NCBI GenBank assembly: GCA_946480825.1
Contig: CAMLLG010000009.1
Location: 1-64,000, forward strand
DNA: 64,000 nt
Reading direction: 5' to 3'
Origin: an uncultured Lysobacteraceae bacterium
GTDB taxonomy: Bacteria; Pseudomonadota; Gammaproteobacteria; Xanthomonadales; Xanthomonadaceae
The notes under the pieces were generated by a model that did not search any database, was not told the DNA's origin, and saw only the letters and a list, made by a program, of their open reading frames with translations. The position numbers and the translations under genes were made by a program. Positions 1 through 64,000 of the stretch are shown here, piece by piece. Numbering within the stretch: the stretch's first letter is position 1; every line of letters starts with the position of its first letter.

Positions 1-2
1 AC

Positions 3-1016
3 GCCTGGCAGCGCGGCCTGGTGCCGATCTCCTTCGACGCGATCATGCGCGCGGTGGAACTCAACGGCGCCGCGGTGCAGATGAACAAGACCGCGTTCGC
101 CTGGGGCCGTCTCGCCGCGATCGATCTGCCGGCGGTGGTCGAAGCCGCGGGCATCGTCAAGAACGCGCCCACCGCCGCCGAGGCGACGCCGCACGCGTTG
201 CCGCTGCTGGCGCCGACCGCGTCCGAAGGCCGCGAATCCGGGCTGATGCCGCAGACCGCGAACCTCCGCAGCGGCGACGAACTGCGTCACGTGCCTGAGC
301 ACGATCACGCCGGGGCCGGCCTCGCGTTCCTGCCGCTGGACGACGCGCGCCTGTCGCGCTCGCTCGACGAGATCATCGCCCGCCGCGTCGTCTTCCTCAC
401 CGAGTACCAGGACGCCGCCTACGCGAAGCGTTATCAGGATCTCGTCGCGAAGGTGCGCGCCGCCGAACAGGCCAAGGCGCCCGGCTCGACCGATCTGTCG
501 GAAGCGGTCGCGCGCTATGCGTTCAAGCTCATGGCGTACAAGGACGAATACGAAGTCGCGCGGCTGTACACCAGCGGCGAATTCAAGCGGCGCATCGAAC
601 AGCAGTTCGACGGCGACTACAGGATCCATTTCCACCTCGCGCCGCCGCTGCTGGCGAAGAAGAACGCGCAGGGGCAGCTGATCAAGCAGGAATTCGGCCC
701 CTGGGTGTTCAAGGCCTTCAAACTGCTGGCCAAACTGCGCGGCCTGCGCGGCGGCACCTTCGACATCTTCGGCTACACCGAAGAGCGGAAGATGGAACGC
801 CAACTCATCGCCGACTACTTCGCCACCATCGAACGCCTGCTCGCGACCCTCGACGCCGGCAACGCCGCGCTGGCCGCCGAGATCGCCTCGATCCCCGAAC
901 ACATCCGCGGCTACGGCCACGTGAAGGAAGCGCACCTGCACAAGGCGAAGGCGCGCGAGGCGGAGTTGTTGGCGAGGTGGGCAGAACCGCCCGCCAAAGC
1001 GCGGTCGGCGGCCTGA
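3..1016 (+). CDS. Indolepyruvate ferredoxin oxidoreductase, C-terminal part (partial)
   Basis: The reading frame is already open at the left edge, so only the last 337 residues are present. They match the C-terminal end of the large fused indolepyruvate ferredoxin oxidoreductase of proteobacteria, an enzyme that oxidatively decarboxylates arylpyruvates to aryl-acetyl-CoA. Visible are the end of the gamma-type domain (motif AVELNGAAVQMNKTAFAWGR) and then the helical DUF6537-like tail with EYEVARLY, GPWVFKAFKLL and FDIFGYTEERKMER. The thiamine-diphosphate and iron-sulphur domains must lie outside the window. A strong hairpin follows 24 nt after the stop. The family call comes from memory of the conserved C-terminus. 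Confidence 0.85.
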   Translation, partial: AWQRGLVPISFDAIMRAVELNGAAVQMNKTAFAWGRLAAIDLPAVVEAAGIVKNAPTAAEATPHALPLLAPTASEGRESGLMPQTANLRSGDELRHVPEHDHAGAGLAFLPLDDARLSRSLDEIIARRVVFLTEYQDAAYAKRYQDLVAKVRAAEQAKAPGSTDLSEAVARYAFKLMAYKDEYEVARLYTSGEFKRRIEQQFDGDYRIHFHLAPPLLAKKNAQGQLIKQEFGPWVFKAFKLLAKLRGLRGGTFDIFGYTEERKMERQLIADYFATIERLLATLDAGNAALAAEIASIPEHIRGYGHVKEAHLHKAKAREAELLARWAEPPAKARSAA

Positions 1017-1040
1017 GCACCGGCCTCACGCCATCACGAC

Positions 1041-1068
1041 GAAAGGCCCCGGTTTCCCGGGGCCTTTC
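1041..1068. terminator. Bidirectional hairpin terminator
   Basis: A 12-bp perfect stem (GAAAGGCCCCGG / CCGGGGCCTTTC) with a 4-nt TTTC loop is followed by GTTT on the plus strand. It lies between the convergent oxidoreductase and M56 peptidase genes, so it probably ends transcription from both sides. Confidence 0.75.
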
Positions 1069-1100
1069 GTTTGCGGAACGACACTGCGGCCAGCGAACGC

Positions 1101-3446
1101 TCAACTGCCGAAAAACCGATCCAACGCCTTCTCCGCCTGCCCGCGTTCGTGATCGGACATGGCGCGGGTCACCGCGCGGTAGTCTTCGATCAGCGCGGGG
1201 TCGTTGGGCATTTTCGCGGCGAGCGCGTCGAGCACTTCGCCGCGTTCGAAGTCCGAGGACATCGCGCGCACGCTGCGCAGGATCGCGCGGCTGCGGTCGG
1301 TATCCGGCGCGCCGCCGCGGATCAGCGCGGACAGCGCCTCGCGTTTCTCGAAATCGGAGGACATCGCATCGACGGCGGCGAGATAGTCGGCGACGGGCAG
1401 CGGTACGTCGGCGTCGGCCGCGACTTCCAGCAGCGAGCGCCGCTCGAAGTCGCTGTTCATGCCGCGCATGGTCTGCAGTGCGAGGGCGAGCGCCGCGGCG
1501 CTCGGCTGGCCGTCCTCGATCACCGCGGTCAACGCACGCCTGCGCTCGAAATCGCTCTCCAGTCCGTTGAGCGCGCGCGTCCAGCCGGCGGCGTTGGCGC
1601 CGTCCACCGGCAGCTTCTCGGCGGCATCGATCAACCACTCGGCGCGTTCGAAATCCGAATCGATGTCCGCGGCGATCGACAGCAGCGCGGTCTGGTGTGC
1701 CGGCGCGATCTGCGGCCGCGACAGGGCGATGGCCAGCGCGCGCCGCTTCTCGAAGTCGGAACGGATCGCGCGCATCAGGGTCAACGCTTTCGAGATCTGC
1801 GCATCGTCGGGATCGCCTTGGGCGAAGAACTGTCCGAGATATTCGGCGCGGACATGATCGCCGTGCAACTGCGCGATCTCGGCGAGCAGCGCGTCGGCAC
1901 CGCCGCGCGCCAGGATCCGTTTCGCGCGGGCCTCCGCGTCCAGGCCGCTCATCCGGTAGATGCGCGGAATGGCGGTCGCGAGCCAGGCCCCGGCGTCGGC
2001 ATCGAACGGCCGCGCGACGCCATCGACCTTGTACGCGCGCACCGCGGCGTTCGCACCCGGGGTCATGCGCAGGCTGCGCGAAACGCCGGCCTGCGTCTGT
2101 TCGATCTCGAACACCGCGCCGCTGCCCAGCGTCGCAACGTCGCTCTCGGCGTCGTTGAAGGCGACATCGCCGTCGATGACGACGCGCAGGGTTTCGCCCG
2201 CGACCGGCAGATCCGAACGGATCGCATGGGTCTGTCCGTTCTGGCGGATGGTGACCGACAGATCGTGTCGGTCGAGCAGACCGGGAATCATGCCGGGCCG
2301 CGCCACCACCATCACGCCCGGCAGGGCGATGAGCGCGAACAGCGCAAGAGCGGCGGCGGTCCAGCGCCAGCGCAGGGGAATCGTCGACAGCGTCATGGGT
2401 GCGTTCTCCAGAAGAGTGCGGACGCGCGGGACGATGCCGTCGCCGCGCTCGGCCATCGCCAGCGCCAGTGCGGCGCCGCGATCGAAGGGAATGGGGCGGC
2501 GGGCATCGGCCGCCTGCGCGCTGCGCGCGAGGCATTCGGCGAGACATTCCGCGAGCGCCCGGCCATCGCTGCGCTCCGCGGCCGTCCGATCGCACAGCGT
2601 CTCGGCCAGGGTTTCGAGCCGGCGCAGCGCGTGCCAGGCCAGCGGGTGGAAGAACAGCGGCACCAGCGCCAACCGCTGCAGCGGCCGCCACAGCGGATCG
2701 CGACGGCGCAGATGCGCCAGTTCGTGCGCGAGCATCGCGCGCAGCTGCATGCGATCAAGGCCTTCGGCCCAGCGCGGCAGCAGCACGACGCCCGGCAGCA
2801 CCATCGGGCTGGTCAGCGCCGGCAGCACGCGCAGCTCAGGCGCGGTCACGCTCATCTCTGCGGCGAGTGTCTGCAGCGTCGATGTGGTCTCGGCCGAAGC
2901 CTCGCGACCGTCACGCAGCACGCGGCGACGCATGCGCAGCAGCGCGCGCATCTGATGCGATACGCGCAGCAGCAGCACGGCACTGCCGAGACACCACAGC
3001 AGCAGCGCGAACAACATCGCATCGGCGGCGAGCGGCAAGGCGACACCCGGGGTCGCATCGTTCACGGGCACGACCGCGTTCGATGTCGTGCGCGGGACGA
3101 CGGGCGCCACGGCGGCATCGATGGACACGGCCTCCGCAGCTAATGATGCGGAGACAAGCGGCGATGACGCCACGGACGATGTCGGGATGGCTTCGGCGAC
3201 GACCACCGGCGATGCGCGCGACCCGCGCAGCGCATCGAAGGACACCGCTTCGATCGCCACCGAGACGAAGGCGCCGAACAGCGCGATCCGCCAGGCGAGT
3301 TCGGCCCAACCCGGATGCTTCAGCCAACCCGCGCGCTCCATCGCCCATACCGCGGCGAGCAGCACGGTCGCGTGCAGCACGAAGGCCAGCAGCAGACCCG
3401 CGAACGACGCCAGTGGCAGCGCGTCGACGGCGACCGTTCCGATCAT
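1101..3446 (-). CDS. BlaR1-like M56 membrane metallopeptidase with seven C-terminal SDFE repeats
   Basis: The 781-residue protein has N-terminal membrane segments (about 10-40, 50-70, 138-160) and an M56 zinc-protease motif HELAH at 241-245 with a downstream ETLCD that can supply the third ligand. Another membrane segment lies at about 360-385. BlaR1/MecR1 proteins of this family cleave the partner BlaI repressor when they sense a signal. The penicillin-binding sensor domain of BlaR1 is absent. Instead, the C-terminus carries seven helical repeats of about 34 residues, with SDFE at 563, 597, 631, 665, 697 and 731 and SDHE at 764. The ATG overlaps the stop of the blaI-like gene (ATGA), so the two are translationally coupled. 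The ligand cannot be told from sequence. Confidence 0.88.
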   Translation of the reverse strand: MIGTVAVDALPLASFAGLLLAFVLHATVLLAAVWAMERAGWLKHPGWAELAWRIALFGAFVSVAIEAVSFDALRGSRASPVVVAEAIPTSSVASSPLVSASLAAEAVSIDAAVAPVVPRTTSNAVVPVNDATPGVALPLAADAMLFALLLWCLGSAVLLLRVSHQMRALLRMRRRVLRDGREASAETTSTLQTLAAEMSVTAPELRVLPALTSPMVLPGVVLLPRWAEGLDRMQLRAMLAHELAHLRRRDPLWRPLQRLALVPLFFHPLAWHALRRLETLAETLCDRTAAERSDGRALAECLAECLARSAQAADARRPIPFDRGAALALAMAERGDGIVPRVRTLLENAPMTLSTIPLRWRWTAAALALFALIALPGVMVVARPGMIPGLLDRHDLSVTIRQNGQTHAIRSDLPVAGETLRVVIDGDVAFNDAESDVATLGSGAVFEIEQTQAGVSRSLRMTPGANAAVRAYKVDGVARPFDADAGAWLATAIPRIYRMSGLDAEARAKRILARGGADALLAEIAQLHGDHVRAEYLGQFFAQGDPDDAQISKALTLMRAIRSDFEKRRALAIALSRPQIAPAHQTALLSIAADIDSDFERAEWLIDAAEKLPVDGANAAGWTRALNGLESDFERRRALTAVIEDGQPSAAALALALQTMRGMNSDFERRSLLEVAADADVPLPVADYLAAVDAMSSDFEKREALSALIRGGAPDTDRSRAILRSVRAMSSDFERGEVLDALAAKMPNDPALIEDYRAVTRAMSDHERGQAEKALDRFFGS

Positions 3447-3826
3447 GACTTGCCCTCCTCGTCCGCACGCTGCAGCAATGCGCGCACCTGTTCGAGATCG
3501 CTCTGCGCCACCTCGCGCTCGCTGACCAGATGCGCCAGCAGCGCCTTGGAATCGCCCCGGAACACCTGCGCGATCAGGCTGGACACCATGGTCCGGCGCA
3601 CCTGGGCCTCGGTCACGCACGGCCGGTACACGAGCATCCTCCCGTCGCGGCTCGCCTCGACGACGCCGCGCTTCTCCAGGCGGCTCAGCAACGTGGCCAC
3701 GGTGGTGTGGGCCAGATCGCGGTCGGCCAGCGCCTCGGTGACCTCCGCCACGCTCAGCGCTCCGCCCCGCCACAGCACCCGCATCAGATCCAGCTGCAGG
3801 TCGCTCAATACGATGTCGTCGGCCAT
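3443..3826 (-). CDS. BlaI/MecI/CopY-family transcriptional repressor
   Basis: This 127-residue winged-helix protein has the typical family length. The N-terminus (ISDLQLDLMRVLWRGGALSV type) and TVATLLSRLEKRGVVEASRDGR form the helix-turn-helix and wing; the C-terminal half is the dimerisation region that M56 proteases of this family cleave. It is the first gene of a two-gene minus-strand operon and overlaps the M56 gene by 4 nt. Its promoter lies within a large palindrome, so autorepression is likely. The ribosome binding site GAGGAAAGG, just before the ATG, is itself part of the palindrome. Confidence 0.93.
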   Translation of the reverse strand: MADDIVLSDLQLDLMRVLWRGGALSVAEVTEALADRDLAHTTVATLLSRLEKRGVVEASRDGRMLVYRPCVTEAQVRRTMVSSLIAQVFRGDSKALLAHLVSEREVAQSDLEQVRALLQRADEEGKS

Positions 3827-3829
3827 GTC

Positions 3830-3875
3830 GGCCTTTCCTCTACAACTGTAGTACTACAGTTGTAGAGGAAAGGCC
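3830..3875. promoter_or_regulatory. 46-bp perfect palindrome, presumed BlaI-type operator over promoter and RBS
   Basis: Bases 3830-3875 read identically on both strands, centred on the AGTACT at 3850-3855, with TACAACTGTA / TACAGTTGTA half-sites. BlaI/MecI/CopY operators are TACA...TGTA dyads, which fits. On the minus strand a promoter can be drawn with -35 TTGACG (3888-3883), an 18-nt spacer and -10 TACAAC (3864-3859), so the dyad covers the -10 and reaches the ribosome binding site of the blaI-like gene 3 nt from its ATG. The operator role is inferred; the symmetry is seen directly. Confidence 0.8.
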
Positions 3876-3907
3876 CGGAAGGCGTCAAGGGGCTGAAGGT
3901 CATGGTC

Positions 3908-5467
3908 TCAATCTCCGGCGCGGATGGCGTGTCGCTCGACGATCCAGGCGCCGTCACTGTAGGCAAGACGCACATCGCCGACCTCCGCATCCACGGCTGG
4001 GGTCACGCTGGGGTTAATCAGTTCGCGATAGGTCCGCACCGCAGCGGGTCTCGGTTCGCTGGTGAACAACATGCGCGCACCGCTCTCGGCCGACGCCAAC
4101 TGCTGGGCGAATCGCGCGAACGCGTCGGATGGGCGGTGTTCGTCACGAGGCTTGTGCGAAAGCAGGAGATAGGCTTCGTCCTGCTGCTCGTCGAATCCGG
4201 CATCCAGCAGCGCGTGATAGAAATATTTGTTGTGGCCCGCATGATGCGCGACCTGCACGACATCCAGACGGCCTTTCAATACCCCAATCAGCGCAGGGTG
4301 GAATCTCAGTTCATTCGCATGGGGATCCATCGGAAAATCGACGAACCCGGAATCGCCAGTGATGAGCACGCGACGATCAGCGTGCGCGAAGACCATGCTG
4401 TAGCTCAGCTCGTTGCTGGGCGTGATGTTCTCCACCGGGATGTCGGCCACGAGCGCCAGCGCCATGTAGTTTCCGGTCGGCAATCTCTTCCAGTGCTTCC
4501 TGATCAGGCCGATCGAAGGACCCAACAACGTCATGAACGTGCCCTTTCTCGGGCGCCCCCGCGCCCGCAGAAACATTCGGCTCCCCGCATGCCATTTGAA
4601 GTGGACGGGCTTCCCGTCCGGAATATATTCAAATCGCATCGGGACGCCCTTGGCCTTGAGCGCGACGACGACCTTGTTCAGGAAGCTGGCAGTGATCGCG
4701 CCCTTCGCGATGCTTTTCTCGATGTACGCCAGGCTTCGCCGCGCAGCCATCGGGTTCGTGCGGCCGGACGACATCATCGCCAGCAGTTCCCGATCCGTCC
4801 ATCGCCAAATCCCGCGGCGACGGAATTCCGAAAGATCGAGCGGGGGACGCACGTCGCATTTGGCATGATCCTCGTGATTGCGCACGGAAAGGAACTCGTC
4901 GGCTTCCGCCAGTCGGCGCTTGAAATACTCGACATCCACGGATTCGGGCAGGTCCTCGCCGGAACCTTCATCGGCCGACAGCAAATCTCCGAACGACCTG
5001 TATTCACGTAGTCCGAGCAATCGCCGGCTTTTCAGGATACTCTCGATCTGGACGGCCTTCGAGCGCATATAACGATCGAAATTGGCGCCATCGTCGCCTG
5101 CAGCGAATTTGCTTGCGATGAAATCGGCGGCCCTCGGCGCCTCCCATTCTTCGGCGACCGGCGCGGTATCGTCCGCGACAGGCGGCAACCAAGCCTCGCC
5201 GATCTCGTACTGCTCGATCACCGGCACCATGCGATTGAGATGATCGCTGTCGTAATGGGTACCGATCAGCAGGTCGATCCGCGCGCGATGCCCTTCCGTG
5301 CTTGGCAGGATCGACTGAAGCTTGTCGACGACATGATCGCGACCATAAGCACCGCCGCTGGTCCCCGCGTCCGCGAGGATGGTGACGGTGCGATCCTCGG
5401 CGAAAAATTGAATGAGGATCGAAGCGCCGAGCTGCACTTCGAACATGTCGATCTGAATCTCGGCCAT
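3908..5467 (-). CDS. Stand-alone ComEC-type metallo-beta-lactamase-fold protein
   Basis: The 519-residue protein begins with a short strand region and has the metal motif THYDSDH at about 70-76 (the THxDxDH variant of HxHxDH), then LITGDSGF and a VAHHAGHNKYFYH segment. These are the three metal-binding regions seen in the soluble domain of ComEC/Rec2 and in free-standing relatives. There are no membrane segments, so it is probably cytoplasmic. The ATG at 5467 was chosen because GAGGAG lies 7 nt upstream; the frame stays open for another 185 codons, but over the neighbouring gene. Its substrate is unknown; family members include nucleases and phosphodiesterases. It is followed by the blaI operon in the same orientation after an 82-nt gap. 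Confidence 0.75.
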   Translation of the reverse strand: MAEIQIDMFEVQLGASILIQFFAEDRTVTILADAGTSGGAYGRDHVVDKLQSILPSTEGHRARIDLLIGTHYDSDHLNRMVPVIEQYEIGEAWLPPVADDTAPVAEEWEAPRAADFIASKFAAGDDGANFDRYMRSKAVQIESILKSRRLLGLREYRSFGDLLSADEGSGEDLPESVDVEYFKRRLAEADEFLSVRNHEDHAKCDVRPPLDLSEFRRRGIWRWTDRELLAMMSSGRTNPMAARRSLAYIEKSIAKGAITASFLNKVVVALKAKGVPMRFEYIPDGKPVHFKWHAGSRMFLRARGRPRKGTFMTLLGPSIGLIRKHWKRLPTGNYMALALVADIPVENITPSNELSYSMVFAHADRRVLITGDSGFVDFPMDPHANELRFHPALIGVLKGRLDVVQVAHHAGHNKYFYHALLDAGFDEQQDEAYLLLSHKPRDEHRPSDAFARFAQQLASAESGARMLFTSEPRPAAVRTYRELINPSVTPAVDAEVGDVRLAYSDGAWIVERHAIRAGD

Positions 5468-5608
5468 CACGCGCTCCTCGTGCAATCCGCCCACATGGTT
5501 CGCCCACGACCAGGGCATGCCTCGGACCTGTCGCGGACGTTGCTGGACTTTACGAAATCCTACCGCCGCCATGCATACTGGGCGCATCCCCCGCGGAAAG
5601 GAATTGCC

Positions 5609-6016
5609 ATGTCGCCGCTGCCGCTGTCGTTGTTCGCGCTGTTCTCCATCGCCGCCTGCGCGCCCATGGCGCCGGACTCGGTGTCTGGCTCCGGACCGGA
5701 TGCGACGCAGCCCGACTCGGCGGAACCCGGCGCCGCCGATCCGGCGGATGCCGCCAGCGGCGACAAGCCGGTCGAGGGTCCGGAGCCGCCGGGCATCGTG
5801 CGCTTGCCCGAGGGCGAATGCGATGCCGCGCCCGCGCAGCGTTATGTCGGGCAGAAGGTCGACAGCGCGGTTGTTCAGGCGGCGCTGACGGCGACGAAGG
5901 CCAAGCAGGTGCGGGTGATCGAGCCCGACATGATGGTCACCATGGATTTCCGCAGCGATCGCCTGAACGTGCGCGTCGACAAGGACGGCAAGATCATCGA
6001 GATCACCTGCGGCTGA
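5609..6016 (+). CDS. I78-family peptidase inhibitor lipoprotein
   Basis: This short 135-residue protein starts with a lipoprotein signal (LFALFSIAAC, lipobox Cys near residue 15), followed by an acidic, Pro/Ala-rich linker. The C-terminal 65 residues carry the I78 pattern: CDAAPAQRYVGQKV, then VRVIEPDMMVTMDFRSDRLN and a terminal CG. I78 inhibitors are small potato-inhibitor-like blockers of serine proteases such as elastase. The two cysteines of the domain probably form a disulphide outside the cytoplasm. AAGGA lies 6 nt before the ATG. It precedes the secreted ribonuclease gene by 83 nt in the same direction. Confidence 0.85.
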   Translation: MSPLPLSLFALFSIAACAPMAPDSVSGSGPDATQPDSAEPGAADPADAASGDKPVEGPEPPGIVRLPEGECDAAPAQRYVGQKVDSAVVQAALTATKAKQVRVIEPDMMVTMDFRSDRLNVRVDKDGKIIEITCG

Positions 6017-6099
6017 CAGCATCCGATTTGACGCCGATCAGCATCGGCGCCGTCGCATGGGCACACAGTAGGCCGACACAGCGGCAGGAGAGATCGACG

Positions 6100-6627
6100 A
6101 TGCGTTCGAAATGGATCGCGGTGGTGGCCGTGGCCTTGCTGGCCGCGCTGGCGTGGCACAGCGCGCGCACGCCCGAGACAACGCAATCGACGCCATCGAC
6201 GACGTCGCCCGCCGCCATGCCGCCGGCCGGCTCGGCAGCGCCCGATCCACTGGAAATGCCGCCGCCGTTCGCGGAGACCGCGAAACGCGAGGCCTCCGCG
6301 GACACCGCGGGTTATCCGGATTTCCTGCCGCCCGAAGCCATCGACACGCTGCAGACGATCGCGCGGGGCGGCCCGTATCCGTATCGCCAGGACGACGGCG
6401 TGTTCGGCAACCGCGAACGCCGGCTGCCGTCGCAGCCGCGCGGCTACTATCGCGAATACACGGTCGACACGCCCGGTTCGCGCGATCGCGGCGCGCGGCG
6501 GATCGTCGCCGGTGGACGTCCGCCGGTCGAATATTTCTACACCGACGATCACTACCGCAGTTTCCGCCGTTTCACGCTGGACGGCACGAACAACGGTACG
6601 AACGACGACACGGCGGCGGCGCGATGA
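6100..6627 (+). CDS. Secreted guanyl-specific ribonuclease (barnase/N1-T1 family)
   Basis: The 175-residue protein has an N-terminal membrane or signal segment (WIAVVAVALLAALAW) and a Pro/Ala/Thr-rich linker, then a microbial ribonuclease domain. Motifs are LPPEAIDTLQTI, FGNRE..LP (with the catalytic Glu expected in this strand), YYREYTVDTPGSRDRGARRI and FYTDDHYRSFRRF (with the catalytic His). This matches the barnase/Sa class, which cleaves RNA after guanosine. Its TGA overlaps the ATG of the barstar-like gene, giving a coupled enzyme-inhibitor pair. An AGGAG sits 10 nt before the ATG. Confidence 0.88.
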   Translation: MRSKWIAVVAVALLAALAWHSARTPETTQSTPSTTSPAAMPPAGSAAPDPLEMPPPFAETAKREASADTAGYPDFLPPEAIDTLQTIARGGPYPYRQDDGVFGNRERRLPSQPRGYYREYTVDTPGSRDRGARRIVAGGRPPVEYFYTDDHYRSFRRFTLDGTNNGTNDDTAAAR

Positions 6628-7061
6628 ACACGATCGAGCTCGGCGCGCTGCTGGCGGATCCGACCCAGGCCGGCGCCTATTTCGTCGACGCGCGCGACCG
6701 CGAATCGCTGGTCGAAGCCGGCGGCACGCTGCAGTTCGCGGTGCTGCCGATCGATCTGCGCAGCTGCGCGGACGCCGACGCGGCGATGCGCGAAATCGCG
6801 GAGACGCTGCGTTTTCCGGAATGGTTCGGCGGCAACCTCGACGCACTGGCCGACTGTCTCGCCGACCTGTCGTGGCTGCCCGCGGACGGTTACGTGCTGG
6901 TGCTCGAACACAGCGGCGAGTGGCGCGCGCACGAACCGGACACGATGGGCGCGGTGCTGGAAATCCTCAACGACAGCGCGACGCGCTGGGCGCGGGATCG
7001 CGTGCCGTTCTGGTCGTTCCTTCCGGTGTCCGCGCAGGAACTCGAAGCCATCAACGCATAG
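6624..7061 (+). CDS. Barstar-family ribonuclease inhibitor
   Basis: The 145-residue cytoplasmic protein matches barstar: IDLRSCADADAAMREIAETLRFPEWFGGNLDALADCLADLSW contains the hallmark FP.wFG.NlDAL.DcL segment whose helix and acidic residue plug the active site of barnase. It should neutralise unexported ribonuclease from the gene just upstream. The ATGA overlap with the ribonuclease gene means that inhibitor synthesis is tied to enzyme synthesis. It is longer than Bacillus barstar (about 90 residues) because of extra N- and C-terminal segments, as is common in proteobacterial members. Confidence 0.9.
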   Translation: MNTIELGALLADPTQAGAYFVDARDRESLVEAGGTLQFAVLPIDLRSCADADAAMREIAETLRFPEWFGGNLDALADCLADLSWLPADGYVLVLEHSGEWRAHEPDTMGAVLEILNDSATRWARDRVPFWSFLPVSAQELEAINA

Positions 7062-7066
7062 CTTTT

Positions 7067-7135
7067 GTAGGAGCGCCGGAAGGCGCGATCGGCTGCGGAA
7101 ACTCATTCACCGGTCGCGCCTCACGGCGCTCCTGC
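7067..7135. repeat. REP-like inverted repeat
   Basis: GTAGGAGCGCCGGAAGGCGC and its imperfect complement GCGCCTCACGGCGCTCCTGC form arms of about 26 bp separated by about 17 nt. It sits between the convergent barstar-like and MFS genes and may also end transcription. The same GTAGGAG...CTCCT(A/G)C design recurs at 13201 and 31302. Confidence 0.8.
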
Positions 7136-7163
7136 GAAAGCAGTGACGCGATGCGGGGCGCGG

Positions 7164-8438
7164 TTACGGCACCGGATCGGGCACCGCGTTGATCTCCGCC
7201 GCTGGCGCCCGCGCGAAACGCCAGGCGACGACCACCGCGCAGGCCAGCAATGCCGCGGCGATCAGGAAGGCGATGCCGGGCAGGTGCATCGGTGCGCGCG
7301 GGCCGATGAAATACCCGAACGAACCGGCGAACACCGCCGGTGCGGCGATGCCGGCCAGCGACACCAGACTGCTCAACGCGCCCTGGATGCGGCCCTGCAC
7401 CTCCGGCCCGACCTGCCGCGTGATCAACGCCTGCGTGGCCGGCGCGGCGATCGCCCACAGCGCGCTGATCGGCAGGCCGAGCATGAAGATCCAGCCGGCG
7501 CCGGCGAAGCCGTAGATCACGAAGCCGACGACACCGCAGCACAGACCGAACAGGATCGCGCGGCGCTCGCCGAGCCGCTTCACGAGCTTGCCGACCAGCA
7601 CCGCATTCACGATCACGCTCAGCACGCCGACCGCGGCCAGCACGTAACCGGCCTCTTTTTCCTTCCAGCCGAAACTTTCGTCGGCGAACAGCACGAACGT
7701 GCTCGGGTACACGTAGTGCGCGAAATTGGCGAGGAACACCAGCGCGACCAGGCCCCAGATCTGCGGGTAATTGCGCAGCAGATGCACCGAGCCCATCGGT
7801 TTGGCGTGCGCCCAGTCGAACGTCGGCGAGCGGCGCTCCTTCGGCAACGATTCCGGCAATACGAACACACCGTAGGCGAAATTGATCAGCGCCAGCGCGG
7901 CGGAGAACCAGAACGGCAGACGATGGTCGATGTCGCCGAGCAAGCCGCCGATCACCGGGCCGACGATGAAGCCCAGGCCGAACGCCGCGCCGATCATGCC
8001 GAAACTCTTCGCGCGGTTTTCCGGCGTGGTGATGTCGGCGATATAGGCGTTCGCGGTGGTGAAGCTGGCCGAGGTCGCGGCGGAGATGAGACGGCCGACG
8101 AACAGCCACGCGAGATTCGGCGCCAGCGCCATGAAGATGAAGTCGACGCCCAGGCCGAGGCACGACAGCAGGATCACCGGGCGCCGGCCGAAGCGGTCGG
8201 ACAGCGCGCCCTGCACCGGCGCGCTGAAGAACTGCACGACCGCGAACGCGGTGCCGAAAATCCCGACCCAATAGGCCGCCGTCGAGGTGTCGCCGCCGAC
8301 GAAGCTTTCGACCAGATGCGGCAGCACCGGGATGATCACGCCGAAGGCGAGCACATCGATCAGCACGGTGACGAAGATGAAGACGAGCGCAGCCTGACGG
8401 CGTGCACCCGCGAGAGGCGTAGGGGCAGGCGAATTCAC
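7164..8438 (-). CDS. TetA-like MFS drug/H+ antiporter
   Basis: The 424-residue, 12-helix transporter carries MFS motif A in the first cytoplasmic loop (GALSDRFGRRPVIL), FGVIIPVLPHLV in helix 1 and IGAAFGLGFIVGPVIGGLLG, the motif-C-like antiporter signature in helix 5. The overall pattern is that of the TetA(class C/G-like) family, but these proteins are usually general efflux pumps in this group and tetracycline transport is not shown. No in-frame ATG precedes the first helix closely; GTG at 8438 gives the expected N-terminus. It is divergent from gltB. Confidence 0.85.
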   Translation of the reverse strand: MNSPAPTPLAGARRQAALVFIFVTVLIDVLAFGVIIPVLPHLVESFVGGDTSTAAYWVGIFGTAFAVVQFFSAPVQGALSDRFGRRPVILLSCLGLGVDFIFMALAPNLAWLFVGRLISAATSASFTTANAYIADITTPENRAKSFGMIGAAFGLGFIVGPVIGGLLGDIDHRLPFWFSAALALINFAYGVFVLPESLPKERRSPTFDWAHAKPMGSVHLLRNYPQIWGLVALVFLANFAHYVYPSTFVLFADESFGWKEKEAGYVLAAVGVLSVIVNAVLVGKLVKRLGERRAILFGLCCGVVGFVIYGFAGAGWIFMLGLPISALWAIAAPATQALITRQVGPEVQGRIQGALSSLVSLAGIAAPAVFAGSFGYFIGPRAPMHLPGIAFLIAAALLACAVVVAWRFARAPAAEINAVPDPVP

Positions 8439-8673
8439 GGGCGGGGGCGGAGGACCGAGACGAAGGCCGCAGTCTAACCCGCGAGGTTGTCGTGGCGGCC
8501 GGACCGGGGCGGGGAAGGGGTGCGCCACCCCCGTTGCCGCAGTGCACCATTTGTGCTTTAGTCGGGTCATCCAGCGACAGGACCGACGCGGACCCACGGG
8601 CCCGTCAGGGAATCGTCGCCTTCCCATTCTTGATGGCGCGACTGGTGGCGCCACCAATCCCGGAGCTCTTCCG

Positions 8674-11600
8674 ATGGAAAGCGATCAACGCGGCGGCACA
8701 CGTCTCTACGATTCGCGCGACGAGCGCGATGCCTGCGGTTTCGGACTGATCGCACACCTCGACGACCGCCCCGGACGGGAACTGGTGACCCAGGCGCTGG
8801 ACGCGCTGTCGCGCATGGCCCATCGCGGCGGCATCGCCGCCGATGGCCTCTCCGGCGACGGCTGCGGCATCCTGCTGAAAACCCCCGACGCCTTCCTCCG
8901 CGCGCTCGCGGCCGAATCGGGCATCGCCCTGGGTCAGCGCTACGCCTCGGGAATCGTATTCATGCCGCACGACGACGACGCGATCGCGCGCGTGCGCGCC
9001 GCGTTCGCGCAGACGCTGCGCGAGGTCGGGCTGGCGGTGTCGGGCTGGCGCAAAGTGCCGACCGATGCCTCGGTATGCGGCGATCTCGCGAAGGCGACGA
9101 TGCCGGCGATCGAACAGCTGTTCGTGGTCCCCGTGCTGGACGTGGAAGGCGCGCGCATGACCCGCGAGGCCTTCGCCCATGCGCTGTATCTCGCGCGCCG
9201 TCGTGCCGAGCAGCGCCTGCGCGATGTGCCCGGCCTGCATGTGATCAGCCTCTCCGCCAGCAGCATCGGCTACAAGGGCATGGTGCTGCCGCAATACCTG
9301 CCGCAGCTGTATCCGGACCTGCAGCGACCGGAACTGGCGAGCAGCGCGGTCGTGTTCCATCAGCGCTTCTCCACCAATACCAGTCCGCGCTGGCCGCTGG
9401 CCCAACCCTTTCGGCTGCTGGCGCACAACGGCGAAATCAACACCATCGCCGGCAATCGCATCTGGGCGCAGGCGCGCGCGCACGTGTGGCGCACGGAAAC
9501 GCTGGATCCGTCCGAGTTCACGCCGGTGATCGAAACCGCCGGTTCCGATTCGCAGAGTCTGGACTCGATGCTGGAACTGCTGCAGGCCGGCGGCATGGAC
9601 CTGCTGAAGGCGCTGCGCATCCTGATTCCGCCGGCGACCCAATCGCTCGAATACAAGGACGCCGATCTGCTCGCGTTCTACGAGTACTACGCGATCAACA
9701 GCGAACCGTGGGACGGCCCGGCCGGCATCGTCGCCTTCGACGGCCGCTACGCCGCCTGCACCGTCGACCGCAACGGCCTGCGCCCCGCGCGCTGGCAGCT
9801 GAGCGACGACCGCATGTTCATGGTCGCCTCCGAAGCCGGCGTGTGGGACGTGGCGCCCGCGCGCATCCTCGCCAAGGGCAAGCTCGGTCCGGGGCAGATG
9901 ATCGCCGCGGATCTCGATGCCGGCCGTCTGCTCGATTCCGACGCGATCGATCAGATCAACCGCGCGCGCGCGCCGTACAAGCAGTGGCTCAAGCAGGGCA
10001 TGACCTACCTGCACACCGAACTGGTCGACCCGAATCTCACCGCGGCGCCGTTCGATGCGGGCACCCTGTCGGGGTTCCAGAAACTGTTCCAGCTGACCCG
10101 CGAAGAACGCGAGCAGATCCTGCGCCCGCTGGCGGAAACCGAACAGGAAGCCGTCGGCTCGATGGGCGACGACGTGCCGATGGCCGCGCTGTCGGGCCAG
10201 ATCCGGCCGTTGTACGACCGTTTCCGCCAGGCGTTCGCGCAGGTGACCAATCCGCCGATCGATTCGCTGCGCGAAGACTGCGTGATGTCGCTCGGCACCC
10301 AGATCGGCGAGGAAGGCAACATCTTCATCGACGGTCCCGAGCAGGTGAAGCACGTGATGCTGAACTCGCCGGTGCTGTCGCAGCGCAAGCAGCGCCAGCT
10401 GCTGACACTGCCGGATTTCCGCGATTCGCATCGTTATCTTGACCTGAACTTCAGCGCCGAGGAAGGCCTGCGCGCGGCCCTGCTGCGCCTGTGCGACGAG
10501 GCCGAATCCGCCGCGCGCGCGGGCGTGAAGCTGCTCATCCTCACCGACCGCCGGCCGCGCCGCGATCATCTGCTGGTGCACGCGCTGCTCGCCACCGGCG
10601 CGGTCCATCAACATCTGGTCAAGCTGGGTCTGCGCTGCGCCGCCAACCTGATCGTCGAGACCGGCACCGCGCGCGATCCGCATCACTTCGCCTGCCTGAT
10701 CGGCTACGGCGCGACCGCGGTGTATCCGTATCTCGCGTACCAGACCCTGCACGATCTCGGCGAGCGCGGCATCCTCAAGACCAAGCACGGCGAAGCCACC
10801 CAGATCGGCCGCAGTTACCGCCGCGGGATCAAGAAGGGCCTGCTGAAGATCATCTCGAAGATGGGCATCGCCACCATCGGCAGCTATCGCGGCGCGCAGT
10901 TGTTCGAGATCGTCGGCCTCGACCGCGACGTCGTCGAGCTGTGCTTCACCGGCACGCCTTCGCGCATCGGCGGCGCCACCTTCGACCAGTTGCAGGCCGA
11001 GACCGCGCGCATCGCCGAGCGCGCCTGGGACAACAGCGTGCTGCCGGACATCGGTGGCCTGCTGCAGTTCACGCCCAACGGCGAGTACCACCAGTACAAC
11101 CCCGACGTGGTCACCACTCTGCAGCGCGCGGTGCGCAGCGGTCTGCGCGACGACTGGAACGCCTACGCCGACGCGGTGAACTCGCGCCCACCGGCAGCGC
11201 TGCGCGATCTGCTCGCGTTCGATACCTCGAAGATCAACGCGATTCCGATCGACGAGGTGGAGCCGATCGCGAACATCGTCAAGCGCTTCGACACCGCGGC
11301 GATGAGCCTCGGCGCGCTGTCGCCCGAAGCGCACGAAGCGCTGGCGATCGCGATGAACCGCCTCGGCGGCCGCAGCAATTCCGGCGAAGGCGGCGAAGAC
11401 CCGCTGCGCTACGGCACCGACAAGGTCTCGAAGATCAAGCAGGTGGCCTCCGGCCGCTTCGGCGTGACGCCCGAATATCTGGTCAACGCCGAAGTGCTGC
11501 AGATCAAGGTCGCGCAGGGCGCCAAGCCCGGCGAAGGCGGCCAGTTGCCAGGCCACAAGGTCAACGAACTCATCGCGCGCCTGCGCTACGCGCGCCCCGG

Positions 11601-13182
11601 CATCGGTCTGATCTCGCCGCCGCCGCATCACGATATCTATTCGATCGAAGATCTCGCCCAGCTGATCTTCGATCTGCGCCAAGTCAATCCCGAGGCGCTG
11701 ATCTCGGTGAAGCTGGTCGCGCATGCGGGCGTGGGCACCATTGCCAGTGGTGTGGCGAAGGCCGGCGCCGATCTCATCACCATCTCCGGCCACGACGGCG
11801 GCACCGGCGCCAGCCCGATCTCGTCGATCCGCTACGCCGGCACGCCGTGGGAACTCGGCCTGTCGGAAGCGCGCCAGTCGCTGATGGCGAACGGTCTGCG
11901 CGACCGCGTGATCGTGCAGGCCGACGGCGGCATGAAGACCGGCCTCGACGTGATCAAGGCCGCGCTGCTCGGCGCCGAATCGTTCGGCTTCGGCACCGCG
12001 CCGATGATCGCGCTGGGCTGCAAATACCTGCGCATCTGCCATCTCAACAACTGCGCCACCGGCGTCGCCACTCAGGACGACGGCCTGCGTCGCGATCATT
12101 TCACCGGCCTGCCCGAACGCGTCGAGCATTTCTTCCGCGGCCTCGCCGAGGAAGTGCGCGGCCATCTGGCGCGGCTCGGCGCGCGTTCGCTCGATGAGAT
12201 CGTCGGCCGCACCGATCTGCTGGTGCAGACCGAAGGCACGTTGCCGGTGCATCGCCTGATCGATCTGTCGCCGCTGTTGTCGCAGGACGGCCTCACCGGC
12301 CCCGCGCGCTGCGGCGTGCGCGCCCCGCAGGCGGCGCCGACCGGTCTGGCCGCACAGCTCGACGCCAACCTCGCCGACGCGATCGCGCACAAGCGCGGCG
12401 ACCAGGCCTTTGACCCGCGCGCCTTCGACCAGCCGCTGCGCTACGTCATCCGCAACACCGACCGCAGCATCGGCGCGCGGCTCTCCGGCCGCATCGCCCG
12501 CGCGCACGGCAATCACGGCATGGCCGAAACCCCTATTTCGCTGCATTTCGACGGCAGTGCCGGGCAGAGCTTCGGTGCGTTCCTCGCCGGCGGCCTGCAT
12601 CTCGAACTCGAAGGCGAGGCCAACGATTACGTCGGCAAGGGCATGGCCGACGGCCGCATCGTCATCCGCCCGCCGCAGGGCATCCGCTATACCGCGAGCG
12701 AATCGGCGATCCTCGGCAACACCTGTCTCTACGGCGCCACCGGCGGCGAACTGTTCGCCGCAGGCCGCGCCGGCGAACGCTTCGCGGTGCGCAACTCCGG
12801 CGCGCTCGCCATCGTCGAAGGCGCGGGCGACCACTGCTGCGAATACATGACCGGCGGGATCGTCGTCGTGCTCGGCCGCACCGGCCTGAACTTCGGCGCC
12901 GGCTTCACCGGCGGCATGGCCTACGTCTTCGACCGCGACCGCGATTTCGTCGACCGCTACAACCACGAGCTGATCGACATCCTGCGCATCAACGCCGAAG
13001 GCTTCGAACATCACCGCTCGCATCTGCTCGATCTGCTCGAACGCCACCAGCGCCTCACCGGCAGCGCGCACGCGCAGAACCTCATCGACAACTTCCGCGA
13101 TTACCTCGGCAAATTCTGGCTGGTGAAACCGAAGGCGGTGAGCATCGAGACGCTGGGCGAAACGCTCAGGAGGGCCGCGTGA
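8674..13182 (+). CDS. gltB: Glutamate synthase (NADPH), large subunit
   Basis: The 1502-residue alpha subunit makes two glutamates from 2-oxoglutarate and glutamine. After a short propeptide comes RDERDACGFGLIAHLDD, where Cys21 should become the catalytic N-terminal cysteine of the glutaminase domain. The FMN-binding synthase domain follows, with the 3Fe-4S cysteines at 1116, 1122 and 1127 (C-x5-C-x4-C). The C-terminal GXGXG beta-helix region shows GKGMADGRI and GATGGELFAAGRAGERFAVRNSGA. The length is normal for the family. ATG 8674 was chosen because it gives the usual short propeptide and has GGAG 9 nt upstream. gltD follows after a REP-like repeat. Confidence 0.97.
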   Translation: MESDQRGGTRLYDSRDERDACGFGLIAHLDDRPGRELVTQALDALSRMAHRGGIAADGLSGDGCGILLKTPDAFLRALAAESGIALGQRYASGIVFMPHDDDAIARVRAAFAQTLREVGLAVSGWRKVPTDASVCGDLAKATMPAIEQLFVVPVLDVEGARMTREAFAHALYLARRRAEQRLRDVPGLHVISLSASSIGYKGMVLPQYLPQLYPDLQRPELASSAVVFHQRFSTNTSPRWPLAQPFRLLAHNGEINTIAGNRIWAQARAHVWRTETLDPSEFTPVIETAGSDSQSLDSMLELLQAGGMDLLKALRILIPPATQSLEYKDADLLAFYEYYAINSEPWDGPAGIVAFDGRYAACTVDRNGLRPARWQLSDDRMFMVASEAGVWDVAPARILAKGKLGPGQMIAADLDAGRLLDSDAIDQINRARAPYKQWLKQGMTYLHTELVDPNLTAAPFDAGTLSGFQKLFQLTREEREQILRPLAETEQEAVGSMGDDVPMAALSGQIRPLYDRFRQAFAQVTNPPIDSLREDCVMSLGTQIGEEGNIFIDGPEQVKHVMLNSPVLSQRKQRQLLTLPDFRDSHRYLDLNFSAEEGLRAALLRLCDEAESAARAGVKLLILTDRRPRRDHLLVHALLATGAVHQHLVKLGLRCAANLIVETGTARDPHHFACLIGYGATAVYPYLAYQTLHDLGERGILKTKHGEATQIGRSYRRGIKKGLLKIISKMGIATIGSYRGAQLFEIVGLDRDVVELCFTGTPSRIGGATFDQLQAETARIAERAWDNSVLPDIGGLLQFTPNGEYHQYNPDVVTTLQRAVRSGLRDDWNAYADAVNSRPPAALRDLLAFDTSKINAIPIDEVEPIANIVKRFDTAAMSLGALSPEAHEALAIAMNRLGGRSNSGEGGEDPLRYGTDKVSKIKQVASGRFGVTPEYLVNAEVLQIKVAQGAKPGEGGQLPGHKVNELIARLRYARPGIGLISPPPHHDIYSIEDLAQLIFDLRQVNPEALISVKLVAHAGVGTIASGVAKAGADLITISGHDGGTGASPISSIRYAGTPWELGLSEARQSLMANGLRDRVIVQADGGMKTGLDVIKAALLGAESFGFGTAPMIALGCKYLRICHLNNCATGVATQDDGLRRDHFTGLPERVEHFFRGLAEEVRGHLARLGARSLDEIVGRTDLLVQTEGTLPVHRLIDLSPLLSQDGLTGPARCGVRAPQAAPTGLAAQLDANLADAIAHKRGDQAFDPRAFDQPLRYVIRNTDRSIGARLSGRIARAHGNHGMAETPISLHFDGSAGQSFGAFLAGGLHLELEGEANDYVGKGMADGRIVIRPPQGIRYTASESAILGNTCLYGATGGELFAAGRAGERFAVRNSGALAIVEGAGDHCCEYMTGGIVVVLGRTGLNFGAGFTGGMAYVFDRDRDFVDRYNHELIDILRINAEGFEHHRSHLLDLLERHQRLTGSAHAQNLIDNFRDYLGKFWLVKPKAVSIETLGETLRRAA

Positions 13183-13200
13183 TGCGCATCGCAGCCCCCC

Positions 13201-14791
<1,591 letters not shown>

Positions 14792-14854
14792 GCCGCACGC
14801 GCACGACGCAGCGCGGATGTCGGCGGGCGCATGCCCGCCGCATCACTTTCCATC

Positions 14855-14985
14855 ACTGTCATCCCGAACGCGGGCAACGCCTGCGGAGGGATCTGCTGTT
14901 TCTTGGAAAGAAGAACCTGTTGGTTTTGACAGGGTGGGTTGCGTTGACAGGAGTTTGGGGGGAGGCGGAGACTTTCGGCTTATGC
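14855..14985. repeat. 131-bp dispersed repeat, copy 1
   Basis: This aligns without gaps to 19905-20035 at a constant offset of 5050. Shared blocks are ACTGTCATCCCGAACGCGGG, GGAGGGATCTGCTGTT, GCGTTGACAGG and GGCGGAGACT. The first 45 bases also match a motif often seen dispersed in xanthomonad genomes (from memory). It starts the accessory segment after gltD and lies 73 nt before an AT-rich gene. In both copies it lies directly upstream of an accessory gene. Confidence 0.85.
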
Positions 14986-15058
14986 TCAGATTGGGATCAA
15001 ATTCCAAATCGGGGCGCAGAGGGAACCGTGCGCGCATTCTTACAGGGAGGGGAACCAA

Positions 15059-15514
15059 GTGGAAGAACTCAGCATTGGCGTTATATCCGGTCTTGTCGCG
15101 AGTCTTATTATCTTCATCTTTCAACTAGGTTATGTACGCATCTTTCGACCGTGGTTCGAAGAGTTTCTATATCGTGATCTGAAGATCGAAGGACGCTGGC
15201 ATGTCGAGTTTACAAGTGCCAGCGATTTTTCCGAAGTAGTTGAACTGAAGCGTCAAGGCCATAGAGTAAGCGGGACCGTAACCGTCACCCAAGGGCCGGA
15301 CCAAGGCAGAATCTACATTATAGATGGCAGCTTCAAGAATCTCATTTTGACACTATCGTTTTCGGGCCAAGACGAGACCCGATTGGACCGTGGAACGTAT
15401 ACGCTTCAAGTTCATAACAACGGCCAACACTTGGATGGTTATTCCGCCTTCTACCAAGATGAAGAAAACAAGATCACTTGTCTTGAATGCATTTGGAAAC
15501 GCCAATCATCTTGA
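15059..15514 (+). CDS. Small membrane-anchored, strand-rich protein of unknown function
   Basis: The 151-residue protein starts with one transmembrane helix (about 5-27, VISGLVASLIIFIFQLGYV). The rest looks like a run of beta strands: IEGRWHVEF, GHRVSGTVTVTQG, GRIYIIDGSF, LILTLSFSG, GTYTLQVHNNGQHLDGYSAFY, ITCLECIWKR. A short anchored beta-barrel of this kind resembles the layout of CBASS effectors such as Cap15, but no specific family could be named and a second membrane helix is missing. The GTG start has GGGAGG about 8 nt upstream. The base composition is clearly AT-richer than the surroundings. It is 108 nt upstream of a DUF4917/SIR2-like gene in the same orientation, suggesting a two-gene unit. 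Confidence 0.65.
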   Translation: MEELSIGVISGLVASLIIFIFQLGYVRIFRPWFEEFLYRDLKIEGRWHVEFTSASDFSEVVELKRQGHRVSGTVTVTQGPDQGRIYIIDGSFKNLILTLSFSGQDETRLDRGTYTLQVHNNGQHLDGYSAFYQDEENKITCLECIWKRQSS

Positions 15515-15622
15515 TCAATCTGGGGCAGAGTGCAGCTTATCCATGCCGCGCCAGAAATCGACACTAAACGGGATTTACTTCCTGCTTTACGGCCCTCCTG
15601 AACTCATCGGATTGAACGCCAA

Positions 15623-16642
15623 ATGGCTCTGATTTCATTCACCGAAGCACTACAGGATTCAAAAAAATGCACTAAGCGTCATCTACTTCTTGGCAACGGC
15701 TTTAGCATTGCATGCCGTCCGAACATTTTTTTGTACGGCAAGCTCTACGAGAACGCCGATTTCAGCAATCTTTCACCGACAGCGAAATTTGCATTCGAAG
15801 CTCTCGGAACACAAGATTTCGAGCGAGTGATTAAGGCCCTGAGAGATGCGCAGAAAATACTCGTCGCATATGGCGCTCCATCTTCTTTTACGCACACTCT
15901 CAGCAATGACGCAGACGCACTGAGAGAGCTTCTTGTAAAGACAATCGCCGCCAGCCATCCCGCATGGCCAGGGGAAATAACAGAGGATGAATATGCATTT
16001 TGTCGTGCATTCATCAGTCCCTTCGACAACATTTATACGTTCAACTACGATCTCCTTCTTTATTGGGCTCAGATGCATACAGAAGAAGGCGCTGATCCAA
16101 AATCAGATGATGGATTCAGAAAGCAAGAAGATAATTACGATGCTGGCTATGTGGTTTGGGAATCAAGCCAAAGTCACGAGCAGAATATGTACTTTCTTCA
16201 CGGCGCACTTCATGTTTTTGACACCGGAACTGAAATCCAGAAATACACTTGGGTTAATACTGGCGTTCGCCTTGTTGATCAAATTCGCGATGCTCTCAAG
16301 AAGGGATTTTTTCCTCTATTCGTTTCCGAAGGAACAAGTCAAGAAAAGCTCGAACGGATTCGGCATAATGATTATTTAGCAAAGGCTTATCGTAGCTTCT
16401 CCGAAATAGGGGGGGCGCTGTTTATCTATGGACATTCACTTGCACCAAATGATGAGCACTACCTTAAGAGAATTGAAAAAGGCAAGGTATCTCACGTTTA
16501 TGTAGGTATCTACGGCGATCCCGAGAGTCCTGCAAACAAGCAGATCACTAGCCGCGCCAATAAATTGGCTACAGCGCGTACCGCCAGGCGCCCACTTAAC
16601 GTGCAATTCTTCGATGCGTCAACCGCGCATGCATGGAATTAA
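15623..16642 (+). CDS. DUF4917 family protein with SIR2-like NAD-binding motifs
   Basis: The 339-residue soluble protein carries, in order, HLLLGNGFSIA (Gly24, Ser28), YTFNYDLLLYW (Asn141, Asp143), YFLHGALHVF (His193) and LFIYGHSLAP (Gly270, Ser272). These line up with the sirtuin/SIR2-like series GAGxS, TxNxD, the catalytic His and GxS, so the residues needed to bind and hydrolyse NAD appear intact. From memory this is the DUF4917 family, often annotated as hypothetical. SIR2-like NADases are common effectors of anti-phage systems such as Thoeris and DSR. The coding sequence is AT-rich and rich in Lys codons AAA/AAG, unlike its neighbours, a sign of horizontal transfer. A palindromic repeat lies 48 nt after the stop. 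Confidence 0.75.
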   Translation: MALISFTEALQDSKKCTKRHLLLGNGFSIACRPNIFLYGKLYENADFSNLSPTAKFAFEALGTQDFERVIKALRDAQKILVAYGAPSSFTHTLSNDADALRELLVKTIAASHPAWPGEITEDEYAFCRAFISPFDNIYTFNYDLLLYWAQMHTEEGADPKSDDGFRKQEDNYDAGYVVWESSQSHEQNMYFLHGALHVFDTGTEIQKYTWVNTGVRLVDQIRDALKKGFFPLFVSEGTSQEKLERIRHNDYLAKAYRSFSEIGGALFIYGHSLAPNDEHYLKRIEKGKVSHVYVGIYGDPESPANKQITSRANKLATARTARRPLNVQFFDASTAHAWN

Positions 16643-16689
16643 AGAACTAAAAACTGAGGGCAAGTCCGTAAGGCGTATACCCAACTCTC

Positions 16690-16771
16690 GTAGGGCGCAT
16701 AAGCGCAGCGTCATGCGCCAGCCTTTCTCGGCCCGTCATGGCGCATGACGCCTTCGGCTTATGCGCCCTAC
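16690..16771. repeat. Palindromic dispersed repeat, copy A
   Basis: GTAGGGCGCATAAGC...GCGTCATGCGCC (16690-16719) is complemented by GGCGCATGACGCC...GCTTATGCGCCCTAC (16740-16771), differing only by three versus five bases in the middle of the arms. It has a 20-nt loop. Related copies in the same orientation are at 21013 and 21553. All three follow the stop of an orphan plus-strand gene within about 60 nt. Confidence 0.88.
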
Positions 16772-16899
16772 CGGTTTCGCGGCAGGTTGCCTTTTAATCG
16801 ATCGAAAGCAGGTCCCTCGCCTGCGGCTCGGGATGACCATTGGTATTGCGGGAAATCGACGCCGGCCATATTCCCCGCGCAACCCGAAGACGCCAGCGG

Positions 16900-17715
16900 T
16901 CAGGCGCTGTAGCCGATGACATGCCGGTTGAGGACCGCGCGCGTCGCGTCGTCCGCCGGGAACATGTGTTCGACGCGCAGCGAGGCGAGCGTGATGTCGT
17001 TCGGCGTGCCGAACGTCGAGAACATGCTGAAGAACGCGAGCGGGCCATGCGGCGAAGCGAAGCGCGTGGTCAGCACGGGCGGTGCCGCGCGCGCGCCGGA
17101 ATCCGGAGGCGTGGCCTTGCCGATGCGCGAGCACAGATAGGCTTCGTACGCGGCCACGCGCGGCTGCAGGGAAGGATGCGCCGCCGCGTCGTTGCCCAAC
17201 ATCCACAGAAAGCGCGGACCCACGTCTTCGATGTTCGTCACCTGATCCGCCAGACCGCCGGGCTGCGTCAGCAGGTCGAGCATGTTGACCTGCGCCTGCG
17301 CCAGCGCGGCGGCGGCCGCGGGCATCAGCAACGTGGCGAGCCGGATCGCGCCTCCGTTCATGCGCACCACGTTCCATTCGGCATCGAGCACCAGCGCGGG
17401 CGCGGGGTCGTGCGTGTCCAGCAGTCGGTCGAGGGCGAGGCGCGCTTCGGCGAGCCAGGGATCGTCCAGGCGCCGCTCGGAGTAAGCGGGTGCGTAGCCC
17501 GCCGCGAGCAGCGCTTCGTTGCTGAGGGCCAGCGGCGCATCCAGCGCCCGGAGCCAGGCCACCAGCAGTTCCCGGCTCGGACGGGCGCGACCGTTCTCGA
17601 CGAAGCTGACATGACGCTGGGACACGCCCAGCCGCAGCGACAGTTCCAGTTGGCTGATGCGCCGGACCTTGCGGGTCCGCTGCAGCGTTTTCACGAGCGA
17701 TGGCGGGCTGTGCAT
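16900..17715 (-). CDS. XRE-family regulator with MmyB-like ligand-binding domain
   Basis: The 271-residue protein has an N-terminal XRE helix-turn-helix (RRISQLELSLRLGVSQRHVSFVENGRARPS, about 16-45), followed by a PAS-like MmyB domain with LDAEWNVVRMN, ATLLMP and a C-terminal TFGTPNDITLASLRVEHMFPADD. That C-terminal part is the usual conserved signature of this regulator class, thought to bind a small hydrophobic ligand. ATG 17715 was chosen over an upstream TTG at 17748. It is divergent from the DUF2834 gene (106-nt gap), which may be its target. Confidence 0.87.
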   Translation of the reverse strand: MHSPPSLVKTLQRTRKVRRISQLELSLRLGVSQRHVSFVENGRARPSRELLVAWLRALDAPLALSNEALLAAGYAPAYSERRLDDPWLAEARLALDRLLDTHDPAPALVLDAEWNVVRMNGGAIRLATLLMPAAAAALAQAQVNMLDLLTQPGGLADQVTNIEDVGPRFLWMLGNDAAAHPSLQPRVAAYEAYLCSRIGKATPPDSGARAAPPVLTTRFASPHGPLAFFSMFSTFGTPNDITLASLRVEHMFPADDATRAVLNRHVIGYSA

Positions 17716-17821
17716 GCCGCATTCAAGCACAGTCGCGCGTGCCGGCAATAACGTCCGAGGTAATTGCGCCCACTACCCGAGCGGCCGACAGTGTGGGTCC
17801 CTGCACCGAAGGAGTACGCCC

Positions 17822-18121
17822 GTGCGACGCATCCTCATCCTGATCGTTCTCGCCCTCTTCGGCGCGCTGACCGCTGTCGCGCTTTGGCAGCACGGCTACT
17901 GGGGCATCATCGAACCGCACTTCAAGACCTTCGGCGCCGGGCAGGTCCTCGCGGATCTCGTGATCGCATTGACCCTGGTGATGATGTGGGTCTGGCGCGA
18001 CGCGAGGTCGCGCGGGCGCAATCCGTGGCCTTGGCTGGTCGCGACCGTCGTGCTCGGCTCCTTCGGCCCACTCGTGTATCTGCTGACACGCAGCAAGCGG
18101 AAGCCCGACACGGCAGCGTGA
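17822..18121 (+). CDS. DUF2834-like small membrane protein
   Basis: The 99-residue protein has three predicted membrane segments: 3-22 (ILILIVLALFGALTAVAL), 44-62 (LADLVIALTLVMMWVW) and 73-92 (WLVATVVLGSFGPLVYLL). The middle segment ends in the WRDARSRGRNPWPW motif and the last contains GSFGPLVYLL, both as in DUF2834. GTG is preceded by AAGGAG at 7 nt. Its function is unknown. It is divergent from the XRE/MmyB regulator and convergent with the XVIPCD effector gene. Confidence 0.75.
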   Translation: MRRILILIVLALFGALTAVALWQHGYWGIIEPHFKTFGAGQVLADLVIALTLVMMWVWRDARSRGRNPWPWLVATVVLGSFGPLVYLLTRSKRKPDTAA

Positions 18122-18208
18122 TTCGCGACGCGCGCGCTTCGCCAACGCGAAGATCCCGCGAGCGCGCCGCCATGGCTTGCGGACACTTGCGTCGCGCAGG
18201 ACGCAAGC

Positions 18209-18266
18209 GCTGAACAAGCCCAGTGCCTGGCCCCGGACTTGCGATCCGGAGATGGGCTTGTTCAGC
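18209..18266. terminator. Long inverted repeat between convergent genes
   Basis: Perfect 14-bp arms GCTGAACAAGCCCA and TGGGCTTGTTCAGC enclose 30 nt that contain a second small stem (CCGGA...TCCGG). It lies between the convergent DUF2834 and XVIPCD genes, so a bidirectional terminator is the simplest reading, although there is no clear U-tract. Confidence 0.6.
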
Positions 18267-18288
18267 GTTGCCTGGGTGACCGCACGGG

Positions 18289-19374
18289 TTACTGCAGGGT
18301 CCGGCGGCCGGATTCGATGGCGGGCTGATCGACCGCCGGCGTCGGCACCGCGGCCTGCTGCGCTTGCGATGCCTGCTGCGCCTTCAGGGCCTGCTCGCCG
18401 ACACTCGTGGACAGCGCGGTCTGTTCGCCGACGCGCAGGTCGCTGCTGGGCTCGCCCTTGAAGAAGAACACGTTGCGGTCGGTCTGGCCTTGCGCGTTGA
18501 TCACCGTGTTGCCGAAGGTCACGCCGTCGATGCGATCCACGCCCTGCTGCTGCGCGGCGATGGCGACGCTCGCGGCGATGCGCTCGGTCGCGCCGTCGCG
18601 CGCGGGGTCGAGCGGATGCCCCTGCTGCTGCAATGCGCCGAGCGCCTGTTTGTAGAGCGGGTCTTCACGCAGCGCGGCGCCGGCCTGATCCGCGCTCAAT
18701 GCGGGCGTGGACGGCGTGCCGGGTTGGGGACGGCTGGGGGCGTAGAGGCTGTCCATCGTGTTGCCGAGCGCGGCATTGTCGTCGCGATCGGTCTGGAACG
18801 GCGTCACGGTGAGCCGGTCCTGATCCGATCGGTACTGCGCCTGGACCCCGACATCGCGCTGACCCAGGGTGGAATCGAGCTGGGCGCGCACATCGCCGGT
18901 CACGACGGTGGTGCCGTTGGCGTTGGCGCCGACCGCGAGGCTGGCCTGCGGCGTCGCGGTGACGTTGAGCGGATCGCCCGCCACCTGCTGCGCACTGCCG
19001 GTCACGGTCACGCCGACCGCAGTGCGATCCACGCCCGGATCGGGACGCTCGATCCGCATGCCCGGCAATTCGATGTCGCGCACCGTACCGTCCGGAAGTG
19101 TGTACGGCTGGGTGCTGGTGTAGGGCGTGGCCTCACCGGGACGCGACCCGAACGAGACATTGACCTGCCCGCCGTTGATCACGCCGTTGGCAGCATTGAC
19201 CTGCGCGTCGACCGACCACTGCTGGTCCTGCCCGGTGGGGCGGACGATGCCGACGGACGCACCCGAGAATTGCAGGCCGTTGCCGTCGTCGCGGAATCTG
19301 GCATCGACGTTGGTGGCGCCGCCGTCGGCGGTCGTCTGTCGGAAACCACCGGAGACTTCTTTGATATCGGACAT
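18289..19374 (-). CDS. XVIPCD-containing type IV secretion effector (X-Tfe-like)
   Basis: In this 361-residue protein the C-terminal third (about 225-340) matches the XVIPCD domain, which carries toxins to the VirD4 coupling protein of the bacterial-killing type IV secretion system of Xanthomonas, Stenotrophomonas and Lysobacter. The match includes LREDPLYKQALGAL, DRIDGVTFGN, NVFFFKGEPSSDLRV and a Gln/Ala-rich tail. The N-terminal 200 residues have many short strands (AQVNAANGVINGGQVNVSFG, ASLAVGANANGTTVVTGDVR) and no recognised toxin motif. GGAG lies 10 nt before the ATG. X-Tfe genes usually have a periplasmic lipoprotein immunity gene beside them; none is evident here. No T4SS genes are in the window. 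Confidence 0.83.
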   Translation of the reverse strand: MSDIKEVSGGFRQTTADGGATNVDARFRDDGNGLQFSGASVGIVRPTGQDQQWSVDAQVNAANGVINGGQVNVSFGSRPGEATPYTSTQPYTLPDGTVRDIELPGMRIERPDPGVDRTAVGVTVTGSAQQVAGDPLNVTATPQASLAVGANANGTTVVTGDVRAQLDSTLGQRDVGVQAQYRSDQDRLTVTPFQTDRDDNAALGNTMDSLYAPSRPQPGTPSTPALSADQAGAALREDPLYKQALGALQQQGHPLDPARDGATERIAASVAIAAQQQGVDRIDGVTFGNTVINAQGQTDRNVFFFKGEPSSDLRVGEQTALSTSVGEQALKAQQASQAQQAAVPTPAVDQPAIESGRRTLQ

Positions 19375-19904
19375 CGTGTCGGCACTCCATGGCTTGATTC
19401 TTCAGGCGCCGAGATATCACGGTGATCGCCGTCGCCCAAGACGTGCATTCGTCACTTTTTGAAGCTCTTCGCCGCACTGCGTCCGCAAGCGCCTGATCCG
19501 TAACGGGTCGCCGACATCAACAGAGAGATTTTCAAGAGACTGCGCAGATGTTCCTGACTGCGCGGAGCGGGCGATGCGCGTTCGGATGGGACGGTGTCGA
19601 GGGCGATGCGCCGGGGTTCGGGCAGGCCTCGCGCGCGAGGCCCGTGGGCCGCAGCGGATGGTGAGGGTGGTGCGGAAGGCGATGACACCCTGACGCGACC
19701 GTCGTCGTTGGCTCAGCTCAACTGCTCGGGCATCGCCTTCGGCGTCCGACCTCGTCGCCGGGCGCGCGGCGCGAGGCACCGACCCGCCGACGCAGACTGC
19801 ATCCGGATCAGACCCGCACCGCCGGCCATCACCCGAAGCAGCGCAGAGGTTGTGGAACGCAAAGCTGGCCTTTCGGCGCAGCGCGACGCGGCATGACGGC
19901 AACG
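19375..19904. other. 530-nt region without a recognised gene
   Basis: The GC-rich sequence upstream of the XVIPCD gene contains overlapping open frames on both strands (for example 19417-19902 minus and 19594-19896 plus), but their translations are Arg/Ala/Pro-rich shadow-type proteins without motifs. It may be a decayed gene or the promoter region of the effector. The first 100 nt are lower in GC and should hold the effector promoter. Confidence 0.5.
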
Positions 19905-20035
19905 ACTGTCATCCCGAACGCGGGCAACGCCCGTGGAGGGATCTGCTGTTGCGGGGAAAGAAGAGGCTGTTGGTTGTGACAGGTGGGGTTGCGTTGACAG
20001 GGGTTTGGGGGCGGGCGGAGACTGCGGGTTATGGC
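19905..20035. repeat. 131-bp dispersed repeat, copy 2
   Basis: This is the second copy of the repeat at 14855-14985, in the same orientation and ungapped. It lies 70 nt upstream of the orphan gene at 20105. Differences are scattered substitutions such as CTGCGG/CCGTGG, TTCTTGG/TGCGGGG and TTCGGCTTATG/GCGGGTTATGG. Confidence 0.85.
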
Positions 20036-20104
20036 CTTGCCAATGACAGACAGGCCTGAAAATTCATTGAAGACCCCCATCCGGCACAGGAGCAAGGAAC
20101 GCCC

Positions 20105-20974
20105 ATGTCATCGATCGTCAATGCAATCAGGGACCTCACGGGCCAGCCTGGCAAAGAGCAAATCAAGGCGAACATGGAACTGATGCTGGTCGCCGCCAAG
20201 GCCAGGATCCGCGCCTTCCGGGACGAACTCAACGAAGGCTTCATGAATCCCGCGCAGGTCGACAAGATCCAGATCCCCGGCATCCGGGCGATCCGGTACA
20301 TCGAGCAATACCATGTCGCCTCCAGCGCAAGTTTCAACCAGCAAGTCGCGGATCACCTCGACCAGGCCGTCGCCTCCTTCTTTTCGATCGGCGGCAAGGA
20401 TGCGGAAACGAAGCAATCGGTGCAAAGCGGGATCAAGGCGCTGATTTCGACAGGTCTGGAAGGCTTCATAGGCAGCACCGAAGCCGGCGAGACGGAAGAG
20501 AAGATCTTCGCGATCGTGCCGGAGAATAATGCGATCGTGCGGGCGGATATTTGTCTGTGGAAATACCATTTTTCTGACAAATCGCTGTCCTCGGCGCACG
20601 ACGTCGCCGTGGCCTACATCCTGTGCAAGTCCGTGGTCGACCACAGCAAGCTCACGATCGACGAGCTGATCTATCTCGTGTCGGAAATGATGATGACCCG
20701 CAAACCGTCTACGATCCAATTGGAGGTGGATGGCGACGATAATCCAAAAAATTCGCTTAAGATCAACGTGCTGGCGGACCCGAACAATCCGGGCTTGCCC
20801 CTGATGCGCTCCAAAGAAAAAGAAAAAGAACGCAAAGCGAGCAACTACTATCCGGCGTCACTTGGCGAAGTCTGGAAGACGACCGGTTCGCCGCCTCCCA
20901 TCGGCGTCGTGGAAGCCTACATCGACGAACTGATCAGGGTCTGGAACAAACTGAAGCAGGAGCGGCGGGACTGA
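20105..20974 (+). CDS. Hypothetical helical protein (orphan)
   Basis: The 289-residue soluble protein has no signal peptide or membrane segment and was not recognised. The N-terminal 130 residues look helical (KEQIKANMELMLVAAKARIR, FNQQVADHLDQAVASFFSIG). A central part has EEKIFAIVPENNAIVRADICLWKYHF and a helix-rich segment SSAHDVAVAYILCKSVVDHS. The C-terminus carries a Lys/Glu stretch and a last helix VEAYIDELIRVWNKLKQ. GGAGCAAGGA lies upstream of the ATG. Composition is less GC-rich than the neighbours. It is flanked by repeat copy 2 on the left and palindrome copy B on the right, like the DUF4917 locus. No function is claimed. Confidence 0.7.
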   Translation: MSSIVNAIRDLTGQPGKEQIKANMELMLVAAKARIRAFRDELNEGFMNPAQVDKIQIPGIRAIRYIEQYHVASSASFNQQVADHLDQAVASFFSIGGKDAETKQSVQSGIKALISTGLEGFIGSTEAGETEEKIFAIVPENNAIVRADICLWKYHFSDKSLSSAHDVAVAYILCKSVVDHSKLTIDELIYLVSEMMMTRKPSTIQLEVDGDDNPKNSLKINVLADPNNPGLPLMRSKEKEKERKASNYYPASLGEVWKTTGSPPPIGVVEAYIDELIRVWNKLKQERRD

Positions 20975-21012
20975 TCGTGAAAATCCGGGGCGGCTCGTAG
21001 CCCTGCAGCCCT

Positions 21013-21103
21013 GTCGGGTGCATAAGCGCAGCGTCATGCACCAGCCTTTCTCAATTGCACCAAGCCATCATGACGCATGACGCCTACGGCTTATGCGCCC
21101 TAC
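21013..21103. repeat. Palindromic dispersed repeat, copy B
   Basis: It has the same design as copy A: GGTGCATAAGCGCAGCGTC (left arm) and GACGCATGACGCC...CTTATGCGCCCTAC (right arm), with the shared loop CCAGCCTTTCTC. The loop is longer, with an extra AATTGCACCAAGCC. It starts 39 nt after the stop of the orphan gene at 20105. Confidence 0.85.
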
Positions 21104-21126
21104 CGGAATGCAGACCTCGGAAGATC

Positions 21127-21492
21127 GTGGAAATCAATGAAAGCATTTTCGAACAGGAGAGACACGTCCAGGATGCAACCCTTCAACTGGACTGCACGAT
21201 CTACGGTCGCGGCCCCGTCCAGGCGGACGGACGCCTCATTGGTCACCCGCTCTACTTCCGAGCGAGACACGCCGGCTGGTCATTCACTCTGTGCGTCAAT
21301 GCCGATGTCGACCCATCCGCGTTGATGGAAGGCGGGACACCTGGTTTCTTCGACGATGGCGAGTTTCGCGGATATGTCTTGTTTGGTGACTATGGCACCG
21401 ATCACGACGCCAGTTATATGCCTTACGCCGAAGCCGAGCGCATCATTCGTGCGTGCGCCGAGCAATTTCTGGCTGAGAGCGGATTGGTTTGA
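21127..21492 (+). CDS. Small hypothetical protein (orphan)
   Basis: The protein is 121 residues from the GTG chosen here (after GGAAG). The frame continues upstream to an ATG at 21055, but that part lies in the right arm of the palindromic repeat. Recognisable stretches are DATLQLDCTIYGRGPVQADG, LYFRARHAGWSFTLCVN, GFFDDGEFRGYVLFGDYG and SYMPYAEAERIIRACAEQFL. I recall similar uncharacterised proteins in proteobacteria but no named family. It is soluble, with no signal peptide. It is bracketed by palindrome copies B and C. Confidence 0.6.
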   Translation: MEINESIFEQERHVQDATLQLDCTIYGRGPVQADGRLIGHPLYFRARHAGWSFTLCVNADVDPSALMEGGTPGFFDDGEFRGYVLFGDYGTDHDASYMPYAEAERIIRACAEQFLAESGLV

Positions 21493-21552
21493 AATGACTC
21501 ATATCGAGGAGGTCTCGCCAAGAGCGCGAGGCGCATATCCAGTCGCTGCACA

Positions 21553-21673
21553 CTGCGTCAGCGCAGCTTGATGCACCGGCATTTCTCGATTGCGCCAAAC
21601 CGTCATGGCGCATGCCGCTTTCAGCTGATGCGCTTTTGCTCAAAGCTGGATCCCGGCTTGCGCCGGGACGACG
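21553..21673. repeat. Palindromic dispersed repeat, degenerate copy C, plus a short hairpin
   Basis: 21553-21635 aligns with copy B: CTGCGTCAGCGCAGCTTGATGCACC, CATTTCTCGATTGCGCCAAACCGTCATGGCGCATG and CTGATGCGC. It is more decayed. It is followed at 21651-21668 by the short stem TCCCGGC-TTGC-GCCGGGA, another common dispersed hairpin. Together these fill most of the gap before folE. Confidence 0.7.
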
Positions 21674-21752
21674 GCCAAAAAGCAATCAGGCAACCGTTTG
21701 TCGATCCGGATTTGGTTTCATTGGGCGCACCGCAACGCCTTCACCCGACGCG

Positions 21753-22400
21753 TCACCGCCCGCTGCGCACCTGGATGAGTTCGAGGAATTCGGCGCGGGT
21801 GCGGGCGTCGTCGCGGAAGCCGCCGAGCATTTTCGAGGTGACCATGCTGACGCCGCGTTTGTGGATGCCGCGGGTGGTCATGCATTCGTGCGCGGCTTCG
21901 ATGACCACGCCGACGCCGCGCGGGCGCAGGGTGTCTTCGATGCAGCGGGCGATCTGCGCGGTCATTTTTTCCTGCACCTGGAACCGGCGGGCGTAGGCTT
22001 CGACCACGCGGGCGAGTTTGCTGATGCCGACGACGCGACCGTTCGGCAGATAACCGACATGGGCCTTGCCGATGATCGGCGCCATGTGATGTTCGCAGTG
22101 GCTTTCGAATTCGATGTCGCGCAGCACGACCATCTCGTCGTAACCCTCGACTTCCTCGAAGGTGCGCTTGAGGTATTCCTCGGGGTCGGTGGCGTAGCCG
22201 CTGAACCAGTCGCCGTAGGCCTTGGCGACGCGCTTGGGGGTATCGAGCAGGCCTTCGCGGGTCGGGTCGTCGCCGGCCCAGCGCAGCAATACGCGCACCG
22301 CGTCTTCGGCCTGGGTGCGGGTCACGCCATGGCGTGCGTCGCCGGTGGGTGCCGCATCGGAGGCGGTGGCGGGGGCGTCGTCGTGATCGGCGGAACACAT
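21753..22400 (-). CDS. folE: GTP cyclohydrolase I
   Basis: The 215-residue enzyme converts GTP to dihydroneopterin triphosphate, the first step of tetrahydrofolate and queuosine-type pathways. Motifs include [41 protein letters not shown] (zinc Cys and His ligands), [20 protein letters not shown] and [17 protein letters not shown] (second zinc Cys). ATG 22400 was chosen; longer open frame upstream overlaps the recD end and lacks family similarity. The N-terminal 25 residues (Asp/Ala-rich) are variable in the family. It follows recD in the same direction after 62 nt. Confidence 0.96.
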
Positions 22401-22462
22401 GGGCGGGGTCTCCGGCTGAAGGCGGGCATGGTAACGCGTCGGCGATGGCCGACCTCGGCAAT

Positions 22463-24406
22463 CTACGGGCCGGACTGTCCCGCGGATGCAGAGGACAGCG
22501 CCCGCAGCCGCGCGTCCAGCCCGGAATCGCGCCAGGTGCGGCGTTCGAGCGCGCGTTGCAGCGCATCGGGGCCGGCCCACAGGACCACGCGATGTCGGGC
22601 GCGGGTCAGCGCGGTGTACAGCAGTTCGCGCGAGAGCACACGCGCATCGGCGTCGGGCAGCAGCAGCAGGATGCGGTCGAATTCAGAGCCCTGCGCCTTG
22701 TGCACGGTGCTGGCGTAGGCCGAGGCGTGCGCGGGCAACTGCGCGGGGCGCCATGCGCGCAGGCCGTGGACGGTGTCGAACCAGACCGCGGTGTCGCCCT
22801 GCGCATCGCGCCAGACCACGCCGAGATCGCCGTTGTAGAGGCCATGGCGTTCGCTGTTGGCGGCGATGGCGAGCAGGCGGCCGTGGAAATACGGCGTGCG
22901 CGCGCCGAGCTCGGCCGCGCACCACGCGTTCCAGTGTTCGGCGCCGAACGGGCCGCGACGCAGCGCGGTGAGCAGGCGCAGCGCGCCGGCGCGCTGCAGC
23001 GCCTGCGCGGGATCGTCGGCATCGCGCACGGCCTCGAACGCGGGCAGCGCTTCGTGGCGCACCACCTCGGCCAGCGGCACGGCATCGCCGCGATGCCAGG
23101 CGAGCGAGTCGCCGCCAGCGCGCAGCCGGGCCATGACCGCGTCGCGATCGTCGCGCTGCAGGGCGTCGGCCAGCGCCTGCAGCGCCGCGGCATCGGCCTG
23201 GCGCCAGCCGCGCAGCAGATGCACGCGCGCGCCGGCCAGCGGTGCGTCGTCGTGCGCAGGACCGTCGTTCGGAGGGTCATCGCGTGCGGGCACGGGCATG
23301 TCGAGCCACGTCGACACCGCCTGCGCATCCGCGGGCGGCAGCGCGAGACCGTCGCCGCTGGCGACGCAGAGCCCGCCGAGCACGTCGCCCGCTTCCACTG
23401 CGGGCAATTGATCGGGATCGCCGAGCAGCACCAGCGTCGCCGTCTCCGGCACCGCGGCGACCAGTTTCGCCATCAGCGGCAGATCGACCATCGAGGCTTC
23501 GTCGACGACGACCAGATCGAACGGCAGCGGATGACGCGCGTCATGGCGGAACGACACGCGCCCCGGCTGCGTGCCAAGCAGACGATGCAGGGTGCGCGCC
23601 TGTCGCGGAACGGCATCGGCGATGTCGGCATCGACGCGGCCGGCGGCGAGATCGGCGCGGATCACGCCATCGATCGCTTCGCCCAGCCGCGCCGCGGCGC
23701 GTCCGGTGGGCGCGGCCAGCGCGATCCGCGGCAGCGGCGCGGCGCGCGATCGCGCGTCCGTCAGTTGCAGGGCCAGCAATCGCGCCACGGTGGTGGTCTT
23801 GCCGGTGCCGGGGCCGCCGGTGATCAGCAACAGACGGCGGCGGAGCGACATCGCCGCGGCCAGGGCCTGGCGGTCGATGTCGTCGTGCGCGGTCGCCGCG
23901 CCATCACGCGGGAACAGCCGGCGCAGCGCCGACGACAGCGCGGTCGCATCGTCGACATCGGTGACGATCTGCGCGCGTCGATGCAGCGACTCGGCGAGCG
24001 ATTGTTCGTAGCGCGCATAACGCCGCAGCGCGATGCGCCCGTGCGCGAACGCGAGCAGCGCGCCGGGATCGCGCGCGTCGTCGGCATGCGCGACGCAGGC
24101 GCTGGCGGCGAGCGCGGCGGCCCAGTCGTCGTTCTCGGGCAACTGTGCGCTGGCGCCCAACGCCTCCAGCAAGCGATGCGCATCGGCCAGCGCGAAACTG
24201 CTGTGGCCCAGCGCGACCGCGCGCATCGCCAGCGCGCCGGCCAGCGCGACCGTCGCCGGCGCGCGCAGACGATCGCGCAGCAGCGCGGCGAAGTCGACGT
24301 CGATCCCGCGCAGCGCGCCCTCGGCCTGCAGGCGCAGCAGCGCGCGCGCGGCGATGGCATCGGCATGCGTCGCGTCGGGATGGGTCGCGGGCAGGCTGCC
24401 GCTCAT
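22463..24406 (-). CDS. recD: Exodeoxyribonuclease V, alpha subunit
   Basis: The 647-residue protein is the 5'-3' helicase subunit of RecBCD. Walker A is [20 protein letters not shown]; later helicase motifs include [81 protein letters not shown] and [18 protein letters not shown]. The length is slightly above E. coli RecD (608). ATG 24406 overlaps the recB stop (ATGA). It is the third gene of the recC-recB-recD operon. Confidence 0.96.
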
Positions 24407-27400
24407 CGCCGATCCTCCGCCGCGCCGTCGAACAGCGCATCCAGCGCCGACAGCAGGGCCGGCGACACGGGATCGATATGCACGCCGTTGCGCGAAGCCT
24501 CCGCATCGACCGCATCGTCCTCGCGCAGATCGATGCCTCTCAGGAACAGATACACCGCGCCGCCGAGGTCGCGCGCATCGTCGTAGTCGGCGCCGCGCCG
24601 CAGCTTCAGCCAGCGGCGCAGCGCGACCAGATAGATCAGGTACTGCAGATCGTAGTCCTGATGGCGGATCGCGCGGCGCAGGCTGTCGGGGTCGTAGCCG
24701 GGCAGGCGATTGGTCTTGTAGTCGAGCACGTAGTGACGGCCGGCCGCATCGCGATACACCAGATCGATGAAGCCGTGCATCAGCCCGTCCAGCGTCGCCT
24801 GCGCCGGTTTGCGCGCGCGCGGATAGCCGTGCGCGTCGAGCAGCGCGTACACCGCGTCGATGCGCGTCGGCCGCAGCCGGAAATGGAAGGCCATCTCGCG
24901 GACCTGCATCGACGCCGGCAGCGTGCACAGGCGGACGTCGCCGGGCAGCCGCACGTTCAGCGCGCGCGACACCAACCGCGCCGTCTGCGCCAGATGCGCC
25001 GGCGTGGCCGCCAGTCCCTGGCGCAGCAGCGCGCGTTCCAGCGGTTCGCGCTGGCTGTCGGGCCAGCGGTCGTCGAGCAGCGTCGCCTGTGCGTCGGCAT
25101 CGCGACGCCACGCGTCGGCGTCGGCGGTCTCCAGCACGGCGTGCACCGCATTGCCGAACGCGGTGCCGCCGAGGCTCGCGGCCTCGACCTCTTCGTCGGC
25201 GATCGCGATCGATTCGTCCTCCGCGCCGCGCATCACTTCGACCTCCTCGCTGTACGCATGCAGCGAGGAAAAGCTGTGCAGACGCGCGTCGTTGCTGAAG
25301 CGGCGCCGCGCCTCGCGGATCGGCGGCGCGGGTGCGGGCGCGGTGCCGCGGTGCGCGACTTCGGCGACCGCGTGCACGATGGCGGACTGCAACGCAGCGA
25401 TATCGACATCGCGCACCGCGATGCCGGCGTCCTGCGCCGACAGCGCGTCGAGCCGGGCGCGCATGCCTGCGGCATCCAGCGTGTCGGCCTTGCGGCCCAT
25501 GCGCGCGCCGTCGTGCAGCAGCCAGTGCAGCGCGGTGTCTTCGGTGCTGCCGTTGCGGCTCCACACCGCGTGGATCGCGTATTTGGCGCGGGTCAGCGCG
25601 ACGTAGAGCAGGCGCTGCGCTTCGGCGTCGTCTTCGTCCTCGGCGAGTTTTTTCGCATCGATATCGGAGGACGCCGGCAATGCTTTCTGTACCCACGCGC
25701 GCGCCGGGCCCACGGCATCGAGATGGAAATCGTGGACCCGCAGCGACGACGACGGCGGCTCGCTCGACCGCGCCACGAACGGCAGCACCACCACCGCGTA
25801 CTCCAGCCCCTTGGCCTTGTGCATGGTGGTGATCTGGATCAGCCCGGCATCGGCCTCCAGCCGCAGTTGTCGACTGTCGTTCTCGCGGGTGCTGGCGTCG
25901 GCCTGCGCGGCGAACCATCGCAGCAGTTCGGCCGGCCCGTGATGCTGCGGCGCCTCGGCCTGCAGCAGTTCCAGCAGATGGAGCAGATCGGTGAGCCGGC
26001 GCGCGCCGCCCATCTCGCCGAGCCAGCGCGGCGCGGCCTGTCGCGCGAACGGCAGCAGCGCGGGCAGCGGGCCGCGGCTGCGCCACAGCGCCGCGGCGCG
26101 GTCGAAGTCGTCGATGGTGCGTGCCGAGCGCTGCGTGTCGCGGTCGAAGGCCTCGATCGCCGCGGCGTCGAAGCCCAGCAGCGGCGTCGCCAGCGCGGCG
26201 CGGAACAGCCCCGGGTTGCCGGGCTCGGCCAACGCGCGCAGCACGGTTTGCAGCATGCCCGCGGCTTCGCTGTCGAACACGCCGTCCTTGCTGAGCAGCG
26301 CCGCAGGCAGGCCGGCGACCGCCAGCGCGCGATGCATGCGTCGCGCCTCGTCGTGGCTGCGCGTGAGCACCGCGATGTCGGACGGCTGCAGTGGCTCACC
26401 GCGCAGCGTGGCGTGCGCGAGCAGATCGGCGATGGCGGCGACCGCGGTCGCGCACATCAGCGGCAGCTCCTCGTTCTTGTTGCGCATTCCTTTACTTGCC
26501 GCAGTTCTCTTTCCTGCTACTGGATCGCTTTCCGGCGGCGGCAGCCAGTGCAGGGTTAATGCGGGCAAGGGGGCATCTTTGATGCGCAGATCGGCTTCGG
26601 CCGCACTGCCCGCCGCGCGCAACGCGTGGAATTCGATGCGCGGATCGCGAAACGGCTGCGCGTGCGCGGTGAAGACGGTCTCCAGCGCCTGCAGCACCGC
26701 GGGCCGCGAACGGTAGTTGGCGTCGAGCGCGTACTCGCCCGCCGCCCCGCCTGCTTCGGCCAGCCGGCGCACGCGATCGCGGGCGCGCAGATACGTCGCC
26801 AGATCGCCGCCGCGAAATCGATAGATCGCCTGCTTGGGATCGCCGATCAGACACAGCAGGCGCTGCGCGGGATCGCTGGCGTCGTGGATGCGGCTGAAGA
26901 TGTCCCACTGCCGCGGATCGGTGTCCTGGAATTCGTCGATCAGCAGCAGCGGCCAGCGTTCGGCGAGCGCGGCGGCGAACGCCGGATCCTCGCTGGCGCG
27001 CCACACCGCTTCGATCAACTGATCCTGGGTGCGTTCGCCCCGCAACTGCATCAGCGCTGCAAACCGTGTCTGCGCGTCTGCGCGGAGCGCGTGCAGCGCG
27101 GCGGCGGCCTCGGATTCGTCCGCGCGCGGCAGCATGGTGCGCGCCGGGTCGCAGAGTTTCGGCAGATCCTTCGCCAGCGCAGCGGGATGCGACCAGACCT
27201 CGCGCAGCAGCGCGTACTGCGCGGGATCGCCGTCTTCGCCGGCCGCGCGACGCCACAGCTGCGCCGCGACTTCATCCCACGCGTCGGGCGCGCCGTCGAC
27301 CAGTTCGACATCGGCCAGCAGTCCGGCGCGAAAACCGAATTCGCGCAGCGCGCGCTGGCAGAAGCCGTGGATGGTGGCGATCAGCGCTTCATCGAGTTGC

Positions 27401-27780
27401 GCCAGCGCCGCGCGCAGACGGTCGCGGAGCGTGGCGGCGTCGACAGACGTGCTCGCCTGCACCAGCACCGCTTTCGCGGCGTTGGCTTCGCTGTCGTCGT
27501 CGCGTGTCTGTGCGCCGTCCAGCACTTTCTGCGCAGCGAGCAATCGTTGACGAAGACGTTTGCGCAGCTCTTGCGTGGCCGCGCGGGTGAACGTGACCGC
27601 CAACAATTGCTGGATCGGCACGCCGCGCTCCAGCAGCAGGCGCAGCAGCACCGTGACCAGCGTGAAGGTCTTGCCGGTGCCGGCGCTGGCTTCGATCAGG
27701 CGCAGCCCGTGCAGCGGCAGCGCAAGGCCGAGATCGCCGCTGTCGCCGATAGGCTGCGGGCGATGATCGGACGCGCTCAT
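24403..27780 (-). CDS. recB: Exodeoxyribonuclease V, beta subunit
   Basis: The 1125-residue protein is the 3'-5' helicase and nuclease of RecBCD, which processes double-strand ends for recombination and degrades foreign linear DNA. Walker A is EASAGTGKTFTL at about 30-41, LLAVTFTRAATQELRKRL follows, and the Walker B/motif II LLLIDEFQDTDPRQWDIF is near 285. Helicase motifs ITTMHKAKGLEYAVVVLP and LLYVALTRAKYAIHAVW are present. The C-terminal nuclease has GFIDLVYRDAAG and YVLDYKTN, with the catalytic Asp and Lys intact. It overlaps recC and recD by 4 nt each. Confidence 0.96.
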   Translation of the reverse strand: MSASDHRPQPIGDSGDLGLALPLHGLRLIEASAGTGKTFTLVTVLLRLLLERGVPIQQLLAVTFTRAATQELRKRLRQRLLAAQKVLDGAQTRDDDSEANAAKAVLVQASTSVDAATLRDRLRAALAQLDEALIATIHGFCQRALREFGFRAGLLADVELVDGAPDAWDEVAAQLWRRAAGEDGDPAQYALLREVWSHPAALAKDLPKLCDPARTMLPRADESEAAAALHALRADAQTRFAALMQLRGERTQDQLIEAVWRASEDPAFAAALAERWPLLLIDEFQDTDPRQWDIFSRIHDASDPAQRLLCLIGDPKQAIYRFRGGDLATYLRARDRVRRLAEAGGAAGEYALDANYRSRPAVLQALETVFTAHAQPFRDPRIEFHALRAAGSAAEADLRIKDAPLPALTLHWLPPPESDPVAGKRTAASKGMRNKNEELPLMCATAVAAIADLLAHATLRGEPLQPSDIAVLTRSHDEARRMHRALAVAGLPAALLSKDGVFDSEAAGMLQTVLRALAEPGNPGLFRAALATPLLGFDAAAIEAFDRDTQRSARTIDDFDRAAALWRSRGPLPALLPFARQAAPRWLGEMGGARRLTDLLHLLELLQAEAPQHHGPAELLRWFAAQADASTRENDSRQLRLEADAGLIQITTMHKAKGLEYAVVVLPFVARSSEPPSSSLRVHDFHLDAVGPARAWVQKALPASSDIDAKKLAEDEDDAEAQRLLYVALTRAKYAIHAVWSRNGSTEDTALHWLLHDGARMGRKADTLDAAGMRARLDALSAQDAGIAVRDVDIAALQSAIVHAVAEVAHRGTAPAPAPPIREARRRFSNDARLHSFSSLHAYSEEVEVMRGAEDESIAIADEEVEAASLGGTAFGNAVHAVLETADADAWRRDADAQATLLDDRWPDSQREPLERALLRQGLAATPAHLAQTARLVSRALNVRLPGDVRLCTLPASMQVREMAFHFRLRPTRIDAVYALLDAHGYPRARKPAQATLDGLMHGFIDLVYRDAAGRHYVLDYKTNRLPGYDPDSLRRAIRHQDYDLQYLIYLVALRRWLKLRRGADYDDARDLGGAVYLFLRGIDLREDDAVDAEASRNGVHIDPVSPALLSALDALFDGAAEDRR

Positions 27781-30700
27781 GCCTGCGTCTCCAGCGCATC
27801 GAAGATCGCGCGCGCGACCATTCCGAAATCGCGTGCGCGGGCGCTGTCGACCGCATCGAACAAGCCTTGCGGGCGGAACGCGAGCGCGAGCCACGCGTCG
27901 GCGGATTCGCCGCCGTAATCGCCGAACCCCGGCGCGAATGCCTGCTGCGCCGCCATCCATGCGGCGGTGTGATCGGGCGGCTGCTTCGTGTGGAATCTTT
28001 CGACGTAGGCCCAGCCCGCTTTCGGCGCGAACGGCAGCGGTTCGCTTTGGCCTCGGCGCCACAGCGCGAGCAGCGCATGCAATCGCGCCAGCGCGGTGTC
28101 GCGGTCGATGCCGGTGAAGGTCAGGATCGCGATCGGCGGCAGATCATCGGTCCCATCGCCGGATTTTTTCCTGCCGCTCTTGGCATCGCCCTCGCCCACC
28201 AGCACGGTGCGCGCGGCCGCGCCGTGCAGCGACGCCAGCAGCAGATGATCGATGCCGGCACGCAGCCGGCGCTTGCCTTCGAGCTTGCCGGCTTCGAGGA
28301 TCAGCCGCAGCGGACGACCATCGGCGTCGCGATGCACGTCGTCGAAGCGGAATGCGATCGGCGCCGTCGCTTCCACGACTTCGCGCGGCGTCGCAGCGGT
28401 CAGCACGGCGTGCGCTTCCGCCAGCAGCCTGCGCGCCAGCGGCCGGGTGTCCTCGATCAACGCGTCGCCGTCGCGTCCCGGCGGCAGTTCGGCGCGCGCA
28501 CGCATGCGGCGGACGATGTCGTCGTGCTCGTCGTCGTGGTGCGCCTCGTCGTCCTGATCGTCGCCCTGCTGCGCATCCTCCGCGGTCAAGGCCGCGATCA
28601 CGGCATGGCGGCGCAGCGCATCGCGGCCCTGCGGCTCGCGGTCGTCCAGCGTTTCTTCGCGGGTCGTCAGTCGCAGGCCCAATCGATCCTGCAGCCAGAC
28701 TTTCGCCGGATTCGCGAAGAACGCCTGCAATGCGTTGCGGTCGGGCAGCTCCGGCGATTCGGGCGCATCCATCGGCAGCGGCGCGGCCACGAACGGCGAT
28801 TCTGCACGCTGCACGGCCGCAGCCGCGGGCATCGCCCATTCCTTGCGATACGAAAAGCGGCGCGGTTCGATGCCGCCGTCGTCGCCCGCGCCGAACGCGC
28901 GCGGCGAGAACGGTTGCAAAGGATGCTGCACGCAAAGTCGTTCGCGAACGGGTTCGCCGTGCATGCGTTCGACCGCATCCAACAGCTCGGCGATCACCGG
29001 CGACGGCTCGCGCACGCTGCCGTCGCGCGCATCGCTGCCGCCGTAGCTGAGATAGAACACGTCGCCGGCCGCGCACAGCAGCTGCAGAAACAGGAAGCGA
29101 TCGTCGTCGCGCACCGAGCGGTCGCCCGGTTGACGCGGCGCGCGGCCCTCGATCGCATCGACCAGACGATTGATGTCGTCGGCGGGTTCGCGCCGCGGAT
29201 AGGCGTCGGCGTCGAGGCCGAGCAGGCAGATGACGCGGAACGGCACCGTGCGCAGCGGCACCATGCCGGCGAAGGTCACGCCGCCCGACAGCCACGGCCG
29301 ATGCGGCGACGGCAGCGTCAACGCATCGCGCAGCGCGCGACGGACCAGCAGCGCCGGCAATGCGCCGGCATTCGCGGCCTCGCTGGCGAAATCGTCCAGC
29401 GTTTCCAGCAGCAGCCGTCGCGCTTGGGCTTCGGCCTCGTCCTGCGGCACCGGCGCCAGCGAGGCCTGCAGCCAGCCCGCGAGCCGCGCGCGCCAGTCGC
29501 TCGCGGCATGCGCTTCGCGCATCCACGCGGCGAGTTCGCGCAGCCGGCGATAGAACGCCAGCGCGCGATCCAGGGTTTCGGCATCGGCGCCTTCGAGTTG
29601 GGAATACGGTGCGATCAGTGCGTCGCCGGCGACCGCGGCCTCCGCACCGTCGCCCGCGGCGTAACCGCTGAGCAGGCGATCGATGCCGAAGTCGAAACTG
29701 TATTCGCGCCAGCGGCCGGCGCCGACGCGTTCGCGCGCGTGCTCGTCGTCGCCCCAGCGGATGCCGGCGGCGGCGAACCAGCCGTCGATGCGCGCGCGCT
29801 GTGCGGCGTCGAGCTGCAGCGCATGCGCGACCGCGGGCGTTGCCAGCAGATCGCGGAAGCCGCTGGCGGTGAGCGGCGCGTCGGCCAGCGCCAGCACGTC
29901 CAGCAGCATCGCCACCAGCGGATGCGACTGCGCCTGCGGGCGGTCGGCCAGCGCGAACGGAATGTAGCGCGGATCGTCCGGTGCGAGTCCACCGAACACC
30001 GCGCGCGCCAGCGGCAGATAGTCGGCGATGTCGGGCGCCAGCACCGCGATGTCGCGCGGCTGCAGCGGCGGGTCGAAGCGAGGGTCGTCCAGCAGCGCGC
30101 GCAGCTGATCGTGCAGCACCTCGACTTCGCGCAGTTTCGAATGGCAGGCGTGCAGTTGCAGCGACACATCGCCGGGATCGAATGCCGACGCATTCGGCGC
30201 CGCGCGCGCCAGCACGTCCTGTTGCAACCGATGCAGCAGGGTGTCGCGGCCCGGCGCGACGAACAGCTCGGTCTCGCGCTGCGGCAGCACCACGTCGTAG
30301 GAGAACAGCTGCGCGACGATCTCGCGTCCACCCGCGCCCCAGGCAGTGAGCAGCGGGTTGTCGCGCTCGGCGTCGGCGAGCGCCGCCGACAGTGAGGCGA
30401 TACCGTCGCGCTTGACGCGCTCGCGCAACGATTCGACATCGCCCCAGTATTCGGCCGAGGGCATCGGCAGATAGAAATCGAGTTCGATCCATTGCCCCAC
30501 CACCGCCAGCATGTGCAGCACGTCGGGCGAGACATGGATGGTGCCGAACGCGGTGACCCGCGGCGGCAGGCCCGGCGGCGGCAAGACGGATGGCACGATC
30601 CCGGCGAAGCCTTCGGCCTCGCGGTCGTAGCGCATCAGCCACTCGCCGAGGAGCGCAGCGCGGTGCGGGGATCCTTTCAGCCGCTGACGCAGGCTGCGCC

Positions 30701-31247
30701 ACAGCTGCGCCTGCCAGTCGTCGCGGCTGGCCGGCACGTTGCGTTCCCAGTCGCGCAGCCACTCGGGGCGATAGGCCTGGTAGCGGTCGTAGGCGGCGGC
30801 CAGCGCATCGGCGAGGGCGTAGCGGGCCATCGCGTCGCCGGTCGCGCTTCGAACGGCATCGCCCGATGCATCGATCGCGGCGCGCTGCAGATGCCGGCGC
30901 ACCGGCGGCGGCAGGGTCGCGGCGCTGTCGCCCAGCAGCGCGTAGAGCTGCCAGCGCAGGCGTTCGCGATCCCAGGGCGAGGCATCCGGCAGGTCCGGTC
31001 GCGCGGCGCGCAGCAGCCGCCAGACGAATTCCGACGGCGTACACAGGTCGAGATTGGCGGCGACGCCGTCGCGTTCGGCCAGCGCCTGCTGCAGCCAGTG
31101 CCGCAGCGCGGGCTGCGGGATCAGCACGACATCGGCCGCCAAGCTGTCGGCCACGGCCGGCGTGGCCAGCCGCGCGCCCAGATGCGCCGCCAGGCGGTCG
31201 AGGCGGTTGCCGTAGATCAGATGGAAGCGGGCGGAGGCGGTGGGCAT
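27777..31247 (-). CDS. recC: Exodeoxyribonuclease V, gamma subunit
   Basis: The 1156-residue protein recognises Chi in RecBCD. Features are the N-terminal HLIYGNRLDRLAAHLG, QPALRHWLQQALAERDGVAANLDLCTPSEFVWRL, FGTIHVSPDVLHMLAVVGQ, CHSKLREVEVLHDQLRALLDD and FRVICLLGLDADAYPRREP. It is the first gene of the operon; the ATG is followed directly by family similarity. A REP-like repeat lies upstream. The length is close to E. coli RecC (1122). Whether it recognises the E. coli Chi sequence cannot be told. Confidence 0.95.
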   Translation of the reverse strand: MPTASARFHLIYGNRLDRLAAHLGARLATPAVADSLAADVVLIPQPALRHWLQQALAERDGVAANLDLCTPSEFVWRLLRAARPDLPDASPWDRERLRWQLYALLGDSAATLPPPVRRHLQRAAIDASGDAVRSATGDAMARYALADALAAAYDRYQAYRPEWLRDWERNVPASRDDWQAQLWRSLRQRLKGSPHRAALLGEWLMRYDREAEGFAGIVPSVLPPPGLPPRVTAFGTIHVSPDVLHMLAVVGQWIELDFYLPMPSAEYWGDVESLRERVKRDGIASLSAALADAERDNPLLTAWGAGGREIVAQLFSYDVVLPQRETELFVAPGRDTLLHRLQQDVLARAAPNASAFDPGDVSLQLHACHSKLREVEVLHDQLRALLDDPRFDPPLQPRDIAVLAPDIADYLPLARAVFGGLAPDDPRYIPFALADRPQAQSHPLVAMLLDVLALADAPLTASGFRDLLATPAVAHALQLDAAQRARIDGWFAAAGIRWGDDEHARERVGAGRWREYSFDFGIDRLLSGYAAGDGAEAAVAGDALIAPYSQLEGADAETLDRALAFYRRLRELAAWMREAHAASDWRARLAGWLQASLAPVPQDEAEAQARRLLLETLDDFASEAANAGALPALLVRRALRDALTLPSPHRPWLSGGVTFAGMVPLRTVPFRVICLLGLDADAYPRREPADDINRLVDAIEGRAPRQPGDRSVRDDDRFLFLQLLCAAGDVFYLSYGGSDARDGSVREPSPVIAELLDAVERMHGEPVRERLCVQHPLQPFSPRAFGAGDDGGIEPRRFSYRKEWAMPAAAAVQRAESPFVAAPLPMDAPESPELPDRNALQAFFANPAKVWLQDRLGLRLTTREETLDDREPQGRDALRRHAVIAALTAEDAQQGDDQDDEAHHDDEHDDIVRRMRARAELPPGRDGDALIEDTRPLARRLLAEAHAVLTAATPREVVEATAPIAFRFDDVHRDADGRPLRLILEAGKLEGKRRLRAGIDHLLLASLHGAAARTVLVGEGDAKSGRKKSGDGTDDLPPIAILTFTGIDRDTALARLHALLALWRRGQSEPLPFAPKAGWAYVERFHTKQPPDHTAAWMAAQQAFAPGFGDYGGESADAWLALAFRPQGLFDAVDSARARDFGMVARAIFDALETQA

Positions 31248-31301
31248 GCGTCCGCCATGATGCCGGAGACGCGCGTCTGTGCGCTTCCCGGTTGTGCTCC
31301 T

Positions 31302-31473
31302 GTAGGAGGGCCTTCAGGCCGGCCCCGGCAGCGCCATGGATACGACGAGGATGACGCCGCGCCAGCGGCTGGTGGAATGTAGCCACCCGTTTTTGGTTTT
31401 CGCCAGCCGAGGGCACGGCTCGAATGTCGTCGTCGATCAAGCGCTGCCTGGGCCGGCCTGAAGGCCCTCCTGC
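31302..31473. repeat. REP-like repeat pair with long spacer
   Basis: GTAGGAGGGCCTTCAGGCCGG (from 31302) and CCGGCCTGAAGGCCCTCCTGC (to 31473) are inverted copies about 130 nt apart, filling the gap between recC and the DUF1993 gene. The unit resembles the repeat between gltB and gltD. Confidence 0.75.
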
Positions 31474-31485
31474 AAGGGAATGCGC

Positions 31486-32004
31486 TCAGCGCTGGCCGAT
31501 GGGCCCGACGAAATCCGCCTTGCCCAGCGGCACCCCGGCGTGGCGCAGCAGGGCATAGGCGATGGTGCAGTGGAAATAGACGTTCGGCACGACGAACGTG
31601 AGCAGGTAGCCGCGGCCGTCGAAATGCAGGTCGCCGTTGGCGCGCGTGGGCATGGTCACCGCACGCTCTTCGGCGCCTTCGAACGCGGCCGCGGGAACGC
31701 CGGTCAGATGGTCGATGGCCCGCTGCAGCCTCGCGTCGAGTTCGGCGAACGTGGTTTCGGTGTCCTCGAACTTCGGCGCGTCGGTGCCGGTGAGGCGCGC
31801 GGCCGCGTTCTTGGCGATGTCGGTGGCGATCTGCACCTGGCGGGTCAGCGGGATCATGTCCGGTGCGAGGCGCATGCCGAGCAGGACCGAGGGATCCCAA
31901 CCATTCGCTTCGGCGTGGTCCTTGCCTTTCTGCAGGACGTGGCGCAGCTGCTGCAGCGCGCGGACGAGGGCGGGAACGATGTCGTCGTGGATGACGAGAC
32001 TCAT
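31486..32004 (-). CDS. DUF1993 domain protein
   Basis: The 172-residue soluble helical protein has GWDPSVLLGMRLAPDMIPLTRQVQIATD in its first half and VPNVYFHCTIAYALLRHAGVPLGKADFVG at the end, both typical of DUF1993, a DinB-like four-helix family of unknown function. GGAG lies 8 nt before the ATG. It is a single gene separated from recC by a repeat and from the adhesin gene by a terminator. Confidence 0.88.
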   Translation of the reverse strand: MSLVIHDDIVPALVRALQQLRHVLQKGKDHAEANGWDPSVLLGMRLAPDMIPLTRQVQIATDIAKNAAARLTGTDAPKFEDTETTFAELDARLQRAIDHLTGVPAAAFEGAEERAVTMPTRANGDLHFDGRGYLLTFVVPNVYFHCTIAYALLRHAGVPLGKADFVGPIGQR

Positions 32005-32116
32005 GGCGGGAGCTCCGTGGCGGGGCCAGCAGTGTAGGCAGCGCCATCGACGACGACAGCCCGCATGCGCGGCCCACTGCATCGCAGCGGCGGGACGACG
32101 GCGGCGACGCACAAAA

Positions 32117-32144
32117 AAACGCCGCTGCGTGGGCAGCGGCGTTT
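32117..32144 (-). terminator. Rho-independent terminator of the adhesin gene
   Basis: AAACGCCGCTGC / GCAGCGGCGTTT form a 12-bp stem with loop GTGG; on the minus strand it is followed by a run of seven T (complement of 32113-32119). It is placed 57 nt after the adhesin stop. Confidence 0.85.
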
Positions 32145-32158
32145 CGTCCCTTCGGAGC

Positions 32159-32182
32159 GGCATGCCTTCGGAAAGGCATGCC
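32159..32182. repeat. Short perfect hairpin after the adhesin stop
   Basis: GGCATGCCTTCGGAAAGGCATGCC folds into an almost perfect stem with arms GGCATGCCTT and AAGGCATGCC. It lies between the adhesin stop and its terminator and may protect the 3' end of the message. Confidence 0.55.
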
Positions 32183-32200
32183 TTCAAGGGCGCATGGACA

Positions 32201-35200
32201 TCAGAACTTCCTGTCCACGTTGAACTGCAGGCCGTTGTCGCGATCGTCGCTGCCCGTCAGGCCGCGATAGTCGAGACGGAAGGACCAGCCGCTGTTCAGA
32301 TCGAACAGCAGGCCGAGGCCGAGCATCAGACGGGTGCGATCGAACTCGTTCAGGCTGGTGCGGTAGAACGGACCGGTCGGCAGATCCGCGTAACGCATCG
32401 ACTGCGAACCGTTGGCGCGGAAGTCGTGCTGGTACTCGACGCGGAACTGCGGAACCAGGAAGCCCCAAGCGGCCTCGTGGCGGTAGTCGATGCGCACGCC
32501 GGCGTTGCCGGTGTTCGTGTCGACGGCCATGTTGTCGTAGGCCAGCGAGAAGATCGCATCGCCGGTTTCGGTATAGGCCTCCAGGTCGCCGCGCATGATG
32601 TCCGCGCGGACGTACGGCGTGAACTGCCACGCACCGCTCTGGAAGTCCGCACCCGCCGACACCGAACCGAACCACTGCGTACCCGAGCGGCTGCCGTTGA
32701 CGAACGCGCCGTTGGTGGTGACGAAGCGGCGCAGGTCGTAATCGAGCTTCTGGTAACCGACCAGACCGTCGAGGAAGAAGCGGTCGCCCGGGCTGTAGCT
32801 CGCGTACATCGCGAAGGTGTAGGCGGTGCCCTCGCTGCGGCTGCCGTTGTCGCCGATGTCGCTGTCGTCGCGGCCGTAGCCGACGCCGCCACCGATGCTG
32901 AAGGCATCGTTGATGCGGCGGTCGATACCGAAGCTGACGCCATCGGTTTCGAAGTCGACGCCGGCGCTGCCGTTGCGGCCGTCGTGGTTGCCCGAGCGGA
33001 TCATGCCCGCGGCCCAGATGCCGAGGCCGCTGTTGCCGCCGTCGCCATTGGCCTGCTGACCGCCGCCGGCCATGCCGTTGCCGCCCGCGCCGTTGCCGCC
33101 GATGGCGCCACCGACCGGATTGTTGTCGCAGCGACGGCCCGGGATGGCGCCGACGGTTTCCGGGCAGTAGGTGTTGTAGGCCGCGGCCAGACCGTTGTCG
33201 AAGCCGCCCTCGCCCGCGCCGTGCAACCGCTCCAGACGTTGCTGGAAGTTGTTGATCTGGGTGGTGGCGAAGCGACGGGTCGAATCCGCCTGCGCATCCA
33301 GCAGACCCTTCACTTCCGGATCGCGCGACGGATCCGGGCGCTGCACGACCGCGATCGTGTAGGCGCGGGTGCCGGTGAAGCCCAGGGCGTCGGTGGCGCG
33401 CACGGTGAAGTTGAACGTGCCCGTGGCGGTCGCGGCGCCGCTGATCGTGCCGCTGCTACTCAGGGTCACGCCGGCCGGCAACGCACCCGCGCTGATCGCG
33501 AAGGTGTACGGCGCCGTGCCGCCGACGGCGGTCAACACGTGGTTGTACGGCACCGAGAACACCGCGCCCGGCAGGGTCGGCGGGTTGACGACGATCGTCG
33601 GCGCCGACAGCACCAGCGTGTAGGCGATCGTCACCGTGCCGGCGGTGCCGGTGGTGCTGTCGGTCGCGGTGACGCTGAAGTTGAAGGTGCCGGCCACGGT
33701 CGGCGTACCGCCGAGCGTGCCGCTGGCCGCGTTGAAGGCAAGGCCGGCCGGCAGCGCACCCGTGAGGGTGTAGGTGTACGGCGCGATGCCGCCGCTGGCG
33801 GTGAACGTCTGGCTGTAGGCCGTGCCCGCGGTGCCGCCCGGCACCGTCGCCGGAGTCAGCGTCAGGGTCGGGGCCGCGATCGTCAGCGTGTAGTTGTTGG
33901 TGATCGTGGCCGCGGTGCCGCCGGTGCTGTCGGTCGCGGTGACGCTGATGTTGAACGTGCCCGACTGCGTCGGCGTGCCGCTGAAGGTACGGGTCGCGGC
34001 GTTGAAGGTGAGCCCGGTCGGCAGCGCGCCGGTCAGGGTCACCGTGTACGGCGCGATGCCGCCGCTGAGCGTCAGCACCTGGCTGTAGGCCGTGCCGGCG
34101 GTGCCCGCCGGCAGCGTGGCCGGGGTCAGCGTCAGCGTCGGCACCGCCACGACGACGGTGTAGGCGCGGCTGCCGGTCTGGCCGAACTGGTCGGTCGCGG
34201 TCACGGTGAAGTTGAACGTGCCCGAGGTGGTCGTCGTGCCGGACAGGGCACCGCTCGCGCTCAGGGTCAGACCGTTCGGCAGGGCGCCGGCGGTGACCGC
34301 GAAGCCATACGGCGCGACCGCGCCGCTGGCGGTGATCGTCTGGGTGTAGCTCAGACCCGCGGTGGTGTTCGGCAGCGTGGCCGGATCGACCACGATGGTC
34401 GGGGCCGGCACGTCGATCGTGTAGTTCTGCGCGATCGAGAACGGTGCGCCCACGCCGGTCAGCACGGTGTCGGTGGCGGTGACGGTGACGGCATAGCTGC
34501 CCGGCACCGTCGGCGTGCCCGAGATCGTGTTGCCGCTGAAGGTCAGACCCGTCGGCAGCGTACCGGTGAGCACGTAGCTGTACGGACCCGGGCTGCCGCC
34601 TGCGGTGAAGGTCTGCGAGAACGCGGTGGCGTACGGGGCGTTCAGCGTGCCCGCGGCCGGCGTCATCGTCAGCGTCGGCGCCGCGATGGTGATGCTGTAG
34701 GCGCGACTGCCGGTCTGGCCGAACTGATCGGTCGCGGTCACGGTGAAGTTGAACGTGCCGACCTGGAAGGACGTGCCGGACAGCGCACCGCTGGCGGCCA
34801 GGGTGATGCCCGACGGCAGGCTGCCGGCGGTGATCGCGAAGCCGTACGAGGGCGCGCCGCCGGTGGCGGTGATGGTTTGTGCGTAGGCGGCGCCCGCGAC
34901 CGGATTCGGCAGCGTGGCCGGATTCACCACGATGGTCGGGGCCGGCACGTCGATCGTGTAGTTCTGCGCGATCGAGAACGGCGCGCCCACGCCGGTCAGC
35001 ACGGTGTCGGTGGCGGTGACGGTGATCGGATAGCTGCCCGGGACCGTCGGCGTGCCCGAGATCGTGTTGCCGCTGAAGGTCAGACCCGCCGGCAGTGCGC
35101 CGGTCAGCGTATAGCTGAAGGTGTTCGACCCGCCGCTGGCGGTGAAGGTCTGCGAGAAGCCGGTCGCGTACGGCGCGTTCAGCGTGCCCGGCGCCGGGGT

Positions 35201-38200
35201 CATCGTCAGCGTCGGTGCGGCGATGGTCACGGTGTAGGCGCGGCTGCCGGTCTGGCCGTTGGCGTCGGTGGCGGTGACGGTGAAGTTGAACGTGCCGACT
35301 TCGTTGCTGGTGCCCGACAGACTGCCGCCCGCGCCCAGGATGATGCCGGTAGGCAAGCTGCCCGCGGTGATCGAGAAGCCGTACGGACCGACGCCGCCGG
35401 TCGCGGTGAGCGTCTGGCTGTAGGCCGTGGCCGCCGTCGGATCCGGCAGGGTGGCCGGGTTCACCACGATGGTCGGCGCCGCGACATTGAAGACGTAGTT
35501 CTGCGCGACGGTGAACGGCGCGCCGGTGCCGCTGGAGCCGGTATCGGTCGCGGTGATCGTCGCGTTGTAGGTGCCCGGCGCGGTCGGCGTACCGGACACG
35601 GTGTTGCCGCTGAAGGTCAGACCCGGCGGCAGCGCGCCGGCGGTCAGCGCATAGGTGTACGGGCCGATGCCACCGCTGGCGGTGAACGCCTGCGAGTAGG
35701 GGGCGCCATAGGTCGGATTGAAGCTGCCGGCGGGCGGCGCCAGGGTCAGCGTCGGGCCGGCGACGGTCAGCGCGAACGCCTGGCCGACCGTGTACGGACC
35801 ATTGCCGGTGCTGCTGTCGGTGGCGGAGACGTTGAGATTGAACGTACCCGCCTGCGTCGGCGTGCCGGAGACCGTCACCGTGTTCGCGGTGGTGCCGGTG
35901 ATCGACAGCCCGGCCGGCAGGTTGGTCACCTGGTAACCGCTCCACGGCTGCGCGCCACCGTTGAAGGTGAAGGTCTGCGTGTAGGGCGTGGCCACGGCGG
36001 CGGCGAAGCCGCCGCTGGGGGTGATGGTGATGACCGGATCCTGCACCGTCACGCTGACGGTGGCCGGCGCCGAGGTGCCGCCGCTGTTGGTCGCGGTATA
36101 GGCGAAGCTGTCCGGACCGGCATAACCGGCGTTCGGCTGGTAGGTGATGGTGGTACCGCTGACGATCGCCGTGCCGTTGGTCGGCGGGGTCGTGATCGCC
36201 AGCGAGGTCGCCGCACCGCCGCCGAGGCTGAGCGGTACGTTGGTGGCCGGCGCGTTGTAGGCGACGGTCAGCGACGAATCGGCGGCGGTCGGCGGCACGT
36301 CGATCACCACGATCGAATAGCTCTGGGTCGCCGTGTACGGACCGGTGCCGGTGCTGCTGTCGGTCGCGGTGATGCTGAAGTTGAAGGTGCCCAGCGCGCT
36401 CGGCGTACCGGTGATGGCGCCGGTGGCGGCGTTCAGGGTCAGACCGCCCGGCAGTGCGCCGGCGGTGACCGCATAGGCGTACGGCGCGGTGCCGCCCGAG
36501 GCCGGCGTGATCGACGCGCTGTAGGCCGCACCCAGCGTACCGCCGGCCAGCGACGTCGCCGGCAGCGCGATCGTCGGCGGATCGATGACCACCGTGTAGG
36601 CACGGTTGCCCGAGAACGGACCCGGGAACGGACTGCTGTCGGTCGCGGTGATGGTGAAGTTGAAGGTCCCGCCCGCCGTCGGCGTGCCGCTGAGGACCCC
36701 GGTGGGGGACAGGGTCAGGCCGGTCGGCACCGCGCCGGCGGTGACCGCGAAGCTGTACGGGCCGACGCCGCCGCTGGCGGTGAGCGTCTGGGCGTAGGCC
36801 GCGGCGACCGCGCCGTTCGGCAGCGTGGCCGGGTTGACCGTCACCGGGACATCGTCGTTGGTGATCGTGCCCACGCCCTGGTTGTCGGCGATGGTGGCGT
36901 TGGTGGCGCCGCTGAGGTTCACGAAGAACGTCTCGTTCGCCTCCGGCACGGTTTCGCCGTTGACCACGACGGTCACCGTCTGGGTGGTCGTGCCGACCGG
37001 GAAGATCGCCGTACCGCTGGTGCTGGTGTAATCGGCCGGCGCGGTCGCGGTGCCGTCCGCGGTGGCGTAATTCACGCTCACGGTCTGACCGCTGACGGCG
37101 CTGAGGGTGATCGTGAACACCGCATTGACCGTACCGGCGTTGCCTTCGAGCACGGTGACGTCGTTGATCGTCAGCGACGGCAGCGGATCGTCGTTGACGA
37201 TCGTGCCCACGCCCTGGCCATCGACGACGACCGCGTTGACGACGTTGGTGACGTTGACGAAGAAGGTCTCGCTCGGCTCGTTCAGGGTGTCGCCGTTGAC
37301 CTGCACGGTGAACGTGTAGGTGCTGCTGCCGGCCGGAATGGTCTGGCCGGTGAGCGTATTGATCACGTAATCGCTGCCGCCGACGGCGCTGCCGTTCGCG
37401 GTGGCGATGTCGAAGGTCACGCCGCCCGGGCCGGCCGGCGCGCTGAGGCTCACCGTGAAGGTGAAGTTGGTGATGCCGGCGTTGCCTTCGTTGGCGGTGA
37501 CGTCGTTGATGACGAGATTCGGCAGATCGTCGTTGAGGATCGTGCCGGTCGCGCTGTTGGGCACGCCGACGGTGTAACCCGCACCGGCGGCGAGGGTGAT
37601 GATCACCGTCTCGTTGGCCTCGATGGTGGCATCGGCGGCGGGATCGACGAGGAGCGTGCCGGTGGTGCTGCCGGCGGGGATGACCAGCGGCGAGGGAGCG
37701 GCCGCGTAGTCGACGCCGAACGTGGCCGTTCCGGTCACGGTGTAACCCACCGAGATCGCCGACAGGGACGGCTGGTTCAGGGTGAACGTGTAGACCAGGT
37801 TGGTGGCGCCGTCTTCGGCGACCGCGGCCGGGGAGACGCTGATCGTCACGCTCGGCACGTCGTCGTTGAGAATGGTGCCGGTGGCGCTGGCCGGCGCACC
37901 GACCGTGTAGCCGGTGCCGGCAGCGACGGTCAGGATGACCGTTTCGTTGGCTTCGACGGTGCCGTCGACGGTCGGATCGATGGTGATCGTCGCGGTGGTC
38001 GCGCCGGACGGAATGACCACGGTGGCGACGCCACCGGTGTAGTCGGTGCCGGCAGTGGCGGTGCCGCCGGTGGTGATGTTCACCGTGGTCGCGACAGAGA
38101 GACTGGCGCTGCGGGTGACCGTGTAGGTCAGGTTGGTCGCGCCGTCTTCGGACACGCTGGCCGGGGAGACCGCGATGGTCACGCTCGGCGGCGGGCTGAC

Positions 38201-39160
38201 GGTGAGGGTGAAGTTTTCGACTTCGAAGTAGCTGCCCGGCCCGGTGCTCGCATCGGTGACGCGGATCTGCACCGGATAGGGACCTGGCGCCGCGTTCGTG
38301 GTGCCGCTGATCACGCAGGCGCTGGAGACGCTGATCCCGGCCGGGAAGTTCGGGCCACCTTCTTCCTGGCATGTGTGCGGAGCGACACCGCCCGTGATCG
38401 ACAGCGTCTGTGAAAAGGCCACGTTCTGGATCGCGGTGCCGGTGGCGGGATTGAACGCCAGCGTCGGATTCTGCACCGTGCCGGTATAGCCCTTGTCGAC
38501 GAACTGGGCGGTCGGCGCGGTGGCATCGGTCGAGCGCACGCTGAAGCTGTAGGCCCCGCGCTGGGTAGGCGTGCCGCTGAGTACGCCGCCGCTGGTAAGA
38601 CTCAGACCGGCCGGGAGCACGCCGCTCTGCAGGGAATAGGTATAAGGCGCAAGTCCCCCGGCTGAAGTCAGGGTCTGCGAGAACGGCGTACCGGCCGTCA
38701 GGGTCGGCAGGGAAGCCGGGGACACCGTGATCGGCGAAGCCGAAGGGGTGATGCTGATCGTCACCCGGACATCACCGAGGCCAGTCGCCGTGGCCTCGGT
38801 GAACTCGAAGACATCGGTCGAACCGATACCGGTCGTACCGTTGTGGCTGTAGTCCAGGAACCATTGGCCGCCGGTGATCCGGAGCGTGGCGTTGCCGTGA
38901 TCTTCCAGATCCCCGGCCCCGGAACTGCCGCCATCCACGGCACCTGCGCCGGCGAACGCGATGCTCGATGCGCAGTCGGTGACGTTGATCGTGACCGAGC
39001 CCCCGCTGGACACGGTGCCGGTCTGGGCCGGGCATTCCAGGGACGTGTGCTGGGCGCTCGCCAGCGTGGGCCAGAACGACCCGAGAGTCAGCAACCAGAC
39101 GAGAAGGCCGAAACCGGCGAAACGACCACGACGGCCGCACTGCGACGAAAGCGTTTGCAT
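32201..39160 (-). CDS. Giant autotransporter adhesin with He_PIG and Calx-beta repeats
   Basis: The protein is 2319 residues from ATG 39160, with a signal peptide ending near LASAQHTSLEC. The passenger begins with a Cys-containing beta domain and two Ig-like He_PIG domains, then four Calx-beta domains (each ending in GTI.NDD). Next come about twelve further He_PIG repeats of 85-95 residues (FSQTFTASGG...YTLTGALPAGLTF...GTISGTPT pattern), interrupted once by a Big_9-like domain. A helical linker with DSTRRFATTQINNFQQRLERL leads to a C-terminal autotransporter beta-barrel (about 2040-2319) ending in Phe. It probably displays the repeats on the cell surface for adhesion. A 537-nt two-domain unit is tandemly duplicated. 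It is divergent from the collar-protein cluster. Confidence 0.92.
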   Translation of the reverse strand: MQTLSSQCGRRGRFAGFGLLVWLLTLGSFWPTLASAQHTSLECPAQTGTVSSGGSVTINVTDCASSIAFAGAGAVDGGSSGAGDLEDHGNATLRITGGQWFLDYSHNGTTGIGSTDVFEFTEATATGLGDVRVTISITPSASPITVSPASLPTLTAGTPFSQTLTSAGGLAPYTYSLQSGVLPAGLSLTSGGVLSGTPTQRGAYSFSVRSTDATAPTAQFVDKGYTGTVQNPTLAFNPATGTAIQNVAFSQTLSITGGVAPHTCQEEGGPNFPAGISVSSACVISGTTNAAPGPYPVQIRVTDASTGPGSYFEVENFTLTVSPPPSVTIAVSPASVSEDGATNLTYTVTRSASLSVATTVNITTGGTATAGTDYTGGVATVVIPSGATTATITIDPTVDGTVEANETVILTVAAGTGYTVGAPASATGTILNDDVPSVTISVSPAAVAEDGATNLVYTFTLNQPSLSAISVGYTVTGTATFGVDYAAAPSPLVIPAGSTTGTLLVDPAADATIEANETVIITLAAGAGYTVGVPNSATGTILNDDLPNLVINDVTANEGNAGITNFTFTVSLSAPAGPGGVTFDIATANGSAVGGSDYVINTLTGQTIPAGSSTYTFTVQVNGDTLNEPSETFFVNVTNVVNAVVVDGQGVGTIVNDDPLPSLTINDVTVLEGNAGTVNAVFTITLSAVSGQTVSVNYATADGTATAPADYTSTSGTAIFPVGTTTQTVTVVVNGETVPEANETFFVNLSGATNATIADNQGVGTITNDDVPVTVNPATLPNGAVAAAYAQTLTASGGVGPYSFAVTAGAVPTGLTLSPTGVLSGTPTAGGTFNFTITATDSSPFPGPFSGNRAYTVVIDPPTIALPATSLAGGTLGAAYSASITPASGGTAPYAYAVTAGALPGGLTLNAATGAITGTPSALGTFNFSITATDSSTGTGPYTATQSYSIVVIDVPPTAADSSLTVAYNAPATNVPLSLGGGAATSLAITTPPTNGTAIVSGTTITYQPNAGYAGPDSFAYTATNSGGTSAPATVSVTVQDPVITITPSGGFAAAVATPYTQTFTFNGGAQPWSGYQVTNLPAGLSITGTTANTVTVSGTPTQAGTFNLNVSATDSSTGNGPYTVGQAFALTVAGPTLTLAPPAGSFNPTYGAPYSQAFTASGGIGPYTYALTAGALPPGLTFSGNTVSGTPTAPGTYNATITATDTGSSGTGAPFTVAQNYVFNVAAPTIVVNPATLPDPTAATAYSQTLTATGGVGPYGFSITAGSLPTGIILGAGGSLSGTSNEVGTFNFTVTATDANGQTGSRAYTVTIAAPTLTMTPAPGTLNAPYATGFSQTFTASGGSNTFSYTLTGALPAGLTFSGNTISGTPTVPGSYPITVTATDTVLTGVGAPFSIAQNYTIDVPAPTIVVNPATLPNPVAGAAYAQTITATGGAPSYGFAITAGSLPSGITLAASGALSGTSFQVGTFNFTVTATDQFGQTGSRAYSITIAAPTLTMTPAAGTLNAPYATAFSQTFTAGGSPGPYSYVLTGTLPTGLTFSGNTISGTPTVPGSYAVTVTATDTVLTGVGAPFSIAQNYTIDVPAPTIVVDPATLPNTTAGLSYTQTITASGAVAPYGFAVTAGALPNGLTLSASGALSGTTTTSGTFNFTVTATDQFGQTGSRAYTVVVAVPTLTLTPATLPAGTAGTAYSQVLTLSGGIAPYTVTLTGALPTGLTFNAATRTFSGTPTQSGTFNISVTATDSTGGTAATITNNYTLTIAAPTLTLTPATVPGGTAGTAYSQTFTASGGIAPYTYTLTGALPAGLAFNAASGTLGGTPTVAGTFNFSVTATDSTTGTAGTVTIAYTLVLSAPTIVVNPPTLPGAVFSVPYNHVLTAVGGTAPYTFAISAGALPAGVTLSSSGTISGAATATGTFNFTVRATDALGFTGTRAYTIAVVQRPDPSRDPEVKGLLDAQADSTRRFATTQINNFQQRLERLHGAGEGGFDNGLAAAYNTYCPETVGAIPGRRCDNNPVGGAIGGNGAGGNGMAGGGQQANGDGGNSGLGIWAAGMIRSGNHDGRNGSAGVDFETDGVSFGIDRRINDAFSIGGGVGYGRDDSDIGDNGSRSEGTAYTFAMYASYSPGDRFFLDGLVGYQKLDYDLRRFVTTNGAFVNGSRSGTQWFGSVSAGADFQSGAWQFTPYVRADIMRGDLEAYTETGDAIFSLAYDNMAVDTNTGNAGVRIDYRHEAAWGFLVPQFRVEYQHDFRANGSQSMRYADLPTGPFYRTSLNEFDRTRLMLGLGLLFDLNSGWSFRLDYRGLTGSDDRDNGLQFNVDRKF
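34396..35470. repeat. Tandem two-domain DNA repeat inside the adhesin gene
   Basis: The sequence from about 34396 recurs 537 nt later (34933), with long near-identical stretches around TCGGGGCCGGCACGTCGATC and the text that follows. 537 nt equals 179 codons, two He_PIG domains. This points to recent intragenic duplication or gene conversion. Confidence 0.75.
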
Positions 39161-39465
39161 GTCCCTGTTCCCCCTGATGGCCGCCGCATCGCGGCAGTCC
39201 GACCGATAGCAATCCACGCGAGCCAACGAGTCAACGCCGTTTGCGGCCTCGGGAGGACACCTCCCGACTTCGTGGCGCGACTGAACCGTATTGGAACAGG
39301 ATTGCCCGGGTTGCGGAAGGGCCGCCGGTCAGGCGGCGGCCGAAAACCGTTCGATCGCACGCGGGCACCGGCGTCTCGCAGCTCTTGTCCGGTCGAGAGT
39401 TCAGGTTCAGAGTAAGCCCGCGCGGCGCACGAGGCGTCGCGCCAACATCCAAGGGGAGGATCACG
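39161..39465. promoter_or_regulatory. Divergent promoter region, adhesin and collar genes
   Basis: The 305-nt intergenic region between the adhesin start and the first collar-protein gene must hold both promoters. A small stem GGGAGG-ACA-CCTCCC lies at about 39250-39265. No confident -35/-10 pair was found. AAGGGGAGGA at the right end is the ribosome binding site of the collar gene. Confidence 0.55.
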
Positions 39466-40011
39466 ATGAGCGAATTCTTCATCGGTCAGATCATGATGAC
39501 CGGCTTCAATTTCGCGCCGAAGTTCTGGGCGCTGTGCAACGGTCAGCTGCTGCCGATCAACCAGAACCAGGCCCTGTTCTCGCTGCTGGGGACGCAGTAC
39601 GGGGGCAACGGCACCACCAATTTCGCGCTGCCGGACCTGCGCAGCCGTACACCGATCGGCTATGCCTCGTCGGTCGACCCGAGCTGGCAGCCGCCGTCGG
39701 TGCAGATCGGCCAGGCCGCAGGTGTCGAGAACGTCACCCTGCTGAGCACCAATCTCCCGGCGCATACGCACTCCATGAACGCATCCACGGCCGGTGGCGA
39801 CAACCGCATCGCGGGCGGCCGCGTCTTCGCGACGAGCACCAGCACCGGTTCGCCGCCGAACCTCTACGCCCCCAGCACGGGCGCCCTCGTTCCGCTGAAC
39901 GCGCAAACGGTCGCCCCCTCCGGAGGCAACCAGCCGCATCCGAACCTCCAGCCCTACGGCGTGATCAATTTCTGCGTCGCGCTGAGCGGCATTTACCCGT
40001 CGCGCAACTGA
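39466..40011 (+). CDS. Phage tail-collar (MdpB-like) protein 1
   Basis: The 181-residue protein has an N-terminal collar domain FIGQIMMTGFNFAPKFWALCNGQLLPINQNQALFSLLGTQYGG then NFALPDLRSRTPIG, as in phage short-tail-fibre collars and microcystin-dependent protein MdpB. A middle LPAHTHSMNAS segment is followed by a conserved tail QPHPNLQPYGVINFCVALSGIYPSRN. There is no signal peptide. It is the first of three tandem paralogues that share about the same length and ending. Stand-alone genes of this type are not prophage remnants, since no other phage genes are nearby. Function unknown. Strong AAGGGGAGG site. Confidence 0.88.
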   Translation: MSEFFIGQIMMTGFNFAPKFWALCNGQLLPINQNQALFSLLGTQYGGNGTTNFALPDLRSRTPIGYASSVDPSWQPPSVQIGQAAGVENVTLLSTNLPAHTHSMNASTAGGDNRIAGGRVFATSTSTGSPPNLYAPSTGALVPLNAQTVAPSGGNQPHPNLQPYGVINFCVALSGIYPSRN

Positions 40012-40084
40012 CCGCGCGCCATGGACACCGGACGCCGCGCGCCGCATCGGCGCGACCGTCCATGAAACTTCGGAGAACAAACGT

Positions 40085-40621
40085 ATGAGTACACCCTACA
40101 TCGGCGAAATCCGCATGTTCGCTTTCGGCACGCGCGGCGCGCCCAACAACTGGCAGGCGTGCGACGGCAGCCTGCTGCCCATTTCGCAGTACGACGCTCT
40201 CTTCGCCCTCATCGGCACCACCTACGGCGGCGACGGTCAAACCACCTTCGCGGTTCCGGACCTGCGCGGCCGGCTGCCGATCCATCAGGGCACCGGTCCC
40301 GGCCTGAGCACCTATGTCATCGGCCAGCGGGCCGGCACCGAGACCGTCGCCCTGCTGTCGACCCAGATGCCTGCGCATACCCACACGGCTGTCGCGACAA
40401 CCGGCGCAGCGACTTCGTTGACGCCCGGGAACACGCTGTTGCCCGGCGCAATCAGCGGCGACAGTTTCTACGTGTCGGACATCACCGGAGCAACGCAGGT
40501 CGCGATGTCGGCGCAGTCGACGAGCATCGCCGGCGGCAGTCAACCGCACGAGAACTGCATGCCCACGCTGACGGTGCAGTTCTGCATCGCCACCGCAGGC
40601 GTCTTCCCGTCGCAGGGATGA
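40085..40621 (+). CDS. Phage tail-collar (MdpB-like) protein 2
   Basis: The 178-residue paralogue has YIGEIRMFAFGTRGAPNNWQACDGSLLPISQ, LIGTTYGGDGQTTFAVPDLRGRLPIHQGTGPG, MPAHTHTA and a C-terminal TVQFCIATAGVFPSQG. The collar fold suggests a trimeric or multimeric beta structure. It follows protein 1 by 73 nt and precedes protein 3 by 88 nt, with only a weak ribosome binding site (CGGAGAA). The three proteins differ most between residues 65 and 140, as expected if each presents a different tip region. Confidence 0.88.
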   Translation: MSTPYIGEIRMFAFGTRGAPNNWQACDGSLLPISQYDALFALIGTTYGGDGQTTFAVPDLRGRLPIHQGTGPGLSTYVIGQRAGTETVALLSTQMPAHTHTAVATTGAATSLTPGNTLLPGAISGDSFYVSDITGATQVAMSAQSTSIAGGSQPHENCMPTLTVQFCIATAGVFPSQG

Positions 40622-40709
40622 CCGCCGCGCCCGCACTCACCGCCATTCCATCGCGCCATGCCGGCGCGGCCGCGGCGATGCCGCGACACCTCATCGGAGG
40701 AACCAGATC

Positions 40710-41237
40710 ATGAGTCAACCCTACATCGGCGAGATCCAGCTGTTCGGCTTCAACTTCAACCCACGCGGCTGGGCCTTCGCCAACGGCGCGACCCTGCCGA
40801 TCTCGCAGAACACCGCGCTGTTTTCGCTGATCGGCACCATCTACGGCGGCAATGGCCAGACCACGTTCCAGCTGCCCAATTTCGCCGGTCGCGCCGGCTG
40901 CCAGCAGGGCAATGGACCGGGGCTGACGCCGCGCACGCTGGGGGAAACCTTCGGCGTCAACACGGTCACGCTCATCAGCAACCAGATTCCGCAGCACAAC
41001 CATGGCATCAATGCGTATGTGCCGGCCACGTCGGGGACTCCCGCCGCCAACGGCAGCCTGTCGCAGCCCACCGTTCCTGCGAACAAGCCATTCGCCTCCA
41101 GCGCGCCGAACACCACTTTCGCACCGAACATGCTTTCGCCCAGCCAGGGCGGCGGCCAACCGCACCAGAACCAGCAACCGTACCTGGGCGTGAACTTCTG
41201 TATCGCCCTGCAGGGGATCTACCCGTCGTTCCCGTGA
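40710..41237 (+). CDS. Phage tail-collar (MdpB-like) protein 3
   Basis: The 175-residue paralogue has YIGEIQLFGFNFNPRGWAFANGATLPISQNTALFSLIGTIYGG, FQLPNFAGRAGCQQGNGPG, IPQHNHGINA and YLGVNFCIALQGIYPSFP. A GGAGGAA site precedes the ATG by 8 nt. The stop is one base before the GNAT start, which suggests translational coupling of the three collar genes with the acetyltransferase. Confidence 0.88.
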   Translation: MSQPYIGEIQLFGFNFNPRGWAFANGATLPISQNTALFSLIGTIYGGNGQTTFQLPNFAGRAGCQQGNGPGLTPRTLGETFGVNTVTLISNQIPQHNHGINAYVPATSGTPAANGSLSQPTVPANKPFASSAPNTTFAPNMLSPSQGGGQPHQNQQPYLGVNFCIALQGIYPSFP

Positions 41238-41238
41238 C

Positions 41239-41805
41239 ATGACGGTCGCGCTTCCTTCGCGGCTGACGCCGTTTCCACCGGAACGGCCCGGCCGACCGGA
41301 CATTCCCGCGTCCCTCGCCGGACGCGGGTTTTTCCTGCGCGCGCTGCACGACGACGATCTGCCGTGGCTGCGCGATCTCTACGCCACCACCCGTGCCGAA
41401 GAAATGGCTCCGGTGCCCTGGCCGGAAACGGCGAAGCGGGCCTTTCTCGACCAGCAGTTCGCGCTGCAGCACGATCACTATCTCGCGCACTACGGCGATA
41501 CCGACTTCCTGGCGATCGAACGCCAGGGCCGCGGGCCGGTGGGCCGCTATTACCTGCAAAGGGCGACGCCGGATCACCTCATCGTCGACATCTGCCTGTT
41601 CCCGGGCATGCGCGGTCAGGGCGTGGGCGAAGCGCTGATCCGCCAGAGCCAGGCCGATGCCGCGGCACTCGGCTGCGGGATGCATCTGCACGTGCAGACC
41701 TCGAACCCCAGGGCGCGGCGACTGTACGAACGGCTCGGCTTCGTCGCCGACGGCGGACTCACCGGCACGCATCAGCCCATGCGCTGGCGCGCGGGCGACG
41801 TCTGA
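41239..41805 (+). CDS. GNAT-family N-acetyltransferase
   Basis: The 188-residue protein shows the GNAT core: RGFFLRALHDDDLPWLRDLYATTR at the start, IVDICLFPGMRGQGVGEALI (acetyl-CoA pyrophosphate loop RGQGVG) and VQTSNPRARRLYERLGFVADGG at the end. The first 25 residues are Pro-rich. It starts one base after collar protein 3. In this locus type such an enzyme regularly accompanies collar proteins, so it may modify them, but the substrate is unknown. Confidence 0.87.
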   Translation: MTVALPSRLTPFPPERPGRPDIPASLAGRGFFLRALHDDDLPWLRDLYATTRAEEMAPVPWPETAKRAFLDQQFALQHDHYLAHYGDTDFLAIERQGRGPVGRYYLQRATPDHLIVDICLFPGMRGQGVGEALIRQSQADAAALGCGMHLHVQTSNPRARRLYERLGFVADGGLTGTHQPMRWRAGDV

Positions 41806-41847
41806 CGCTCCGGCCGGAGCGGCCCGGATTCCGCATGCGCGGATCGA

Positions 41848-42138
41848 TCAGTTGAAGACCGCCTGATACAGGAAGCCAGCGCGCTCCTGGGCGATCGGCA
41901 CCAGGAAAATCCCGGCCTCGCCCACCCTGGGATGGCGCATGGCGTAGATCTGCTGCGGAAACAGGATCGGCGAGGTGTTGCGGAACAGCAGCGAGAACGG
42001 CGCCCGCATCGGGTTCTGGGCCCGCGACTCCAGCGGCCGGGCTTCGACCAGCACGAACTCCACGTCCATGTCGTTCAGCGCCGCGGTGAATGTCTCGTTC
42101 ACGCATCCGGCGAAATGTTCCAGCGTCAGCAGCTCCAT
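41848..42138 (-). CDS. DUF6916-like small protein of the collar cluster
   Basis: The 96-residue protein has MELLTLEHFAGCVNETFTA, VEFVLVEARPLESR, PFSLLFRNTS and YAMRHPRVGEAGIFLVPIAQ. I recall this family (DUF6916) as a partner of MdpB-like collar genes in xanthomonads. It is a predicted small beta-rich cytoplasmic protein. It is convergent with the GNAT gene, the stops being 42 nt apart. ATG 42138 was chosen; the frame stays open upstream to 42285, but that part is Cys/Ala/Arg-rich and not protein-like. No strong ribosome binding site. Confidence 0.75.
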   Translation of the reverse strand: MELLTLEHFAGCVNETFTAALNDMDVEFVLVEARPLESRAQNPMRAPFSLLFRNTSPILFPQQIYAMRHPRVGEAGIFLVPIAQERAGFLYQAVFN

Positions 42139-42393
42139 CGAATTCCGGCCCCCGGCCCCTGTGCTGCGCAACCCGGCAGCGGCGGCACATCCTCGCCGCT
42201 GCGGCGTCGCCGCACAAGCCGCCGGCCCCGGCGGGACGCAGCATTGCCGCGGGGACGCAGACAATCCGGCCAAGGGCGGAGACAATGCGCGCCCGCTTCC
42301 AGGACACCACTCCCGCAGGATTCAGCCAGCGGACGCCATCCTGAACGGGTTTTTGCGACACCGCCCCCAGCCCAAGAGCGCCCTGCAGATCCG

Positions 42394-43179
42394 ATGTCCA
42401 CCGTTCCCGCCGCCGTCCATGTGTCCGGCCTCCGCCTCGATCGCGGCGCGCGCACGATCCTGCGCGACATCGACCTGACCGTGCCGCAGGGCAGCGTGAC
42501 CGCCATCCTCGGGCCCTCGGGCTGCGGCAAATCGACCCTGTTGTCCGCGCTCACCGGCGAACTGACGCCCGCTGCCGGCCGCGTCGAAGTGCTGGGTCGG
42601 GCGGTTCCGCAGCGCAAGCGGGAGCTGCTGGAACTGCGCAAGGGCATCGGCGTGCTGCTGCAGGGCAACGGGCTGTTGACCGACCTCACCGCAGCCGAAA
42701 ACGTCGCCCTGCCGCTGCGCACCCACACCGACCTGCCGGCCGACGTCGTCCGTCATCTGGTCGAGATGAAACTCCATGCGGTCGGCCTGCGCGCCGCCGC
42801 CGATCTGTATCCGCGCGAACTCTCCGGCGGCATGGCACGCCGCGTCGCGCTGGCCCGCGCGCTGGCGCTCGACCCGCCGCTGATGCTCTACGACGAACCG
42901 CTGACCGGACTGGACCCGATCGCCAGCGGCGTGATCATGAGCCTGATCGCCCGGCTCAACGCCAGCCTCGGCCTGACCAGCCTGATCGTGACCCACCATG
43001 TCCACGAAACCCTGCCGATCGCGGACCGTGCCGTGGTGATTGCGAATGGCGGCATCGTCTTCGACGGCACGCCCGCAGAACTGGACAGCACCGCCGATCC
43101 GCTGATCCGCCAGTTCCTGAAGGGCGAGCCCGACGGCCCGATTCCCTTCGACGCGGCGCCGCGCACGGAGGCCGCGTGA
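42394..43179 (+). CDS. mlaF: Mla phospholipid transport ATP-binding protein
   Basis: The 261-residue ABC ATPase has Walker A LGPSGCGKSTLL at about 42-53, Q-loop LLQGNGL, signature ELSGGMARRVALARALALDP and Walker B LMLYDEPLTGLDP, with the switch His in LIVTHH. MlaF powers phospholipid movement between inner and outer membrane, keeping the outer leaflet free of phospholipids. It starts the operon mlaFEDCB-mlaA; its stop overlaps the mlaE start (TGATG). The C-terminal tail (FLKGEPDGPIPF) is typical. Confidence 0.94.
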   Translation: MSTVPAAVHVSGLRLDRGARTILRDIDLTVPQGSVTAILGPSGCGKSTLLSALTGELTPAAGRVEVLGRAVPQRKRELLELRKGIGVLLQGNGLLTDLTAAENVALPLRTHTDLPADVVRHLVEMKLHAVGLRAAADLYPRELSGGMARRVALARALALDPPLMLYDEPLTGLDPIASGVIMSLIARLNASLGLTSLIVTHHVHETLPIADRAVVIANGGIVFDGTPAELDSTADPLIRQFLKGEPDGPIPFDAAPRTEAA

Positions 43180-43928
43180 TGGCCCTCGTCGAAACCGTCC
43201 GCAGCATCGGCCGCGCCGGCCTGTTCTCGCTGTCGGTGTTCCGCGCCAGCAGACCCACCGCGGACTTCTGGCAGGAACTGACGCGCGAGATCTACAAGAT
43301 CGGCGCGCGCAGCCTGCCCATCATCGCGGTCGGCGGCGCCTTCGTCGGTCTGTCGATCACCCTGCTGGGCTATCGCGCGCTGCAGACCTACGGCGCCGCC
43401 AATCAGATCAGCGCGCTGATCGGCCTGGGCATGTATCGCGAACTCGCGCCGGTGCTGACCGCGCTGCTGTTCGTCGGCCGCGCCGGCAGCTCCATCGCCG
43501 CCGAACTCGGCCTGATGCGCGCCACCGACCAGATCACCGCGCTCGGGCTGATGGCCATCGATCCGGTCGGCAAGGCGGTGGCGCCCCGGTTCTGGGCAGC
43601 GGTGATCACCGTGCCGCTGCTCACCGCGATCTTCTGCAGCCTCGCGATCTCGGCCAGCTGGTTCCAGGCGGTGCAGGTGCTGGGCATCGACAACGGCGCG
43701 TTCTGGCAGGTGATGAAGGACGCCGTGGATGTCCATGAGGACTTCCTGCCGGCATTCCTGAAATCCGCCGTGTTCGGCGGTACCGCGGCGCTGGTCGCTT
43801 CGTACGTCGGCTATCACGCCGAACCGACCATCGAGGGCACCTCGGTGGCCACCACCCGCGCGGTGGTGAACGCCTCGCTGCTGGTGCTGATGTTCAATTT
43901 CGTTCTTTCCGCATTCCTGTTTCGTTGA
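43179..43928 (+). CDS. mlaE: Mla phospholipid transport permease
   Basis: The 249-residue MlaE/DUF140 permease has an N-terminal amphipathic helix (SIGRAGLFSLSVFRAS), IIAVGGAFVGLSITLLGYRALQTYGA, RELAPVLTALLFVGRAGSSIAAELGLMRATDQITAL, and closing membrane helices with GYHAEPTIEGTSVATTRAVV. Five membrane segments fit the family. The ATG overlaps the mlaF stop by one base; a GTG 3 nt upstream is also open. Confidence 0.94.
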   Translation: MALVETVRSIGRAGLFSLSVFRASRPTADFWQELTREIYKIGARSLPIIAVGGAFVGLSITLLGYRALQTYGAANQISALIGLGMYRELAPVLTALLFVGRAGSSIAAELGLMRATDQITALGLMAIDPVGKAVAPRFWAAVITVPLLTAIFCSLAISASWFQAVQVLGIDNGAFWQVMKDAVDVHEDFLPAFLKSAVFGGTAALVASYVGYHAEPTIEGTSVATTRAVVNASLLVLMFNFVLSAFLFR

Positions 43929-43968
43929 TCAGTTTGTTCCGTTGACCCACCCAGATGAGTCCATTCCC

Positions 43969-44511
43969 ATGAGTGCACGCGGCCCCCGTCTCGAATTCGC
44001 CGTCGGCGCGTTTCTCCTGCTGTCGCTGGCGTCGCTGCTGGTGCTGGCCATCGCCTCCACCAACGGCAAGTTCGGCTTCGGCGAAGACACCTACGAACTC
44101 AAGGCCCGGTTCACCAACCTCGGCCAGCTGCGGCCGATGGCGCCGGTGAAGATCGGCGGCGTCGCGATCGGCAAGGTCGCCTCGATCGAACTGGACCCGA
44201 AGAAACTGGATGCCGTGGTCGTGCTCGACATCGACCGCCGCTACGACGACCTGCCGATCGACACCTCGGCCAGCATCCTCACCGGCGGCCTGCTGGGCGA
44301 AAGCTACGTCGGGCTGCAGCCGGGCGGCGACATGACCGCCCTGAAACCGGGCGAGGAAATCGTCTTCACCACGCCTGCCGTCGATCTCATCCAGATGGCC
44401 GGCAAGTACATTTTCGGCGGGACCGGGACCGACAGCGGAACAAAACCCGGCGCCGACGACTCCAACGCATCTTCCGACGCCTCCCCCACCGGACAGACCC
44501 CGACCCCATGA
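43969..44511 (+). CDS. mlaD: Mla periplasmic MCE-domain protein
   Basis: The 180-residue protein has one N-terminal membrane anchor (FAVGAFLLLSLASLLVLAIAST) and an MCE domain with YELKARFTNLGQLRPMAPVKIGGVAIGKV and SILTGGLLGESYVGLQPGG, then FTTPAVDLIQMAGKYIFGG, a helix that forms the hexamer tunnel. The C-terminal tail is Asp/Ser-rich. A TTG 27 nt upstream is in frame, but ATG 43969 is the better start. It overlaps mlaC by 4 nt. Confidence 0.93.
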   Translation: MSARGPRLEFAVGAFLLLSLASLLVLAIASTNGKFGFGEDTYELKARFTNLGQLRPMAPVKIGGVAIGKVASIELDPKKLDAVVVLDIDRRYDDLPIDTSASILTGGLLGESYVGLQPGGDMTALKPGEEIVFTTPAVDLIQMAGKYIFGGTGTDSGTKPGADDSNASSDASPTGQTPTP

Positions 44512-45179
44512 CTTCCAAGACCCCGCTCACGATCCTGCTGCTCGGCGCCGCGCTGCTCGCGGCGACGCCCGTCTTCGCGCAACAGGCCGCCGCGCCCGCG
44601 CGCGCCACGCCGGCGTCCGCCACCATGCAGGGCACCCCCAGCCAACTGGTGCTCAACAACAGCCAGCGCGTGCTCACCACGCTGGAAAAGCGCCGCGGCG
44701 AATTCACCAAGAATCGCGTCGCGCTGCGGCAGTTCGTCAGCACCGAATTCAACGCGATGTTCGATCGCGACTACGCCGCGCGCCTGGTCCTGGGCCGTCA
44801 CGGCCGCGGCGCGTCCGACGAGGACGTGAAACTCTTCGCCGACGCGCTCGCCGACAACCTGATGCAGCGTTACGGCTCTTCGCTGCTCGACTTCAACACC
44901 CAGCTGCGGGTCCGGGTGAAGTCCGAAAACCCGCTGGAACGCGGCTTCGGCGTCAGGGTTTCCAGCGAATTCCTGCGCCAGGGCGGCGAGCCGATCCCGG
45001 TGGACTACTTCATGCGCAAGACCGGCACGCAGTGGAAGGTGTTCGACGTGATGGTCGAAGGCGTGTCCTACGTGCAGACCTTCCGCAGCCAGTTCGACGC
45101 CGAACTGCAGCGCAAGAGCATCAAGCAGGTCGCCGCCGAACTGCGCAACGGCCAGCTGAAGGCGGACGCCGGGCAGTGA
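44508..45179 (+). CDS. mlaC: Mla periplasmic phospholipid-binding protein
   Basis: The 223-residue MlaC/Ttg2D shuttle has a signal peptide (ILLLGAALLAATPVFAQQ), followed by FVSTEFNAMFDRDYAARLVLGRHGRGAS, FADALADNLMQRYGSSLLDF and VPVDYFMRK-like segments (PIPVDYFMRKTGTQWKVFDVMVEGVSYVQTFRSQF), all typical of MlaC. It carries phospholipids between MlaA and the MlaFEDB complex. It overlaps mlaD by 4 nt and mlaB by 4 nt (GTGA). Confidence 0.92.
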   Translation: MTSKTPLTILLLGAALLAATPVFAQQAAAPARATPASATMQGTPSQLVLNNSQRVLTTLEKRRGEFTKNRVALRQFVSTEFNAMFDRDYAARLVLGRHGRGASDEDVKLFADALADNLMQRYGSSLLDFNTQLRVRVKSENPLERGFGVRVSSEFLRQGGEPIPVDYFMRKTGTQWKVFDVMVEGVSYVQTFRSQFDAELQRKSIKQVAAELRNGQLKADAGQ

Positions 45180-45466
45180 ACGCCATGGCCTGCGAGCTCG
45201 TCCGCGACGGCGGAACACTGCGTTTCCGCGGCCGGCTGTCGCGCGATGCGGTGGCCGGGTTGTGGGCGCGTCTCGCGGCCGATCCGGCGGGCCTCCGGCA
45301 CCTGGACCTGTGCGCGGTCGAATCCATCGACAGCGCGGGCCTGGCCCTGATTTCGCTGCTCGCCACGCGTTCCGGCGGGGTGTCGGTCGAAGGTCGTCCG
45401 GAAGGTTTCGCCGAGTTGCGCGGCGCCTATCGGCTCGGCCACGACCTCACCTTCGCCCGGGACTGA
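45176..45466 (+). CDS. mlaB: Mla STAS-domain regulatory subunit
   Basis: The 96-residue STAS-domain protein has the core LDLCAVESIDSAGLALISLLATR, the Asp-Ser-Ala-Gly loop of this family. MlaB binds the ATPase MlaF and stabilises the complex. The GTG at 45176 overlaps the mlaC stop; ATG 45185 is an alternative. It is followed by mlaA after 50 nt. Confidence 0.85.
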   Translation: MNAMACELVRDGGTLRFRGRLSRDAVAGLWARLAADPAGLRHLDLCAVESIDSAGLALISLLATRSGGVSVEGRPEGFAELRGAYRLGHDLTFARD

Positions 45467-45516
45467 CACGCCGCTCCGGCGGACCGCCCCATGCCCGCAG
45501 AGGCTACACTCGCGCC

Positions 45517-46587
45517 ATGAACCCGTACCGCCTCCTCCCCCGGGCGGCCTTTCTCGCCGCAGCGCTGCTCGCCAGCGGCTGCGCGCACAAGGCCGCCACC
45601 CAGGATGCGCCGCCACCGATGACGGTGGTCGACGCCACGCCCGCCGACGCCACTGCCGCGACCGAAACGACCGCACAGGCAGCCGTCGATCAAGCCGCCG
45701 TCGACCAGTCGGCCACCGACGGCACGACGCAGACCGCCCAGGTCGTCGCCGATGGCGCGCCGGCCTCGCTGGAGCCGACCACGGCCGAACGCGACTTCGC
45801 GGCCATCTACGGGACGCCCGAGCCGCAGGTCTACGACCCGATCGCCGATCCGACCCTGCCGGAACCCGCAGCGCAGCCCTTGAGCTACGACCCGTGGGAG
45901 AAGTACAACCGTCGCGTCCACCGTTTCAACGACGCGGTCGACCGGCGCGTGGCGAAGCCGCTGGCGACCGCCTACGTGAAGGTGGTGCCGCGGCCGGTGC
46001 GTCTGGGCGTCAGCAACTTCTTCAACAACCTCGGCCAGCCGGTCAGCGCGGTCAACGCGCTGCTGCAGGGCAAGCCGAAGCAGGCCGGCCAGTCCATCGG
46101 CCGCTTCCTGCTCAACAGCACGCTCGGCATCGGCGGTCTGTTCGATCCGGCCACCTCGGCGAAGCTGCCGAACCGCAGCGAAGACTTCGGCCAGACGCTC
46201 GGCGTCTGGGGCTGGAAGAAATCGCGCTACCTCGAACTGCCGCTGTTCGGCCCGCGCACCATCCGCGACGCCCTCGGCATGGCCGGCGACGCGCCGCTGT
46301 CGCCGATCCGGCCGATCGAAGAGGACAAGCTGCGCGTGTTCCTGCAGGGGCTGCAATTGGTCGATGTGCGTACCCAACTGCTCAGCGTGGATCGCATGCG
46401 CGAAGGCGCCACCGACGACTACGCCCTGGTGCGCGACGCCTGGCTGCAGCGCCGCAATTACCAGATCTTCGGCGACCGCAAGAGCAGCGACACCGACGAG
46501 GCGCCGCTGCCGGAATACCTGCAGAACAGCGAAGACAATCCGACCGTGCCGATCGACGCGATCCCGGTGATTCCCGGCTCGCCGTAA
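45517..46587 (+). CDS. mlaA: Outer-membrane lipoprotein MlaA/VacJ
   Basis: The 356-residue lipoprotein has a lipobox (LLASGC, Cys near residue 22) and a long Ala/Thr/Asp-rich spacer. The MlaA core follows: YDPWEKYNRRVHRFNDAVDRRVAKPLATAYVKVVPRPVRLGVSNFFNNL and FLLNSTLGIGGLFDPATSAKLPNRSEDFGQTLGVWG, with a C-terminal LLSVDRMREGATDDYALVRDAWLQRRNYQIFG. MlaA removes phospholipids from the outer leaflet and hands them to MlaC. The 100-residue spacer is longer than in E. coli. In this genome it stays with the mla operon. Confidence 0.93.
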   Translation: MNPYRLLPRAAFLAAALLASGCAHKAATQDAPPPMTVVDATPADATAATETTAQAAVDQAAVDQSATDGTTQTAQVVADGAPASLEPTTAERDFAAIYGTPEPQVYDPIADPTLPEPAAQPLSYDPWEKYNRRVHRFNDAVDRRVAKPLATAYVKVVPRPVRLGVSNFFNNLGQPVSAVNALLQGKPKQAGQSIGRFLLNSTLGIGGLFDPATSAKLPNRSEDFGQTLGVWGWKKSRYLELPLFGPRTIRDALGMAGDAPLSPIRPIEEDKLRVFLQGLQLVDVRTQLLSVDRMREGATDDYALVRDAWLQRRNYQIFGDRKSSDTDEAPLPEYLQNSEDNPTVPIDAIPVIPGSP

Positions 46588-46650
46588 ATCCGCGAAAAGA
46601 ACGAAAAGCGGAAACGCATTTCATCCTCGCGCGCACCGCCTGCACGGTAA

Positions 46651-46668
46651 AGCGGGCTTCAGCCCGCT
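46651..46668. repeat. Short GC hairpin between mlaA and rmuC
   Basis: AGCGGGCT-TC-AGCCCGCT is a perfect 8-bp stem. It may act as a terminator for the mla operon, although no T-run follows; similar stems are frequent in this genome type. Confidence 0.5.
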
Positions 46669-46744
46669 GCGACGTTCGATCGCGAACGCAACCGGCACAC
46701 GGCGGGCGGCGTAAACTGGACGTTCTTTGCGCGGAGACTTCCGG

Positions 46745-48484
46745 ATGACGCCCATGGATTCATACCTGCCATGGATCTTCGCGACGTTCGCGGCGATCGG
46801 CTGCCTCGCCGTCGCGATGCTGGCGATCGGCGCGTCCAGACGACATCGCGGGGAAGTCGAAACCCTTCAGGCCAGAATCGGCAGACTCGAAGACGCCAAC
46901 AACGACCTCCGCGACAAGGCCGCGCGTTTGCCGGACGCCAGCGATCGCGCCGCGCGCGCGGAAGCAGAATGCGCGGAACGGCTGCAACGCCTGGACGAGC
47001 TGTCGTCGAAATACGCCGCGCTGCAGGCGACGCAGCAGGCATCGGTCAAATCCAACGCCGATCTGCAGGCGAGCTTCGAGCAGGAACAGCGCAAGGCTTC
47101 CGACCTGCGGCTTCAACTGGAGCAGACGCAGCAGCGTCTCGCGCGCGCCGAAGCCGACCTCGGCGCTTCCGGTTCGACGCTCTCGGACATTCGTCAACAC
47201 ACCGTCGAGCTGAGAGCCGACAACGCGAGGCTCAACACCGAACTCGCCCAGGCTCTGCAGAAAGCCGCACAGGCGGAAGCGGAGCGGGACGCGGCGCGCG
47301 CGCTGCAGGAACGCACGCATCAGTTCCTGGTCGACGCGCAATCCACGCTCCGGACGTCGTTCACGGAAGCGGCCAGCAAGGTCTTCGACGAAAAATCGCG
47401 GTCGCTGGAAAAGAAGATCAGCGATTCCGCCGATGCGTCGAAAACCGGTCTGCAGGACACGCTGAAACCCTTCGCCGAACATGTCGCGCAGTTCCAGCAG
47501 CGCCTGGAGGCGATCACCAGCGAAAACACGAAAGCCCGCGCGGAACTGTCCGGCAAGATCGAGACGCTGAGCACCCTGAACCAGAACATGGCGGCCTCCG
47601 CCGACTCGCTGACGCGTGCCTTGAAGGGCAACGCCAAGGCGCGCGGCGACTGGGGCGAAATGATGCTCGACAGCGTCCTCACGGCATCGGGGCTGAAGGA
47701 AGGCATCAACTACCTCCGGCAGCCGCTGGAGCACAACGAGGACAGCGGCGGACGTCAGCGCCCCGACGTGGTCGTGACCCTGCCGGATGCGCGGAAAGTG
47801 GTCGTCGACTCCAAGGTCAGCCTGCTCGCATGGTGGGAAGCCGTGAACGCCGACGACGGCGCACTGGAAAGCGCGGCGCTTCAAAAGCACGTCGCCTCGA
47901 TGCGCAGGCATATCAGCGAACTGTCGAACAGCAACTACCCGGCGCTTTACCCGGGCGAAGCGCTGCAGATCACCATCGCCTTCGTTCCGATCGAATCGGC
48001 GCTGTCCAAGGCGCTCGAACTCTCCCCCGACCTGCAACAGGAAGCGTTCCGACGCGGCATCGCGTTCGCGACGCCGAACACGCTGATGGCGATGCTGCAG
48101 GTCGTGGAACGCCTCTGGATGCGCGACACCCTGCAGAAACAGATCGAAACCATCGGCGACGAGGCCGGAAAGCTGCTGGACAGCGTCTCCTCGTTCCTGA
48201 CCGATTTCGAGGCGATCGAACAGAGTTTCAAAACCGCGGATGCGAAGCTCAGACTGGCGCGATCGAAACTCGACACCTCGCAACAGTCGGTGCTCGCGCG
48301 CGCCAGACGGCTCGTCAAGGCCGGCGCGCGCGGGAAAAAGAAACTGCATGCATCGCTGTCGGCCAGAACCGAGGAGGAAGAGGCGTTGCCCTTGCTTGCC
48401 GATGCCGCGACCGATGACGCTGCGACGGGCGACGACGCGAGGGAAATGCCGGTAACCGAGGACGACGCGCCGGAATCGGCCTGA
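46745..48484 (+). CDS. rmuC: DNA recombination protein RmuC
   Basis: The 579-residue protein has an N-terminal membrane anchor (LPWIFATFAAIGCLAVAMLAI), a coiled coil from about 40 to 210 rich in Glu/Ala/Gln heptads, and the RmuC nuclease-like core: RGDWGEMMLDSVLTASGLKEGINY, RPDVVVTLPDARKVVVDSKVSLLAWW and IPFVPIESAL-like ITIAFVPIESALSKALE. RmuC is thought to cut DNA and limit inversion at short inverted repeats. The C-terminal tail is acidic. ATG 46745 was chosen, with CGGAG upstream. Confidence 0.92.
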   Translation: MTPMDSYLPWIFATFAAIGCLAVAMLAIGASRRHRGEVETLQARIGRLEDANNDLRDKAARLPDASDRAARAEAECAERLQRLDELSSKYAALQATQQASVKSNADLQASFEQEQRKASDLRLQLEQTQQRLARAEADLGASGSTLSDIRQHTVELRADNARLNTELAQALQKAAQAEAERDAARALQERTHQFLVDAQSTLRTSFTEAASKVFDEKSRSLEKKISDSADASKTGLQDTLKPFAEHVAQFQQRLEAITSENTKARAELSGKIETLSTLNQNMAASADSLTRALKGNAKARGDWGEMMLDSVLTASGLKEGINYLRQPLEHNEDSGGRQRPDVVVTLPDARKVVVDSKVSLLAWWEAVNADDGALESAALQKHVASMRRHISELSNSNYPALYPGEALQITIAFVPIESALSKALELSPDLQQEAFRRGIAFATPNTLMAMLQVVERLWMRDTLQKQIETIGDEAGKLLDSVSSFLTDFEAIEQSFKTADAKLRLARSKLDTSQQSVLARARRLVKAGARGKKKLHASLSARTEEEEALPLLADAATDDAATGDDAREMPVTEDDAPESA

Positions 48485-48647
48485 TCGACCCTCGGCGACA
48501 GGATCGTCATCCTCCGGCCCGAAGCGTGGGTTCCCGCGGGCTCCACGCAGCCGACGGCCTGTGCTAGCGTGACCCGCGGCCCGGAACGCCGGCCCGCAGA
48601 TCGGCCCGCCCGGGAAACCACAGGCATCAAGTCGAGGATTCGCAATC

Positions 48648-49502
48648 ATGGAGCCCGCTCTGATCACCACCCTGCTGGTGCTGGCGCTGGGCATCATCAT
48701 GTTCGGCCTGGGTCTGCATCTGCGGATCGTCGATTTCACCCGCGTGCTGCGGATGCCCAAGCCGGTCGTGGTCGGACTCGCCGCACAGATGCTGGTGTTG
48801 CCGCCGATCGCTTTCGCGCTGTGTCTGCTGTTCGCTCTGCCCGCGCCGCTGGCGGTCGGACTGATGCTGCTCGCGGCCTCGCCCGGCGGCGCCACCGCGA
48901 ACGTCTTCAGCCATCTGGCGAAGGGCGATGTCGCGCTCAACATCACCCTGACCGCGATCAACAGCCTCCTCGCACTGTTCGCGCTGCCGCTGATCGTGCA
49001 GTGGTCGATGCAGTATTTCCTCGGCGGCGATGCTTCGGTGCCGCCGCCGGTGCGCAAGATCGTCGAGGTCGGGACCGTCATTCTGGTGCCGGTCGCTCTG
49101 GGCATGTGGCTGCGCGCGCGGGCGTCGTCGTTGGCCGATCGCGTCGAACGCGTGATCAAGCCGCTGTCGCTGGTCATCCTGGTCGGGTTGATCGCGCTGT
49201 CGATCGCGAAAGAGCGCGAAACGCTGCGGGCGCACGCGGCGAGCGTCGCCGGCGTCTGCCTGCTGCTCAACGCGCTCAGCCTCGGCGTCGGCTACGGCTG
49301 CGCGCGACTGGCGAAGATCGAGCGCCGGCAGGCGATCGCGATTTCCTTCGAGATCGGCATCCACAACGGCACGCTCGCGATCTTCATCGCCCTGAACGTG
49401 CTGGGGCAATTCGCATTCGCGATTCCGGCCGCGATCTACAGCCTGTTGATGTACTTCACCGGAGCCGCGATGGTCTGGTGGTTCCGGCGCACCGGCCGCT
49501 GA
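48648..49502 (+). CDS. Bile acid:sodium symporter (BASS) family transporter
   Basis: The 284-residue membrane protein has about nine helices and the SBF/BASS pattern: LGIIMFGLGLHLRIVDFTRVLR at the start, MLLAASPGGATANVFSHLAKGDVALNITLTAINSLLALFALPLI with the conserved SPGG..SN/AN region, and ISFEIGIHNGTLAIFIAL, where GI.N..LA is the second crossover region. It probably takes up an organic anion with sodium; the true substrate is unknown. GAGG about 11 nt upstream of the ATG. Confidence 0.9.
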   Translation: MEPALITTLLVLALGIIMFGLGLHLRIVDFTRVLRMPKPVVVGLAAQMLVLPPIAFALCLLFALPAPLAVGLMLLAASPGGATANVFSHLAKGDVALNITLTAINSLLALFALPLIVQWSMQYFLGGDASVPPPVRKIVEVGTVILVPVALGMWLRARASSLADRVERVIKPLSLVILVGLIALSIAKERETLRAHAASVAGVCLLLNALSLGVGYGCARLAKIERRQAIAISFEIGIHNGTLAIFIALNVLGQFAFAIPAAIYSLLMYFTGAAMVWWFRRTGR

Positions 49503-49553
49503 CGGCTGGTCGAAAAAACGAGGCCGGCAGACGCCGCCGGCACTGCGCGACGA

Positions 49554-50723
49554 TCAGTCCACCACGCGGCAGAACACCGCCTTCAGATAGCGGCTTTCCT
49601 GCACGTCGGTCAGCCACGGGTGATCGGCGCCGGCGCCGGCGACTTTGAGCACCTGCACCGTGCGCCCGGCGTAGAACGCGGCACGACGCAGCATGTCCAG
49701 GAACTGTTCCTCGCTGACCAGACCGGTGCAGGAGAAGGTCGCGAACAGGCCGCCGGGTTTCACCACGCCCATCGCCAGCTTGTTCATGTCGAGATATTTC
49801 TTCAGCGCCGGAATCACCTGTTCGCGGTCGCGGGTCATCTTCGCGGGATCGAGGATCACGACGTCGAACTGTTCGCCGATATTGGCCGCATCGCGCAGCC
49901 ACGGGAAGATGTCGGCCTGCACGAAACGCGGGCGGACATTGTTCAACTTGCCGTTGCCGCGCGCGATCTCCAGCACCGCGTCGTCGATGTCGATGCCGAC
50001 CACTTCGCCGGCGCCGCGCGCGGCGGCGTACACGCCGAAACCGCCGGTGTTGCAGCACAGATCGAGCACGCGCTTGCCGGCGCACTGGTGCGACAGCCAT
50101 TCGCGGTTGTCGCGCTGGTCGGCGAAGAAACCGGTCTTGTGCGCACCGGCCGGGTCGGCACGGAACTTGATGCCGTATTCGGTGATGATCGCCGGCGCGG
50201 CCGGTTCGCTGCCGCGGAAGTCGAAACTCTCCTGCTTCTGCACATGCTCGTCGGCGAACGCGTGGAAGCGGCAGCCCGGAAACTGTTCGCGCAACGCGGC
50301 GTAGATCCATTCGCGATAGCGGAACATGCCGGCGCTGAAGTATTCGACCACCAGCAGATCGTCGTAACGGTCCACGACCAGACCGCTGAGGCCGTCGCCC
50401 TCGCTGTGGACCACGCGCCAGGCGTTGCTGACCGCATCCAGCTTGAGCACATCGCGGCGCAGGCTCACCGCCGCGGCGATCTTCGTCGCGAACCAGTCGG
50501 CGTCGATGGCGATGTCGGGGTCGCGCTCCAGGATGCGCAGCGAGATCCGCGAATGACCGTTGTAGAAGCCGCGGCCGATCCAGACGCCATCGCTGCCGAC
50601 GATCTCGACCAGGCTGCCGGGCTTGGGCCGCTGGGCGGGTTTCTCCACCAGTTTCTGGAAGATCCAGGGGTGGCGGGAGGTCCAGGTGTTCCTGAGGCGG
50701 ATTTCGGGCAACGGTGCGTTCAT
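49554..50723 (-). CDS. rlmI: Class I SAM-dependent rRNA methyltransferase (RlmI-type)
   Basis: The 389-residue protein has an N-terminal PUA-like domain (LRNTWTSRHPWIFQKLVEKP) and GDGLSGLVVDRYDD in the middle. It has HKTGFFADQRDNREWLS and the SAM motif VLDLCCNTGGFGVYAAARGAGEVVGIDID. The catalytic region is FDVVILDPAKMTRDREQ, with FSCTGLVSEEQFLDML. This matches RlmI, which makes m5C1962 in 23S rRNA in E. coli. The length is normal. Confidence 0.9.
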   Translation of the reverse strand: MNAPLPEIRLRNTWTSRHPWIFQKLVEKPAQRPKPGSLVEIVGSDGVWIGRGFYNGHSRISLRILERDPDIAIDADWFATKIAAAVSLRRDVLKLDAVSNAWRVVHSEGDGLSGLVVDRYDDLLVVEYFSAGMFRYREWIYAALREQFPGCRFHAFADEHVQKQESFDFRGSEPAAPAIITEYGIKFRADPAGAHKTGFFADQRDNREWLSHQCAGKRVLDLCCNTGGFGVYAAARGAGEVVGIDIDDAVLEIARGNGKLNNVRPRFVQADIFPWLRDAANIGEQFDVVILDPAKMTRDREQVIPALKKYLDMNKLAMGVVKPGGLFATFSCTGLVSEEQFLDMLRRAAFYAGRTVQVLKVAGAGADHPWLTDVQESRYLKAVFCRVVD

Positions 50724-50773
50724 CTTGGCATTGTAATGGGGTTGACGCGCCTAAGTATTTGAAAAACAATCGC

Positions 50774-50965
50774 CGCTCCAGAAGGGGAGTAGCTCCCACA
50801 CGTCGTGGCCGTCATTACGAGCCCGGGCCGATGCCCGGCTCCGGTCCGGCGGCAGTCGCAGGCACGCCATCGGTGCCCGCGGCTGCGAGCGAGACCTTCG
50901 CCGCTCAGGCGAAGGTCCGTCTCCCGCACGGTCCCGCGCGGACCATGGCCCACAGGGCTGTGGTC
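50774..50965 (+). promoter_or_regulatory. yybP-ykoY manganese riboswitch
   Basis: AGAAGGGGAGTAGCTCCCAC carries the GGGGAGUAGC core of the yybP-ykoY aptamer. It is followed by a GAGCCCGGGCCGAUGCCCGGCUC stem and the second conserved block GCGAGACCTTCGCC...GGCGAAGGTC. It lies upstream of a TerC-family gene, the usual target of this Mn2+-sensing riboswitch. The boundaries are approximate. Confidence 0.78.
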
Positions 50966-50984
50966 CGTCCGGTCCGGTCGACGA

Positions 50985-51010
50985 AACGCCCAGCCTCGCG
51001 GTTGGGCGTT
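50985..51010 (+). terminator. Terminator-like stem of the riboswitch expression platform
   Basis: AACGCCCAGCC / GGTTGGGCGTT forms an 11-bp stem (one G-U) with loop TCGC, followed by TTCTCGTTTT. It is located between the aptamer and the TerC start and could be the switchable terminator. Control by masking of the ribosome binding site instead is not excluded. Confidence 0.6.
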
Positions 51011-51038
51011 CTCGTTTTCCGAACCGGAGTTTTCCCGC

Positions 51039-52007
51039 ATGACCACCATCGGTAGTCCGTTGTTGTGGGGCGCGTTCGCCGCGCTCGTCGTCGTCGCCCT
51101 GCTCGTCGATCTGGTGCTGATGCGCCACGGCGGGCCGCACAAGGTGACGTTCAAGGAAGCGTTGTACTGGAGCATCGGCTGGATCGGCCTGGCGCTGGCC
51201 TTCAACGCCGGCCTGTGGTGGTACGTCGGCCAGCAGGCCGGCGAGATCGTCGGCAATCGGGTGGCACTGGAATTCCTCACCGGTTATCTGGTGGAGAAAT
51301 CGCTCGCGGTCGACAACATCTTCGTGTTCCTGATGCTGTTCACCTATTTCGCGGTGCCCGAAGAACAGCGCCAGAAGGTGCTGATCATCGGCGTCATCGG
51401 CGCGATTGTTTTGCGCGCGATCATGATCTTCGCCGGCGCCTTCCTGCTCGCGAAATTCCACTGGATCCTCTACGTCTTCGGCGCGTTCCTGCTGCTGACC
51501 GGCATCAAGATGCTGCTCGCCGCGGGCAAGGCGCCGGACCTGGAGAAGAACCCGGCGCTGAAATGGATGCGCCGCCATCTGCCGCTGACCGCGGACTATC
51601 ACGGCAAGGCCTTCAGCGTGATGAAGGACGGCAAGCGCTGGTACACCCCGCTGTTCGTGGTGATCGTGCTGATCGGCGTGACCGACGTGATCTTCGCGGT
51701 GGACTCGATCCCGGCGATCTTCGCGATCACCAGCGACCCGTTCATCGTGCTGACCTCGAACGTGTTCGCGGTGCTGGGCCTGCGCGCGATGTTCTTCCTG
51801 CTGGCCGGCATGGCCGACCGCTTCCATCTGCTGCCCTACGGGCTGGCGCTGGTGCTGATGTTCATCGGCGTGAAGATGTTGCTGATCGACGTCTACAAGA
51901 TCCCGATCCTGTGGTCGCTGGGCGTGGTCGCGGTCACCATCGCGGCGACGGTGGCGCTGAGTCTGCTGCGGCCGGCGACCCCGCCGGTGTCCGCATCGCG
52001 GGACTGA
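51039..52007 (+). CDS. TerC/Alx-family membrane protein (probable Mn2+ exporter)
   Basis: The 322-residue integral membrane protein has about eight helices and the TerC signatures EFLTGYLVEKSLAVDNIFVFLMLFTYFAVP and VVIVLIGVTDVIFAVDSIPAIFAIT, with SNVFAVLGLRAMFFLLAG and LMFIGVKMLLID near the end. Alx/MntP-type members of this family export manganese and are switched on by the yybP-ykoY riboswitch that precedes this gene. Conserved acidic Asp residues in helices 3 and 6 are intact. GGAG lies 10 nt before the ATG. Confidence 0.92.
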   Translation: MTTIGSPLLWGAFAALVVVALLVDLVLMRHGGPHKVTFKEALYWSIGWIGLALAFNAGLWWYVGQQAGEIVGNRVALEFLTGYLVEKSLAVDNIFVFLMLFTYFAVPEEQRQKVLIIGVIGAIVLRAIMIFAGAFLLAKFHWILYVFGAFLLLTGIKMLLAAGKAPDLEKNPALKWMRRHLPLTADYHGKAFSVMKDGKRWYTPLFVVIVLIGVTDVIFAVDSIPAIFAITSDPFIVLTSNVFAVLGLRAMFFLLAGMADRFHLLPYGLALVLMFIGVKMLLIDVYKIPILWSLGVVAVTIAATVALSLLRPATPPVSASRD

Positions 52008-52086
52008 ACGCTGCGTTGCGCCGGCACGGCCGCCCCGCCATCGGGGCGGCCTTGATCGCAGCCGCCCCCGGCACCACAGCTTGACG

Positions 52087-52875
52087 ATGCAACTCCACAC
52101 GCCCGAAGACCTGCCCGACACTCCCGCGCAGCGCGCCGCCGACCGGCGGCGCCTGCTGCGGGCACTGAACCTGAGTCTGGCCTTCGTGCTGGTGCTGGCG
52201 GCCGCGTTCGCGCTGCAGCAGGGGGAGGACTATCGCCCGCTGACCGTCACCGCACACAGCGTGTCGGGCCTGTGGGGCCTGCTGACCGCACCGCTGCTGC
52301 ACGGCTCGGTCGAACACATCGCCGCCAACGCCGCCTCGCTGCTGTTGCTGGGCACGCTGGCCGGCGGGGTCTACCCGAAGGCCACCCTGCGCGCGCTGCC
52401 GCTGCTGTGGTTGGGATCGGGACTGGGCGCCTGGCTGCTCGGCGATCCCGGCAGCCACCATCTCGGCGCCAGCGGCGTGACCCACGGGCTGATGTTCCTG
52501 GTGTTCGTGCTCGGCCTGCTGCGCCGCGACCGCCCGTCGATCGCCGCGGCGATGATCGCCTTCTTTCTCTACGGCGGCATGCTGCTGACCGTACTGCCGC
52601 AGGAGCCCGGCGTGTCCTGGCAATCGCATCTGGGCGGCGCGCTGGCCGGTGCGCTGGCGGCGATCCTGTTCCGCCAGTCCGACCCGGTGCCGCCGCGCAA
52701 GCGCTACAGCTGGGAGCTGGAAGACGAAGCCGACACGGACGCCGAACTGGAGCCGCCCACACCCCGCGACGTGCCGGTGCTGTGGCATCGGCCGGAGGAG
52801 GAACGCGGTGTCGTGCTGCCGTTCGAACGACGCGAGCCGCCCCGTCCGCGCCCCGAAGAACCGGGTCCGGGCTGA
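52087..52875 (+). CDS. Rhomboid-family intramembrane serine protease
   Basis: The 262-residue protein has about six membrane helices. The rhomboid core shows APLLHGSVEHIAANAASLLLLG (conserved His/Asn), SHHLGASGVTHGLMFLVF with the nucleophile Ser in GASG, and VSWQSHLGGALAGALAAILF with the catalytic His. A soluble acidic/proline-rich C-terminal tail of about 60 residues follows. Rhomboids cleave transmembrane substrates. A TTG codon in frame lies 6 nt upstream; no clear ribosome binding site. Confidence 0.88.
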   Translation: MQLHTPEDLPDTPAQRAADRRRLLRALNLSLAFVLVLAAAFALQQGEDYRPLTVTAHSVSGLWGLLTAPLLHGSVEHIAANAASLLLLGTLAGGVYPKATLRALPLLWLGSGLGAWLLGDPGSHHLGASGVTHGLMFLVFVLGLLRRDRPSIAAAMIAFFLYGGMLLTVLPQEPGVSWQSHLGGALAGALAAILFRQSDPVPPRKRYSWELEDEADTDAELEPPTPRDVPVLWHRPEEERGVVLPFERREPPRPRPEEPGPG

Positions 52876-53282
52876 CCGTTCGGGCGCCTCACTGCCGCCC
52901 ATCCGGGGCCATTCCGACGAGCGGTCGACACCGCAGGACATGCTTTTCGGCTCTGCACATCTGTGCATTGCCCGCGTTCCTTTTTCGAATCAAGTCGTTA
53001 CATCGGAAAGAGGCGTCCGCCTGCCCGGGACGGGGATTTCAACGCCGCCATCGCCAAGCTTTGCAAAATGCAGCACGACTCCGCTAACCTGAACAGGGAG
53101 CTTCTGCTGCGGAATCGCGCGACCACGGTCACGCGGCTTCGTGGTCGTCGAAAAGCAGGGGCACTGAAGCAATGATCGCCCGGCCAGGCCGGGGCGTGCG
53201 GCATCACCACGAACCGTCGCCAACGGCGGCGCCTCCCCCATGCGAATTGACGACGTGCGGTTTTGACTACTGGAGTGAAGTC
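52876..53282. other. 407-nt region without a recognised gene
   Basis: This stretch separates the rhomboid gene from the TrbM-like gene. The small open frame at 52963-53175 has no motif. A hairpin GACCACG...CGTGGTC is at about 53119-53145. The promoter of the TrbM-like gene should lie in the last 100 nt (TTGACG at about 53246), but no convincing -10 was placed. Confidence 0.5.
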
Positions 53283-54104
53283 ATGAAGAAAAAAGCGATT
53301 TCGGTTGCGCTGACGGCGCTGTTGCTGGCCTCCGCGGCCACGGTCGGCGCCCAGGACAGCGGGAATACCGGTGCGTACGACCCGAATGCGGCCTCGCAGC
53401 TGCCCGAGGGCTACGACTCGTCCGCCCCGGACGCCCGTTACGACGGCAACGCGGCCAACCAGCTGCCGGAAGGCGTCGACCCCAACGGCGGCAACCAGAG
53501 CACCACCCTCTCGGACGAGATGCAGGGCATGGTCGACGAGATCATGGGCCAGCAGCAGGGCCAGATGCTCAGCGGCGATGAAGGCTCGGCCTGCGAAGCG
53601 ATCCTGTGCCTCTCGACCGGCGGCCCGCCCGGCGAATGCGCCGCGTCGCTGCGGAAGTACTTCAGCATCAACCTCAGCAAGCCGTGGAAGACGATCCAGG
53701 CGCGCATCAACTTCCTGAAGTTGTGCCCGACCTCCGACGACACCCCGCAGATGGGCACGCTGGTCGAAGCCATCGGTCACGGCGCCGGTCGCTGCGACGC
53801 GGCCTCGCTGAACCAGAGCCTGCGCACCTGGACCGGCATCGACGGCGAATACGAGATCAGCAACCAGATGCCCTCGTACTGCGCCGCGTACTTCGACCAC
53901 GAGTACACCGACGTCGAAAGCACCCAGCCGCGCTATGTCGACAAGTATGTCGTCCGGACCTATCAGGATTCGGAAGGCAACACGGTTTATGAATACGACG
54001 GCGGCTACTGGGTCGACGGCGGTTCGGCCACGGCCACGGTCGCCAACGACGGCAACGGCGCCGTTCCGGCGTCGCGCGATCCGGCGGCGGTCGGTCGCTT
54101 CTGA
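53283..54104 (+). CDS. TrbM/KikA-like secreted protein (orphan)
   Basis: The 273-residue protein has a signal peptide (AISVALTALLLASAATVGAQ) and a low-complexity stretch with two QLPEG repeats (ASQLPEG, ANQLPEG). The TrbM-type domain follows at about 100-145: ACEAILCLSTGGPPGECAASLRKYFSI, then KPWKTIQARINFLKLCP. TrbM (KikA/MpfK) belongs to plasmid conjugation operons; here it stands alone with no other tra/trb gene. The C-terminus is acidic, with VVRTYQDSEGNTVYEYDGGYWVDGG. Cysteines suggest disulphides in the periplasm. ATG was chosen for the signal peptide. Confidence 0.8.
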   Translation: MKKKAISVALTALLLASAATVGAQDSGNTGAYDPNAASQLPEGYDSSAPDARYDGNAANQLPEGVDPNGGNQSTTLSDEMQGMVDEIMGQQQGQMLSGDEGSACEAILCLSTGGPPGECAASLRKYFSINLSKPWKTIQARINFLKLCPTSDDTPQMGTLVEAIGHGAGRCDAASLNQSLRTWTGIDGEYEISNQMPSYCAAYFDHEYTDVESTQPRYVDKYVVRTYQDSEGNTVYEYDGGYWVDGGSATATVANDGNGAVPASRDPAAVGRF

Positions 54105-54126
54105 TCGGGGCGAACCGGCATCACCG

Positions 54127-54153
54127 AAAAGGCGGGGGCGACCCCGCCTTTTT
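54127..54153 (+). terminator. Rho-independent terminator after the TrbM-like gene
   Basis: GGCGGGG / CCCCGCC stem with loop GCGA, flanked by AAAA and TTTTT, 22 nt after the stop codon. Confidence 0.9.
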
Positions 54154-54339
54154 CATGTCCGCATTTTTTTCGCCTCGCCGACACCGGCGGCCGCAAGCGT
54201 CAACACACGGTCTCGCACGCCTTCAAGCCCGCGCGCTGCAACACCCTGTCTGAAACGTCAGATTGTCTCCCTCCGCATCCTCATCTAAGGTGGCCGGCCC
54301 GCTTGGGGGTCATTTCGAATACATCAGGGGATTTTCCGT

Positions 54340-54882
54340 ATGAAGCAGCGTTTTCTGCTCGCCGCCGGTCTGGCGGTGGCCATGTTCACCGCGCCGGCGT
54401 TCGCCGCCGACGGCAGCGCCGGTTACTACCGCATCGAAGCGGGCAACAGCAATCTGGAGATCGACGGCTCCGACGGCGACGAGTTCGGCTACAGCGTGCG
54501 CGGCGGCTATTTCTTCAATGCCTATGTCGGCATCGAGGGGTTCTACACCGATCTGGGCCGCGATTCCGACGATTTCGCCTCGGTGGAGGCGCACGCCTTC
54601 GGCGTCGGCGCCGTGGTCAAGAAGAACTTCGGTAGCGAAGCGCACAAGGGTTTCTTCGTCGGCGGCCGCGCCGGCATCAGCCGCATCGACCTGAACGTCG
54701 ACATCGACGGCTTCGGCATCGTCGACGACGGCGACAACCAGCCGTACTACGGCATCGGCGCCGGCTACGACTTCAACGAGAAGATGGGCGTGAGCGTCAA
54801 CATCGACCGTTTCAAGTCGGATCTGTTCGATACCGACTTCCAGTTCACCACCACCACCGCCGCGTTCGAATACCGCTTCTGA
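54340..54882 (+). CDS. Outer-membrane beta-barrel protein (Omp_b-brl family)
   Basis: The 180-residue protein has a signal peptide ending APAFAADG, then alternating amphipathic strands: GYYRIEAGNSNLEID, FGYSVRGGYFFNAYVGIEGFYTDLG, AHAFGVGAVVKKNFG, KGFFVGGRAGISRIDLNVD, YYGIGAGYDFNEKMGVSVNIDRF and a last strand ending in Phe (AAFEYRF), the outer-membrane insertion signal. An eight-stranded barrel like OmpW/OmpX-type porins is likely; the ligand is unknown. The upstream 185 nt have no other gene. Confidence 0.88.
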   Translation: MKQRFLLAAGLAVAMFTAPAFAADGSAGYYRIEAGNSNLEIDGSDGDEFGYSVRGGYFFNAYVGIEGFYTDLGRDSDDFASVEAHAFGVGAVVKKNFGSEAHKGFFVGGRAGISRIDLNVDIDGFGIVDDGDNQPYYGIGAGYDFNEKMGVSVNIDRFKSDLFDTDFQFTTTTAAFEYRF

Positions 54883-54903
54883 TTCGAGAGCGGTCGCACT
54901 GCG

Positions 54904-54928
54904 TGAAGGCCGCCTCCGGGCGGCCTTC
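54904..54928. terminator. Hairpin terminator, convergent genes
   Basis: GAAGGCCGCC-TCCG-GGCGGCCTTC forms a 10-bp stem followed by GTCGTTT; it lies between the outer-membrane protein gene and the convergent DUF2238 gene. Confidence 0.75.
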
Positions 54929-54966
54929 GTCGTTTCCGGCCTCGATCGCGTCGGTCCGCGCCGGAT

Positions 54967-55614
54967 CTACGTGCGCAGACCCAACTGCCGGTCGTGCAGA
55001 CGCGACCACAGCAGCAACGACAGCGACGCGCCGAACAGGCAGAGGAACATGTCCCACTGCGTATCCCACTGGTCGCCCTGAGTGGCGAGGAAGGCATCGG
55101 CATCCGCGCCGTAGATCAGCGCCGCCCACCATTCGATCAGTTCGAAGAAGGCGCTGAAGCTGAGGCAGGCCGCCAACACCAGGTAGATCAACCAGCCACT
55201 GCGACGCAGCGGCGTGCAGCGCAGCAGCAGTTCGCGGGCCAGGATCGCCGGCACGAAGCCCTGCATCAGATGGCCGACACGATCCCACGGGTTGCGCGTC
55301 ACCTCCAGCCCGAGGGCCGCGAAGGTATCGCGAAGCCGAAACCCCAGCGGCGTTTCCGCATAGGTGTAGGCGCCGCCGTGGATCAGCACCAGCGCGTGCG
55401 CCACCAGCAGCCAGCACAGCAACCGGGTCAGCGGGAAGCGGCGCCAGTTCAGCGCGATGATCGGCATCGCCACGATCACCCAGATCACTTCCAGCAACCA
55501 GGTCAGGCGATCCTTCGGCGCGATGCCGGACACCGCCAGCGCGACCAGCACGATGGCCAGCAGCAGCTTGCGTTCGATCGGCACCGGCGGCGCGGCGATG
55601 GCATGCGTCGACAT
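54967..55614 (-). CDS. DUF2238 (YjdF-like) membrane protein
   Basis: The 215-residue protein has six predicted membrane helices and the DUF2238 pattern: RFPLTRLLCWLLVAHALVLIHGGAYTYAETPLG, NPWDRVGHLMQGFVPAILARELLLR, LSFSAFFELIEWWAALIYG and DQWDTQWDMFLCLFGA. These conserved Trp/Asp/Glu residues lie in or near the membrane. The family's role is unknown. GGGAG lies 8 nt before the ATG. Confidence 0.88.
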   Translation of the reverse strand: MSTHAIAAPPVPIERKLLLAIVLVALAVSGIAPKDRLTWLLEVIWVIVAMPIIALNWRRFPLTRLLCWLLVAHALVLIHGGAYTYAETPLGFRLRDTFAALGLEVTRNPWDRVGHLMQGFVPAILARELLLRCTPLRRSGWLIYLVLAACLSFSAFFELIEWWAALIYGADADAFLATQGDQWDTQWDMFLCLFGASLSLLLWSRLHDRQLGLRT

Positions 55615-55718
55615 TCGCGGTTCTCCCGCAAGAGGATGGCCGCGATCTTACCCCGCGGCGCGGGCGTGGCGTCCGGCGAGCCGCTGCGGCATGCTGGCGG
55701 CTTCCGAGGGGACGACGC

Positions 55719-56345
55719 ATGCACGAACACGACGATCACGGCCGAACGCAAGCGGTCGACAACAATCCCTACGCGCCGCCGAGCGCGCGCATCGCCGACC
55801 ACGGCGTTGCGGCATCGCCTGCCGAGTTCTACGTCGTCGCACCGGCCAAGGCCGCGATCCTGATGGTCGCCACGTTCGGGTTCTATGCGCTGTACTGGTT
55901 CTGGCGCCACTGGACACTGCACAAGATCGCCAGGAAGCTCGACATCTGGCCGGTCCCGCGCGCGATCTTCTCGATCTTCTTCGCGCACAGCCTCTTCAAA
56001 GAGTTCGACCATCGCATCGTCCGCTCGGGCCAGCGTCACCGCTGGTCGCCGGGCGGCTGGGCGACGCTGTACGTGGTCGCCGCGATCGGCGGACGGATTC
56101 TCGACCGCCTGCCGGAAACGGCGATCTCGCTCAACGCGAGTGTCGCGCTGCTGATCGCGATGCTGTTCGCGCTCGCGCTTTCTCTCTACCACGCGCAGCG
56201 GGCCGCGAACATCGCCTGCAGCGACCCCGATGCCGTCGCCAACCGCCGCATGACCCTCGCGAATTACGTCTGGCTGGGCCTCGGCGGCCTGTGGTGGGCG
56301 CTGGTCGCTTTGGGCACGATGCTGCCCGAGGAACCGATGCAATGA
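55719..56345 (+). CDS. DUF4234-like membrane protein
   Basis: The 208-residue protein has an N-terminal NNPYAPPSA segment (common in xanthomonad membrane proteins), then FYVVAPAKAAILMVATFGFYALYWFWRHWTLHKI, a DUF4234-type region, and three further hydrophobic segments (TLYVVAAIGG, ASVALLIAMLFALALSL, YVWLGLGGLWWALVALG). Function unknown. The TGA overlaps the ATG of the M28 peptidase gene, suggesting co-translation. GAGGGG is 7 nt before the ATG. Confidence 0.72.
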   Translation: MHEHDDHGRTQAVDNNPYAPPSARIADHGVAASPAEFYVVAPAKAAILMVATFGFYALYWFWRHWTLHKIARKLDIWPVPRAIFSIFFAHSLFKEFDHRIVRSGQRHRWSPGGWATLYVVAAIGGRILDRLPETAISLNASVALLIAMLFALALSLYHAQRAANIACSDPDAVANRRMTLANYVWLGLGGLWWALVALGTMLPEEPMQ

Positions 56346-58063
56346 CCCGATCCCGCGCCATGACACGGCCCTTTCCGCTGACTCTTCTCGCAACGCTGTT
56401 CCTCGCCGCCTGCCAGCGCGACGCATCCACGCCCGAGGCGCCGACCATCGCCGCACCGGCGACGCCGCCAGCCACGAGCGCGCCGGCGAACGCCGACGAA
56501 CAGCGCATCGCCGACGATGTGCGCACGCTCGCCGACGACCGCTTCGAAGGTCGCGAAGCCGGCACCCGCGGCTACGATCTCGCCGCGGAGTACGTGGCGA
56601 AGCGTTATGCCGCCATCGGCCTGCAGCCCGCGGGCGACGACGGCACCTGGTTCCAGGCGGTGCCGCTGCTGAAGGCCACGCGCGAAGCCGACGGCGCGGC
56701 GCTGGTGGTCAAGCGCAACGGCCGCGAGATCGCACTGCGCTTCCGCGAACAGTTTCTGCCCACGCTGAATTTCAATGCGGCCGAGCATGCGCTGGAAGCG
56801 CCCGCGGTCTTCGTCGGCCTGGGCGTGCACGCGCCCGAACTCGGCCACGACGACTTCGCCGGGCTCGACCTCCGGGGCAGGATCGCCGTGGTGTTCGGCG
56901 GCGCGCCCGCGCGCTTCGACAACGATCGCCGCGCGTTCCACAGCGCCACCCGAGAGAAACTGCGCGCGCTGGCCGAACGCGGCGCGGTGGGCGCGGTGTT
57001 CGTCAACACGCCGAAGGACGAGGCCGACTCGCCGTGGTCGCGCGGCGCCGACAACTGGCAGCGCGCAGGCATGCGCCTGCGCGGCCCCGACGGCAAGGGC
57101 ATCGGGACATTCCCCGAACTGCGCGGCATCGCCACCGTCAGCGCGGCCGCGGCCGACCTGATCTTCGCCGACGGCCCGCGCACGGCAGCACAACTGTTCC
57201 AGGCCGCCGACACCGGCACGCTCAAGGGCTTCGCGCTGCCGGGCACGCTCGCGCTGGCCGCGCGCACGAAGATCGAACCGGTGGCCTCGCGCAACGTGGC
57301 CGCGACGCTGCCCGGCAGCGACCCCGCGCTCGCCGCCGAACACATCGTCTACACCGCGCACCTGGACCACATCGGCATCGGCGCGCCGGTGAAGGACGAA
57401 AACGGCGTCGACGACCGCATCTACAACGGCGCGCTCGACAACGCGCTCGGCGTCGCGATCATGCTCGAAGCCGCGCGCGCGCTGAAAGCCGACAAGATCG
57501 CGCCGAAACGTTCGCTGCTGTTCGTCGCGCTGACCGCGGAAGAAAAAGGCCTGCTCGGCGCGGAGTGGTTCGCCTCGCATCCGACGGTGGCCGCCGGTTC
57601 GCTGGTCGCCAACATCAACCTGGACATGCCGGTGCTGCTGGCGCCGAGCAAGGACGTGGTGCCGATCGGCGTGGAGCATTCGACGCTGAAATCGGCGCTG
57701 GACACTGCAGCGAAGGACATCGGGGTGGCGCTGTCGCCGGATCCGTTCCCGGAAGACGTGGTGTTCGTGCGCAGCGACCAGTACGCCTTCATCCGCGCCG
57801 GCATTCCCGCGGTCTATCTCACCGGCGGCATGCTCTCCGCCGACGGCGAGCGCGATCCGAAACTGGCGCTGCGCAAATTCCTGCGCGAGCACTACCACCA
57901 GCCCAGCGACGAAGCCACGCTGCCGATCGCCTGGGGCGACGCGGTGCGCTTGGCGAAGCTCAACGCGCGGATCGGCCGGCTGGTCGGCGACGCCGCGGAA
58001 CGCCCGCGCTGGAACCCGGGCGATTTCTTCGGCGACCGGTTCGCGCCGGCGAAGGCGAAATAA
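56342..58063 (+). CDS. M28-family lipoprotein metallopeptidase
   Basis: The 573-residue protein has a lipoprotein signal (LLATLFLAACQ, from either ATG 56342 or 56360) and a linker rich in Pro/Ala/Thr. A helical cap with DDRFEGREAGTRGYDLAAEY follows, then a PA domain (about 150-270, AVFVNTPKDE). The M28 zinc-peptidase core shows YTAHLDHIGIG (His), YNGALDNALGVAIMLEAARAL (Asp), LTAEEKGLLGAEWFA (Glu-Glu) and a C-terminal EHYHQPSDE (His). All expected metal ligands are present. An aminopeptidase-type activity outside the cell or in the periplasm is inferred. It overlaps the upstream membrane-protein gene by 4 nt. Confidence 0.92.
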   Translation: MTRSRAMTRPFPLTLLATLFLAACQRDASTPEAPTIAAPATPPATSAPANADEQRIADDVRTLADDRFEGREAGTRGYDLAAEYVAKRYAAIGLQPAGDDGTWFQAVPLLKATREADGAALVVKRNGREIALRFREQFLPTLNFNAAEHALEAPAVFVGLGVHAPELGHDDFAGLDLRGRIAVVFGGAPARFDNDRRAFHSATREKLRALAERGAVGAVFVNTPKDEADSPWSRGADNWQRAGMRLRGPDGKGIGTFPELRGIATVSAAAADLIFADGPRTAAQLFQAADTGTLKGFALPGTLALAARTKIEPVASRNVAATLPGSDPALAAEHIVYTAHLDHIGIGAPVKDENGVDDRIYNGALDNALGVAIMLEAARALKADKIAPKRSLLFVALTAEEKGLLGAEWFASHPTVAAGSLVANINLDMPVLLAPSKDVVPIGVEHSTLKSALDTAAKDIGVALSPDPFPEDVVFVRSDQYAFIRAGIPAVYLTGGMLSADGERDPKLALRKFLREHYHQPSDEATLPIAWGDAVRLAKLNARIGRLVGDAAERPRWNPGDFFGDRFAPAKAK

Positions 58064-58087
58064 GTTCGGCGACGCCGCGCGGCGCGC

Positions 58088-59911
58088 TCAGCGCCGCGCG
58101 GGGGGCGGCGGGTCGTCGTCGAACACCACGTCGGGCACCGCATCGGGCTCGACGTCGGCTTCGAACAGCTGCTCCAGCTCGCTGCGCGCCTGTTTCGCGC
58201 TTTCCAGCAGCGCCGCCTCGTCGTCGTAGATCAGATGCTGGCTGGCCAGCAGCGCTTCGTCGTGGTCGCGGAACCGCTGCACGCGCTGCGCCGCCTGTTC
58301 CGGCGAAATGCCGAGCGCGATCAGCACGTCGCGACCCATCTCCAGGCCCGACGCGAACGTCTCGCGGGTCACGCCCGCGCCGAGGTCCATCAATTGCCAG
58401 GCGTGTCTTCGGTCGTGCGCGCGGGCGAACACCTTCAGCTCCGGATACAGCCTGCGGACCACGCGGGTCGTGCGCAGACTGGCCTCGGGATTGTCGATCG
58501 CGTTGATGAAGATCTTCGCGTGGCCCGCGCCCGCAGCGCGCAGCAGGTCCGGCCGCGCCGGATCGCCGTAGTAGACGACGTTGCCGAACCGGCGCACGAA
58601 ATCGACCTGCACAGCATCGGTCTCCAGCGCCACGAACGGAATCTTCTGCGCCACCAGCATGCGCGCGACGATCTGGCCGAATCGGCCGAAGCCGGCGAGG
58701 ATCACCTTCGCCTGATGATCGGGAATAGCGTCGAAGGCGCGCGACGGCGCGGCATCCGGATACGCGCGCAGCAGGCGCGCGACCGCGATCATCGACAGCG
58801 GCGTGAGCGCCATCGACAGACCGACGATCGCCACCAGTCGGTTCTGCAGCGCGGCATCGATCAGGCTCGCCTTCACCGCTTCGGACAGCACCACGAACGC
58901 GAACTCGCCGCCCAGCGCCAGCACCACACCCAGTTGCAGCGCTTCGCGCCAGTCCAGCCGCCCCGGACGCAGGCCGATGCCGAACAGCAGCAGCGATTTC
59001 ATCGCCAGCAGCGCGAGGCTGCCGAGCACGATGCACCACGGCTCGGCCGCGATCAGCGCCAGATCGATGCTCATGCCCACGGCCATGAAGAACAGGCCGA
59101 GCAGCAGACCCTTGAACGGTTCGATCTGCGATTCGATCTCGTGGCGGAATTCCGAGTCCGCCAGCAGCACGCCGGCGAGGAAGGCGCCGAGGCCCATGCT
59201 CAGGCCGGCCAGATGCATCGCCCAGGCCGCGCTCAGCACCGCCAGCAACGCGCTCGCGGTCAACATTTCCGGCACGCCGATCCGCGCGGCCAGCCGGAAC
59301 AACTGGCGCAACAGCACTCGCCCGCCGATCACCACCGCCACGATCGCGGCGACCGCTTTCAGCACGTCCTGCCAAACCGGATCGGGACTGGCCGCGGCCA
59401 CGCCCAGCAGCGGGATCGCGGCGATCAACGGAATCGCCGCCAGGTCCTGGAACAGCAGGATCGCGAAGGCCAACCGTCCATGCGGGCTGTTCATCGCCTT
59501 GCGTTCGGACAACAGCTGCAGGCTGACTGCGGTCGAGGACAGCGCCAGCGCCAAGCCCACCACCAACGCGGCCTTCCAGCCCAGATCCAGCGCCAGACCC
59601 ACGCCCGCCAGCGCCAGCCCCGACAGCAAGACCTGCAGACCGCCGACCCCGAACACCGGTTTGCGCATCACCCACAGCCGCGCCGGCGACAGTTCCAGGC
59701 CGATCACGAACAGCATCATCACGACCCCGATCTCGCTCGCCGCCAGCACCGGCTCGGCATCGCGGATCACCTTCACTCCGAACGGCCCCAGGGCCACGCC
59801 CGCGGCCAGATAGCCCAGCACCGCGCCCAGGCCGAATCGCTTGAACAGCGGCACCGCGACCACCGCCGCGAGCAGGAACACCAACGCCAGTTGCAGACCA
59901 TCCCCGTGCAT
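58088..59911 (-). CDS. Kef-type K+/H+ antiporter with RCK domain
   Basis: The 607-residue protein has a CPA2 antiporter domain of about 12 helices in the first 385 residues: LGYLAAGVALGPFG, IGVVMMLFVIGLELSPARLW, ALSSTAVSLQLL and FFMAVGMSIDLALI. The TrkA-N/RCK domain follows, with NAD site VILAGFGRFGQIVARMLV at about 405-425, and an acidic C-terminal tail. KefB/KefC-type proteins export potassium during electrophile stress. No KefF/KefG partner is adjacent. ATG 59911 has GGAGG upstream; the frame is open to 59992. Confidence 0.9.
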   Translation of the reverse strand: MHGDGLQLALVFLLAAVVAVPLFKRFGLGAVLGYLAAGVALGPFGVKVIRDAEPVLAASEIGVVMMLFVIGLELSPARLWVMRKPVFGVGGLQVLLSGLALAGVGLALDLGWKAALVVGLALALSSTAVSLQLLSERKAMNSPHGRLAFAILLFQDLAAIPLIAAIPLLGVAAASPDPVWQDVLKAVAAIVAVVIGGRVLLRQLFRLAARIGVPEMLTASALLAVLSAAWAMHLAGLSMGLGAFLAGVLLADSEFRHEIESQIEPFKGLLLGLFFMAVGMSIDLALIAAEPWCIVLGSLALLAMKSLLLFGIGLRPGRLDWREALQLGVVLALGGEFAFVVLSEAVKASLIDAALQNRLVAIVGLSMALTPLSMIAVARLLRAYPDAAPSRAFDAIPDHQAKVILAGFGRFGQIVARMLVAQKIPFVALETDAVQVDFVRRFGNVVYYGDPARPDLLRAAGAGHAKIFINAIDNPEASLRTTRVVRRLYPELKVFARAHDRRHAWQLMDLGAGVTRETFASGLEMGRDVLIALGISPEQAAQRVQRFRDHDEALLASQHLIYDDEAALLESAKQARSELEQLFEADVEPDAVPDVVFDDDPPPPARR

Positions 59912-60033
59912 GCGCACCTCCGCCCGCGACCATACCGGGCACGCCCCGGGGTCGCAATCGCGATCCGCGGGCCCGATCCTCCCGCCGCGCAAATCCCGCT
60001 ATGCTTTTCGGGACTCTCAAGAGCGACACCGCC

Positions 60034-60885
60034 ATGCGCCTGCCTGCACTCCTTCTGCTCTGCCTCCTGCCGCTCGCCGCATTCACGACCTCGGCCGCCG
60101 ACAAGCGCGAGGACATCCGCCGTCAGGCCGAATCCAGTCTGCTCGTCACCGGCACCATCGACATCACCCCGGACGGCAAGGTCGTCCACCATGCCCTCGA
60201 CGCGCAGGACGATCTGCCCAAGGGCATCGTCGACATGACCGCGCGCCTGGCGCCGCAATGGACCTTCGAGCCGGTGCAATTGCCGGCGGGCACGGTCAGC
60301 CGCTCGAAGATGAGCCTGCTGTACGTGGCCAAGCGCCTGGACAGCGGCGATTATCAAATCGAACTGCGCAGCGCGAATTTCGCGTCCGATCTGCCGCCCG
60401 AAGCGGGCGTGCGCATCGCCCGCCGCGGCCGCATGCCGGCGTATCCCGACAACCTTCTGGAGCGCGCGATCAACGGCACGGTCTATCTCGCGGTGCAGGT
60501 CGGTCGCGACGGCAAGGTCATGAACATCGACGCCACCCACGTCAATCTGCGCACCATCGGCAGCGAAGACGAGATGGCCAGTTGGCGGAACCAGTTCGCG
60601 CAGGCCAGCATCAAGGCCATCCGCGGCTGGACCTTCGAGGTGCCGACCACCGGCCCGGAGGCCGATGCGCCGCACTGGTTCGGCACCCTGCCGGTCGCGT
60701 TCGCGATGATGGGCCAACCCATGCCGAAACCGGGCAAGTGGGAAACCTACATCCCCGGCCCGCGCAAGATCCTGCCGTGGCAGGACAGCGCCGGCATCAC
60801 CGCCGACAACGCCGACGCCCTCGCGCCGAACCAGTGGCACACCCAGGGCAGCGACCGCCGCCTGCTGACGCCGCTGGGCGGCTGA
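60034..60885 (+). CDS. TonB_C-like periplasmic protein, paralogue 1
   Basis: The 283-residue protein has a signal peptide (LLLLCLLPLAAFTTSAAD). Two TonB-C-like repeats follow: VTGTIDITPDGKVVHHALD...WTFEPVQ in the first half and AYPDNLLERAINGTVYLAVQVGRDGKVMNIDATHV...WTFEVP in the second. TonB-C domains have the pattern V...V..dG.V..........l...A...v..W.F.P. There is no N-terminal TonB anchor of the classical kind. The C-terminus ends WETYIPGPRK...RRLLTPLGG, shared with the next gene. It is separated from paralogue 2 by 44 nt. Function unknown. Confidence 0.8.
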   Translation: MRLPALLLLCLLPLAAFTTSAADKREDIRRQAESSLLVTGTIDITPDGKVVHHALDAQDDLPKGIVDMTARLAPQWTFEPVQLPAGTVSRSKMSLLYVAKRLDSGDYQIELRSANFASDLPPEAGVRIARRGRMPAYPDNLLERAINGTVYLAVQVGRDGKVMNIDATHVNLRTIGSEDEMASWRNQFAQASIKAIRGWTFEVPTTGPEADAPHWFGTLPVAFAMMGQPMPKPGKWETYIPGPRKILPWQDSAGITADNADALAPNQWHTQGSDRRLLTPLGG

Positions 60886-60929
60886 AGCGCCGCACCGAAA
60901 GACCTACTCTCAAGGGAAACGACACTGCC

Positions 60930-61787
60930 ATGCGCCTGCATCGATGGTTGCCGATCTGCGGCCTTCTCGTCTCTGTTTTCGCCGCTGCCGCATCCCCCAT
61001 GGCCGTCCGCAAGCAGGCCGAATCCAGCTTGCTGGTCACCGGCGCCATCGATATCACGGCCGACGGCAGGGTGGTCGGCTACACCCTCGACAAACCCGAG
61101 AAATTGCCGAAAGGCATCGTCGAGATGTTGTCGCGGATGGCACCGGACTGGACATTCGAACCGCTCGCGCTCGGCGGCAAGGCCGTCAGCCGTTCGCAGA
61201 TGGATCTGCAGTTCGTCGCGAAGAAGCTGGGCGACGGCAACTTCACGATCACCCTGCGCAGCGCAAGTTTCGACAGCCCCTCGCCGGAGAGCCGGCCCTC
61301 GATCGACAAACGCAGCTTTCACAAGCCGTCGTACCCCGTCGCCGCAATGGAGGGCGCGATGGTCTCGGGTACCGTCTACCTCGTGGTCCGCTACGACCAC
61401 ACCGGCACCATCGTCGACATCGATGCCGAACGGGTGGACCTGCGCGTGATCGGCTCCGAAGCGCAGATGACGCGCTGGCGCGACACACTGGCACGCACCA
61501 CGCTTTCCACTGCGAAGCACTGGAGACTCGTCGTTCCCGAAGCCGCCCTGCCGCCGGGCCAGACCCATGGGACCGGGCGCATTCCCGTGCACTACGCCGT
61601 AACCGAAGACGACAACACGGACCGACCGGTCTACGGTCGCTGGGAGACCTACATCCCCGGCCCGCGGAAAGTCATTCCCTGGTGGGATGCCACGCCCATG
61701 GCGAGAACCGCACCGGACGCACTCGCGCCGGGCGCCTTCCACGACGCAAACACGGGTCGCCGCCTGCTGACGCCGCTGGGCGGCTGA
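60930..61787 (+). CDS. TonB_C-like periplasmic protein, paralogue 2
   Basis: The 285-residue tandem paralogue of the preceding protein has a signal peptide (CGLLVSVFAAAASP). It shares QAESSLLVTGAIDITADGRVVGYTLD, WTFEPLALGGKAVSRSQMDLQFVAKKL, SYPVAAMEGAMVSGTVYLVVRYDHTGTIVDIDAERVDLR and the ending WETYIPGPRK...GRRLLTPLGG. The leader sequences before both genes are also alike (CTCTCAAG...GCCATGCGCCTGC), which points to duplication of a whole transcription unit. Function unknown. Confidence 0.8.
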   Translation: MRLHRWLPICGLLVSVFAAAASPMAVRKQAESSLLVTGAIDITADGRVVGYTLDKPEKLPKGIVEMLSRMAPDWTFEPLALGGKAVSRSQMDLQFVAKKLGDGNFTITLRSASFDSPSPESRPSIDKRSFHKPSYPVAAMEGAMVSGTVYLVVRYDHTGTIVDIDAERVDLRVIGSEAQMTRWRDTLARTTLSTAKHWRLVVPEAALPPGQTHGTGRIPVHYAVTEDDNTDRPVYGRWETYIPGPRKVIPWWDATPMARTAPDALAPGAFHDANTGRRLLTPLGG

Positions 61788-61871
61788 AGCGCCTCCGCGC
61801 AGCGATAGACCGACCGCTCTTCGACGCCGATCCCGTTTTCTTCCGGACGGGATCGACTCAAAGGGCACGCG

Positions 61872-62753
61872 ATGGCGACACAGGGTGCTGCAGGTCATGG
61901 GGCCGCAACGCAAGGGTTTGCGACGCTGGCGCTGGCGGCGCTGATCGCATTCGCGCCAACGCAGTCACGGGCTGCCGACACCGGCAGCGGTCATTTCCGT
62001 ATGGGCGGCAGCAGCGTGAAGCTGAAACACGCCGTTGCCGTGCGTTACGAGAAACATCTCGATCCCACGGATGATCAGGTCTTCGTGTTCCTCAGCGACC
62101 ACCCGCTCGATCCCGCCATCGTCGCCACGGCCTTCGACCCCGACCACGGCGCACGCGAATCCTACGGCGACCGCAGCGGCGGTTATGTCCGCGCGTGCCT
62201 CCCGCCCGACGGCGGCGAATGCGGGCTCTACTACACCCGCAACGATCCGAGCGATTCGTTCAACAGTTCCGGCTACGGCGATCTCTCGATCGCCGCACAG
62301 ACCCGCGACCGCATCGCCGGCCGCTGGACGATCGACGAACCCGAAGATTTCTTCGGCAAGACCTACGACTTCGACCTGCGCTTCGACGCCGCCATCCACA
62401 CCCCGCCCGGCACACCGCTGCCCGCCGGCGGCGGCGATGCCGGCGCCGCGTATCGCGCCTACGCCGCGGCCGTTGCGAAAGGCGACATCGTCGCGCTGCG
62501 CGGTTTCCTCGGCGACGGCGCCGAATGGCGTCTGCCCGACAACGACGGCGAACGCGTCAAGGAAACGCTGAAAGAACTTCGCGACGAACAACCCCTCGCC
62601 CCCGACATCCTCCGCGGCCGCCGCCACGGCGACACCGTCGTCCTCTGGGTCCGCGGCACCGACCGCGACGACATCGCCCGCACAGGCCGCGTGCGCATGT
62701 CGTGGAAAGACGGGCGATGGTCGGTGGGCGAGGAGGATCTGGATACGCCGTAA
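61872..62753 (+). CDS. Secreted hypothetical protein
   Basis: The 293-residue protein has a signal peptide ending near QSRAADTG. The mature part has FRMGGSSVKLKHAVAVRYEKHLDPTDDQVFVFLSDHPLDP, a strand-rich domain, then a helical stretch AAYRAYAAAVAKGDIVALRGFLGDGAEW resembling a small NTF2-like or SnoaL-like region, and the closing VRMSWKDGRWSVGEE typical of such secreted domains. No named family could be given. It lies after the tandem TonB_C-like genes in the same direction (84 nt gap). Confidence 0.65.
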   Translation: MATQGAAGHGAATQGFATLALAALIAFAPTQSRAADTGSGHFRMGGSSVKLKHAVAVRYEKHLDPTDDQVFVFLSDHPLDPAIVATAFDPDHGARESYGDRSGGYVRACLPPDGGECGLYYTRNDPSDSFNSSGYGDLSIAAQTRDRIAGRWTIDEPEDFFGKTYDFDLRFDAAIHTPPGTPLPAGGGDAGAAYRAYAAAVAKGDIVALRGFLGDGAEWRLPDNDGERVKETLKELRDEQPLAPDILRGRRHGDTVVLWVRGTDRDDIARTGRVRMSWKDGRWSVGEEDLDTP

Positions 62754-63186
62754 CGCATTCACCGAAAGCGGCATGCGTCAGGAAACCGTCGCACATAGGG
62801 TGCTGCCTTGGCGCACCGCTTTCCGGAAGTCGATGCCGATACCCGATCCGCGATGTCGGATGCTTCTCGATCGTCATCCCGGCGAAAGTCGGGATCCCGC
62901 TTGAGACCTCGTAGGCTGGGTGCTTCGCACCCAGCATGGGCATCATCGGTGATGATGCTGGGTCGGTGAGCCAGCCTACGGCCCTGTCGGCAAACGATAC
63001 TAAGCGGGTTGGATGTTGTCGTTCGGTCAGGAGCAGACGTTAAATTATTATTTACAGCAGCTAGGGCAAGGCCGCAGGCTATACCCTGGAATCTTCCGGA
63101 AGGCATGCATTAAATCATCCTCGGGGTGCGCCTAGCGCTTGACTTACTACCTCACCAGCCACTGTCGAGATTTTCTAGTTATTACG
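62754..63186. repeat. Repeat-rich 433-nt region, GTAGGCTGG palindrome
   Basis: A short stem at 62874-62896 (ATCCCGGCGAAAGTCGGGAT) is followed at 62911-62979 by a palindrome with outer arms GTAGGCTGG / CCAGCCTAC and internal stems GCTGGGTGC...GCACCCAGC and GCATCATC...GATGATGC. After 63000 the DNA turns AT-richer, up to the start of the RelA/SpoT-domain gene at 63187. No gene was found in the interval. Confidence 0.75.
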
Positions 63187-64000
63187 ATGAACATCGAAGA
63201 ATACGAACGAAAGCAAAATCTCTACCAAGCCTTCGCTCAGGCCGTGGCTGCGATAATCGCCGCAGCGATTGAGCGTGCTGGTGGCTACAGGCTCCAAATA
63301 GTCCGCGCACGGGCGAAAGATCCTGCCTCACTTAGGAAGAAGCTGGTCGACCAAGGCCTCGCCGATTCCGACCAGATTGATCAAAAGATAAAGGATCTCG
63401 CCGGTTGCCGAGCGATCTTCTACACGAATGGCGACATCGAAAAGCTGATCAACTCCGGACTGGTGGACGAAAACTTCGAAGTCGTAGTGCGGCGAGTGCA
63501 TAACCCGGGCATCAACCCTAAGACCGCGAATCAGATGTACACGGCGAACCATTACTTAGTCACGTTGGGACCAGATCGACTGGCGCTACCCGAATATGCA
63601 CACTTTGCGGGTATGCGTTGCGAGATCCAGTTGCAAACTATCCTCAACCACGCTTGGGCGGAGCTAGAGCACGACATCATCTACAAGGCACCGGAGCTGA
63701 CGCCAAATTTCGGCGGGAAGGCGCTCGAATCAATCAAGGACCGGCTGCAAGGTATTGCCATCAAGTATCTTGTGCCTGCTGGCTATGAATTCGAAAAAGC
63801 CAAGGTAGATTTCGAGCGCCTTATACAGGGAAAGACGCTGCTCGACCGCGACGCGCTGCTTGCAATCACACATGCAGTCGACAACAACGTTCGCTACGAA
63901 GCTATCGAAAATTTTGGGGAGCATGTACTGTCGCTCTACGACGATCCCCAGTCGATTCTGGCGGATGTCGTCCACGTGCTCCTAGAGGCGGCCGAAAATG
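63187..64000 (+). CDS. RelA/SpoT-type nucleotide synthetase domain protein (partial)
   Basis: The frame is open to the window edge (271 residues seen). The synthetase domain of the alarmone family is recognisable: KDPASLRKKL, IKDLAGCRAIFY (Asp70), MYTANHYLV (His122) and CEIQLQTILNHAWAELEHDIIYK (Glu146, His155, Glu159), equivalent to the Asp, His and Glu residues needed for pyrophosphate transfer. No HD hydrolase domain precedes it, so it is a small alarmone synthetase-like or toxic-SAS-type protein. The C-terminal part beyond residue 200 is helical and of unknown kind. The gene is AT-richer than the rest of the window and follows a repeat cluster, suggesting acquisition. The ribosome binding site is weak. 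Confidence 0.8.
   Translation, partial: MNIEEYERKQNLYQAFAQAVAAIIAAAIERAGGYRLQIVRARAKDPASLRKKLVDQGLADSDQIDQKIKDLAGCRAIFYTNGDIEKLINSGLVDENFEVVVRRVHNPGINPKTANQMYTANHYLVTLGPDRLALPEYAHFAGMRCEIQLQTILNHAWAELEHDIIYKAPELTPNFGGKALESIKDRLQGIAIKYLVPAGYEFEKAKVDFERLIQGKTLLDRDALLAITHAVDNNVRYEAIENFGEHVLSLYDDPQSILADVVHVLLEAAEN

Follow-up and report, generated by a model that had tools for sequence, protein, structure and literature searches.

Two plus-strand genes, both clearly richer in AT than the chromosome around them, follow gltD in the uncultured Lysobacteraceae bacterium analysed here. The question they raise is whether they form one anti-phage machine, in which a SIR2-like NAD hydrolase works with a membrane partner, as a sequence-only reading had proposed, or whether two separate genes have come to lie side by side. 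Our analysis favours, with a probability of about 0.6, two independently mobile anti-phage candidates in one block of cargo and not an obligate machine. Throughout, "the window" denotes the whole 64-kb stretch of DNA.

The block and its surroundings

The features of the block are as follows:

13298-14791, gltD, directly upstream of gene 1 (named from its own sequence and in the sequence-only reading)
14853-14985, plus strand, dispersed repeat of ~130 nt upstream of gene 1; second copy at 19905-20033, 88% identical
15059..15514, plus strand, gene 1, 151 aa, GTG start, with a GGAGGGG stretch upstream of the start
15623..16642, plus strand, gene 2, 339 aa, ATG start
15692..15706, plus strand, GNGFS motif (residues 24-28 of gene 2), probable NAD-binding glycine loop; G24, N25 and G26 invariant in 26 proteins
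16037..16051, plus strand, TFNYD motif (residues 139-143), putative catalytic Asn141; N141, Y142 and D143 invariant in 26
16199..16204, plus strand, His193-Gly194 (LHG), putative catalytic His; invariant in 26
16427..16441, plus strand, YGHSL motif (residues 269-273); G270 invariant, D277 and H279 nearly so, in 26
16690-16774, no strand assigned, hairpin repeat downstream of gene 2; second copy at 21013-21106, 83% identical; -59 kcal/mol as RNA

The coordinates of the two genes were confirmed exactly. They lie on the same strand, separated by 108 bp, and have nearly identical GC contents (0.458 for gene 1 and 0.457 for gene 2, against 0.691 for gltD and 0.67 for the whole window), the GC3 values being 0.474, 0.429 and 0.861 for gene 1, gene 2 and gltD, respectively. 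GC falls below 0.5 in 12 of 630 1-kb windows (step 100), all of which start at 14801-15901, i.e. the gene 1-gene 2 block is the sole part of the 64 kb with so low a value, and this patch of DNA looks foreign to the chromosome. A search of 60 genomes for gltD gave a best match of 71% identity (genome G017); the two best matches with retrieved surroundings (L050 and L051, gltD 69% and 60% identical) were compared over the 8 kb that follow gltD, where neither gene has a match, hence the block has been acquired relative to those two. Scans for promoters and terminators gave no clear excess over shuffled sequences, and a search of Rfam returned nothing informative. No useful match to gene 2 was found in phage records, nor to either gene in viral contigs.

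The first ~50 nt of the upstream repeat occur at 9 places in one of 30 related genomes, so at least its start is a dispersed element; a search of plasmids for this repeat yielded nothing useful. The hairpin repeat has a degenerate third copy at 21554-21633. In identical order and orientation, the two repeats bracket the gene 1-gene 2 block and also a gene of lowered GC (about 0.55-0.59) at 20105-20974, as if dispersed repeats of two kinds had received cargo between them. This second enclosed gene encodes 289 aa, matches phrog_25382 (unknown function, E 5e-28) but nothing in Pfam, PADLOC or NCBIfam (E<=1), and is possibly another mobile or phage-related gene; the ORF at 21055-21492 has no Pfam match. 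The next gene beyond gene 2 encodes an XRE-type regulator, and the minus-strand protein of 18289-19374 contains an X-Tfes XVIPCD domain, which in the Xanthomonas order marks type IV secretion effectors that kill bacteria. Together with the best gltD match, this domain makes Xanthomonas/Lysobacter the probable order of the host.

Gene 2, a DUF4917 protein with a SIR2-like site

Gene 2 gives a full-length match to PF16263 (DUF4917; 248.5 bits versus a cut-off of 28, residues 21-338) and a still higher score with PDC-S21, a phage-defence candidate of PADLOC (430.2 bits, residues 1-339). It is a member of DUF4917/PDC-S21, from which it shows no difference, and since this family is already listed as a defence candidate, the suggestion of an undescribed module is not supported. 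To our knowledge, no tested function exists for this candidate, and a literature search found nothing under the name PDC-S21. The accessible part of the PADLOC paper holds no statement on how its candidates were picked. The family is widespread (4962 proteins at E<=0.001).

All four SIR2-like motifs were found at the residues given in the sequence-only reading. In an alignment of 26 diverse DUF4917 proteins, every one of which matches both PF16263 and PDC-S21, the invariance of the motif residues exceeds chance. TFNYD aligns with FTTNYDL of SIR2-HerA and the LHG of gene 2 with the LHG of the same protein, albeit weakly (E 0.13 and 0.45). The structural model of gene 2 is poor (mean pLDDT 64.2, residues 157-254 below 50), and its best PDB matches according to Foldseek are antiphage SIR2 proteins: four such chains lead a list with one match at E<=0.001, followed by RecBCD and many CD38 chains aligned over short stretches, with SIR2 deacylases lower down, at ranks 27, 40 and 50. 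Combination of the 26-member conservation, the weak SIR2-HerA alignment and the low-confidence model supports the assignment of gene 2 as a SIR2-fold protein with an intact putative catalytic Asn141/His193 pair, both the fold and the two residues having been found, and the proposal that its NAD chemistry may be intact is upheld to that extent.

The SIR2-like fold and the Asn/His pair are common to SIR2-HerA (Nezha), ThsA (Thoeris), the SIR2-APAZ protein of SPARSA, DSR2 and KomBC. According to the accessible portions of the reports, immunity by Vibrio cholerae Nezha is abolished by N168A or H227A (PMC11559045), and the NAD+ loss caused by SPARSA by N142A or H186A (PMC10781750). Gene 2 differs from the Nezha, SPARSA, Thoeris and DSR systems in being a lone short protein; neither a HerA, pAgo, TIR or STAND partner or domain nor a long C-terminal domain was found in gene 1, gene 2 or the next genes. 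A weak match to AbiH (PF14253) covers the Asn/His half of gene 2, and 6 of the 26 DUF4917 members also match AbiH (best 3.9e-06), but at 16.9 bits versus a cut-off of 30.9 membership of gene 2 in AbiH was rejected. Type I restriction genes adjoin at least 6 of 24 DUF4917 members, which is a lower bound because only 10 proteins were picked for Pfam analysis.

Gene 1, a membrane helix followed by a barrel

The model of gene 1 (pLDDT 88) comprises one helix (residues 2-40) followed by an eight-stranded β-barrel (45-148), and a hydrophobicity scan detected a single segment at residues 6-24, in agreement with the single membrane helix and compact β domain proposed earlier. The charge flanking the helix is weakly one-sided and varies among relatives. 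Searches of Pfam, PADLOC and NCBIfam at E<=1 assigned gene 1 to no family, and one weak match was obtained in PHROG (E 0.072). Judging from sequence searches, its family is rare and unnamed: the database with 4962 relatives of gene 2 contains 15 gene 1 proteins at E<=0.001, itself included, a number that is too low to an extent, since the search depends on shared words and undercounts short proteins. An exact-word scan of genomes for gene 1, and searches of the PDB with single sequences and with the gene 1 profile, gave nothing useful. By Foldseek the barrel is most like avidins and designed barrels; neither the PDB nor BFVD yielded a match at E<=0.001, so little can be learned about function from the fold.

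The sequence-only reading had likened gene 1 to Cap15, a comparison that holds for the layout and fails on family membership. According to the accessible part of a recent report (PMC12657218), S-2TM-beta proteins (PF18153) consist of a two-pass membrane element fused to a nucleotide-binding barrel; Cap15 disrupts the membrane and OptE is thought to do likewise. Gene 1 resembles them in having an N-terminal membrane segment and then a barrel of eight strands with a GxW motif at its start (identified by eye in both alignments), and according to its model it is Cap15-like in layout; it differs in possessing one membrane helix instead of two. PF18153 matched neither gene 1 (E<=1) nor 8 of its relatives (E<=10, although the HMMER filters drop most matches above 0.1), and with a single pass and no profile match gene 1 was rejected as a member of the Cap15 family. 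An S-2TM-beta protein ranks fourth in the BFVD list for the barrel; the Cap15 crystal structures are not among the best 50 PDB rows, which is no evidence against kinship.

Comparison of the gene 1 alignment (A2) with a set of six proteins of PF18153 that includes a fragment (L057), using hhalign, gave a probability of 6.3% and a P-value of 0.0059, in contrast to 0.1% and 0.67 against the DUF4917 alignment (A5); with seven close rows dropped (P0002, P0003, P0005, P0006, P0007, P0009 and P0011) and L049 added, the values rose to 45.5% and 2.1e-4. The full-length score of 33.9 compares with at most 21.8 in 150 column shuffles, which also break up the membrane segment, and with 19.6 for the reversed profile. 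The barrel by itself scored 18.7 (maximum 16.1 in 150 shuffles, 17.05 reversed), barely above the controls, so much of the Cap15 signal needs the membrane segment. Kinship of gene 1 to Cap15 is, on these comparisons, no more than suggested.

Gene 1 differs from CBASS and Panoptes in that no CD-NTase or mCpol was found beside it: among its neighbours, gltD, the DUF4917 gene and the XRE-type regulator, there is no cyclic-nucleotide synthase. One distant relative fits this picture poorly, namely that of Rhizobium, which has a gene with an adenylate/guanylate cyclase domain two genes upstream; an FkbM methyltransferase gene lies between the two (L007 3173-6468). Two relatives (L003 9509-10360 and L004 9419-10297) are larger, with an N-terminal extension that by eye may contain a second membrane pass, and with a long stretch inserted after the GxW strand, ahead of the remaining barrel; the hydrophobicity scan scored one segment in each. 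Gene 1 is not always kept intact, as the Gallionella relative (L001 2788-3231) is broken by an in-frame stop and that of one Marinomonas (L005 9419-10297) is split into two frames.

On the Pseudoalteromonas plasmid pNC201 (L006) the gene 1 relative lies between attC-like sites at 5877-5975 and 6466-6556, part of a row of five on one strand (5184-8883) beside a tyrosine recombinase, and in Marinomonas (L004) it lies between sites at 9321-9396 and 10295-10382. The classical pattern RYYYAAC...GTTRRRY with matching ends detected no attC site in seven stretches, L006 included. The pattern used, TAACAA...GGCGTTA, was fitted after the sites had been seen by eye in L006, and the mean of 0.005 sites in 200 base shuffles (L006 4901-9000) is to be read with that caution; its strict form has no match in the window. 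A relaxed form, applied to the remaining loci, has background matches (for instance 5 and 1 on either strand of L004, 0 and 2 in L002, 0 and 1 in L003, overlaps counted). From these sequence patterns, gene 1 relatives in two genera, Pseudoalteromonas and Marinomonas, look like one-gene integron-type cassettes. Another relative is carried by a Vibrio inovirus (L009 4983-5459), near a DUF2726 gene. By eye, the gene at 8917-9399 of L006 resembles that at 14513-14995 of L004, downstream of the Marinomonas cassette; both have a nucleotidyltransferase-like look.

The strongest competing explanation, less probable than ours and yet a serious one, is that gene 1 is a membrane-anchored barrel of the avidin or lipocalin kind that binds a small molecule and serves in housekeeping, stress or superinfection, leaving defence to gene 2. 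The cassette-like and inovirus locations and the DUF4917 neighbour favour a phage-related role instead, and the full-length similarity to the Cap15 profile exceeds all 150 column shuffles (with the membrane segment broken up in these). A more specific reading of gene 1 has a fairly low probability: an orphan, single-pass branch of Cap15/OptE-like proteins devoid of a cyclase, spread by cassettes and filamentous phage and triggered by a small molecule of the host or the phage.

Two neighbours or one machine

An obligate module, in which a membrane partner senses infection or anchors the SIR2 NADase, would explain why the genes are adjacent, on one strand, 108 bp apart and equally low in GC. A sensor domain is not evident in DUF4917, which may therefore require a partner; likewise the SIR2 protein of SIR2-HerA, as far as the accessible text of PMC11559045 tells, needs HerA and has no evident sensor domain of its own. 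The co-occurrence test argues the other way. DUF4917 was found in none of six searched genomes with gene 1 relatives (a Gallionella MAG, an Actinomycetes MAG, Methylobacter, two Marinomonas and one further genome; the hosts of L006, L007 and L009 are not in this count). The gene 1 profile matched in none of 30 DUF4917-bearing loci, inspected with flanks of ~1.4 kb on each side in genomes and 6 kb in plasmids; they represent 28 distinct DUF4917 genes, owing to the pairs L040/L044 and L027/L028, and exclude L029, L030, L031, L042 and L043, with weak or partial DUF4917 and no BLASTP match to gene 2. For the relatives inspected, the obligate module was rejected, and the pairing proposed in the sequence-only reading falls with it; the one-gene cassettes and the 15 versus 4962 proteins (the short protein being undercounted) point in the same direction.

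These data reach up to 76% identity for relatives of gene 2, the limit for all those with readable context, which leaves the module some room, and up to 40% for relatives of gene 1; the closest relatives lie at 77-85% and 60-72%, respectively. In draws of genomes of unstated completeness, the gene 1 profile matched among 369 genomes of one class in the centre genome only, which had been chosen because it carries a relative, and DUF4917 in 10 others; DUF4917 occurred in 12 of 399 genomes of another order (10 above the cut-off), and gene 1 in one of 397 genomes of the order of G017. At least 120 DUF4917 proteins are known at >=70% identity and 12 gene 1 proteins at >=60%, which suggests that only a minority of the closest relatives are paired, with the proviso that the word-based search undercounts short proteins. 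The database entries identical to gene 1 (P0001) and gene 2 (P0016) have largest contigs of 4968 and 50497 bases, respectively; should both stem from a single other assembly, gene 1 and gene 2 may lie on separate contigs in it. Altogether the module appears improbable. The gene 1 family seems to travel alone, so neighbours are more likely than a fixed two-part machine. Slightly less probable still is that gene 2 is a SIR2-fold deacylase or base-exchange protein, or part of a toxin-antitoxin pair, as the deacylases in its structural list and the absence of any DUF4917 assay from the literature we found would allow, since antiphage NADases lead both its structural and its profile matches and members of its family occur in restriction loci.

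In the preferred reading of two independently mobile candidates, gene 2 would act as a stand-alone NAD+ hydrolase of the SIR2 type, presumably switched on during infection, and the resulting depletion of NAD+ would, to go by the fold, kill or stall the cell in an abortive infection. Gene 1 would reside in the inner membrane and its barrel would probably face the cytoplasm. If its modelled helix-plus-barrel layout is a guide, it could act like an effector of the Cap15/OptE type, in which a ligand, or loss of one, changes the barrel, whereupon the protein would oligomerise and damage the membrane. The equal GC of the two genes and the 108-bp gap speak against independence, as they fit a joint arrival. 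For close relatives a bolder version of the orphan-effector reading is conceivable, in which the barrel of gene 1 senses a product made from NAD by the SIR2 enzyme next to it.

The widespread occurrence of DUF4917, the support for an intact SIR2 site and the presence of some members in type I restriction loci make a direct NAD+ assay of this family worthwhile. Gene 1 is the interesting part of the locus, possibly an orphan Cap15-like effector with no cyclase of its own. If it is indeed such a relative of Cap15, barrel effectors would no longer be confined to CBASS and Panoptes but would include one-gene systems, compact enough to be carried by an inovirus or in an integron cassette, and the question would become which ligand the barrel binds.
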